Of a stretch of 64,000 nucleotides of DNA, positions 1-64,000 are shown in pieces. How positions within the stretch are numbered: position 1 is the stretch's first letter; each line of letters opens with the position of its first letter. The translations under genes and the position numbers were made by a program. The DNA is from Paramecium tetraurelia. Lineage: Eukaryota; Ciliophora; Oligohymenophorea; Peniculida; Parameciidae. The notes beneath the pieces were generated by a model. That model had not been told where the DNA came from, did not search any database, and was given only the letters and a program-made list of their open reading frames with translations. Location of the stretch: NCBI RefSeq assembly GCF_000165425.1, contig NW_001799635.1, forward strand, positions 62,001-126,000. The letters run 5' to 3'.

Positions 1-1290
1 TTACCTTTGCTGATCAATTGATCAATGTTGTCGACACTCCTCGATGATTATTCAATGGTGTTTTGCTGTGTTTGTTTTTCAACTTGATGAGCCACTTGAT
101 TATCATTTTTGTCAAAGAGCATATCTTGATTCAATTTATTGAAGATCTTCTGTTTCTCTCCTTCAGTGAACTCTTGATTCTGATCAACAAACTTGAACAA
201 TTCATTGTTGATGTCATCTTCCTCGTTCTCAATCTCATTATCACATTAGAATAGTTCTTCCTCGTATTCCTGAAGATTGTCATCCTCTCCTTCCGAGTCT
301 CTCAAACCCAATCCATTGAAATTGAGATCTTCTGCTTTCGCAACGCTCTTCCCCTCACTCAAATACATTTTCTGCACCTGCATTTGATCAATCAATTTAT
401 CAGAACTATGGAACATGACATCCTTTGTAACATCGGTTTCATGGTAACTCTGTATGAATTCAATCTAATCCCCATTTTGAGCCTTTTTGTCATTGGGCAG
501 TGTTAGTTTCTTTCGATTTTGTTTGCCGTTGTTGCTAGATTGCACACTGATTGACTTTTAATCGTCTAGTTGATTGTATTCCTATAAGAAGTTTTAGTAA
601 TTGTCGGTGAGATTAGAAAATTTTAGTTAAAAATCGTAAATGTCCTTCAAAATCGACTGCTGCTTCTCGATCTGATTCTAAAGGTCGTTTGTCTATTGTA
701 AAGGTGTGGCAAAGCCTTCTGCACAGGCCTGTTACAATTGCCCCATCAGAGAATTGATTTGCTGGATTTGCTGAGACATTTGGTGTTAGAACTGCATTTG
801 TGATTACAAGAATTAGAAGTTTTATTAAGGAGGAATGGGATTGCTTTTGATGGACGAAGAAGATTATGTCACTTCATTTGGAGGTGAGGATTCCTTTTTT
901 CTTAACTGAGTGTAATCTACCAATTAATCACACTCATACCTACTCCCCCCGTGTTGTTCTCTTGGAATGTGATGTAGGTCAATTTGCTCGCATACACATT
1001 CATCAACAATGTGTTATCATCACAGAAGAATTTATCATTCATCTATGATCTAGCTTTTAGTGCTGATTCTGGGTTGTCGAATTCCACAAAGGTTTTCCAT
1101 GTGAGTGATCTCTCAAAGATGAGCATCTAAACAACTATAGCCCAACACTTACTCTCTATATGGTACCAAAAGGGCTAAACACTTTAAAATATTTATCATG
1201 ACTCAAGGTTTTGTTAGCTTTGTTAGTTATTACAACCAAAATCACATTAGTACGGGGAGGATCAGAGTTTCTTTCGATTTAAGAATTCAT
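1..1290 (-). CDS. PTB/hnRNP-L-type RRM RNA-binding protein, 3' end off the window
   Basis: The protein starts at the ATG ending at 1290 and runs off the left edge. Residues about 10–105 form an RRM. After beta-strand 4 it has the extension YASKLTYITFQE…VDYTQ, typical of polypyrimidine-tract-binding proteins (family: VxYSKLxxLxV…DYT). The rest is a Gln/Asn/Glu-rich, partly coiled-coil tail with no second RRM in the visible part. Two introns restore the frame: 1127–1152 (26 nt) and 917–939 (23 nt); the second falls between the extension and DYTQ. By family, the likely role is binding pyrimidine-rich RNA in splicing or mRNA regulation. The C-terminus is not visible, so full length and domain count are unknown. 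Confidence 0.8.
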
Positions 1291-2316
1291 AATTAGATTT
1301 AGAGAAATTTAATATTTATTTATTGTTTACAACAAATGCAAATTATAAATCTATACAGATTTCTACAAATTGTCTAATCGTGTTTATCACTAAAGAATAC
1401 CCTCTCTTCAAAGTACTCCAACTCTCCTTACACACTCCTATTAAATTTCTATTCCATATATAGAAATTTCTTCTTGAGGAGCGGTTAGTTATTATTACTA
1501 ACACCTATAAATTATGTAGTCTAGTGAGATTGAATCTCTTTGAAAAAGAAGACAAAAGATTAATTAAATTAGGATGATGACAAATGCTCATAAATAAGAT
1601 CCTTTATTTTTAAGTAATCAATTATTAAGTTAATTAATTATTTCGAATTGTTAACTCTTTTTATTATAATGATCAATCTTATTATTGCTTAAAATCTGTA
1701 ACTGTGTATATCATTTTATCCTCCAAATTATTCTATCATTATTTCATCCTCATTAAAAGATTAGTATAAATTAGGGGTTTATTAGGCATAATTTGCTTAG
1801 CAATTAAGTGTATATGTTTTGTGTTACTAGTAATTAGAATAACACTATAGATGTATATTTAAAAAGAATGAATATCAGAATTGCGTATACACTTTCCTTT
1901 TATGTTATGTTGAGTTTTAATCACAAAATATCCATTTTATTTTCTTGTATTTAAAATTGAATATAAATAATTATCTATTCCCATATGCTAATATCATTAA
2001 GTTGTTTCTCTAAGAGCCTTAAGTATGAATTATTTACAATAAACTCTAAATTTGAAAATCATAAATGCATAAATGCTATTTCATGAATATTTTATCACTA
2101 AATTGCAATTTAGATAAGAAATATTCATGAAAATTGAATTAGTAGGCATGACTTAGAATTAAGGAATCCAAATATGTTATTTTTTAAGTAATTAAAATAT
2201 TAAACATTGTAAAATACGATAATATTTACATTGTGAACTCTTTTTAATTATATATTTAGCTTTTAATAAAAAACAAAATATCATGAGGATTGTTTTATTA
2301 ATTATTTTATTAATAG
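1291..2316. other. Intergenic region, no gene recognised
   Basis: About 1.0 kb of AT-rich sequence between the divergent RRM gene and the membrane-protein gene at 2317. I found no frame with coding character on either strand. It contains the near-palindrome at 2078–2134. Probably holds both 5' regulatory regions. Confidence 0.5.
2078..2134. repeat. 57-bp imperfect palindrome
   Basis: The left arm ATTTCATGAATATTT is matched by the right arm AAATATTCATGAAAAT, and the core CTAAATTGCAATTTAG is itself a perfect palindrome. Almost the whole 57 bp can fold into one hairpin. It lies about 180 bp upstream of the membrane-protein start at 2317. Confidence 0.7.
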
Positions 2317-3446
2317 ATGAGTGAATAGTAAACTCATAATAGCATTTACCCATTTTATTAATTTTGTTTGGAAGGACCATCACAAAACTTTTTGAAGTGT
2401 ACTAATTGTATTATCTTGGGTGTTATTATTCTTACATTACTTTCAATTCTGATTCTACAATTGCAAAGGAGATATATGGTAGGAACTAAGAAATTATCAA
2501 AAAAGTGCATCATTTTGTACATGATTATGACCAACTTTCTAAGTAATCATGACTACCAATTAAAGTATTATTTGTAGAATCCTCCATCATAAGTAATAAG
2601 TACGTGACCCAATTAGAACCTTACTTCAGAACTACGGTGTTCATCTTCTTTTACTATTATATTAGTCTTAAATTAAGTAAACTTGTAACAAACAGGAAAA
2701 GAGCATAAACCAAATACAGAAGCCTTGCTATTTTCTTATGTGCCCTAGTACTAATGGGGTTGGTATTTGTATTTGTAGAATTGATCAAAGAAGACGAGGT
2801 TTTCTATGAATGTTATTGTAAGATATGACTTATTCTAGTTAAATATAGTTTGGTTTCTAAAATAGTGGGAGGATGCATTACTATAATTTTGATTGTCTTT
2901 AGTGCAAAGTTATAACAAAAAGTGGATGACAAAGTCAAACCACTTTATTAAGATCTGCCGCTGTTATAGATGAAGACATTTTAAAATAATGAAACACAAA
3001 GGGAAGACTTGAGAATGATAATTGTAATGTGCAGTGCTTCTTAATTTTTAACAATATTCTAAATGATTTACTTTTATATTAAGGAGCATATCAACGCAGA
3101 ATTACAATTTCCTAATTGCACTCCATGTTAGATGATCCCATGTCTGCAGATGTCACTAAATAATACTATTGCCTTTGAGCTCTTCTTGAGATTGTCATTT
3201 TTCACAATCATCATCATTTTACCATATATTGCACTCCTCTCCTTCTTCTGGGTCAGTAAGACTTAATTGCATAATGATTATGTATTAGATTTATATTTAA
3301 TATCTCTTTAGCATCGAACTATATCCAATGAAGAAGATATTTGGATTAATTTCTTTAAGAAAATGGGGTATGAAAAATCCAAGATGGATTTATCAGAAAT
3401 CACAGAATAATAAGAAATATCTTCATCATCAGATCTGTCTAAATGA
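2317..3446 (+). CDS. Multi-pass (about 7 TM) membrane protein, unknown family
   Basis: Encodes 346 aa in four exons (introns 2543–2577, 2818–2838, 3256–3288). The start MSEQQTHNS is the first in-frame ATG. Hydrophobic segments appear near CIILGVIILTLLSIL, CIILYMIMTNFL, VFIFFYYYISL, LAIFLCALVLMGLVFVF, IVGGCITIILIVF, IVMCSASQFLTIF and FFTIIIILPYIALLSFFW, giving about seven helices and an acidic Ser-rich C-terminal tail. Seven helices suggest a receptor-like topology, but I recognise no GPCR signature such as DRY or NPxxY. The function is unassigned. Confidence 0.72.
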
Positions 3447-5129
3447 TGACTAGTTAATATAATTATAATATTAATTATACTTATAAATAAGATTTGCTAT
3501 AAATTCAGAATTTATTTTATTTGTCTCTTAAGATGAGCACATTCTTTGCATAAGAAGTGGTTATGGTTTTTAAAGAATTATTAGATAACTTTCATAATTC
3601 TTTTTGAGTGACAGTCTTTTGTGGAATATCAATCAACTCAATAACATTCATGTAATATAGATCAATCAGATCTAGTTAATTTATATTATCTAATTGTGTC
3701 ATATAATAAAATAGTAAATTGTTAAGCGGTTAAAGAGTCATCGTGGTTAAATCAATCCTAGAAAATAGATTTCATATACTTATATTGGAATATGGAGTAA
3801 AAAACAATTAAAAATGAAACAAATTATTAATTTTCTCATTTACTGAGCCAGTAAAAAAGAGTTGCAAAACATATATTATATTTACAGAATTTGTTATAGT
3901 TGTAAAACTAATGAAATATAATTTAAATGTATAATTCCAAAATTTTAGGTCGAAAGACAATTAATTATATATTGAGTAGAAATATCTAATAAATTATTTG
4001 ATATTATTTAATTTGATGAGAATAGATTTACTATTAGACAGGTGGAATAAGTCAAGATTCAATTTGATATGTTAAATTGATTTAAATGAATGTAATACAT
4101 TAAGAAATTCAATAGTTTATAAAGCATAATTAATGTTTTAAAAATATTATTAAATTTCATTATTTATTGATAATAAAATTAAATATATAATAAATGAATT
4201 GTGAAAGCGCCAATGTTAACAAAGACAAATTCTTTAAAAATATATTAAATTTATGAGTTAGTTGATTTATCGGAGCAGAGAAGAGAAATTTGATTTTAGA
4301 TGGGTCACTATTAAGTTAGATAGCTAAAATTAATAGTGTAATAAATGATTAGACTTCTTAAATAAATTTGATATAGAGGAATCAAATAAATTATATACAA
4401 TGATCTAAAAAATTATCTTTAAGAATGAGGATTCTATGATCATGGGGCAAGATTAGAGAGTCAAGAAATTCATAATACTCAAAATAGAAAGTTCAAAGGA
4501 GATATTAATATAAATTGGTTCACATACTTAGTTTTAGTTAAGCATAGTCAGGATTATGTTGAGAAAGTGAAGGAATAGTTTGAGATTAAAAGAAGTGAGT
4601 ATTATTGCGTCTGGTTTACAAATTTAACTAGATGTACAAAATCTCCATATAATGATTAATAAATCTTTAAAGACTTTAGCATTTGATTAGGCTTTAATGA
4701 ATATGCGAGATGAATTTAACGAAGATAAATATTTCCATTAATTATGATAGTGAAGATCATAGAGATCATAGGAGGAGATTCGGATTTGCAAATGAATGAT
4801 TGAATGGCAAGTTACGTAAGGATTTTTATTTACTTAATGAATGTGTGATATAATGGATCAAATTAACCGCGTTTTAGTTTAATATTTATAATTAGATGTT
4901 TAAACATTAGTTTAAATTGTCAATTTGTGTTGAAAATCATTTCAAGAGTTAAATGAGTCATTATAGGATGAGTTGTCCTCCAAATGATACATATAATTAA
5001 TAATTATGTATATTAATCTTGAGTCATTTTATTTATTCTCTAAGTATAGAGACTTTGAAATTAATTATTTATGGAAGTTCTTATGGTGTAATATAAATAT
5101 TAATTAATCTTGCACTTAGCGATTTAATA
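3447..5129. other. Long intergenic region with no confident gene
   Basis: About 1.7 kb of very AT-rich sequence, long for this compact locus. The only coding-like stretch is at 4443–4860 (listed separately). Nothing else was recognised on either strand. Confidence 0.45.
4443..4860 (+). pseudogene. Possible decayed coding relic
   Basis: From 4443 to the TGA at 4684 one frame stays open for 80 codons with protein-like composition (…VWFTNLTRCTKSPYND…). Two further short coding-like pieces follow in other frames near 4690–4760 and 4750–4800, interrupted by TGA without plausible GT–AG introns. It has no good start codon. This is what a dead duplicate would look like, but chance openness is possible because only one stop codon exists here. 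Confidence 0.22.
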
Positions 5130-6736
5130 ATGTAAACAAGAAACTGGAGAAAGAAAAAATAGCTTTTGGAAAAACTAGCTCGAAAAAATGAAGCAAGTAA
5201 TAGAGCGATATATAATTGATAGTAGCATAGGCTAAAAATGACCAGTAGTTATCTGAAAGTAATAGGGAGTTTTTCTAGAAGTTCCAGAATTTCTATGAAA
5301 ACGTCAAGGACATATTGATTCCGTCCTTATAGTAATGTATATTTGTATTCAGGTTTCTGTAAGAATAATTTCATATTTCCGAATTATTAACTGACCAGGA
5401 AGTATACTAATTGCAAATGGATTTAAGTCAACAATGGACTCCAAAGTTGAGAAAGAATTGGACTGATGACGATAAATAGATTCTCATTTGGATTGTTTTA
5501 AAAATTTGTGCAAGAGATGGAACTAGTATACGGAAAATAGTAAATTTTCAAGTAATTTAAGCCTAACAAGATTTGGGAAGAGGTAGTATTGTTGCTTAGT
5601 CGACGTACAGTTGAATAATGCAAAAATAAATGGAATGACTTATTGAAATTATCATTATAATAAATTCCATGGACGGAAGAATAAGATATACTTTTGCTTG
5701 ATTTAATTAGGTTAATTTGATTTTAATATATTAGAAAAAGCAAAGAGGAGGGTAAATAAAACAAATGGTGCAGGTTGGCCAATTTACTCAATCTACACTT
5801 TAAGGAATCCCCGAGAACAGGGAAGCAATGCAGAGAAAGATGGAACAACCATTTAAATCCTGACATAAATAGACATCCTTGGAATCTTGAAGAAGATATT
5901 GAGTTGTTAGAAATTGTAAAAAAACACCATAGAAAATGGGCATTTATTTCGAAAAATTTAAAGACCAAAAGAAGTGAAAATGCTGTCAAAAATAGGTTTA
6001 ATTGCTTACTTAAAAAAAATCATTGCACCTCAATTACAACCCTCATCAACACGTTAAAAAATAGATTTAAAACTGAGAATCCCACTATTCCTTTATCAGC
6101 CCTTAAGAAATAGAAGGTGTACCACTATTATTAAAAAGATCAGGATCCTTAAAAATAATAATATATTAGTTAATCAACAAATCAAACATCATTTGCAATT
6201 AAATTATTTGATAATCTGAATTTAAGCGACCTAAAAAACCTATAGCCTGCATTTTACAATTCAAAAACTCAAACCATTATTATGAGTTCTAAATAGCAAT
6301 TATAGACTTTCCTTAATAATCAAGTGATTAAGGTTGAGAATGGCTTAAATGTGAACTTTTTTAGTGAAATGAATATTTAGCAACCAGAACTTTCAAATCA
6401 TGGTTCCAGCATCCTTAATATCAATGATTCTTCAAATTTTGTAAGGTATGTACCATGTATGATTCCTAATTTGGTATCACAATAAACAGGGAACGAGGAT
6501 AAAAAGTATATTATAATCTCAATTTTAGATCTCAATTCAATATTCCTGGTTTAAAGACCTAGAACAGTCAATAACAGGCATTGTTAAGAAATAAGAATTG
6601 CAGTTCTTTCACATTCTTTTCAAATTAATAATAACTGGACAGTACAGAAAAATCAATTTAAAATACTAGTCCATTATTATAAAGAGATTTAATCGGAATG
6701 AATAAATTACAGGTGGAATTCACAGCAAATGAGTGA
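5130..6736 (+). CDS. Myb/SANT-repeat protein (three Myb-like units)
   Basis: Encodes about 496 aa. Introns are 5197–5222, 5332–5352, 5540–5561 (AAG acceptor, least certain), 5711–5734 and 6506–6528. After a basic N-terminal coiled segment come three helix-turn-helix Myb-like units. The first begins NWTDDDKQILIW… and ends with RTVEQCKNKWNDL. The second begins PWTEEQDILLLDLI and contains GKQCRERWNNHLNP, the classic recognition helix. The third begins PWNLEEDIELLEIV with ENAVKNRFNCLL. The order resembles c-Myb/MYB3R R1R2R3. The Q/N-rich remainder may be a regulatory tail. Likely a nuclear DNA-binding regulator; the target is unknown. Confidence 0.87.
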
Positions 6737-7038
6737 AAACAGATTTTTATATATATCATATCTATACAATAAGAACTAAAAACAATAAAGCCAAATTAAC
6801 GTCTCTACAGAATTAATTTATAACTAATGATTCAGATGATATATCCAACCAAAATTATAATTATTATTCTAATTATAAACACAGAATATAATAAAATCAA
6901 TCATCTCATAAATTATCTTCCATCCGATTGCTACTTTTTATTCCATTATCCTGGTTTCTTCTTATTCATAAAAGATTGAACCTTCTATTTACGCTTTGTT
7001 GAACTTGCAATCTTAATATCTAGATAAATTAGTAAGAT

Positions 7039-8621
7039 TCAATTACTTAATGACACTCTGGGTGGGCATTTAAAACCAAATGATTTGGAGACTTTAACAA
7101 GGTCTAAATTGTTAACATCATAAACATCTTTGAGACTATGGGATTGATAAGACTAAAATTAAAGGAATTTAATACATGTAAATATGATCTATAAGCTTCG
7201 AAAGCACTTTTATTAAGAAAGTAGTTCTTCTCTATGAGTTTTTCAAATTATTCTTATATATTTGCTAGTTTCTCTGAAGGAAACTCAAATTCATTCATTA
7301 CGACCTTGGCCAATTTTAAGTGACCCAAATAACCTTTTTCTTCTGGTAGTAAAAATATCAATGCCTTTCCTGAAGAATTAAGTCCTCTGCAAGTTCTACC
7401 AACTCTGTGGATGTATTCTTTTGTGTCATCAGGAGGATCATATTATATAATCCAATGGACTTCTGGAATATCCAAACCTCTAGCTGCAACATCAGTGCAT
7501 ACGAGAACTCCTTTCTTTGCATTACAGAATTCATAATATGTATTTGTTCTTTTACTTTACTTTTACTTTCCATGAATATCAAGAACAGGCATATCAACAA
7601 AATTCAATAACTCGGCATGAAATTTGACTGAGTTGCATGATGACATGAAAACCATGATCTTTTTATCTGAATTAAGTTATAAGAATGTGAATAACAGCAA
7701 AAACTTCTTGTCTGCTTCAACAATGACATAGCCTTATTCTAAACCACTCACAGTAGCCTCCTATGCAATATCATCAACTCCAATGTATATGGGTTGATTG
7801 AGTGATAATCTAGCTAAATCATCAACCTTTTTGGTCTGAGTTGCTGAAAATAATACAGTTTATCTTTCACTTGGTAATAAATTAAGAATTTCATTCATTT
7901 CTTCTTCATAACCAATCTTCAATAGTTGATCTGCTTCATCTATTATCAAACATTATAAATTATGATAAATAAATCCTTTAGTATTCTATAAGTGATCCAA
8001 CAATCTACCAGGAGTAGCAATTAGAATGTTGACTCCTTTTTACAATCGAATAGCTTCTTCTTTTCTATTAGCACCTCCAATAAGTAATCCTAGAGTTTTT
8101 TAATGATAGAATAAGAGATCCTTAGCAACATCAAATATTTATTAGGCCAGTTCTCTTGTTGGAGTGAGCACAATGATACCAGTTCCATTTTTTTATTAAA
8201 ATTAATTTTTATATAAAAGCTCTAAGGCTGGTACCAAGAAAGCCAAGGTTTTGCCTGAGCCAGTCTTTGCAGCTCCTAAAACATCTCTACCTTTTAATAA
8301 ATGTGGTATTGCTCTAGCTTGAATGTGGGTCATTTTTGTAAAGTTCATCTTTTCTAATGCTTTCTTTGATGGTTCACAAAGTGCGAAATCAGTAAATTTC
8401 TTATCAGACAAAATGGCTGTGTTAACATTCTTATTTTATTCTGGTTGTTCTTCCAATTGATCTATATTGGAAATTCTGACCTTTTCTTCCGATTCAGATT
8501 ATTCTTAGGGCACTTCTTCCTCATTTTCAACTTCAACCTTTTTTGTTTCCTTTACCAATTACTTCTTCTGTATTTTCTTATTAATTGTCTAGACTTTGTT
8601 AGTGCCTTAGTTTATTATCAT
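7039..8621 (-). CDS. DDX18: DEAD-box RNA helicase DDX18/HAS1
   Basis: Encodes 519 aa with one intron, 7153–7175 (23 nt). All DEAD-box motifs are visible in order: AAKTGSGKT (motif I), [21 protein letters not shown] (in IIDEADQLL), SAT, ARGLDIP and HRVGRTCRG. The C-terminus [11 protein letters not shown]…HSLKDVYDV…[13 protein letters not shown] is diagnostic for the HAS1/DDX18 subfamily, which acts in nucleolar 60S (and early 40S) ribosome assembly. The acidic N-terminal 100 residues are typical. The stop converges on the Myb gene about 300 bp away. The start ATG at 8621 is the most upstream in frame. Confidence 0.95.
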
Positions 8622-8870
8622 AATTATAATATTTATGATTTTAATTGAGTAATTCTTTAATACCGTATTAACGATCAATATAATGAATCAAGTTTGAGTG
8701 GTTTAAGATGGGGAATGAGTACTAAATCCTAAATAATTCATAAGCAGTATTATGTTTGTTAGTTTGTAATAACTTTGTTGATTTTCGTTAATATTACCAG
8801 TTATGATGAAGTAATATGATAGATAATTTAAGAAAAATTATTAAAACATTTTTTTAGTGGTTTTTTAATA

Positions 8871-9693
8871 ATGATGAGCTCAGTTAGATCGAGAGAAAAT
8901 AGAAAGCATTCTCAGGCTAGCAAATCATTAAATTTCAGTCTTCCAAAAAGAGCTTCATCCTAAATAAAGTAACCAATTATTTAAAAAGCAGAATCCATCA
9001 TTTGCCTAGCATCTCTAATAATTCAACATGTTGCAGCAATTCGAATACCTCAAGTCCTCCATAGAGTTGTTCGAAGTTAGAGGACGATTGTGTTGATAGT
9101 ATTTAATCATTTTGATTAATAGTTTCTCCTGTTTCTAAAAATACATCCGAAGATCCCTTGAATTACTTTAATTATGAGGATTTCAATTCGATTCTTCCCA
9201 TCACTATAAATGGAGTAAAGATCTTGAAGGTTGATTGGAGTTACTTTTCAGCTCCTCCAAATAATTTGTCACGTTGGAAAGCACATTGCTTCTGGACTGT
9301 CGGATACACTTTTGACATCAACATGAAGAAAATGAAGAAATCTTCAAATATCAAATACCGACTTGTTATTTAAAGTTGGTGTTGTCTCAACAACAAATCT
9401 TGGGTGAAGAATAAATGGGATCGATTGCTGGAACATGAAACTGGACATTATTTGATTGGATGTCTTTGTGCCTTAGAATTCAAATAAAAGTATCAATACC
9501 ATATGACCTTAGAGCTGACAAATTCAAGTACACCAAAAATTACAGGATGGAATGCACTAAATTGTTTTAAGATACCTTCCAATACTACCTCCAAATGGAA
9601 AGGCAATATGATGAAGAAACAAACCATAGTTAGAATGTTTCAAAATAAAAAGAATGGAACGAATTCATCAAGGCAGAGCTTTTAAAATATTGA
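8871..9693 (+). CDS. Predicted zinc metallopeptidase, DUF922-like (HExxH)
   Basis: Encodes 250 aa. Introns are 8969–8991, 9099–9122 and 9490–9512. A Ser-rich N-terminal 85 residues precedes a compact domain with SRWKAHCFWTVGYTFDI, LVIQSWCCL and then LLEHETGHYLIG (HExxH). The C-terminus reads RQYDEETNHS…QKEWNEFI, with a conserved-looking YDxxTxH that could supply further metal ligands. This layout matches my knowledge of the DUF922 family of small, mostly bacterial, predicted metalloproteases. No signal peptide is seen. The intron at 9490 is essential: without it the YDEETNH tail is lost. The family call is from memory of motifs, not a search. Confidence 0.68.
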
Positions 9694-9769
9694 TCATTTA
9701 TTAATAATCTATCTCATTAATATCAAAAATTTGTTGATTTTTAACTGATTAGTTTTCATGAATATAATA

Positions 9770-10699
9770 TCATAAAGGCTTAAAAGTAATTTTATCTTTC
9801 CCATATCCAAATTGTTATGAGTACATATTATACTGTTTCTTGTCAGAGAACTTCTTTTTTTAAGTAGATTCCTATTATGGCTTGCTTTTTCTGCAGTAAT
9901 TCTTCACAGATGCCTTTTTCATTTCAGTTCTTTGGAGCGTGGATTCTTTTAACTTTTAAAGCTTTTATTGCATCTGCAATTTGACACCCTCGTTTTTTAC
10001 CTACTCGATCCTTCTTTGTAATTCATGTTGCAACTCTCTATCCTCAATTTACTTATCATCCAATTATTCCAAGAGTTCCTTCTCTTCTTGATCCTCTCTA
10101 CGTCTTTCCTCCTCTTCCAATATCTAATATTTTAGTTGTTCATATTCGTCGATTAAATTATTGGTATTGTCATACATCAAATCCAACTTATCATCAATAT
10201 CCTCATCATCAGGATTCAATTTGAATTCCTCCTTTATCTCCAAATTTAAGGCTTCGTCCAGATTGCCTTCTAAGATTTACAACTTCTAAAGAATTGTTAA
10301 ATTTTTCCCTTCTTTCTCCAAATCCTTAACCTTACCTTAAATGTGATTAATCTCCTCTTAGTAATCCTAAAACTCCTACATTAATTAATCTATGCATTTT
10401 TCATTCCTTTCAATTTCATAATTTATTGCATTAACCATTTTATTTTTTCTATCCTACTTTCTCTTAATGATTCCTTTTTAATCGAAAAACTCTTCTAAAT
10501 AGTCCCTTGGCTAATAATGTTGTAGTTATTCAAACTTTTAAGGTTCCTGTTTTAATGGGATAAAATTTGTATAATCCTTTTCATCCAAGTCTTCTTCTAC
10601 AACAAATTCGGGTTGTATTTTAACATCAACTTTCTCCTTTTAAGCCTACTAGCCTTTATATCAAACCATGTACATACTTTTTCTTAACTCCTCCTGCAT
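9770..10699 (-). CDS. Coiled-coil protein, lineage-specific
   Basis: Encodes 301 aa, highly charged, with long Glu/Lys/Gln heptad-like stretches from about residue 90 to 260. One intron, 10654–10677 (AAAG acceptor), joins a short first exon. It resembles axonemal or cytoskeletal coiled-coil proteins in composition only; no family recognised. It is convergent with the metallopeptidase gene, 76 bp away. Confidence 0.72.
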
Positions 10700-11122
10700 T
10701 TTCTAAAATTCTAATGACTATTTATGTGGTGGTTTGAGAAGTTTGGGAATTTTGTACATAAATGCAAATTATATTTAAAAATTATTATAAATAGTTCAAA
10801 AGATAAATTAAAATATTTTAAAAGATCTGTTAGAATCAGGTCCAAAATGGATAGCCTGAGTTTAGTGCTCAAAGTACTAAACTTTGTGATTAATATCATA
10901 ATGATTCATAACACAAAGAATTAGATTTAAGACTAAATCTAACAAAAGACTATAATTAAATTTAAACATGATTTAACTTTTACTTTCTTCACAAAATTAA
11001 GCCTTAAGCAATTTCCGCCTTCAAGAGTCTCGAAGAAATCTTCCTTTTTATTATTCATTTATGTAATTTAATAATGAAAACAGATCTAAAAATAATAGAA
11101 AATAGATCGATACCACTATCAA
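10700..11122. other. Intergenic region
   Basis: About 420 bp between a minus-strand start and the uncertain plus-strand start near 11123. It contains a short perfect inverted repeat (AGTTTAGT … ACTAAACT) near 10,860–10,885. Short open frames exist on both strands but look non-coding. The 5' exon of the next gene could lie here, as there is an ATG at 11074. Confidence 0.4.
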
Positions 11123-11588
11123 ATGTCTTTCTAAGTATGGGGAATAAGTAAGTAAAATTGTTGCGACCAAAATTACCTCATTTATAATGTGGATTTGTTT
11201 GATAAAAACGAAAAAAATAAGTATGAATAAGATAATTCACTATAGATTGGTCTAGTAATCTCGCAAAAAGATGACAGACATAAACCAAGATGGTTTTGAG
11301 GAATAGAGACAGAGGGACTGGTGTAATACTAAGGAATTGAGTGATGAATTGAAATCTTTGAATCAGAGAGCCAGAGTTACTATGAATAAAATTATCTAAA
11401 AATATAGTTTATTTGGCATCTAATAATTTTTAGAATTAATTAAAAATCATTAGATCATATTAATACGCATTATTGACTTATTCAAGATTTGTGTTATATA
11501 TTGAACTAATTAGTGTTTTGAGGATGAGAACATGAATGAAGGAGCTGAGATATGGGGAAAGGAGCAAGGAAGAAGAAGCCTAGATTGA
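11123..11588 (+). CDS. Small charged protein, tentative gene model
   Basis: A 139-aa model. ATG at 11123, intron 11221–11245 (GTATGAAT…TAG, convincing), intron 11493–11513 (GTTATA…TAG), TGA at 11586. The central part is convincingly protein-like: NQDGFEEQRQRDWCNTKEL followed by SLNQRARVTMNKII. The N-terminus is uncertain because a competing in-frame path starts upstream near 11074. The 3' end is uncertain too: downstream, at 11,535–11,690, another frame is also open. No family recognised. Confidence 0.45.
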
Positions 11589-11915
11589 TTTCAGTATATG
11601 TTATTATATTAATAAAATGAATCTGGAAAATGGAGTGTATAGAAGAGATGTTGGAAGATATCATAAATTTGCTGATTAAAATTACTATTGTTTAATTTAA
11701 TATATTTGGATCACTTAAAGTCTATTGATGATTAAATTATTCTCATTAAATAAATTATTTTATATTCATAGAATCCATAATGAATTTTGAAGAATAAATG
11801 AATCTAATCAATGGAAATCCCTTGTTTTAAACTTTATTTTTGAACAATCTCCTTTATAATCCATAAATATTTTAATACAGTACAATTTATCATTAGTCTA
11901 TTAGTGATTTCTTAG

Positions 11916-12383
11916 ATGTAATATATTCCGAGAGTTGATTTAAGAGGAGAAAACACGAAAACTTAGGAAGACCAGAATAGTGATAGAAAAATACAAAAGT
12001 AGGAGAAGCTCACACAAAATTCAAAATAACTACTTGTAGGAAGTGAAACAGATTAACCACCGAAGGGAAATACGGATTCTGACGATGAGGAAAGTTCATC
12101 AAGAGTAAATGGTACAAATTTATTTGATAATTCCATAGGTCATTGGAGTAAGCTGGAGCATCAATTGTATCTTTAGTTTGTCAATGATCACGAAGAAATA
12201 TTGAGGTCCAAGTATGATAAGAAATCAAAAAAAATCTTTAAATTGATGAGCCAATGTATTCTCACTAGAACAGCCACTTAATGTAGATCACATCATTAAA
12301 AGTTTAATCCTCTTCAAAAAAGCAAGAGAAAAGGAAAAAGCTTTGTGCGACCAATCCCATCTGTTATTATTTAAGAAAATTGA
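11916..12383 (+). CDS. Small SANT/Myb-like protein
   Basis: Encodes 146 aa, with an intron at 12112–12138 (27 nt, frame-neutral, so splicing is inferred from the GTA…TAG ends). The acidic/Ser-rich N-terminus (SDDEESSS) is followed by one SANT-like helical unit beginning HWSKLEHQLYLQFVNDHEE and ending RTATQCRSHHQKF, the typical third Myb helix with HHQKF. Paramecium has many such single-SANT proteins. Probably nuclear; function unknown. Confidence 0.75.
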
Positions 12384-12643
12384 TTTATAGCTGTTAACTA
12401 TCATTTAAGAATTTTTTCATGTTTTTTTAAATAACTTAATTCCTAATCAGGAGTCCTAAAATATAAAGATCTTATATTGAATATGAAACATGAAAACATG
12501 AATACTCAAAGACAGATACTTTTTCCCAGCTACAATCTGGCCACTTCCCCTCAACCTTCTGTTAATTCATGTACTTAATTTATATTTAAAAAATCACTAT
12601 TTATTAAATTAACTGAATATAATATATTTTATATATTTATTAA

Positions 12644-13990
12644 ATGAAAACAACGAATAAATTACCCCCCAGAAATACAGGTACCCAATTAAATTATGCG
12701 AATCAAAATCTATCGATTTTTTAGAATCAAAAACCAATTAACTTAAGAAGGTATACAACTGGAGCAGAAGAAATGAGAAGACATCAAAATAGTTATGGTT
12801 CCTAAAAAAGAAATGAATCAAAGTATAATTATGAATTGAGTTTAGTGAAATCCAAAAGTAAACAAAAGGTAAGTGTTAACATAATACAGCTGATAAATAA
12901 TTTACAGAGAATGGAAGACAATAACATGTATCAAGTTTGTCGGATAGTCAATCATAACAACCTCCTTTGGTAATGATAAAATGTCAAGCAAAACCATAAT
13001 TCGAGAATTTTAAGAATCACGCAAATGCTAAAAACCACAATTTTATCACCCAATAACAAAGAAATGAGAAACCTCATTCATTTAAACAAATTGCTTAAGT
13101 GAATAGTAAACACCTCTCAAATTGTAATGAACTTATTAAATTTTAAGTGTATTATGTTGGGGATTTGTAGAATGCCATTTTAAACTAAAATGCAAAGAAT
13201 TCAGAAATGTTTAGGGAACATATTGTTGTTTCCTTCACTTATATTCCATTGATTCAGAAATCAGAAATTGATATTCAGTAAATAGAAGATAAAAAATTAA
13301 ATATTCCTTTAGCAAGAAATAAGAAATGTAATTATACTGTTGATTATTGAAAATAGACAATAAAACAATCATTTTTGATATGGATGAAACATTGATGCAT
13401 TGTAATGAGGATGAAAATGACAAATGCCAATTCAAAATTCCAATAGAATTTGAGGATGGAGAGAGAATAGTAGCAGGGATTAACATCAGAAACTTCGCAA
13501 AAGAGATTATCTAAAAGTTAAGTGATGTTTGTGAAGTCATGGTCTTTACTGCCTCTCAGGATATTTATGCTAACCAAGTAAAATGGTCTGTTGTTATTTG
13601 AGGTTATAAATATTCTAGACCCACATAACAATCTAGGCAAAAGGATCTTTAGGGATAATTGCATATCTTTGGATGATAACCATTTGATCAAACATCTTGG
13701 AATTTTGAATAGAGATTTGAGGAATGTGGTCATAATTGACAATTCTTCTTGCAGCTTTGCGTAATTGTTGATTTCGACAATAAGTTAGACACCATTTAGA
13801 AAATGGGATTCCGATCATTTCATTTTACAATGATGAAAAGGACAATTAATTAATTAAGTTGTATCGATACTTGTGTTAATACATATTACCAGCTGAAGAT
13901 GTAAGGCCAATCATTTTAGCGCACTTCAAATAAGATAAACTTATCTAATATGAGACTGTTGAGGAAGCAGTTAAATAATTGTATTTTTGA
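12644..13990 (+). CDS. SCP/FCP1-type (HAD) protein phosphatase
   Basis: Encodes 410 aa. Introns are 12858–12889, 13328–13356, 13578–13602 (GAG acceptor) and 13761–13788. The N-terminal 210 residues are Lys/Asn/Gln-rich and probably disordered. The catalytic FCP1-homology domain begins KTIIFDMDETLMHC, containing the DxDxT nucleophile signature. It continues VMVFTASQDIYA, LGKRIFRDNCI, NVVIIDNSSCSFA and ENGIPIISFYND, matching CTD small phosphatase-like proteins (nucleophile, Thr/Ser and Asp-containing motifs present). Substrates in ciliates are unknown; RNA polymerase II CTD or signalling phosphoproteins are family precedents. Confidence 0.9.
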
Positions 13991-14078
13991 GATATTTGAG
14001 TCTTATTTATTTCTGTAATTTTTGTTAAAACATATTTTTAATGTGAAAGTCCTTTATTTTAATACATATTTCAGATTA

Positions 14079-14814
14079 ATGTTACTTGAAAGTGACCAAC
14101 AACACGAGAGTTCAAACCTCAATAATCTGTAACAATATAAATCTGTACATATACTATCTCCAATAGATATAATTTCAGTCAATGAGGAATAGACGAAAAA
14201 TTTATGATGACAATGATTTTAGAGAAGTTGTCAAAAACTTTTATAACTTAGTTTCAGACTTGAATAAAAGTATAATATCAATACAATCCATCAAAGTTAG
14301 GAGAATTTCGAAGCCCACCATAAGAAAACAGTCTAAATAAACTAAATAGAGAAATGCCATTCCAACTAAGGAACCTCAAAACACACAAAGAGATATCAAT
14401 ACTAAACCTGGATTATTTCAAACTTAACAATACTTTAATTGTTGTTTCAGTCAATAAATCGTAAGCCAATTAATCCCCAATTCCAATCAAACTAAATAAG
14501 CTCCTGATATCTACGATAAAAACAAACAATATCTCTATTTCTAACGCAATCAGACTCACATATAAATTGCATATAACATCTACATTAAGAAATTTGGTTC
14601 ATCCCTTGTTGAAAACTAGGATCCCACTTCTATTGCCAAAAAAGTTATGAATACCAACTTCAATCCTATTGTAATTTTCTATATTAAGAACTAGTCTCAA
14701 ATTCAAGAAGAAGAAAAGCAAAGTGAGGCATCAGATGTAAAATAAAAAAATAGCGAAGATATCAAATAGAAACCTCTGAAGGATTTGGTTCGAGAGTTTT
14801 AGAGTGATTAATGA
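14079..14814 (+). CDS. Hypothetical protein, Lys/Gln/Asn-rich
   Basis: Encodes 237 aa with one intron, 14145–14166 (22 nt), needed to leave a frame that stops at TGA. It has a charged helical piece (KIYDDNDFREVVKNFYNLV) and a later folded-looking segment (NIYIKKFGSSLVE, NFNPIVIFYIKN). No recognised family, signal peptide or TM segment. Its stop is 46 bp from the convergent gene at 14861–15739. Confidence 0.65.
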
Positions 14815-14860
14815 TTTTTAAAATTATAGAAAGTAAGTATATAAAATAAATCCATCAATA

Positions 14861-15739
14861 TCATTAATTTTTAAGTAACCTCAATTTCATCTCCATACTT
14901 GTAGATTATATTTCCTTATAAGGTTTTTAATTGACAATTGCGGTTCTTGTGTTTTATTATTATTCCAGTATTTTATTCCTCAAAACATCATAATTAACAC
15001 TCTTTCTTTCAGTTGAATTATCTTACTATTTATGTGATTAATTAAATTGCTAAACTTTTGAAATTACATATCGTTTTTAATACTTCTCTTGAGAAACATT
15101 ATTGATTGTGCATCCCATTTACTATTACTTTGTCATAGGGGATACACTTAGTTTTTACATTTGACTTCTTTTATCTCTTTTAGAAATATCGTTACTTGTA
15201 GTTATAGGTTTAGACATCTTATATTTTTCATAAACAATTCCAATTATTGAGTCTAGAGGATCAACAAAATCATTGATCGATTTTCTAATATCCAAATAAT
15301 TCAATGAAAAGAATTATAAATATGGTAACTATTCCTTAGCCATTTGATATGTGTAGTACCAACATAATGAATTTTCTGAAAATTATGCGTTTTATAATTT
15401 CAATATTGTATCATTTGAAACGTATTTTGAAATCCTTTCTGGAATACCATTCAAAGCAATTTTTGAATTGATTGGTATTAAGTCAGATAATTTCAAAAAG
15501 CTTTCACAATTTTCTTCATTTTATAAAATGCAACATAAAAATAAACATGAAATCTTTCTTAGAGTGATATTCTTTTTATCGTTCAAATTTTTCTAAATTT
15601 TATTTAAATCTTCATGATTAAAGGATTCAAACATTTTCCGTTTAAAACTTGGATTTTGATTCATATATTCCATTAATCTCAACATAGATTCAATGAGGGA
15701 TTCGATATCCGAATCAGAATTTTTTTTTAAATTTATCAT
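14861..15739 (-). CDS. Hypothetical helical protein
   Basis: A single exon of 292 aa. Residues 1–180 look alpha-helical and folded (LRKISCLFLCCILQNEEN, LNYLDIRKSINDFVDPL). The C-terminal 110 residues are basic and Gln-rich. No family recognised. It starts only 22 bp after the stop of the upstream gene on the same strand, so the two may share a transcript boundary or be very tightly packed. Confidence 0.68.
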
Positions 15740-15761
15740 ATTAAATTAAATTATACATTTT

Positions 15762-17405
15762 TCATTGTAATTAGAAATGCAAATGCTTGGGCAACTTTTG
15801 AATATGTTTTTCAACTCTTTGTCTGTTTTTGGAATCTACCCTCTTGTTGATTTAATCCATTATTGTCATTTTAAGTTGATCAAACAACTCTCGATTTTTT
15901 TCAAGCACCCTCAAAAAGTTTAACAATTCAATTGGATCACAATCATCAATGATCTTTTTGATAATCTTTACCGACAGTGTAATATCTTGATTAGCATCTT
16001 TTTTAGAGGCCAAATATATTATGTTTGCTAAACCTTAAGCACTTGACATCTCATTATTAACTGCTTGAAGACTAAATTCAACCAATCTTCCGAGATTTGG
16101 TAGATATTTATCAATCTATAATAAAATGGCTGCTAATTCCTTGACATTAAAAGCAATATCATAATATTGATAATCAACTATGAATGTTGATATAGTTTTT
16201 TAGTATTATTGATAGGTTGCTAACTTCATCACCCCAGGGATATCAATTAACTTATTTTTTAAATATTCCTCAACCAAGGAATCTAATTCTAGGACATTAT
16301 TATTGTTAATTGAAATTAAATTAACAATGTTCTAAGGATGTATTATTTGTTTATTTTTTGTTATAAATTCACATAAGTTTATTTGATAATTTCGAAATAG
16401 ATTAACACAAAATTCCCCCATTTATTTTGGAGTCATCAAGAGAAGGATTTTATGCAAATTTCCTTCTTTAAATTCTTAATCAATGCGTTTTGGTTCAATT
16501 TATTTGAAATAAGTTCCACATAAATAAAATAATGGTAGATCTTCTTCATTGAGAGTCAACTTTCTCAAGACAAAGAAGAGTCTCTGCGCCAACAGATCAT
16601 CTTTGGATTAAGAGACTCCAATGAGCAATTACATCAAATCCTTTAATTCAACCTTGTCATTTAAAATAATCAGATTGGCTATCCTTCTTAACAGCTCTTG
16701 TTTGTTTCTCAGAAGACTTAAATTTTGATACAGAGTAATAAGGGACCATTGATTGGATTGATCAGAAGACAAATCCATCTTTTCGACTGAATTTGCCACC
16801 TAATTCAAAAAATTAGTGCCAATATCTGCGTAAATTCGACTTAAGAGTGCTAAATTCTTGAGATTGTAATCTTGCAAGCCGAATTTCGAGAGTTGAATAT
16901 AATTTTAAACCCAAGCACATTGGAGCAGTTGTTTTAATAGCTTTTTGTTATGTAGGAAATGGAGGACAGTGGTTGATTCTTTGTAATCTAATTATTGTGT
17001 TGTGATGATTTTGTTAAGTACGGAATGTGGTAGTGTATCGATAGCTGCATTAGGCATGCTTTGGAGGATCTGTAGATTGCATTGAGAATTCAATTGGAGA
17101 CATTTAAGCAAAAAGGGTTTTGATGGAAATCGTTTTTGAATAACATCATTTAAGTAATTTTAGTAAGAATTAAGAGGATCTTGTGTGATATCCTGGGCGT
17201 ACTTGACGAATTGGACTAATTGGTAGGAATCCTATTTAAACATGCCAATAATTCGATTCTGATTATCAGTAAGAGATTGATGTATAAGTATTTTGTCAAT
17301 TTGTTATTGATTCTGAAGGAGTAGTTTCAGGTAGGTAATGGCTGATGTACAATCATTTAGAGGTATGGTATTCAAAGATATGGTGAATTTAGCAGCTAAT
17401 TTCAT
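15762..17405 (-). CDS. Large helical-repeat-like protein, possibly mitochondrial
   Basis: An intronless 547-aa ORF. The protein is almost entirely predicted helix, with repeating Leu-rich amphipathic units (LLKCLQLNSQCNLQIL, LLSRIYADIG, LITLYQNLSLLRNKQELL). This is reminiscent of FAST/RAP or other mitochondrial helical-repeat RNA-binding proteins. The N-terminus MKLAAKFTISLNTI is short and basic/hydroxylated and could be a mitochondrial presequence. This is inference; no diagnostic motif was found. Confidence 0.68.
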
Positions 17406-17470
17406 ATTAAAATATATTGTTGTGAAAAGAAATAATAAACTCAATATCTAATCAAAATTAATCAGAGAAT

Positions 17471-17974
17471 TCAGTGTTTTCTGAAATTGCTGAATTGAAC
17501 TTGTTTATCAAAGCTAACCTTTTTGTTTGATTTAATAGATGCAATGGATTGTTGATCATTTGAGATGTGTTCAGAATTAGGATTGCCATTTTTGTGGATT
17601 CTAAGGATTGATTTAGGTTTTAGCAAATCAAAACTAGAGCTGTTTGGTTCGAATGATGCATTCTATAGATCATTCTTAACTAAGCTTTCATTGCATTGTG
17701 GTTATGGGTAACTCTTCTTTAGCCAAGGATGTGATATTGTATTGTCGATTTCTTCTGACTGTTATGCGGTAAAGGACATCTTTAACTCATCCATCTCAGT
17801 CTTCTGTAGTTGGGCGAGTTATGGAGAGTCTTCTCTCTCTATAGTGTCGTCTTCTAATTCGATTTTGAGGATTTTCTCCAGTTTGACGGCGAATGGAGGT
17901 CTCTTTATTGAGAGTTGAACTAGGACTTCTTGATTGGTAGAGGGAAGCTACTTTGGACAGATGCTTATTCCCAT
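17471..17974 (-). CDS. Small hypothetical protein with possible PP1-docking (RVxF) motif
   Basis: A single-exon 167-aa protein, mostly low-complexity and probably disordered. Near the C-terminus, KSNKKVSFDKQVQF contains KVSF, which fits the [RK]V[x][FW] docking motif of protein phosphatase 1 partners, and PKSILRIH lies just upstream. The combination of disorder and a C-terminal RVxF-type site resembles PP1 regulatory proteins. The motif is short and can occur by chance. Ends 65 bp before the next gene start. Confidence 0.62.
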
Positions 17975-18023
17975 TTGATCTATTATGATTTGAATATTAA
18001 TTATATAATACAATTTAGAAGAA

Positions 18024-19604
18024 ATGAATTGTAATCTTTAGCAATATTTCAATAGAATACAAACTGGTTGGCAAAAAGGGAGAAGGAACATTCTCAGAAG
18101 TGATCAAATCACAATCATTCAAAACTGGAAATTATGTTGCAATTAAATGCATGAAAAATAAATTCACATCCATCGAACAAGTAAGACATACTGAATATGT
18201 GTAGGTTAATCATTTACGAGAGATACAGGCCTTAAGAAAGCTAAGTCCTCACGATCACATTATAAAGTTGATTGAAGTTCTTTAGTATGAAAATCATATA
18301 AATTTAATTTAGTGATGAACCCACAGGGCGTTTGGCTTTGGTGTTCGAGTTGATGGAACAGAATTTGTATGAACATATTAAAGGTATTATTACCAACATT
18401 TTAAATAGGCAGGAGATAACCTTTGAATCCTTAAAAAGTTAAATCTTTTATGTACTAACTGCTAAAATCTATTGAACATATGCACAGAAATGGCATCTTT
18501 CACAGAGACATTAAACCGTAATCAATATTCAAATTATTAGTGAAAACATTCTGCTAAACTCAGATCATCTCAAACTTGCCGATTTTGGATCATGCAAAGG
18601 AATCTACTCCAAACATCCCTATACTGAGTATTACTATCAATTTATGTCTCATTCTAGATATATCTCTACTAGATGGTACAGAGCCCCCGAATGCTTATTG
18701 ACAGATGGCTATTACGATCATAAAATGGATCTCTGGGGAGTAGGATGTGTCATGTTTGAAATCATCGCTTTATTTCCACTCTTCCCAGGAACCAATGAAT
18801 TAGATCAAGTCAACAAAATACACAACATCCTGGGAACTCCCAGCCAAAAAGTTTTCGATAGATTTAGAAAGTATTACCTTTATACTAGTTTAGACAAGCA
18901 ACTCATATGGAAATCAATTTCCCACCTAAACATGGCAGTGGCATTGATAGGTTGTTGTAAGGTTAAAGCAAGGAGTGCATTGATCTAATTAAATTATTGC
19001 TTATTTATGACCCTGAGGAAAGAATCAATGCCCAACAAGCCATAAGACATGAATATTTCAGAGAATTATATGAGGCTGATACTTAAAAGAGCTTTTAGCA
19101 TACTTTACAATAAATCAGAATATCGAATCACAGAGAGCAGTATGATTATAATTTATAATAATTAGGAATGACAACTCTTTGGAAAGGAGCCAGAGAATAG
19201 AAGAAAGTAAATAACAACATTAGATGAATTTCAAGAAAACTCAAAATTACTATGCGAAATCTTAGAAGAAGTCAGGAGTATATAATTATGTTATTGTTAA
19301 AGTTACCCTCTTTGTAGTTTGATTTGAGAGTTGAGAGCATCTATAAAAATACTTAACATCATGACAGTGATGATGATCTTGAGAAATAGTCATCTCATAA
19401 ATAAATGATGCTCCCATAGATTCCAAAATCTAAAAAATATGATCCTAAAAAAATATATGGCAAATAATAATACGGATCATCAAATTAGCCATATTAGTTC
19501 AATTCCAAAGGTGAGAAATTCTTTATATCTTAATAGGAAAAAAAGTGACTCATGGCTTGTAAGGTGATTACATAGTTTTGGGAAAGAAAGCAATGAATTA
19601 ATGA
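18024..19604 (+). CDS. MOK: MOK/RAGE-type (MAK/ICK/MOK family) protein kinase
   Basis: About 444 aa in eleven exons. Introns are 18031–18055, 18181–18204, 18285–18312, 18384–18408, 18518–18540, 18628–18657, 18871–18893, 19207–19223 (17 nt, or 29 nt to 19235), 19278–19302 and 19511–19536. Key motifs are GEGTFSEV (P-loop), VAIKCMK, IFHRDIKPENIL, ADFGSCKG, the activation loop PYTEYISTRWYRAPECLL (TEY as in MOK), and DLWGVGCVMFE. The substrate-lobe sequence GTNELDQVNKIHNILGTPSQK is diagnostic for MOK. The intron at 18628 splits the Glu codon of TEY. MAK/ICK/MOK kinases control cilium length in other organisms, which fits the neighbouring cilium genes. Confidence 0.94.
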
Positions 19605-19791
19605 TATATTTTAAGTTTTTAGTTGACTGATCAAATAATTTTGAATTTCAATAAGAAATATTTACAAATTTATATAATCAGTAAAAGTTTTCTATTTTTA
19701 TTCTAATATTTTAGATGAATTATTCTACGCTTTGAGAATTAGATTGTCAATTATATTATTTTATTTCTATGAACACAAATTATAAAATTAA

Positions 19792-21534
19792 TCATTAATT
19801 TTTTTACTCATCATCAACTTCATAAATTGCTTAATGTTAGTGATAATTTTTATAAGTAAACTTTCGTTTTAATGTTTAACTCTATACAAGTTTAGGACTA
19901 TTGTTAATGATTAATGTAGGATGTTGTCTAGCTGAATCTGGTGAACAAGTATCAGGTGACTGTTGATCGAATTCTTAAGTAGAAAATTTTTTAAATGCAC
20001 TCTTTTTAGGGTTTTCTGTAGGTGAACCATCAGCTAATGCTAAATTTTTACGTTTAGCGTGTTATGCTAATCTTGGACTATTCATAACAGGAACTTTAAT
20101 TTTAATTTTTTCATCTTCTACTTCATCCTCATCTCTTTATTTTGATTTCTATTTGATCTCTGGCAGTTGTAATTTATCTGATTTTTCCATTCGAAATGTG
20201 GAAGTCTGCCATAACTTCCCTTATCCAGAGCCTTTTTTCTAGGATTAGAATTTCAATTTTCTATCAGTAAAACCTCCCGAAAAAAATGGATGTTCCAAGG
20301 CCTATTATGCAGAGATTCTCTAATGTGGATCCACTTATAACATTAATTAAATAAGTTCCATGGCTGCTTAAGGCGTTCTGTAAATGCTTAGATTATCTAA
20401 ATTGATAATGCACTTCTTATTCAACTTTAAGATTTCATGATAATCATTTCCTGGAAACAAATCCTTTGAAGTGATTCTAATAAGCTTAACCATAAAATAG
20501 TTACAATTTATAGAAAATGCATCCCACACTAAAGATATCGCAAATCTTATCATATTTGAAAGTTAAATCTCTAAGATTTGCTATCTCAGGTGCGACATAT
20601 CCAGGTGTGCCACATTTGGGAAATGGGTAATTTTAGACATGGGTTTATGTTGCTAAACCAAAATCTACAATTCTCAATCCTGTGATTTAATTAGCTTCTT
20701 TAAACATAATATTTTCAGGTTTTAAATCTCTGTGCATTATGTCCAATTGATGCATTCTTGCAACTCCTGTCAAGATTTGCTATAAGACTAGAAATAGATA
20801 AATACCCATAATATTGATTTGATTTAGTCCCAGTTTAATTGTGTTAGTTACCCTTTACTTAAGACGTCGTGTAATGAGTTCCCTTTGAGATGTTCAAGTA
20901 TCAAATAAAATGTATTTTCTCCTTCATAGACTTCCTCCAATTTTACAACAGATTCGTGATCTAATATGGCCATCAAATTTATCTCGTTAAACAAGGCTTG
21001 CTAATAATATATTTCATATTTTACAAATCCACCATCTTCTTTTAGATATCTCTTTTCAACACATTTTGATGCGAAATCGTGCTTGTTATCTTTATCCACT
21101 ACAAGGTACACCTAGGAATAATGAAGATGTTTACTTTAGAAGATCCTCCCTTCCCTAATAATTTCAAGGGTTAATAGAAATCACTCACATCCTTGAACAT
21201 GATTTTATTTCTGAGATGAAATTTCAATTTTCTGATTTCCTCATCTTTAGCAACAAAATATTTGACTGAACCTTTGTACTCAAACCCAAATTAAGAAAGT
21301 TATCTGTCCTTTTCAAAAGTCCAACAAATCCTGGTTTCAAAATTCAATGGTAGTTAATATTTAGGCTATTAAGATTCGAGTTCCTTGAAAATTAATATTA
21401 ATGTGTACATTGGTAAGAATCATAGTGTCATCGATGATATATAGAAAGTAAGTGATATCTTTTAGTATATGCTTTCTCTGGCAAATTGTGCTGAAAGTTG
21501 CTAGGTCGTAATTGATTTGTGTTTTGCTTTGCAT
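19792..21534 (-). CDS. CAMK-like Ser/Thr kinase with long N-terminal extension
   Basis: Encodes 546 aa. Introns are 21384–21408, 21112–21134, 20780–20805 and 20477–20504. Residues about 1–120 form a non-kinase domain (FETRICWTFEKD, YKGSVKYFVAKDEEIRKLK) that looks PH-like. The kinase domain follows: LLGKGGSSKVYLV (P-loop), DFASKCVEK, MHRDLKPENIM, VDFGLA, GTPGYVAPEIA and DIFSVGCIFYKLL. The C-terminal 150 residues are Ser/Thr/Lys-rich. Ciliates carry many such kinases and no precise orthologue can be named. Its stop is convergent with MOK, 187 bp apart. Confidence 0.87.
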
Positions 21535-21724
21535 CCAATTTATGAATATTAAATAAAATTATTTTAAATGCCCAGTTTAATACGATGAGCATAAATAATT
21601 AATCAGGAATTCTAAATCACATCTTTTAAATGTTCGCGATGTACAAACACAATATAGACATCTGGAGTAAATGTAATTAGTTTTAATATTGTAACATATT
21701 ATTAAATTAAAATTATTAGATATT

Positions 21725-23880
21725 TCAGAATTCATCATCAGATAGCACATCATAAGTATGAAAATACTATTTTGATATTTGAGTTTACATGATTCCTATT
21801 TTAATGTCCATATCTCTTATGTCATTCTTTCATAATAATAATATCAGTACTCTCAATTAATTGATTAATTATTTTTGTTTAGATCTATTATCAGCCAAAA
21901 CCGGTGTTCTTTCTTTTACATCCAATAACTATTAATTTAATTGTTGATCAATCTCCTATTTCTCACTGTTTCCTTTATTCAATTGAGAAATTTGAAATTG
22001 TAAATTAGATATCGTATTCCTGTTCTCTTTTAAAGTAATTTAAACGTTTTCAGGAATTTACTGAGTAACATTAGTTTCTAATTTGGGTAACAACTCTAGA
22101 TAATTAATCCATTATTATTATATTTCCTAAACTTCGCTCGACTTCAAGTGTTCAGAGAGTATAGATAATTACTTAAATTATAAATGGAATTACTTTAGAA
22201 CATTTGGAAATTGTGATTATTGTTCTCTCATAATCTTTTAGATATTGTTTATTAACCTTAAGATTAGCCTCAAATTTAGAGAACTCCTTCTCAACCCTAT
22301 TAAACTCTTTAGTCCATTCATTCATTGCAACTTTGGTTTCAATCACTTATCTATCTTAAGGAACTTGATTGTAATCAGTTGATTCATTATTATATTTCTT
22401 ATGATAAAATAGTATACTCTGAGTTAACTCATCTTATTCAACTTCTTCATTTTCATTCTCTTCCTCTTAAATCTCAACAAGATCTTCATTATCTATTTTA
22501 TTAACCTAAATCACAGAGCTTTCCAAATCTTTACCAAAATTGGGGGATTCAAATTTAAAATTTATTCTAATTAATTCTCTATTGAGTAAATCATTTAAAA
22601 TGAAGCAAACCATATCTCCACATCCTTATGAAATATGAGGAGATCCCAATTACTCTGGCAATTTTATACCCCATGCTTTGATATCAATAAGCAATTTTCT
22701 GGCAGTTTCTTCAACATTATGATAATTAAGTTTGATTGGTTGTGCCATTTTATTCTTTTTCTGTTTAGGCAAACTCATTAACCAGTAGCATAACTCAACG
22801 AAGTAATAGAACCTTTGATTTTGATTTACATTTTCATCTAAAGAAAAATAATATTTTGAAACTGGTTTCTTCTTCAAAGGAATACAGAAATATTCATGAT
22901 ATTGAACCAATGACAACTTTTCATAGATGTCCTTTATAAATTACATGATTTAATTACTTCCATCATCAAAACATTAATTATCTATGGAGTCTTCTTAGTG
23001 TCAAGAAAAGTATTGTGAATTTCTTTTGATTTCTATAAAACGGTGCTTGCATCAAGTCTTTTTTACGGATCGACTACAATCATGCCTTCTATGACATCCC
23101 TTAATTATTGGCTATATCGATTCGAGACTGGTTTAAATTCCCCTTTGGTGATATTATTAAATAAATCCATGAGAGACATCTTCTCGCTTTATTTGAAGGG
23201 ACTCTTGAACTCTGCCATCTCATATGCGATGCATCCCAATGACCAGATATCTGATTTCATATCATACCCTTCGCCATGAAGGAGCTCTTCCTTTTTAATG
23301 ATAATTTACCTCAGGTGACATATATAATGGTGTTCCAACTTTAGAGTAAGCCTCTATAGTCTCCGATGAAAATATGCGACCCAAACCCAAATCTCCAACT
23401 TTCAATGAGCCATCTCCTCCTATAAATATATTGGCTGGTTTCAAATCTCTGTGCATTATCCTCTTTTCATGCATATGGTCCAATGCACTTGCTATTTGCA
23501 TTATGTAATTCCATAATTGCACTTCCTCAAATGGAGTGTCATCAGATTAAGCATTTTTAATTAGTTTTTTCAAATCTCCCCTCTCTGCCCACTCTGTAGC
23601 TATAATCAATTCGTTGTTGTAAATGAATGAGTCCAAGTATTTTATAATGTTAGGATGATCCAAAGGCTGCATTAGTTTCACCTCTTTTAAGCATTTCTCC
23701 CTTTGTTTTGGATCCATCATATCAAAAATCTAACATAAATTCACAAATCACTTTAATCTTCTTCAATGCAACAACATTCCCCTCCTTATTCATCGCCTTG
23801 TACACCGTCGAGAATTTCCCCTCGCCTATGGCTTTTTAGACCTTGTATCCATTTATTTCTTGATCAATAAATTGAGACAT
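21725..23880 (-). CDS. NEK6/7-like kinase fused in frame to IFT57
   Basis: One spliced frame encodes 680 aa. Introns are 23730–23751, 23291–23309, 22932–22957, 22172–22193 and 21827–21850. Residues 1 to about 285 are a NEK kinase: [72 protein letters not shown] and DIWSLGC, closest to NEK6/7. No TGA follows. The frame passes through MMED at 22976 and, across intron 22932–22957, into a complete IFT57 (HIPPI). That part has MEDIYEKL…KYYFSL, the CH-like N-domain, [14 protein letters not shown] [14 protein letters not shown], coiled coil, and the C-terminal [10 protein letters not shown] signature. IFT57 is an IFT-B subunit. Alternative: IFT57 begins at 22976 or 22949 as a separate gene and NEK ends at a TGA reached by reading through the unspliced intron. 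Confidence 0.82.
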
Positions 23881-23889
23881 TATTTAATA

Positions 23890-24497
23890 ATGTTAAATAC
23901 AAAACTAACTAAGTTCATAGATTCAAAAGCAGATCAGGTCAATTCATAGCTTAAGTCTGCTCAAAACACCATGCAAAACCAGACATCTCAATTAACTAAT
24001 TAAATTACAGAAGCAAATCAAACTATGAAGGTTGCTGCTCCTTTACTAAAAGCCATGGGTAAAGCTCTAATCCTATTTTTTTTAAAGGTCATTCAGAAGC
24101 TGCCCAAATTTCCAAGGGATTAGATTTGGCTTCAAAGAACCTGGTACCTATTATAGATTAGACCAATAAAACTATACAAAAGGGCACTGATATCGTTAAT
24201 TCTTAAATTTAAAAAGCATCTACCTTAGCAAATTAGTAAATTCAGAAAATTAATGTAAAATCTATATATCAATAATAAAGGAACAAGTTATGCCATAAAT
24301 AGAATCGGGTTAACAGATAATAAAATAATAATATGAAAAAGGAATGGAGGCGATTAAAGAAAATTAAAATTTTTAATCTATTGCTGTAAAAGCTGCAGTA
24401 ATAGGAATGGCAGTGAATTAAATAATGGAAACTCCAACAGATGATGGATCGGAAATATTGAATTAAAGAAAAGAAAATACATAATAATAACAATAAC

Positions 24498-24538
<41 letters not shown>

Positions 24539-24542
24539 TAAC

Positions 24543-24622
<80 letters not shown>

Positions 24623-26348
24623 TAATAGTCAATTAATTATAATACAACAAACTATATAAATACAGATCTTAATAAATAATAGTTAAAATAAGAATCTCAT
24701 TTCTTTCAAAATAAAATTAAATAATATATTAAAAAAATAACAGGGAAATAAGTTAATTCAAGAATTGAATATTTATGTCTTATCTAATAAAAATTAAAAG
24801 ATAATATTGATTCCAATTACTTGTCACAATCAAAATAATCATTAAAAAATGAAATGTGGAAAGCTGCTTATTAAGAGAGAAGAATTTAAAGTCATCAAAT
24901 TTTCGTATAGTATATGACAAAAATGGTTGAATTCATTTTTGAATACTTAACAATTGTTGAAACAGTATTTTAACAAATCAAAATGAGATACAAATCTTCC
25001 AATAATTCATTTGAAATGATTCTTAACTATTGCAACAATTTATCAATACAATTAGATTACTACACAACCTATAGTTATGTTTAACCATAGTAAAAATTCT
25101 TGAGTAGACTATTCACCAATTAAACAAAATAGTAAATAAAAAATGGTTAAAAAATGAAAAAATCAACCAAATCAAGTAACTAAAATGAAAATGCAGAAAC
25201 TCAAAATTAACAACAGAAGGAGGAGAAGGAAGATGTACAATTCTACCATCAAGAGCTATGCTAAAACTTTAATAATCTCGAGAGTGAATATTAATTGCAT
25301 ACAAATAATATCCAAATATTAAAGAACAATTTGAAAGGAGAATTAAGAGATAAATTAATAATATGCCAATAAATGAATCAATAAAAGATATCTGATTATT
25401 TGATGTAGGTTCAAGGTTAAAGAAATATCACTTTTGAGGCAGTCGAACAATTTTACAAGAGTTTCATCCAATATGAATAAATCTATTCTTAAAATGTAGA
25501 AGCAGCCTTTGAGGGAGGACAACAGATAAAAGATATCTACAATGAAGAATACAGAATGTATTGTAAATAATTAATTAAATTTAGATTATTTTAAATCCCT
25601 CATAAGATAATAGTAATAGTTTGGATTATTTACAACATATATTCTTAAAGAAATATCCCAATTTGAATACACACGAATAGAATTCCTTTAGAAAGCATTC
25701 ACACAATTAGCTGCCGAATTGGGAAAGTATTTTCAATTTCCAAACTAAAAAGCAATTAATTTCTCAAATCCATTAATATTATAATAGGCAAAGACAGCAT
25801 TTGACATAAATTAATTATTAACATCTGAATAGCTTGTAATAATCAAGAAATACTCAGGAATACCTCTACAGAATAACATTTCCACAGATATATATTCAGC
25901 ATTTGCTTCAAATTTCACAAGTAAGTAATATTCAAATTTTAGTACCTTCCCCCGAATCTCTTATGTCATTGTCTCCTTTGATTCTAAAAAAGTATGATGT
26001 TAAAAGGGATGTGGCATGGGAAAGATCATTAAGTTTTGGCAAAGACTTTGTGCCAACCAGTTTCATAATAACTGTTGATGGGTTTCTGCTATTTTATGAT
26101 ACAGATTGGAAGGAACAGAATAATGAGGAGCCAATTTAATGTCATAATTTCATGGTCATAAATGAAGTATTTAATGTGATATAATTCAACAGTTAGCGAT
26201 AAAGGAGAGATAAAGTGATGAGAATGTCGTAGAGTTGATTGTGAAGAAGCAAGGGAAACTGTTTGATACACATAAGAAATAAATATTAATGATGAATGAT
26301 GTAATGGAGAAGGAATCCCTAAAATTATTACTAAATTAATTTAAATGA
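23890..26348 (+). CDS. Large coiled-coil protein with 49-residue polyglutamine tract and PH-like C-terminus
   Basis: Encodes 777 aa. Introns are 24059–24087, 24255–24280, 25563–25584, 25921–25942 and 26167–26192. Residues 1 to about 170 are helical (AH/BAR- or SNARE-like spacing of Gln and hydrophobics). A 49-Gln run follows (24482–24628), then a helical region with motifs such as YMTKMVEFIFEYLTIVE and YCNNLSIQLDYY. The C-terminal 120 residues (VPTSFIITVDGFLLFYDT, NVVELIVKKQGKLFDT) look PH-like. The helical-bundle plus PH layout suggests a membrane-binding BAR–PH-like protein; this is inference. The start lies only 9 bp from the divergent NEK–IFT57 start, so a later ATG (near 23970) is possible. 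Confidence 0.77.
24482..24628 (+). repeat. Trinucleotide (TAA)n microsatellite encoding polyglutamine
   Basis: 147 bp of uninterrupted in-frame TAA codons with a few CAA and one final TAG. Under the ciliate code this is 49 consecutive glutamines. On the other strand, or in the shifted frames, it looks like poly-Leu, poly-Ile or poly-Asn, so standard-code gene finders will mis-call it. Confidence 0.95.
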
Positions 26349-26399
26349 TTTATTATGAAAATAAATGATACTTAAAATAAATATGGAATAAATAGACCA

Positions 26400-27775
26400 T
26401 CATTATCTTGATAAAATATATTGAGCATTTGTTGGTTAGTTAACATATTAATTATACTAAACTTGTTAAGACTATTCCAAATTGGAGTTTTGATTGTAAT
26501 AATAGTTATTGTAACCTGACAAGTTATCTTGACTGAAGGCCATTTAAGAAGCATTCTATTTTCTTTCAAATTATAAAAGTAAATCTTATTATTGATTTTG
26601 AGATGGTTATTCATTGGGACTTTAGTAATTCTTCGATCTCATTTGGATTGGGGTTGACGCTCTAACGCTTTGGTCTATAGAGTTCTATTAGAATTATGAT
26701 TAAGGTTATTGTATTTATGAAGGTTTGAAGCTCATAAGTAAGGCTTTGTTTTACGTGGGTTAAATTTTAGGTGGTGCATATGTTTCTTAGTTTTAAGTAG
26801 TTTCATTTTGATATTACTATTTAGAAAAATACTCTTATTTATCAGAGAGATTGTAATCTTTAGATGTAGAGTTTAATTTGAGTTTATGTTATTCAGGTTT
26901 GAAAATGAAATCGTCTCCATCATTGATTTAGTCTTTGCCCAACAATTAATCCAATTGCTAATCATGATTGAGAACATATTCTTGAAATCCATCTCTTGGT
27001 GGTTACAATTCCTTGATTAATTCTTTGCTTGGGAAGATAGCATCGCTGAACTCATCCTTTTATAAGATCTAGTCTTCATTCCTATTGAATCTCTTTAGAA
27101 ACATGTTGTATTCCTACTGAGTTAAGGATTGAATTTCGAATTTATTTAACAATTAATCCAAACATCGTTTATCAATAACAGGCAAATTACCCGCAACGTA
27201 CTTAAACACGGTTGTGAATTTCCACTCTACTAACTGAGCTAAATTCATTTTCTCTATTTCAATAGTTCTTAAATAATCGATCTCTTTATAAATCAACTTA
27301 GCCACAAACTCCTCTAAGTAAAATGACAGTTTGTCTATAAGTTATTAATATTCATTCATACATTTCCCTGCTTCCGAATACAATTTTCTGACTATGCATT
27401 ACATAGCTGCATCTCTATCATATCTGGGGACTATGAATTCAAGGAATAATTGGTATCTTAATTTATCATCCCCTTTACTCCATGTGAAGATCCAGAAATC
27501 ACAAAACTTTTAGTGTACACTGCATCCATTCTTACACATGAATCGAAAGATATCTTGTGAAGTAATATATCCTTTCATGTTTGAATCAATAGCTCTAAAT
27601 GCATCACTGATATCAAATCGGATATTCTCTGCTAATGTTATTTTCAATTCCTCAACCTAAAATAAACAACATTTAAAACTTCTCTTTCTGTGACTAAAAT
27701 AGTTCGAATAATGGTTATGAGTTTTTCACCTATTTTTCGTTGATGTTCATTTTCTGTGACTGTTGGGCTTAACAT
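26400..27775 (-). CDS. EF-hand-like protein with Q/N-rich tail
   Basis: Encodes 450 aa with one intron, 27657–27679 (23 nt). Residues 50–120 contain a degenerate EF-hand pair: DISDAFRAIDSNMKGYITSQ has the spacing of a calcium loop (D-S-N-K-Y) followed by an F-rich second hand. Residues 140–280 are helical (second EF-like region LTQQEYNMFLKRFNRNEDQ). The C-terminal 150 residues are Gln/Asn/Ser-rich and probably disordered. Similar proteins occur in ciliate basal-body and axonemal proteomes, but no orthologue is claimed. The stop is 51 bp from the convergent polyQ gene. Confidence 0.76.
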
Positions 27776-27921
27776 TTATTTTAAAATGAATTATTAAATA
27801 AATTCTTATAATCATTAACTATTATATCTATGGTATATTAAAGAGATATTTAACTCAATTATTTGAATTATTATTGACGAGGATTTTAGAGATAAAATAA
27901 AAATGTAATTTAATAAAACTA

Positions 27922-29736
27922 TCATATATAAGGATGTTTTTGATTTTTGAAATCAACTTATTTGATCAATTCTACATGATGTTGAAATTTCAATTCTAAA
28001 TCTTCTATTTTGTGAATGTAAATTTGAGGATCTTCATCTTAATGAGATTCTAACCATTCTTCCTAACGAGCAAACTCATCCAAAATTAATCTTTTGTAGT
28101 TGTATATCAATGATTCAAATTTATTCTTTGCTTCTTTCTTTTATCGAACTATTTCTTGATTATTCTTTTCCCTCTCAGATTCTTCAATTAATCTCTAGAT
28201 TTCTTCATCTTGAAGAGTGACCGATTCAAATTACACTACAACATTACGTTTTTATTGACCCTCTGTTGATATAACCAATTAATGATTTCCATCAATTAAA
28301 AAAGATATCGTAATTTCTCCTTATTACTCAATATTATCAGTATCTATATTAAAATGTCCTAATTTTCTCTAATTTTCTTTATTATATGAGATATCTCCCT
28401 CATATAGCAAGACTTCTAATTTTTTTTTATACGCCTATTAAATTTTGATCTTTTGTTACCCCATAACTGGAATATGTACATTTTTTTTAATCAGATAATA
28501 CTCATATTAACCATTTATTCCTATTCCTAAATTATAAGGAGTTACATCAATAAGCAACCATTCCCCACATTTTTAAGATTATTTCTTTAGAAGTGCACCC
28601 ATGAATGCAGCCCCTAAAACAGCTGCTTCATCCTTATCTATTGAGTTGTACAACTATTTTCCATTGAAATATTCTTTCAATAATTCCTAAATCTTCGGAA
28701 TTCGAGATGATCCTCCAACCAGAATAATCTAATTTAGGGAATTTTAAGTTAAGCAGCCTTCCTTAAGAACTTCCTCCACATAAGATATGCATCTTTTAAA
28801 TAAGTCTTAACAGATCATTTCAAATGTTTCTCTGGTGATTTGGATACTAAGATTTTTATCCTAAGCAATGAACTCTACCTCAATAGTAGTTTGATTCACA
28901 CTTGATAAGGTTTCTTTAGATTTTTAACATTGAATCTTCAATCTACTCATAGCTCGTGCATTTTATCTTAAATCAATACCATACTATTATTAAAACATCT
29001 AACAACAATGATTTACTAAGAGATTATCGAATTCTTCACCTCCCAAGTTCCTGTTTCCTGATGTTGATGTTATTTCTATTATTGAAAACTCAATATCACC
29101 AGCACTAACTGTTATGGATCCTCCTCCAAGATTGAAAATTAAAATTGTTCTTAGATTTATATTCTAAAGATTCATTCCGTAAGCAAAGTAGGCTGCAGTT
29201 GAATCAATTATGATCCTCAAGATCCTCAAACCAGAGATCAATCCAGCATCCTCAATAGCACGTTTAGAACAGAAATTCAAATTGCAAGAGGTTGTTATGA
29301 CGGCTTAATTAACTTTATGACCTAGATGTATTTCTGCAGCGGTTTTCATTTTACTAAGAATCATTGAACATACTTCTTCTGGATGCAATCTCAATTATTC
29401 CTACTTCTATTAAACAACTATTTTGGGTCTGTCATGTTCATCAGACTCAACTTTGAAGAGTAGATTTTAAATTTCTTCTTGGACAATTTTATCACTAAAT
29501 CTTCTTCCCATCAATCTCATTACATTATATATAGTATTGGTAGGATTTTTAGCTTGTTAATTTAATGCTGCTTCCCCAATTAGTATTTCATTATCTACAA
29601 AGGCCACATATGAAGGAGTAAACTTATTCCCAAATTCATTGGCTATGAGTTCAAATTGATCATTTATCATCACTCCAACTCTGGAGTATTTCAATCCCAA
29701 ATCAATTCCTATTGCTATTTCTGATTATTATTTCAT
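27922..29736 (-). CDS. Divergent Hsp70-like protein lacking ATPase residues
   Basis: An intronless 604-aa protein with the full Hsp70 layout. The nucleotide domain runs from GIDLG to [10 protein letters not shown], with linker-type DVTPYNLGI, a beta-rich substrate domain, then a helical lid. There is no EEVD tail, signal peptide or HDEL. Compared with Hsc70, key catalytic positions differ: T13 and T14 are Leu-15 and Lys-16, K71 is Met-73 ([10 protein letters not shown]), E175 is Asp-178 ([10 protein letters not shown]), D199 is Asn-202 and T204 is Ser-207 (FNLGGGS). The fold-defining glycines are kept. This suggests a non-hydrolysing, possibly scaffold or co-chaperone-like Hsp70. Confidence 0.9.
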
Positions 29737-29992
29737 TTAATAATTGATATTTATTTTTTAATTATCAAACTATTATATTACAAAAATTGAATTATTAAGG
29801 AAATATCATTTTTCTCTTAAATATATATTTATTAAATTGATGAATTGATGAATTGTTTTTATTTGAATTTCTTCTTTTTAAAAATGAAAATATAGACTTT
29901 CATTAAAATATAAGCACAATTACAATACATTTCACATCAATATAAATCACAATTCAATTATATAAATTTACAATTAATTAAAAACATAGCAA

Positions 29993-30709
29993 ATGGGTAT
30001 TTAATGTTTTAAATGCTAAAATGAAGAATAATAAATTATCACTTAAAGTGATGTTAGTAATTATATTCAATAGAAAAATACGTAAAATTAGCCAAAAAAA
30101 GATGACAAAGCATAAATTAATGATAATATGAGTATATCTTAACACTCATATTTTGGCCCATCGAAATAATAGTACGAATGTTAATGGAATCCAAATATCT
30201 GTATTACTGCAAAGAATGATTCCAATTTAGAGGCTTTTGATGAATCATAAATTTAGACCAATCAAAACATTAGGACAGCCAACCCAGAATAACAACGATA
30301 ACTCATTTCATTCATTTACTCAGATCAGACCATTCCAACTATGCGTTAATTGTTATAAGTGTCAGAACAACTAATTATGGGTAAAATCTGCTAAAAACAT
30401 AAGCACAATTAAAATCATCAAACTAGAACTAAATCAGAGAATGTAATTAATAGAAGATAAAATTTAGAAAAAAACTTTTTAGACTCTAAACTAATTAACA
30501 AAGAATTGAGAAATGAGAAATATAAAATGTTTTCTCATAAAAGTATAAAATAAATTCATCCAAAATATATGTAACATAAAAATAAGGCTCTTCAAATTTT
30601 TATTAATGGTTAAGTGTTACAGAAAAGTTTTACTCCTACTTCTTAACAGTCTATTAGATGTAAATCAATGAGTCCTGCTCCAAATAAAGTTAGACTTTTT
30701 ATGATTTGA
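29993..30709 (+). CDS. Probable N-myristoylated/palmitoylated small protein
   Basis: A single-exon 238-aa protein. It begins MGIQCFKCQNEEQQ: Gly-2 for myristoylation plus Cys-5 and Cys-8 for palmitoylation, the layout of dually acylated membrane-anchored proteins. The rest is basic and Asn/Gln-rich with one helical segment (SDQTIPTMRQLLQVSEQL). No domain recognised. Likely membrane-tethered, possibly cortical or ciliary, by analogy with other ciliate MGxxC proteins. The ORF is continuous to a single TGA, and no splice site gives a better frame. Confidence 0.75.
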
Positions 30710-31407
30710 TATTTCGTAAGAATATAAATTCATTAATTAATAATTAAGTATTGTGTCTATTATTATAATATTAAAATTTAATTTTAATATAGGCATTTTA
30801 TATTCTTGATTTATTCAATTTCTTAGTGACCATGATAAATTCTTTAATTGTAACGATTTTTATTTCTTTTACAAATTACTGAGTACTTTATACCAATAGC
30901 TTCTTATAAATCAGATATCTTAAATAAAAAATCTCAAAATCACAATTAAGGAGATCAGGAGTAAATGGACAATGTTTTAGGAAAATTGTATTTATAAATT
31001 ATATTTCATCTAAAATTTTATGAATCATAAGAATATTGTTATAAATTTCTAAATTGAAAAATAAATAACTTGATAGATTAAATGCAAAATATATCTATTA
31101 AAAAATCCTTATTATATGTAAAATTTCATATATCATGTTCATTATAACAACGGCTTAACCTTAAATTATAAGAAATATTAGAATATAAATTGCTTTTAAA
31201 TTACATATTAAAATGTCTCTAGTTTAAGTTGAGAATATTTATTTGTATTATTTTAAATAACCTAGTCAAAAATTATATTAAAATTCATAAATATATATTT
31301 TATTTAACAGATTTATAGTATTTCTAAGATATAAAATTTGCAATTTTTTAATTATCACCTTTTATATCATGCAACATATTTCAATTAATATTTACATTTC
31401 AAAACAA
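30710..31407. other. Intergenic region, no gene recognised
   Basis: About 700 bp, extremely AT-rich, upstream of the giant surface-protein gene. No coding frame or RNA gene recognised. It probably contains the 5' regulatory region of the gene starting at 31408. Confidence 0.5.
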
Positions 31408-34400
31408 ATGTAATTGTTTTCAATACTGTTTCTGATTTTGATGTGAGATTTTTGCAATATATTTAGCTTTGAAGTCAATGCTTAGGATTGTGTCAACAAA
31501 TTTGAAATATTAAAAGGTGCCTATGATTAGATAAGTAATTATGTTGATACAACCAACTATTAAACTTAAGAGGCTTATTCTTATTCATTCTGGATCAAGT
31601 ATGCCAATCTCGATCCAAAATTTAAAATTAATGAAGCTAAAGATGGTTAAAATTGGTGCAGCGGATATACATATATTATTTGGTCGTAAGTCATAGGTTT
31701 TGGATTTTAAAAGACATCTTTGTTAGATTTACACATTTGGAAAGACGTTTGCGAATTCAACTTTTATTATGGTGAAATCGATGCTTATAAACCATTTATA
31801 GTAACGATCTAATAGGATCCATAAATGCTGGATAGTCAATGGATTTATTTTATGATATCATATTTACCAAATGAAAAAAATATAGTTATTTAGAAGAATT
31901 CTGATATTACGATTCTGAATGTTCAAACTATTTATTCAGGAAATGCCTAAACTACATTAGGATGGGATGGAGGTTTTGTATTTTAATTATTTATACTTAG
32001 ATTGTAATTGGGAATTCATTTAAATGGGTCGAAACCTTCCCTGGGTATTTGACTAACTAAGTCTATTATGACAAGTAAAAAATGTCAAATGACATGTAAT
32101 ACCAAGGTTTTTTAAATTGCAAGCCTAAGGAGGTTAGCTAACCCATAAGTAAAATATATGTAGATGGATTATAATAATATAATTCAGGACTTGTGATAGT
32201 GGATAAACTCTTGTTGCTTGGTTCAAAATATTTTATTCATAGTTGGGTAAAGTTGAACCTTGATTAAGTAACTATTACAAATCCACTTTCTTAATTACTA
32301 ATGAGAATAACTATTAATTCATATTACAACGATATTAAATATGAGGGAGACAGGACATTTTATTATAAATATAACATTTATAAATAGGATGTATAAAGTT
32401 CAAACATTTATGTTGAAACCTCTCATTATAAAATACCATTTTAGTGTTACAAATCTAATTCAATACAGGGAGAAGTTAATGACTTTGAGAAATGGTTATA
32501 TGAGGATGAATAGCTCTATAATTTGGTTTAAGAGTGGCACTTTTTTATTTTTGAGCAGGGAGGAGGAGAGAGTTTGGAAGAAAACTCTTGCTTCTATTTA
32601 TATTTAAAGTCTAGGACCTAACCAATAAAGCATTGCTTTGGAAGTGAGAATCAAAGGAATCAATATTCAAATGGATACTATTTCATATATATCGGATAAG
32701 ATGATTTTATCAGTAAGAAATTGGTTGGTTCAATTTCAGACTTTACTATTAAGTACAATTATAATGAAGTATAAGAGACCAAGATGAGTATAAATATCAA
32801 TCATTTTAGTTTGTCATTTCTCATGTTCAACCTGTGATGGACCAACAGCAAACGATTGTCTAAGTTGTGATAGTTAATAAAATCGGCTCTTTGATTCTAT
32901 TAACAGATCATGTGTCTGTTTAAAACACTATATGCAAGTTGAGAAGAATAAGAATTGTCTATCAATCAAGACCATTTTCCCTTTTTCAGAAGAAAATCAA
33001 ATAACTACAATCGATGAAGAGGCTTGTAATTTCGGGTATTTTAAAATCCCTAAAGATGATGGATTTATATGTAAAAAATGGTAATCAATTTAAAATTAAT
33101 TTAGTCCATTTGAAATTATTACTCATATTTATTGTTTAGATTGTTATGAATATCCAAATCAATGGTATTTGAATACTATATGTACTATTGATTTTCTGCA
33201 ACAAGACAGAACTTAGGATCAAGGCTACATCTTATACGAAAGAAGTGAATATGAATATGAAGTCTTTCTACTTGATATTGAAGATAATTTGAAATACTTC
33301 GAGTAATATAAGTACATTTGCAGTGAATCTGATATACGATTAGGATTTAGGAATTGTGTTTAACTCAAAATTCCTAATTTGAAATAAGAAACATTTGTAG
33401 AGTGCACTTCCAATTATTATTATGAGAACGGAGATTGCATTTAATGTCAAACTAATTGCTTACAATGTCAATCCAAAAATTAATGCGATCTTTGCAATTC
33501 ATAATGGTATACCCAGAAAGGAGAATGTTTTCAATGTCCTCTAAATTGCCTTTCATGTTAATACGATGAATAATTATAGGATGTTCTCTGTCAATCTTGC
33601 ACATAGTACAAATTTATTTACTATTAAGAAAATTTACATTAATCAGAGGAACTTGTTAACAATGTGGGAACTATTGTCAGACTTGTATAGAGGATTTCGA
33701 CACTGAGACACAATAATACTTAAATAGATGTTTATAATGCATAGATACTTAAAAATATTATATATCAATAACAGGAAGATATTGTTTAGAAAATACTATT
33801 GAAAATTGCATTTATGCTTACGAATACATTTAAATAGATGATTTAATGATTAGTACTTTGGATTATAAATTTTAAACTAATTCCTAAATTACACCTATAA
33901 TTAGTTGTGCTAGATGCAAAGATTATTTTGGAGTTGATGAAACCAATTAGTGTTAAGACATAACCAATTTTAATTTTAATAATTGTGTGTTTTCAGCTTA
34001 TCTTGATACAATCGAAAATTAGGTTTGTATCATTGGATCAGAAAGTAAGCAATCAAACAAATGTTCTTTAATCACTCTATATTGCTAAACCTGTATATAT
34101 TTGAAATCTGTCGAAAAGAACTTCTGTATTGCTTGTTAGAATGGATATTATGCGGATAGATTAACTGGACTATGTTTTTAATGTCCAAAAACCTTATTCT
34201 GTAGTACATGTTATTAATAAATGAAAACCAATCAAGATTATTGGTTAATCAATATAATGAACTATTATGAGACAATCATCAATAAAGATGGATCACATGT
34301 ATTTCGAACTAATGCTCAAAGTTAATCAACTTCTGATTATGAAGTTGTTTGCTCTGCTTGTATCGATTAGTATTAAATGTAAAATAATCAATGTATCAAA

Positions 34401-37400
34401 CAATGTCCAGAGGATTGTGCTTAATGTATCCTATAAGATAATTAATTCGTTTGTCTTAAATGTATATATGAAAGTTAAGGTCGTATGTTAACTATTTTTA
34501 ATAATCAATGCTTAAGATGTCCCTAAAATTGTAAAGTTTGTAGAAATAGATCTCAAGATGAAATTACTGCACTTAATCCATTTTTTTAGGATGAGGATTA
34601 CGTTTTGTATACAAGGCAGTGCTTAATACCTTCTAATGATTAAGTAGTCTATAATAAAGAGTTTGGCATCTTTCAGGAATGCAATCTTGAAGGCTTTTGT
34701 GAAAATAATATGTTATTTTCAATAAACCTATATTGTGATTTTGAGGAATATAAGAATGCGGAGTAATAAAATCAAGATAATTTATAATTTTAGCAAGGGA
34801 ATATGTATTTAAATGATTTATTTAAAAATGATTTTTCTACCCTATCCAATAATTTGCTCTTTTAATATGCAAATCAAGCTTAAATTTCTTCTATAACTTT
34901 TTCAATCATCAGTAAACAACCCCAAAATTGTATCTTGGGTGAAGATTTCATAATATCATAAAACCTTAAAGAGCATATTTTTACCTTAAAGTATTAAATT
35001 ATATTATTTTAGAACTGTAAATATTGAGATTATCGGCGAAAATCTTTTAACATTTAAATTATCTGGCAATTTGCTATTTGTTAACTTTGAAAATATTTTA
35101 TTATAAAATATTAAGTTTGAGGTTGTTCCTTTTCTCAATTAACAACTGAAAATTCAAACCTAATCATTAACTTATCAAAATATCAAATTTTTAGATTTGA
35201 CGTTTATATCATCAATTGGAACTCTTGGATGTTCAATTTAAATTAATAATGCTTAATAATTACTCATACAAAACATTATATTGCAAAATTATAGATAAGA
35301 TGGACCAAATGCATTTTTAGACATTTATTCTTCAGATTAAAAGGGCTCAACATCAATTTTAGATTTTCAATTAATTAATACAGATATTCGAAATTCTTAT
35401 TTATTTAAATTTCAAACTAAGAAAAAACACATAATAGAATTACAGAATCTATTAATTAGTTCTAATTTATTAGATTCTTAATTTATATTCTGTGCTTTGA
35501 CTTCTGGATGCGGAGAAATAAAGATTTCAAATTTCGAATTTACTGAATCAGTAAGTATTAACTCTTTTATATTTTCACTTTAAAAATTTACTGATTCTGA
35601 ATTAAGTAACCTATTAATCAGGAACATAGAACTAGTGGAGTCTATTTTTATCTAATTTATACAAACGTTTACAATCACAAATTTTATTTTTAGGGATTCA
35701 AGAATACTAAATGCTCTATTATTCAAAAATGATTTGCAAGCAGATCTCTAAAAATCTATTTCCATATTTTCAAATCTTCAACTAATATCAAATTCATACA
35801 ATAAGAAATCAAAATTTATTACAATATATCGATATGCTGCCCAAGAATCATCACTAATAGTGTAAAGAGCCAGTTTTCGAGAAAATAATTTAATAGATGA
35901 ATTAATGACAGAAAATTTAAAATAAATCGATTAATCCCTAATCATTTTGTAAAGTGATTAAATTACACTTAATGATGTAATCATACATCAAGGTAATGGT
36001 TTACCTTTAATATCTTTTATTAACTCATAAATTATTAAAATTAATAATTTATATATTACAACTAGTGATGATACAAAGGATTAAATTCAAAAATAGGAAT
36101 TAAGTATATTATAATTAGGGTTGATTATATAGTTTTTTGCAACTGAATAATTATTAATTGATAATCTGACTGTTGAATCAGTATTATTAAGTAACTACCC
36201 TGTAATCAGTTATGAATCAATTACAACTTCAATATCTTAATAGAATGAACTTTTCTTAATTAAAAATTCTTCTTTTTTTTCAAATATTTTAGTTTATGAT
36301 TCAACAAGAAATAGTGTGAGTCTATTAGAATTAATTTCTGAATAAAATATTGTGGTGAGATTTGAAAATGTTAGTTTTAAGAACAATATTTTATACCATA
36401 AAAATCAAGGTTAAAAGCAGAATTCTGCCACTCTACTTTATTTAGATTGTTAAACCTGTACATATCACTTTACTTTCAACTTATTTATTTCCAATATTGT
36501 ACTAAATGCAAGTGTTAGTATCATCTATGCTAACTCAAAAGAAGTAACTATAATTGGCTCTCTATTTTCAAAAAATGGTGTTTACAACGCAGAAATTAAA
36601 AACTAATTGAAAGTTCTTTCTGTAGAGGTAAACAATAAAATGATCAATTAACAGAGTTCGAATGGAATATTTTATTGTTCTTAGCTTAAAATTTATGATA
36701 CATTATTTGAATATTCGAATGCTATTCTAGCTAGCGGATTTTACTTTTTATCATCATCTTCTGGATATCTTGATGTTAAAAGGACAATTTTTTAACATAA
36801 TTACAATTTTATCTCTAGTGATAATTCATAAGGAGGATCAATATATATAGAAGGCAATAGCAATTAGTATTTAATTAATCTTGAAAATAATATATTTAAA
36901 AATATCTCATCAGTATGTGGTGGAGCCTTGCAAATTTAAAATAGTTTAGGTAAATCGATGATATCCATAAAAAACACAACCATTGAAGATGTTAATTCTT
37001 TATATGGTAGTGTTGTCTATGCGGTTTTCTCATAATAAATTTAAAGCCCAGGTCTGATATCTATTTCCAATCTCATTATTAATAATAGTTTCTCTAGCTA
37101 TTTTAAATTTCAAAAGAATCTAATAGAATCAATACCAAATTAAGCAATCGAGAATCTTTTCTAAAATAGGTCAATGTTTTACTCTGAATATGGAAAACTC
37201 TCGATCAACAATATGTATATCTTACAAGCTCATAAAGAAATAATTATTTTGGATTATTTTATAAAAGGACTAACTCTTTAAAATGTTAATATTAAAAATA
37301 CAAATTATTCTTAATATGGATTAATTTTGATTTATCCTAATTTAGGTAAATACATGTATAAATATTTTAGTTTAAAAGACTGAAATTTCAATAAAGGAGT

Positions 37401-40140
37401 TATCAGTATCTGGATCATTAACATCTGATTTAAATATTTATTCGGATGACTTAATTTTAGGTTTGATCAATATATAAAACCTAAATGAGTAGCAATATAT
37501 AATTATTGATGATATTTAACTCTAAAAAATAAACTGTAGTGTTTGTAAATATGGATTAATAAATATTTATGGGACTGTTACATAGTCAAACTAAATAATG
37601 ATGAGGAGAATAAATTTATAAAACAATTCATGTGGTTTGAGAGGATGCATCAATATATGGACAGAAGATGAGATTTTAGTTGATATAGCAAATATGAATT
37701 AATTAAAAAGTAGGCTACTTTAATAAAAAAATTTGAAATTAAGTTTTCCTTACTCTATCTTAATTGATAATTATCTTTGTATTGGAAATGTAGCTAATTC
37801 TGGAGTTTGTCTAAGGAACAAAGACTATTCGCTTTAACTTAGCTCTTCTTAATTTCTAAATAACAGGGCAACCAATAAAGGAGGAGCTATAGTATTTTAA
37901 GGGAGCAAAGCCATTTTTAAGATATTGAATAGCATAATAGCTAATAATGCTGCCTAAGTTGCTGGAGGAGTTTATTATTCTCAATCATTCTCACAAAATT
38001 ATTCCTACCTTAATTCTTACATTTTGAATAATAGCGCAACATACTATGGAGACGATACGATTGAATTACCTAATAAACTACTAATAAATATTAACAATTA
38101 TTAATATTCAAACAAATAAGTATTCTTCAAAAATCAAATGGTAATAGATTAGGTAGTAATTTTAAACTAACATCAAAACAATTACTCAAATTATTTAATT
38201 ACCAAGTGCACAACTTATATATTTATATTAAAGGTTTGATTGGTAGAATAATGATTATATAATGATGAATTATACTTTACGATTAATACCATATGATTAA
38301 AGGAATAATAGAATAAAGAATTTAACATCAAGCAAATGTACTATTAAAGGAAGATTATATGATTTTAAGAAATTGGAGGAAAGTGAATAAAAGGATTTTA
38401 GTAATAATTTCACAAATTTAAATGAAGTTGTTTATGATAAAACATTGGAAGAATATAATTTTGATCATTTAATTATATATTTTGATCCAGATTTACCTGA
38501 TAATATAGTATTATAATTTGAATTTAAATGTGATTCAATTAGAATACCAATTATAAATGAAGATTAATAATAAATAGATACAATAATTTAATAATCAGAA
38601 GAATATTATTTAAGATTAAATGTTAAAACATTACCTTGTTAAATTGGAGAATTAAAAAATGATGAAGATTACTCTTGTCATCCTTGTGATTACACTTTAG
38701 ATTATTATTCTGTTAATCTAAATTCAAATAAATGTAAAATTAGAGATAATATTTAAATGGAATAAGTAAAGTCAGCATAAATCAAATTAAGACCTGTAAA
38801 TTATTTAATTTTATTATTATTATAGAATTTTTGGAGACCTTATTTCTATGCAGATCTTGTTGAATATTGTTATAATTTTGAACTCAATTGTTTAGGAGGG
38901 TGGAATTATGGAGATTCTTCTTGTTCTTTAGGACATATTGGAGCATTATGTGAATAATGTGATATTTATAATACAAGAGGATATGGATCATATTCAATAA
39001 GTTAAAAATATAAATGTGGATCTTGTGATGATACTGATTCAAATACTTTAATCATTATAGCCATTTCATTATGGTATTTATGAAATTAATATTATAGGAC
39101 TCTCATTTCTATTTCAATATCTGTAAAAAGCACAGTAGAAATCATTAAACAATTAGCCAAAGCATCCAAATTAAAGTAGATTGGTATTATGATAATAGTA
39201 ACAAAAAACAATGCTGTTAATTTCATCAAGATACTTACCAATTATCTTTAAATTATTGCATCTATTAGTACTTTTTANNNNNNNNNNNNNNNNNNNNNNN
39301 NNNNNNNNNNNNNNNNNNNNNNNNNNNNNNNNNNNNNNNNNNNNNNNNNNNNNNNNNNNNNNNNNNNNNNNNNNNNNNNNNNNNNNNNNNNNNNNNNNNN
39401 NNNNNNNNNNNNNNNNNNNNNNNNNNNATTTGTATAATGAATACAAAGAAATTGCATATTATTGGGAAATCATTAAGATAATCTAAAAAGAATTAATTAT
39501 TATTGTACTTACATTTTATTAAGATTAAATTATTGTTAAATCTGTATTAGCCTATGGAATTATCTTTATTTACAATTACTTAACATTATAAATATTCCCA
39601 TATTAATCTATGTAATTAAACATTTTAGATCATTAATCAACCAGAGTTTGTGGTTTTTCTATTGTTTTGGCTATTGGAATATATGGATCATTATAAAGTG
39701 GCATTATCGAAGTTTAAATTCCATTTTATATTATAATGGCAATCATCAATTTTCTATTTTTGGCCAAGCTAATCTTATAAATAATTAAGGCTTATTTTTA
39801 ATAGTTTGAACTTATAATTGATATCATCAGAGATCTTATTAGAACTAAAATCCCATCATTACAATAATATCCATTCTTTTAAAAATTATTAAAAAACCAA
39901 TAATAAACGAGATTAAGAGCTTAAAAGAATTTTAGAAAAATCAAAGTCTCTGTCATATTAATGTCAAGATAAATTCTTCAAAATAAAAAAGTCAACAATA
40001 ATAACAATACTTAAGAAAGAAAAGGAACATTTATATTTTAGACTAATCTTACCCATTCTTTAGATAAAGTATTATTTTCAGAATAATCATCTAATAGACT
40101 AAACAAGAATATTGCAGAAAAATAAAAATTGATAGAATGA
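31408..40140 (+). CDS. Giant LamG-like/Cys-rich/multi-TM surface protein, copy 1 (contains assembly gap)
   Basis: Starts with a signal peptide (MQLFSILFLILIFEVNAQ) completed across intron 31443–31466. LamG/ConA-like domains follow (AYSYSFWIKYA; WHFFIFEQGGGE), then from about 32,810 to 34,560 many CxxC furin-like repeats (CSTCDGPTANDCLSC). Next is a long Ile/Asn-rich beta-helix-like region to about 38,100. The end is an EGF-like block (CSLGHIGALCEQCD) and several TM helices. Other introns include 31978–32000, 32788–32809, 33081–33104, 33606–33628, 34991–35012, 37346–37370, 38796–38825 and 39074–39097. A 37-nt intron near 38,110 is needed to keep the frame. The TM region is interrupted by 150 Ns. 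Ciliates have families of such receptor-like proteins; ligands are unknown. Confidence 0.8.
38234..40031 (+). repeat. Direct repeat, copy 1 (3' end of surface-protein gene)
   Basis: 38,234–39,277 matches 45,991–47,034, and 39,428–40,031 matches 47,541–48,144, with no net length change in either block (1,044 and 604 bp). By eye I count about 10 and 4 substitutions, roughly 99% identity. The two introns match as well as the exons. Flanking sequence on both sides is far more diverged. Confidence 0.93.
39278..39427. other. Assembly gap (150 N)
   Basis: A run of exactly 150 Ns in the TM-coding part of surface-protein copy 1. In copy 2 the two flanks are separated by 506 bp (47,035–47,540), so the gap is probably a fixed-size placeholder that is about 356 bp too short. 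The frame across it cannot be read. Confidence 0.97.
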
Positions 40141-40335
40141 ATTCAATTTATAAAAAACTTAATATCTTAGGCATCTAAATCAATTCTCTTGATTAAATTT
40201 CTTCTCTTCTTTATTACATATCTATAAATAATTATATATCCAGATTATTTAAAAAAAAGTTCTTATTTAATTAAATTATAAATCAAAATCTTAAATTTAA
40301 AACAGGATGTAACAACATCTGATCTTTATTTTTTT

Positions 40336-43300
40336 ATGGATAAGGTAATAATAGCTTGTTAATATTAAAGAGTACTAAGCTAATTTGATGAATTTCCAAA
40401 CCACTTATTTAATAGCGATAGAAAATAGAAAAGATTACTCTAATCAGAATGCCATTATTCCTGTTAAGAATGTGATGGATCTACTGAATAAGATTGTTTA
40501 TCTTGTAATTCAGGAGTTGGCCGATATTATGATTCAATAAAAAGAATATGTTATTGCGAGAATAATCTTTTTGATGTTGGACTTTAAGAATGCTAAACTT
40601 TCGTTGATGCAGTTCCCTCTGGAGAATTAAATTAAGAAAACTATCAAAATGAAGGATTTTGTAAATTTGGACAATTTAAAGTTCTGTTAGAAAACAATAC
40701 AATCGTTTGTTTAAATTGGTACTTAATCAATATATGTTCAGTCCAAAGTCATTAAATGGCAATATCAATTGTTTAGACTGCTATCTTAATCCAGATCTCT
40801 GGTATAAGGAGCCTAGATGCACTTCGGATTTTATAAGGCTCAAAGTAGATGAAAATTATGGTTATTTGATGTAAATAAGAGAGGAAATCGATTTTGAGAC
40901 ATACTTTATAACTGAAACATTTTCTTTGATATCAAATCCCTACTATTAAAAACTATGTTCAGAATAAGATTTGATTCTAGAGGTATTAGATTGCAAACTG
41001 ATGAATTAAAAACATTTAGATAAGGAAATATATGCTGTATGCAAAGATAATTCCTTTTACACATCTAACACTTGCATTTTATGCCCAATGTTTTGTTTAA
41101 GGTGTAATAAAAATGAATGCATAGATTGTATTAATCACTCATACTTATAAAATGGTGTATGTTTTGAATGTCCTTAAGAATGTAAAGAATGTGAATATAA
41201 TTATGATTTGAATATTGTATAATGCAATTTATGCTATGAGTAATTATTACTTTTAATTAGGTATTCTGGATTAGTTTAAGGAAAATGCATAGAGTGCGGA
41301 TTAAATTGTGTTTCATGTATGTTTTGGAAATTTTATGATGAAGATTATGGAATTTGGGTACAATAGCTCAGATGTATTTAATGCGTTGATCCTTCCAAAT
41401 ACTTTCTCTCATTCAACGGTCTTGATTGTTTAGAAAACATGCTTCAAAATTGCCTATATGCATATCAAACAGATGACCTTTTCTTTTATTATATGACAAC
41501 TTATGATTATAAATTTAAAAGCTTTTCAGATATTTTATCTGGATGTGCTAGATGCAAAGAAGGGTATGACGTAGATTATAAAGGAAAATGTGTTCCTTCA
41601 GAAGACGCAAATGGTCCTTGCTTGTTTATTTACAGAAATTATTATGATGAAAATTTATGTCTAATAAGTGATTAGCAAGGGAGTATACAGAACAACCAAT
41701 GTTCTGAGATCATTTCAAATTGTTAGAAATGTATATTAGAGTCTTGGACTTACAAATTACTTTGTATTCAATGTCAACCTGGGTACTATGCTCATAGATT
41801 ATTCGGTTATTGTATATAATGTCCTGAAGAATTGAATTGTTAAGTGTGCTATCAATAGTAAACTCTCTTTTAAGATAGTTGGGTAGTAAATATCCGAAGC
41901 TTTTATGAAGGTGCTATTGATGCTGTGTATGTTTAAACGGAGACCACAATTCCAAAAACTTTTAGAACATATGCATAAAGCTAGAATATTAGCGATTATG
42001 AGGTTTCGTGCGAATTATGTTTCGATGGATTTTAGCTTTATAATAATATTTGCATTGTAAAATGTCCATAGGATTGCTTGGAATGCAAAATTGAGAATAA
42101 TTAAAACATCTGTATAAGATGTTAAAATGATTAATATGGAAAAGTATAATCCTTAGTTAACAATAAATGCTTGTCCTGCCCTTCAAACTGTGAATTATGT
42201 ATACCAAGGAGTCTTGAGGAAATTAATAAGTTAAATCCTTATTTTGAAGATTAAAAATATGATAATTTTGCTAACCGATGTGTAAAAAGCTCTAATCAAT
42301 AAACATTTGCTTATTATCCTGACTATGGATATTTTATTAATTGCGAAACTAAAGATACTTTATGTTAAAATGTTTTGGCAATTACTCTAAAGTTGTATTG
42401 CAATCAAGAGTAATATAATTAAGATTTAGAGCTTTCATCTGATACTTTGGAAAAAAGGAATACATTTTTGAAAACCACATTATTATTAGATGATCTTCTT
42501 ATTAATTCGTTTTAATATTTCGAAACTGATTGGTTTTACTCTTTATTGAACATTAAATAAATAAAGATACTTAAAATAATAATTTAAACACAACTGAAAT
42601 AGGATTGTTATATAAAAAATAAGGTGACAATTGCTTAAATTTTTCGAATGCATGTATTCTCCTTAAGGTATTAAGTATATTACTATTTAGTTCTGTAAAT
42701 CTTGAATTTATTGGGGCTCAGGATGCTACTTTTTATATCTTTGACACTTTAGAGTTTCACAACTTTACAAGCATATCTTTTGATGCAATAAACTTTGGTT
42801 TCAAGACATCACCGATTATACATCAATAAAATTTTAAGTTTCTAAGTATTTTGCAATAGACAATACTATTTAAAAATTTATAAATTATTTAGGAGGCTAA
42901 ATAGATTTAAGATATAAATATTTAATTTAATAACATCGAATTAATTTATATTTTAGATGTGTAAGTCTTAAATCTAAACCTGAATTCTACAAATGGATTA
43001 TTTTAATTTACATAACCAGATTAAACGAATACAGGAGTAATTAAGTTTGAAAACTTAGATATTTAATCAACAAATTTAATCAATTCTACTCTAATATCTT
43101 ATGAGATTACCAATTCATTTATAATTTATTTAGAGAACATCTCAGTTAATTTAAATTTAACAAATTCAGAATTTTTTGCATGCAAATAAGTGATTAGTTT
43201 CGGAAATTTAATCATAAACAAATTGGAACTTACTAATTCTGTAATTAAAAATTCTTCGTGCTTGATTTAGGGAAATTTCATCAAACTAATTGATATAAAT

Positions 43301-46300
43301 GCTATTACTTTACAAAACAATCAATTTGATCAAAGCAACTTATTGTCTTTAAACAACAACATTACATTATCAAATTTAAAAATAGAAAATTGTGTTTTGC
43401 TAAACAGTTATTTAATATTGAATCATTTAGCTGAAAATAATCAAAAAGATATTATGTATTTGTTTAAATTCAGCAATTTTGCAATAATAAATAATAAATA
43501 TAATTTAGGTACTAAGTACATTACCATCTATCGTTATACTTCTACTACTTCGAAAATTATTTTAGATTAGCTAAAAATTAACAATAATTAAATAATTGAC
43601 ACTGAAGTGAAAAATTAAAAGAAAGAATCAAGCGCCTCAATTATATTAGAAAGTGATCAAATATCTCTTAAAAATTTTGAAATATTTAAATTAAGAGGGA
43701 TAACTGATTTTTCTATAATAAATTCTCAAAGTTTAACTATTAATGATTTATACATCACCTCTTAGATCAGCAAAGAAAAGTTGTTTTTATAGAAATCATC
43801 ATAAACCAGCGACTTAGGAATAATATTTAACATTTATTCTGTAAAATTGATGAGATTTATTGGAGTACATATAGAATCTCTGTTTCTTCATAATTACCCT
43901 ATTATTTATTATGAACAAGCGACAAAAACCTTATTAAATCAAGATGGCTAAATTGAAATTTTTAATTCAATATTTACAAATAATCTTTTATTTTAAAGTA
44001 ATTCTTAATTTAGTACTAACCTAATCGAAATTTTCTCTGGATAAAAGGTAATAATTAATGTCATTAATTCTACATTTGAAAATAATATTATCTATTTTTA
44101 AACATCAAGTATAGGCGATTAATCAGCAAATCTGTTAGATATTGATTGCTCTGAATGTTCAGTTAGTTTTAAGGAATTAAACTTTTTATCCAACGTAGCA
44201 ATTAATACAACTTCTTCAACACTCTTTATCAAGGCTACGTAAATCTCAATCAGTGAGAGTGTCTTTAATTAAAGTGGTTTTGTTAGTAAATACATAATAA
44301 GTTTCTTAAATCAAATATAAGTAGATTATGATAATAGTTTATTTTATTAAGGATCTGGAAGTGGAGTGTATTAAACTGATACTATGTATGTAAATAATTG
44401 TAAATTTTTGAATCAATATGGCTCAAAAGGGGCATCCTTCTTATTTTCCCCTTTAAACTCAGGATACTTAAGGATTGAAAGTACTATAATTGATACTTCC
44501 TAAAATTACTTCATATAAAAAATTGAGAAAGGAGGTGTAATTTTTATTAAGTTCTTCCACAGTCAAATTTTAATTGGAGATCATTAACTGCTAAGTTTCA
44601 AACATTTATTCAATTTAAGGGGGGTTAATAATGATAGAAAGTCCATAAAACAGCATTTAAATTTTAATCAATAACCCTCATAGATTGAGAATTTTTTCTC
44701 TCTAATTGGATCATTAGTTTACTTTAATTTTGAAGAATTATATGCTAATACCTCTTTACTATAACTTTAAAATTTAAAATTATCAAACACATTAGAGGGT
44801 TTTTCCAAGTATATTTAATTGTTTTATAATAATAACAATATTAATCTACAAGAAATAGAAGCATCAGAAAATTTTTTAATTTTATTGTATGAGAGATCTA
44901 TAATATTTTCTAAGTTAGGTAGAATTTCAATAATGAACCTAATAATTTCTGGACTAATTAATGAAATCATTATTTATGATTAATCTATTAAAATGTTACA
45001 AGTTAACTCCATTTTTATAACAAACTCATCAATAGCCAATAAAGGACTGATATACGTAGCTCCATTTTAAAGTAATATTTAAATATTGATTTTTAGATTC
45101 AAATTTTTCTATTGATATAAATTCTTTTTTGGTAGAAAACCTAATAACAAATACAGAAGAAATTAAAAATTCATATTAAAAGCATACAAATATAAGTAGG
45201 GAAAATATCTAAGGTATCATAAATATTATAAATATTCATGAAAATGGGAAGATAAAATTTAGGAACATAAAATTTTAGGATAATTATTGTTCTAATTGTT
45301 TAGCAGGTCTAATGAATTTTCAATTTAATACCTATAATAATTACAATTTAGATATTTATGACATCACTTTTAAATAGAACAAATGTGGATAACGAGGCTG
45401 CCTAAACATAATTTAGGATAGCATCTATTATTATCATATCGATGATGAGGATAACCAGAGATTATTAGAAGGTGAAGAAGTAAATAACGGCATAAATTAT
45501 GCTATCGCAATTTAAGATTATTATTGACTATTAAAACTAAGGGACATATGGTGTTTGCCTGCCCTTATAGAATTTAGCAGGATAGATCAATGGAGCAATA
45601 TTTGCTTAAAACACTGCTATAATATCAGGAGGTGCAGTATATTCATTTGGAAATAAATCAAATTTGCTAATAAAGAAAGCTCAAATAGTAGAAAACATTG
45701 CTGCTTTTGGAGGTGGTATGACAATTCGAAATCACTTTTCTCCAAATTTAGTTTAATATGAAACACTTTTCTTTCGAAAACTCAGCTCTTTATTTTGGAA
45801 ATGATTATGCAGAATATCCAACTCATGTTATCATTTAAATAAATAATTACAATCAATTTATATATAAATAAAATTCTATATACACAGAATAAAATAAAGT
45901 TAAAATTTACACTGCTACTTAATTGAAAAATGAATCATAACTAAAATGGATTTCATTACCAAGTGCTTAACATCTTAATTTATATGAATAGTTTGATTGG
46001 TAGAATAATGATTATATAATGATGAATTATACTTTACGATTAATACCATATGATTAAAGGAATAATAGAATAAAGAATTTAACATCAAGTAAATGTACTA
46101 TTAAAGGAAGATTACATGATTTTAAGAAATTGGAAGAAAGTGAATAAAAGGATTTTAGTAATAATTTCACAAATATAAATGAAGTTGTTTATGATAAAAC
46201 ATTGGAAGAATATAATTTTGATCATTTAATTATATATCTTGATCCAGATTTACCTGAAAATATAGTATTATAATTTGAATTTAAATGTGATTCAATTAGA

Positions 46301-48259
46301 ATACCAATTATAAATGAAGATTAATAATAAATAGATACAATAATTTAATAATCAGAAGAATATTATTTAAGATTAAATGTTAAAACATTACCTTGTTAAA
46401 TTGGAGAATTAAAAAATGATGAAGATTACTCTTGTCATCCTTGTGATTACACTTAAGATTATTATTCTGTTAATCTAAATTCAAATAAATGTAAAATTAG
46501 AGATAATATTTAAATGGAATAAGTAAAGTCAGCATAAATCAAATTAAGACCTGTAAATTATTTAATTTAATTATTATTATAGAATTTTTGGAGACCTTAT
46601 TTCTATGCAGATCTTGTTGAATATTGTTATAATTTTGAACTCAATTGTTTAGGAGGATGGAATTATGGAGATTCTTCTTGTTCTTTAGGACATATTGGAG
46701 CATTATGTGAATAATGTGATATTTATAATACAAGAGGATATGGATCATATTCAATAAGTTAAAAATATAAATGTGGATCTTGTGATGATACTGATTCAAA
46801 TACTTTAATCATTATAGCCATTTCATTATGGTATTTATGAAATTAATATAATAGGACTCTCATTTCTATTTCAATATCTGTAAAAAGCACAGTAGAAATC
46901 ATTAAACAATTAGCCAAAGCATCCAAATTAAAGTAGATTGGTATTATGATAATAGTAACAAAAAACAATGCTGTTAATTTCATCAAGATACTTACCAATT
47001 ATCTTTAAATTATTGCATCTATTAGTACTTTTTAATTATAATTACCTTAAAATATGGAATCAGCTATGAATTCTTTAGGAAATCCAGTAGAAACAATGGC
47101 ATATTCTTTAGATTGCTTTTTAAAAGATATATTTGAAGGCATTTCAATTCATTATTCAAGAACAATATGGTAATTAATTATGCCAATTGTTTATATTCTT
47201 TTATTCTTATAATTGTATGAAGTAGGAGTAATTCTTAAACAAATTGATTTTAATTGTTGTGTAATTTCAACATCATTGATTTATATGTTCATATATTTTC
47301 AACCTAATATCATTGCTGGATAAATTGGATTGTTATCTTATAGATCAATCTCAGAATATAAATGGATATTAGGTAATGTTGCTAATAGATATGATACAAA
47401 TGATCATTATAAATGGTTACTTTCATTCAGTTTTCCAGTTTTATTTACTTTTGGTGTTTTATTACCTGCATTACTATTTAATAGACTTTATAAAATTAGA
47501 AATACTTTATAAAATATGAAAAATAGATTAATTTGGGGTTATTTGTATAATGAATACAAAGAAATTGCATATTATTGGGAAATCATTAAGATAATCTAAA
47601 AAGAATTAATTATTATTGTACTTACATTTTATTAAGATTAAATTATTGTTAAAGCTGTATTAGCCTATGGAATTATCTTTATTTACAATTACTTAACATT
47701 ATAAATATTCCCATATTAATCTATGTAATTAAACATTTTAGATCATTAATCAACCAGAGTTTGTGGTTTTTCTATTGTTTTGGCTATTGGAATATATGGA
47801 TCATTATAAAGTGGCATTATCGAAGTTTAAATTCCATTTTATATTATAATGGCAATCATCAATTTTCTATTTTTGGCCAAGCTAATCTTATAAATAATTA
47901 AGGCTTATTTTTAATAGTTTGAACTTATAATTGATATCATCAGAGATCTTATTAGAACTAAAATCCCATCATTACAATAATATCCATTCTTTTAAAAATT
48001 GTTAAAAAACCAAAAATAAACGAGATTAAGAGCTTAAAAGAATTTTAGAAAAATCAAAGTCTCTGTTATATTAATGTCAAGATAAATTCTTCAAAATAAA
48101 AAAGTCAACAATAATAACAATACTTAAGAAAGAAAAGGAACATTCCTTTTTGAAACTAAATTAACATTAAATTTATTAGAAACAAAGCAAAATCAATAAC
48201 GATCTTCATTAGATGAAGATAATAAAAAAATTTAGGTAATAGGATTAAATGTTAATTGA
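40336..48259 (+). CDS. Giant Cys-rich/multi-TM surface protein, copy 2, 5'-truncated
   Basis: A tandem paralogue of the preceding gene. The first in-frame ATG is at 40336, but the frame is open back to the TGA of copy 1 (40138–40140), including a hydrophobic stretch (LLIKFLLFFITYLQ). The LamG-like part is missing. It starts at the Cys-rich repeats (CHYSCQECDGSTEQDCLSC) and continues with beta-helix-like and C-terminal EGF/TM regions. Introns occur at positions homologous to copy 1. Most frame changes are explained by introns (for example one of 25 nt near 45,070 and one of 37 nt near 45,480). One shift at about 45,720–45,790 is not, so this copy may be degenerate or contain a sequence error. 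Confidence 0.6.
45991..48144 (+). repeat. Direct repeat, copy 2
   Basis: Partner of 38,234–40,031. It includes the 506 bp (47,035–47,540) that correspond to the N gap in copy 1 and encode TM helices such as MPIVYILLFLQLYEVGVIL and FPVLFTFGVLLPALLF. Confidence 0.93.
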
Positions 48260-48304
48260 ATTTATAAAATAAATTTATTTGAATTTTTATCATTATATGT
48301 TAAA

Positions 48305-49171
48305 TCATTCAAAACATTTAAATCCATCATTTGGTATAAAAGGAGAAAATTAAATTCTTGCAGGTAATTTGTATTCTTTTTTAAATAGAGGTTATTAATT
48401 ATTTATTGAAATATTCTTGATACTATTTACTAAAGATTCAGCTTCGATGCTTGCCTCTAATAAACCAATAAAAGGAGGAATTATAATGTCAGACTAAAAT
48501 AATTCTGAGATTACTTGATCTTCCTTCCCTAAGATCATTTTGCTTCTCTCCGATAAGTAATTTTAGTCATCCTTTTAGTATCCATTAAATATGCGATGAT
48601 TATTAGTGATTTAAGGAGTCTTTATTTCAAGACTGGGTTATTCATTCATTTTCTTATCTTTTCTAACTGGATCAATAATTGATGGCTTTAGAATAGATTA
48701 CCCTTAATCTTTTTTGATATCAAAATAGTATTACGTAGATATTCCATTGAAAATATATTTTCAAATAGCTAAATAAATTTACTTCATACATCATGGCGTA
48801 ATTCATCAAAACCTTTCTATTCTATAAGTACCATAAAGTTAAGATGAATCTTTAAACTAGTTTCACATGTCTCAGAACACATTAATCCAACGTTAGATTC
48901 TTATTATATTAATTATTTCTATATATTTTCAAAAGTTTAATACATGGATATTTTCTACAATTTCTTTGATCGGAGTGTTTTACACATTAAAAAAACGCTC
49001 CACCTCTATTTTAGGGGGATTAGTCCCAGCATAAAAAATTGCTTTAATTTTATTTTTGCTAATTATTTCATTAATATCAGAAGGCTATTTAGGTGGCCTT
49101 AAAACAAAAAGAGAAAAGCTCTCCATAGAATGCCTCACTTTTTCTATCAGATATATCAGGTCTGAATTCAT
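48305..49171 (-). CDS. Hypothetical protein
   Basis: A 264-aa model. Introns are 48919–48943, 48769–48789 and 48709–48734, all needed to pass TGA codons and together preserving the frame. The N-terminal half looks folded (YLIEKVRHSMESFSLFVLR, KIKAIFYAGTNPPKIEVERF, LKIHLNFMVLIEQKG). The C-terminal half is extended and polar. No family recognised. The start ATG at 49171 is the best candidate. It is convergent with surface-protein copy 2, 45 bp away. Confidence 0.62.
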
Positions 49172-50094
49172 GATGGAATAATATATTTTATAAAATTTAT
49201 GCTTCTAAAAAGTAATAAAAACATCTTATTAATTAATAGAAATTCAAAATATCGATATTAAGGCGGTTCTATTGAGACCTAGAACTCCCGATACTAATCT
49301 TACTTGAGTGTAAGTTTGAATATGTTTGTGAAATGATCAAATAGAATTTTCAGACTGCTACCATCTCTATAATAATAACATTCTAAAATAATTAAATCAA
49401 CTTTATAGCACCTTTATTTTCAAAAAATTAAATATACTCTACTATTAGTGAATTTAAATTGAAATTCCAGCGAAACATAATGTTTAGATTTAGTAAATTT
49501 AATTATTGCCACAATATCCTTTCTTGAATAAGGTATTCTTCTAATTTTATTATTATTGTGATTTAAAAAGTCCTTAATATGATGTATAAGTTATGAAATT
49601 TCAATAATTTTGAGTCACTAAAGTATTTTTAGCAATAATTCATAAAATAAATTGATTTTGATGATTTTTTTTCCATAAATTCGTAATCCAATAATAACTC
49701 AAAAGGAGATCAATCAAAAAGATATTGATTAAAATGTTTTGGATTTACATTTATATTATAGCAATTAATGTTGAATAATGAAGTTTATTGATGTAATTCA
49801 CATTGAAAGACAGTGACTATTTTAGGAGGTTTTCAAAATCTGATGTATCAGAGAAAAAATAACTAGTTGGTTTTGACTTGTAATATAACAATATCGTATG
49901 ATTAATCAATCAATGATTTATCTCTCAAATTTAATCTTCTTATCCATTTAATATGATATCAAGAAAAATTTAGCAAATTAAATTCATCTCTTACTTCATA
50001 AAATTGGAATGTTTAAATAGAGGAGCATATCGATAATTAAAATAAAATTGACTTAATATTAGAATCTTTCTAAAGTGTTACAAAGTGTAATCAA
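49172..50094. other. Intergenic region, no confident gene
   Basis: About 0.9 kb, AT-rich. Short open frames occur in several phases, as expected with one stop codon, but no stretch shows convincing protein composition or splice structure. Confidence 0.4.
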
Positions 50095-50445
50095 ATGAAA
50101 ATTTTCTTAAATTATTTATTTAAAACTGAAATTATAGAAAGATATTACAATTAATAAAGGCAGTATTTAGTATATTATTCTCTAATTTAATAAAAAGAAT
50201 AAAATAACCTTCAATTAGGTATTGTTTGTGAAAGAAAATTATGTTAAAAATTAATTGATTATTGCTATGAAAATTAGTTAGAAAATAGTGTTATGACCAA
50301 AGAAGTACAACTTGATTACATGAAATCAATTGCATTTAGGAATAAAGAATATAATTAGAAAAATACTGCATTAATTCTTAATATTTATGTATCAAATAAT
50401 CAAATTTATGTTTAGTATATTCATATTACCTTCATACTGGATTGA
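50095..50445 (+). CDS. Small ORF, doubtful
   Basis: 116 codons from ATG 50095 to TGA 50443. The frame is open upstream for a further 45 or so codons with no ATG. The composition is protein-like in places (GIVCERKLCQKLIDYCYENQ; TKEVQLDYMKSIAFRNKEYN), but random AT-rich sequence with a single stop codon gives frames of this length at a noticeable rate. No family or domain. It ends 45 bp from the convergent homeodomain gene. Confidence 0.33.
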
Positions 50446-50490
50446 AAGATGAAAATATTATATATTCTCTATGTTATATATATTTTAATA

Positions 50491-51174
50491 TCATGAATCA
50501 CTTTGACTAATCTCTAACTTTTCTTGACTAGGTTTGTTAGAGTTCAAAGATAAATATTTGGATTTGACAATATTTTTAAACTTCTTCTCCTCATACATTT
50601 TGTTTCCTATTCTTCCTCTTGCGTTTATAAACCAAATTTAAATCTAATAATTATAATGGTATACTTGTTTTTAGGTTAGATTACACTTTTCAGCTAATTG
50701 TTCGACCTATTCCTTACTAGGATAAGGATAGGAATAGTGTTTATTTAACCAATTTTTTAAAATTAAGTTAGACTTCTTAGAAAACTTTTGACTCTTTTTT
50801 TCAATAGTCTTATCATTAATTTTCATGGTTTATCTTTATTAGGATAACTTTAGTTCATTCTACAAGATTTGGGACATGTAATCAAAATACTGTTGTAATG
50901 ATTTTAATGTATGAAATTCCAATTGAGAAGGATTTTCACTTAATGATTTAAGGTACATGAGAAGACCTTAAAAATGCAGTACATTGGTGTGGGTTTAACT
51001 TTAAGAATGAGCTTCGTCAGAATGAGATTGTAATATATCCTCACTAAATGTAATAATTCAATACTTAGGACAATTATGTGAAACCCATTTAGTTAATTAT
51101 GACTCTAGGTTGGAAACTTGCTATAGAACAAATTGCTTTCTCAATTCTTAGTGAATCGACAATGATTGAGACAT
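50491..51174 (-). CDS. TALE-class homeodomain protein
   Basis: Encodes 213 aa. Introns are 51044–51064 and 50644–50664 (both 21 nt, GTAT…TAG). Residues about 118–178 form a homeodomain with LILKNWLNKHYSYPYPSKEQ, which holds the three-residue TALE loop extension with PYP between helices 1 and 2. Helix 2 is EQLAEKCNLTQKQI, and the recognition helix IQIWFINARGRIGNKM carries the invariant W48, F49, N51 and R53 plus Ile-50, the TALE hallmark. The second intron splits the domain just before the recognition helix and hides it from unspliced ORF finding. The N-terminal 110 residues are helical and could be a dimerisation region. Likely a sequence-specific transcription factor. Confidence 0.88.
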
Positions 51175-51395
51175 TGAGATTTTGTGATTAAAAATCGAGA
51201 AATTATTAATGAAAATTAGATTTAATAATTGGTGACATAAATATTCCAAAAATATAATCGTTTCTATGTTAGAATTGCAAATATACCCCTAGAGAGTTCT
51301 ACAATGCTGGAATATTTTGTTTAAATAACTAGTAAATTATAGAGTGAAAATTTATAAAGTTTTGGATATATTTATTATTAAATTTGTGTCTTAAC

Positions 51396-51761
51396 TCAAT
51401 CCCAACTACCTATGCATCTATCGGTACCAAGTTTTACAGATTAACCCTTATCGCATTCCTCCCATCCATAAATTTTGTTAGCTTTACAAGAGCTAGGATT
51501 ACAACAACCTTGAATTATACAAACTAATAAACTTACCCTTTCTTTTTCCACCACAATTAACTCCTCCTTTGGTTGTGCACAAGTTGGTACAGAATTCATA
51601 ATTGGCTTCATCTTTTGAGTATGTTTCATGAGACAGTCTTCTTAAGTTCTGCATTATTAGATAAACAATACATAATATTATTCCAAGGGTGCATATTAAT
51701 ACATAATTGTTGCTAAGGTGGCTGCCAAAGCAAGGATAACGAGTAATTTGATTTTTTACAT
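51396..51761 (-). CDS. Small secreted cysteine-rich protein
   Basis: Encodes 104 aa. Introns are 51649–51671 (23 nt) and 51509–51536 (28 nt). It begins with a clear signal peptide (MQKIKLLVILALAATLA). The mature part has about eight cysteines in two clusters (FCTNLCTTKGGVNCGG and GCCNPSSCKA), then EECDKG and TDRCIGSWD. No known family is recognised. The CC doublet and even cysteine number suggest a disulfide-bonded extracellular or secretory-granule protein. Both introns are required: without them the Cys clusters lie in different frames. I make no claim of toxin or pheromone function. Confidence 0.72.
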
Positions 51762-51914
51762 TTTTAATTAATGAATATATCTTGTAACAAATATTGGTTG
51801 GAAAATTGCTTTTAAATAATTATTTTTAGTATATATATAATTTCATAATAATGAAATATACATGTATTTTGTGATTATTTAATAATAATTCACTTAATCG
51901 TTATATTATTTTGA

Positions 51915-53851
51915 ATGCTAAATTCTTCATTTAATTTTTTTGAAGAGAATGACATAGGCAAATTGAGAAAATACGTACCATCTTAATATTTAATTCCAAG
52001 TTTATAACTAAAGAAAATGAGTGGAAAAAGGATAAGGCAGTTTTGGAATAAAAAACCTAATTACTTGAACTACAATTAGAAGACTATAAATTGAGAGAAA
52101 CCAACCAAAGAAAACTAAATGACACTATCACTTAAGCCATCAATGACTCAACAGCAAATTAGAAAGTATTTGATTGTTTTTTAAATTTAGAAATCGATTG
52201 CAGAATTATAAAAGAGCATCGATATTTAACAGAAAGACCATAGTAAGACTAAATTTAAGGAGTAAATCAAACAGTTTGAACTTTAAGTAATGCTCCTGTT
52301 AAATTTAAGGTTAGATCATTATAAGAATAACTATTAGAAAAGGAATCCTAAGCAAAGGAGTTAGAATTACAATACTAAAAGCAATATTTACTTTATGATC
52401 ATAGAATTTCTTAGCTTGAACAAGAAAAACTTACAAATAACTAAGAAAACCAAAGATTAAGAGAACAATTAGCCAAATAGGAAGATGTTTATAAATAAAA
52501 AGAATAATAATAAAAATTGTTAAATGAACAAGAACTACAAAAAGTAAAGGAACTTAGCATGCAAGATCACAAATCAAAGTAGTAGGATTATGAATCCAAA
52601 TTTGTATAATTATCCACCTTACATGAAAAGGAGAAGGAGCAACTCTAATTAAGAATCAGTAAATGCTAGAATACAATTGCAAAATATCAGTAACACATTG
52701 AATAAAATATCGATATCATTAATCTTAAAAAATAGTATGAGGATTAAATTAAATAGATAAACAATAACAATACAGAAATCTAGGCACAATTCTAATATGA
52801 AAAACAAATTTTATTAAAATAAATTGAAGAATTAAAAAGACTAAACCGAGATGGCAATTTACAGGAAAGTATGTGTTGTCATGAAAGTACTTCTAAAAAG
52901 AGGAGTATCGATGCTGTTAAAATAAAGAGCTCAGTCTAATCATATGATAGTCCTGTTTAATGTAAAAGTTTTCACATCGCATGCCCTGAAAGTAAAGTCT
53001 AAATTTATAATAACTATTTGAAGAATTCTTCGACCTAATCTATCATTTTAGCTTAAAAATAGTAAATTTAATAGCAATCACAAGTAAACAATCAATCTTT
53101 TGATAAATCTTCTAATTTAAATGATGGAATCCCTATTTCTATGGATTAATTCAATTTAATGAAGGATAAAAAATAAAAGTCTTCATCAACTTTATCTATT
53201 CCAACCAGTAATAACTACAATCTTAATTCCTACTTATAGGAATAAAGCATATTTTAATAGAATCAGGAATCATTTTAATTAGACTCAAAAAGCAATCTGA
53301 AAGATGATACATACAAACCTAAAATTATAAAATAAATAAATCCAAATATCTCTAATCGATAAATTTAATTTGATTACAATAGATCAATTAAACATTAATT
53401 GTAAAAACACAAAGAATTAAATTATTAAAGATCTATGTCCTAAGAAGGAGTTAAATAGTAGATGTCAAATCTAAGTAAAATATTAGGTTAAACCGAAGTA
53501 AGTTATTAATAAAGTACATCTACTTAGCAGATAACAAATAATACTTCACTCAATAGTTTTAAAGTTCCTGCCTTCTCTCAAAATTAATTGAATTGTTTAA
53601 AGAATAGTTAATAATACATGTATCCTTGTACAACATTAAGAATGAAAGAGAGCCATGTACACAAGTTCAGAAACAATAACAACCATAGTACTCATGAAGA
53701 GACAAAGTTTAATAAAGAAAATTATTAACCAATTAAAAAAAATTCAAAAAATGACATCAAAGTTATCATAGGCAGATTGTTGTAAAATAAAGGGAGGTAA
53801 AGTGAGCATCAAGAAAATACAGGATACATCATAAGAAATGATAGGATTTGA
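51915..53851 (+). CDS. Long coiled-coil protein with Ser/Gln-rich tail
   Basis: Encodes 620 aa. Introns are 51975–52000, 52166–52190 and 52287–52309. Residues 1 to about 320 are almost continuous coiled coil, rich in E, K, Q and L (ENEWKKDKAVLEQKTQLLEL; LREQLAKQEDVYKQ). The remaining 300 residues are Ser/Asn/Gln/Lys-rich and disordered. In ciliates such proteins are often basal-body or cytoskeletal components; no specific orthologue is recognisable. The start ATG at 51915 directly follows an in-frame TGA, which supports it. Confidence 0.78.
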
Positions 53852-54080
53852 ACGATTTTTTTTACTTTATAGCTAATACAACCATAATTTATGTAAAATT
53901 GCATATCCATGAATTCTATTTATTATTCAATTATTTTCCTATAGACAAAATTATTTATAGTTGATCATATCTTGCAATCACTTAATTTTAACTCAAGAAA
54001 TAAGTCTAGATCATTGATAATCTAATTTAATTATTTTTTACAATTAATATTTAGTCATAAATAAATTATTAAATAAAAAA

Positions 54081-54566
54081 ATGTTAAAGAGTGTGATCAA
54101 AACCTTTAGGTTTTCTTTATTCAATACTAAAATCCAATAAGTTTAAAAACATAAATATGGCCCATTATAGGAAAAAGATTTTAAATTGTTGAATATTCGC
54201 TAAACTACATCCTTAAGGGAAATTTACTATTCATATATGAAACATATGAAATTATATGAAATTTAGCAATTAGAAGAAAAAATGGAATTAATTAAGAGAG
54301 CTTATTTAAGGATTTTGTCGAAACGATTAAATAATATAGATGAATTAACAGAAGAAGAATCAAAGGATTTAAGATTCTTAATGGACAATAATTTTGGTTT
54401 CCCCTTTGTTGAAGGATTAAGAAGATCAGAGATGATTGTAGAATTTTAGGAGGAAATAGAAGCCAAGAAGCTTTACCATTATCCCCGTATAACAATAGCT
54501 TTGCTTTGGCTAATATTGGGCATTCCTAGTTTCTATTTTAGTGACAATTATGTATATGAAAAATGA
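54081..54566 (+). CDS. Short protein with single C-terminal TM helix, possibly mitochondrial
   Basis: A single exon of 161 aa. The N-terminus MLKSVIKTFRFSLFNTKI is basic, amphipathic and free of acidic residues, as in mitochondrial presequences. Helical middle: RAYLRILSKRLNNIDELTEE. A C-terminal TM segment, RITIALLWLILGIPSFYF, is followed by about 11 residues. This layout resembles small inner-membrane or respiratory-complex accessory subunits; that is inference. It is convergent with the CAF-1 gene, with 18 bp between stop codons. Confidence 0.7.
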
Positions 54567-54584
54567 GTAAAAATAATTAATAAA

Positions 54585-56333
54585 TCATTGTTTTTCAACT
54601 GATTAAGGTATTAAAAAGAATTCTGTATCCTATATTTATAGACATTGCTTTTTTAGTGGAGTTATTATATTTTCTAAAGCTTAGATTATTTAATTGTTTT
54701 TGTTTTGCAAATATTTACATTCGCTTAATTGCTTGGCATTTTGATTAGTTTTTGTATCAAATTCAAATATTGGAGTAACATCTGATAATATTATGGCTTT
54801 GTAGCTTTGAAATAACTCAAAATTAGTATGATCACAAATTAATGTAAATGGTTCTTCATTTTAGACGAAAGATTATTTTTAGTCGAACTCAATAAATTCT
54901 TATAAAGACTCTGAGAATGTCATATCGACAGACCTTTCTTCAGAATACACATCTTCTGCAACTTCTTCTTCTGAATCTAATTCGTATTCAATGAATGAAT
55001 ATTGACAGAAAGGTTATCTTGGATTGACTTACTTATACCCAATTAGCTTGCCATTGTAGTATCTACATGAATCAAAAACATCAAAATAGACCTTTCGTTT
55101 ATTAATTTGTAGATGTTTTTTGGGTTTATTATTAGTATCATCGTTGAACAATTAGTGTGATAATTCAGAGAAATCCTAAATAATATTTGAATCTAAACGA
55201 GAGATTTTCTTTTCAAATTCTAATTATCTATCTTGATCCCATTTTGATGAAGGTTCTTAGCTCGACTTTTTGAAATTGTTTTTGGTTGATTTTCTCATAA
55301 ACTTTTGTAGATTATCATTTTTAATTTTAATTTTAGTAGATTCCTTATTTTCCCTTTTTGATTTGATCAAATGATCATCTTTAGCCATTTTGTTGATTTC
55401 TACTATATGATAACAAGATTACTTTTTGTACTTTAATCTTAATTTTTGGACTAATCATTTATTGGTTTAGCAAAGGAAACTTTATTAAAGGTCTATGCTG
55501 ATTCATCTGTAATGAGATCTTCAGAAATGTACTTTTCAATGAAATCTTCATTTACGGATGTGGTAAATGGGAATTGTAAGGATGCTTTGATATTGATATA
55601 CTTTAGAAAAGCATCTTCAATTCTTGCAATATTCAAGGATTCAAGAGAATCTAAAATTTCAGCAATAGAATGAATAATCTAATAAATTTGTTGTCTCATT
55701 TTTCTGACAGCTATAAATGTTTCAACTTATTCATGATCTCTTAAATCTGAAATATTTTTGATTTCATAGTATCCACTTAATTCTGTTGAGTTGAATGTGA
55801 GATTATTTGGCAATGGTTGAACATGATTGATATTAAGCAATTTAAGGAAGAGGGCATAATTGAATTCTTGTTCATAGGTTAATTGTGAATAATCTAACCT
55901 TTTAATTTGAGCAAAAGTAATAGTATCGGTTGTCTTTTTAATTAAGCCAAGCATATGTTCTAATTCTATTTGTTATTTGGAGTTTAGATATTCAGCGATG
56001 AAGTTCTTACAGGAGTGAGCTAGTTTGCAACGATGATAGGATAATGGTTGTCCCTCTAATTTAATAGAAATGAGTCTTTGGAGTTATGGAATATCTAATA
56101 GGCCATTATTGATAGAGTCAATAAGTGTTTGGTTGGGACTTATAGAAAGAACTGGTAGGCCCATTTTGACCAGGCGATTGAATAGAGATTCATAAAATGG
56201 TTTTCTGGATAGTAGGGCTTCAAGAATTTCTTTTTCTGGAGTTACCTATTCTAATTGTATAATGGATTGCTTATTTACATGGAGGGATTGGTTTGTTAAT
56301 GTAGTGGTTGGGGGAGGGCATTTGAACAGACAT
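54585..56333 (-). CDS. CAF-1 large subunit-like histone chaperone
   Basis: Encodes 563 aa. Introns are 56251–56278 and 55403–55431; without the second, the gene looks like two overlapping ORFs. The N-terminal 290 residues are helical and unassigned (LLSRKPFYESLFNRLVKMG). A Lys-rich stretch follows, then a CAF1A-like motif: KVYFDVFDSCRYYNGKLIGY…NPRQPFCQ…IEYELDSEEEVAED. This parallels the p150 pattern (RPPYxGTW…RxPF…LDYExDSxxEWEEE), where the acidic segment binds H3–H4. The Trp residues of the motif are replaced. CAF-1 deposits H3–H4 behind replication forks. The assignment rests on this one motif. Confidence 0.6.
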
Positions 56334-56514
56334 AATAATAATTAGTAATAAATTAGCCCAAAATATTTGTGTGATAATTTTGATTAACAGAGAGCAAGAC
56401 TCTAATTTATACATAAATTAGGATGGGGGTAGATTTGATAATTTTGATGAAATTTATGCCATTCTGTAATATAGTGAGAGGATAGTGTGTTTGAATAGTA
56501 ATAGGTATTTGAAT

Positions 56515-59880
<3,366 letters not shown>

Positions 59881-59911
59881 AAATTTATCTATGTTTAAGT
59901 TGAAAATATTT

Positions 59912-61194
<1,283 letters not shown>

Positions 61195-61266
61195 GCATAT
61201 ATTTTCTATATTTATACTATTCTTTTTGTGCCAAATATTATATAATTAAAATTATTAACAACAATT

Positions 61267-63327
61267 ATGGCACCAAAGAAGAAAGCATCAAAAAAAGAAA
61301 CTTAACCAAGTATCATTTTATCCTAATTCTATAAGCCAAAAAATAACCAGCCAAAATAGAGAAAGTTCAACCTGCTCCCATACCTCCTAGTGTGGTCTAG
61401 AATAAACCAAAGAACATTAAGCCGGACTTCTATTTTGTGATTCCTCAAGATGAAGAAGAGCATTATAGAAGGGAAGTGTACCAAAGAAGAGAAAACAAGA
61501 ATAAAAGTTGCATAGATATGAATGAAATTAGACAGTACAATTATAATTAAAAGGAGGGATAATTTCGCGCCTCAAGAGATTCCTGTTATTAATAAGGTAT
61601 CTTAAAAAATTGTGATTGAGTAAGAATGTACCAATGATTCCTCCCAGTTATTTACACTAAATCAGTCGGAGTTGCCTACTAGTGCCTCAAGACAATTAAA
61701 TAAACCTAAGATATTATCCATCAAACCAAAGAAGCTTACTATGACTGTTAAACCTTCAGATGATGCCATGGACATGGAAGATGATTGGTACTAAGAACTT
61801 AACAAGGATATCAATCATACTAAGCATTTCCTACTAGGAGTTCCAAAATAATAATCATCTCACAATGAGAAATCATTGACAACAGAAAGGAATTCAATGA
61901 CCAAAAACACCAAGAAAATGGATCTTGATTTACAGATTGAACCCACTCAAACTTAAACAACTGTTAAATTGACTAAAGTTATGAAAACTAAATTAGATTC
62001 CATGAATGAATGCTACAACTCACTACTAGAAGCCACAATTCCAGAAGAAATCTTATGTCGAGATTATGAAAAGGACTTGATCACTAAGTTTATCGAAGAT
62101 GGCATCAAGAGCAATGGCTAATCTTAAGCCTTATGTAATATTCATATTTATTAATCCTAGATATATCTGGAGTTCCAGGAATTGGTAAGACTGCAACTGT
62201 TATGGAAGCCTAAAAGAAGTTATCGAGCAAAAAAGATAACTTCTAATTTATCTATGCTAATGCAATGAATTTTGGATTGCCAGACAATATTTACTCGTAT
62301 TTACTAGAAAAAATCACTACTATAAAGGATGCTTCTAAGGCCTAAGCATGCATCTTACTAAGTATTATATGCTTATTATACAATTAGCTGAACTATTCAC
62401 CAAGGGTTCTTTACCTGCAACATACAAAGCTTATGATAAATCAGTGATCAAAAAGAATAGGGTTATTCTATTAGATGAATGTGATAATCTATTTACTCCT
62501 GATTAATAAGTATTGTATAATTTGGTGGACTGGCCGTAACAAAAGCATGCAAAACTTACGATAATTATGATTGCAAATACTATGGACTTCCCAGAGAGAC
62601 TCAAACCAAAACTATAATCAAGACTTGGAAATCATAGAGTAGTGTTTAGACCATACACTAGTGCTCAAATAGAAACCATATTGCAATAAAGAATGAAGGA
62701 TAAGAAAATCAAAGAATTGTTTGCCTCCAACACTCTAAATTATCTTGGTAAGAAGATAGCAACAATCTCAACTGACATCAGAAAGACATTGTGTGTTTGC
62801 AGAAAGGCTATAGAAATTGGAAGGGAGGAACTTCAGAGAACTGGGTAATTCAAATAAATTGAAGTCAATCATGTCAAATTAGCTTATGATAGAATTTATA
62901 ACAAGGCCTATCATGCATGCTTAAATTCATTCAGTAAATCCCTGAAGTTGTTGTTAATTACTACTGCTTTAGAAATACACATCAAAGGTTACAATGTAGC
63001 TAACCTTCAATAAGTCCTTCAGAGATATAATCAATATTTGATATAAAACAAAGATGATCCAATTGGATATTAAGAGATGAAATAGATCCTCATGAAATTG
63101 AGTGAGTTAAATTTAGTTGAAATAAAAGAATAAAATATTCTGTTGACCAAAACTTCTTGGTAATAGAAAGTGAATGTAAAAAATCAATATTATTTTAGGA
63201 TTCACTCCAAAAGGATAATTTGAGAAATATTAATGATGTAATAATTCATTTGAAAATCAACGTTGACGATATCAAGAATGGTCTCTCAAATGACACATTA
63301 TTTTAATAGTTTTCTTAGTTTTTCTGA
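61267..63327 (+). CDS. ORC1: Origin recognition complex subunit ORC1 (ORC1/CDC6 AAA+ ATPase)
   Basis: Encodes 644 aa. Introns are 61310–61335, 61535–61553 (19 nt), 62135–62160, 62362–62387 and 63170–63198. The N-terminal 290 residues are basic and Ser/Thr/Pro-rich. A recognisable BAH domain is not evident, although NIKPDFYFVIPQDEE could be a remnant. The AAA+ domain has YISGVPGIGKTAT (Walker A), VILLDECDNLF (Walker B), IMIANTMDFP (sensor 1) and SRLGNHRVVF (arginine-finger region). A sensor-2-like STDIRKTLCVCRKAIE and a C-terminal winged helix follow. ORC1 versus CDC6 is decided by these features and length; CDC6 cannot be fully excluded. Confidence 0.9.
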
Positions 63328-64000
63328 TTTATTTAGAATTTATATTATATTATTTATATTTTATTATAATAAAACTTGTGCGATTAATTTACATTTTAAT
63401 TTAAGTTGTTAATATATTTGTTTATATCTAATACCCAATAAATTGAATAGTAAATAGAAGAAGGAATCATTCACTAATTGTTCTTATTTTGTATGACTCT
63501 TTCAATAAATGAATCTTATAATTTACAATTAAATTTATTAGTTTGCAATTAGAATTCCACTTAATATTATATACTCTTAGTACTTTTAGTATTCTTATAA
63601 AAAAGATATTGTAATTATTGCAATTAAATTAATTACATAGATATATCAAAATTAATATATTTATTTAGTTGTATTTAGATTTATTTCTGGATAATTGTTG
63701 GTGTAATTATTTCAGAGAATAACAATTAATTGTTGATTGATGCGGTGATTTACTTATAAAAATGCTATTTTAATTAAGAAGGAGTGGAATTCAAATAGTA
63801 AGTTTTTAAAATATTTAGAATTAGGATGGAATGGTCGACTATTTTTTTGATTTGATTTAGATTGAATTTATATTTAATACTTTAATATGCATAGAAATAA
63901 TTAAATGTCATATTCTTATTTATATTTGTAAATCAAAACAATTTGATCAATGAAGAGAAATTAAAGAAATATCAGTTGAAGTTAGATTGAGTTGTAAAGA
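63328..64000. other. Right-edge region, no gene recognised
   Basis: About 670 bp after the ORC1 stop, AT-rich and poor in ATG-initiated frames with coding character. The 5' region of a gene beyond the window could lie here. Confidence 0.4.

Follow-up and report, generated by a model that had tools for sequence, protein, structure and literature searches.

A gene of Paramecium tetraurelia joins a NIMA-related kinase (NEK) in frame to a homologue of the intraflagellar-transport (IFT) protein IFT57, and, judged from its sequence, it is near certain that this fusion is real and is a single gene and protein. We favour, with a probability of about 0.62, the reading that the product is one protein of about 79 kDa that combines an active NEK6/7-type kinase with an IFT57 paralogue, that the fusion is ancestral, and that it carries the kinase to the IFT-B complex. 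The gene lies within the window, the whole stretch of 64,000 nucleotides that was analysed. A preliminary description had interpreted it as a NEK kinase tethered directly to IFT-B, and as a whole this interpretation is partly supported. The gene structure, its conservation, the catalytic residues in place and the selection on the protein are observed directly.

The start ATG is at 23880, and with TGA as the only stop codon the first TGA of the spliced frame ends at 21725. The gene model thus confirms the frame, the end points and the single TGA-terminated NEK-IFT57 gene that had been described. The model contains 678 amino acids and five phase-0 introns, with 119 nt of intron in total. The features of the window copy (C216) are as follows; C22 and C215 are two further fused copies in the same genome.

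21725..23880, minus strand: NEK-IFT57 fusion gene, 6 exons, 678 amino acids, single TGA stop (gene model; Pfam PF00069 and PF10498)
23030..23847, minus strand: NEK6/7-type kinase domain, residues 12-268, split by introns 1 and 2 (PF00069, 221 bits)
23730..23751, minus strand: intron 1, 22 nt, phase 0, GTG...TAG, position shared with the C22 and C215 copies
23285..23309, minus strand: intron 2, 25 nt, phase 0; the window copy would also stay in frame with a 19-nt intron
22964..23029, minus strand: linker, residues 269-290 (...KKTPQIINVLM), 22 codons, no TGA
21776..22963, minus strand: IFT57-homologous half, residues 291-662, split by introns 3, 4 and 5 (PF10498, 264.9 bits)
22932..22957, minus strand: intron 3 (linking intron), 26 nt, GTAATT...AAAG, phase 0, between GAA and GAC
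22172..22193, minus strand: intron 4, 22 nt, phase 0
21827..21850, minus strand: intron 5, 24 nt, phase 0

Some details of the earlier model change. The introns had been counted as 113 nt and the protein as 681 codons, and these figures are corrected to 119 nt and 678 amino acids plus stop. A length of 25 nt is the best reading of intron 2, because only this form was found to keep the frame in the C215 copy and because the annotated P. octaurelia protein (P0001) reads SPELLHGEG across the site; the 19-nt form was considered and replaced on these grounds. The linking intron stands as claimed, in phase 0 and at the same place in the three fused copies (26 nt in C22 and 23 nt in C215). Its AAAG acceptor had been regarded as the weak point. 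However, it is used in all three fused copies, and AAG ends 6 of the 28 introns in the models of the four ordinary IFT57 genes, so the acceptor is no weakness. The NEK frame indeed runs without a stop to the IFT57 methionines, but the two Met codons are located at 22966-22961 and not at 22976.

Two neighbouring stretches were also noted. On the strand of the fusion and shortly downstream of it, several short frames of kinase-like sequence (20444-21419, minus strand) look by eye like another kinase gene, distinct from the fusion, and matching sequence is present in the colinear C22 region. A long run of TAA/AAT repeats occupies 24480-24640 and reads as poly-Gln in one plus-strand frame under the ciliate code.

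A search of the whole genome for the IFT57 family gave 15 exon matches at seven loci. At three of them (C216, C22 and C215), NEK lies immediately upstream of IFT57. These loci also provide the top six of the 133 matches listed for the NEK half in a genome search that scored 132 of 2215 candidate places. All other kinases listed match the NEK half much less well, with at most 166 bits and at most 46% identity. The models of the fused loci contain 678, 678 and 679 residues; all have five introns in phase 0 at matching positions, and none has an internal TGA. Since the surrounding regions are colinear, with close agreement at C22 and with gaps at C215, the three loci are most likely duplicates from whole-genome duplications.

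At the four remaining loci lie ordinary IFT57 genes, each modelled with 379-381 residues and seven introns. By this count of loci, the fused gene is not the sole source of IFT57 in the cell. Upstream of each ordinary gene, a TGA closes the frame no more than about 135 bases from the modelled start of IFT57; by eye this frame looks like the last exon of another gene. A short ATG peptide (MSEQQ...) is also seen upstream of the ordinary genes (L004-L007). It suggests that ordinary Paramecium IFT57 begins one exon before the modelled MMED/MMDE, and the modelled start Met may then be internal as well. A 2018 paper in J Eukaryot Microbiol reportedly deals with Paramecium IFT57A-D.

The kinase half is assigned to the NEK6/7 type, as the preliminary description had done. 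Ten of the 11 solved structures that match it below an E value of 1e-45 are NEK7 (best 2wqm, E 1.3e-82) and the other is NEK1 (E 2.9e-52); the scores are 275-281 bits for NEK7 and 181 bits for NEK1. It shares the DLG motif and the activation-loop Ser with NEK6 and NEK7. The window copy keeps HRD, DLG, an APE-type Glu, the VAIK Lys, the glycine loop and activation-loop Ser172, which we take to match the NEK7 phosphosite. HRD, the DLG Asp, the APE Glu and the activation-loop Ser are kept in all 103 aligned relatives. The VAIK Lys is found in 74 of the 103 (29 gaps) and the glycine loop in 72 (31 gaps), where the gaps are mostly late-starting models. From these catalytic residues, we infer that the kinase is active. 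Its dN/dS between C216 and C22 is 0.004. In one respect the protein departs from the type. NEK6/7-type kinases have no large domain after the kinase, and NEK7 chains in the PDB are of about 280-310 residues, whereas here a 386-residue IFT57 half begins 22 residues on.

The IFT57 half is full-length, as had been claimed. It matches PF10498 with 264.9 bits (cut-off 40) over profile positions 1-360 of 360, and the only solved structures that match it are the IFT57 chains of 8bd7 and 8ruy, presumably from Chlamydomonas. The likeness to IFT57 (HIPPI), an IFT-B2 subunit, lies in this whole-length profile match and in the alignment to these chains. The fusion differs from IFT57 in its N-terminal kinase and in its divergence from the genome's four ordinary IFT57 genes. 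One ordinary model was compared (C45), and the fused half is 22-24% identical to it; the PF10498 score is 265 bits for the fused half and 352 bits for ordinary IFT57. By these comparisons, the fused half appears to be a diverged paralogue beside the four ordinary genes, so the fusion need not sit on every IFT-B complex. At this level of identity, partner binding may also have changed. An AlphaFold model built from five sequences is of low confidence (pLDDT 53.7).

Candidate partners of the IFT57 half are encoded in the genome. Four loci match IFT38 (C25, C181, C128 and C166) and two match IFT20 (C20 and C18), so partners for the IFT57 half exist. The number of loci is seven for IFT57, four for IFT38 and only two for IFT20. 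According to the available part of one source, the IFT57/38 pair is central to IFT-B2, its coil contacts IFT54/20, its CH domains interact with IFT172 and IFT80, and kinesin-2 binds at an interface formed by the four proteins IFT88/52/57/38 (PMC7561706). Regulation of ciliary disassembly by NEKs in Tetrahymena and Chlamydomonas is stated in the available part of another (PMC7592914). On the basis of these partners, the kinesin-2 interface and the roles of NEKs in disassembly, we propose a train-borne NEK and infer its incorporation into trains, its partners, its substrates and its ciliary effect. The fused half, with a putative calponin-homology-like N-terminal part and a C-terminal coiled coil, would fill the place of IFT57 in a subset of IFT-B2 and pair with IFT38. 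The kinase would thereby be carried to the IFT-B1/IFT-B2 interface, the docking site of kinesin-2. There, NEK would phosphorylate IFT-B, the motor or the axoneme, and this phosphorylation could tune train loading, turnaround or ciliary disassembly.

A less probable but serious alternative accepts the single fusion protein and places its IFT57-like half outside IFT-B. The half would then act as a module for targeting or dimerisation, which keeps NEK at basal bodies or other sites or controls the kinase activity. The presence of ordinary IFT57 at four separate loci, the low identity to C45 and the lower Pfam score all fit such a module, as does the faster evolution of the IFT57 half (dN between C216 and C22 is 0.033, compared with 0.002 for the kinase). 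On the other hand, the half still matches IFT57 over the complete profile, its C-terminal coiled-coil motif and IFT57-like N-terminal part can still be recognised, and its dN/dS is only 0.037 (C216 vs C22). We retain the fusion as a putative IFT-B subunit as the preferred reading.

Production of two proteins from adjacent genes is very improbable. In that case, intron 3 would be retained, NEK would end 27 codons later, and IFT57 would be made from its own Met. An unspliced linking intron does bring the NEK frame to a TGA at 22876-22874, 27 codons past the exon end and inside the IFT57 coding region, as predicted in the preliminary description. The junction Met that could serve as the separate start is present in all three copies and in 101 of the 103 aligned relatives (alignment A3, which includes 103 of 105 fused proteins; P0092 and P0104 are left out). 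Such presence alone decides nothing. In the two remaining proteins, of Pseudocohnilembus and Ichthyophthirius, Asn replaces the Met, and in the 8bd7 alignment the Met corresponds to chain residue 76 of IFT57 and is thus internal. The junction Met is therefore not a needed start, and a separate IFT57 start at this site is ruled out on these two grounds. Moreover, no stop or intergenic stretch separates the halves in any of the three copies, and no TGA lies in the NEK frame ahead of the IFT57 half, unlike in the frames upstream of the four ordinary IFT57 genes.

The linker itself changes as coding sequence between the closest copies. Over its 22 codons, C216 and C22 differ by seven synonymous changes and one nonsynonymous change, and one Gln codon is TAG, CAG and CAA in the three copies. 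Compared with C215, there are 14 nonsynonymous changes over the 22 codons, mostly in the first half, and TPQIINVL before the Met is unchanged. A linker of 19-22 residues is found in 63 of the 105 fused proteins among the matches listed. A chance join is excluded, because the halves meet in the same way at three paralogous loci and in several other alveolates. That relatives have fused proteins listed under transcriptome names also argues against two separate products.

These relatives were found in a protein search in which 105 of the 120 matches listed (the best 120 of 1004, from 8000 scored candidates) carry both halves. The PF00069 plus PF10498 architecture is annotated in P. octaurelia, P. 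pentaurelia and Pseudocohnilembus. Fused proteins also occur under the names Ichthyophthirius, Moneuplotes, Blepharisma, Polarella and Vitrella, and transcript-derived ones are labelled with taxids 71861 (Scrippsiella trochoidea) and 632150 (Azadinium spinosum). The fusion thus spans ciliates, three named dinoflagellates and one chromerid (Vitrella), which rules out an oddity restricted to Paramecium. No Tetrahymena-named entry is present among the 120 matches listed; most of these carry no organism label, so absence is not implied. Among the matches listed, 14 of the 105 fused proteins carry MMETSP or Trinity transcriptome names, which indicates that one mRNA carries both halves in these relatives, as distinct from Paramecium itself. 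Two Moneuplotes copies are on contigs of 2,496 and 2,760 bp, which we take to be the size of single-gene chromosomes in this group. An artefact of annotation or assembly that recurs across databases has next to no probability, since the fusion is present in raw DNA at three loci, junction residues are conserved across phyla, and transcriptome assemblies and gene-sized contigs are among the listed names, even though artefact fusions made up 54 of 105 flagged genes of a preliminary Tetrahymena annotation, according to the available part of the report (PMC3143110).

Other architectures were seen in the same search. The remaining 15 of the 120 listed proteins lack an IFT57 match and contain a tandem pair of NEK-like kinase domains (P0055, P0063, P0068, P0069, P0071, P0075, P0076, P0080, P0081, P0086, P0090, P0095, P0097, P0101 and P0107); P0086 is listed under the name Polarella glacialis. 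In P0106, a protein of 985 amino acids, the NEK and IFT57 halves are about 207 residues apart, and the IFT57 tree places this protein apart from the main fused group.

Quick IQ-TREE trees with SH-aLRT support only were built for each half from 49 of the 105 fused proteins and the three copies of this genome; rows were picked by word overlap, and five short proteins were barred. The two trees broadly agree. Both contain one group that joins Paramecium to Pseudocohnilembus and Ichthyophthirius, a second of Moneuplotes, a third that includes Blepharisma, and a fourth that includes the named dinoflagellates and Vitrella. In the IFT57 tree, which holds only five non-fused rows, has no fixed root and is weak at 24 of its 54 inner branches, 51 of the 52 fused rows form one group (SH-aLRT 94) apart from ordinary Paramecium IFT57 and the 8bd7 sequence. 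The kinase tree unites all 52 fused kinases (support 99) and separates them from NEK7 and three of the tandem-kinase proteins, with a long-branch warning on the tandem-kinase rows. Because the same architecture is found in other ciliates, dinoflagellates and Vitrella, the fusion is old. Ciliates, dinoflagellates and chromerids (ciliates and myzozoans) probably inherited it by vertical descent from their common ancestor. The simplest reading is one fusion event before the ciliate/myzozoan split, using a duplicated IFT57.

Related arrangements are known. RSK4 of Tetrahymena, a fusion of a NEK with a radial spoke protein, also combines a NIMA-related kinase with a ciliary structural protein in a ciliate; the partner there is a radial spoke protein and here it is IFT57 instead, as far as the available part of its description goes (PMC3143110). 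The words 'IFT' and 'intraflagellar' do not occur in the main text of that paper (PMC3143110). The cilium-length kinases LF4/MOK, ICK and CDPK1 likewise act on IFT trains or kinesin-2, but in the available parts of the sources they are separate proteins, whereas the fusion places NEK within a homologue of an IFT subunit (PMC6682161, PMC7561706). The statement that no NEK-IFT57 fusion had been described holds for the open-access titles and abstract openings listed in our searches, among which we found none. It does not hold for databases, which already contain the architecture as automatic annotation, for example as 'never in mitosis gene A-related kinase, putative'. The fusion of a NEK with an IFT-B subunit is new in this sense, being known as a database annotation and having no published description within that search.

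Alveolates could possess a built-in IFT-B kinase, although we put this forward only tentatively. An ancient NEK-IFT57 subunit would ride in trains beside ordinary IFT57 or, in lineages such as dinoflagellates, replace it. The composition of trains would then set the amount of kinase at the tip and, through it, the length and turnover of cilia. Between the recent copies C216 and C22, there is almost no amino-acid change in the kinase. In inventories of alveolate IFT, a second, fused kind of IFT57 is to be counted beside ordinary IFT57, and the fused kinase makes train-borne control of ciliary length and disassembly directly testable in Paramecium.
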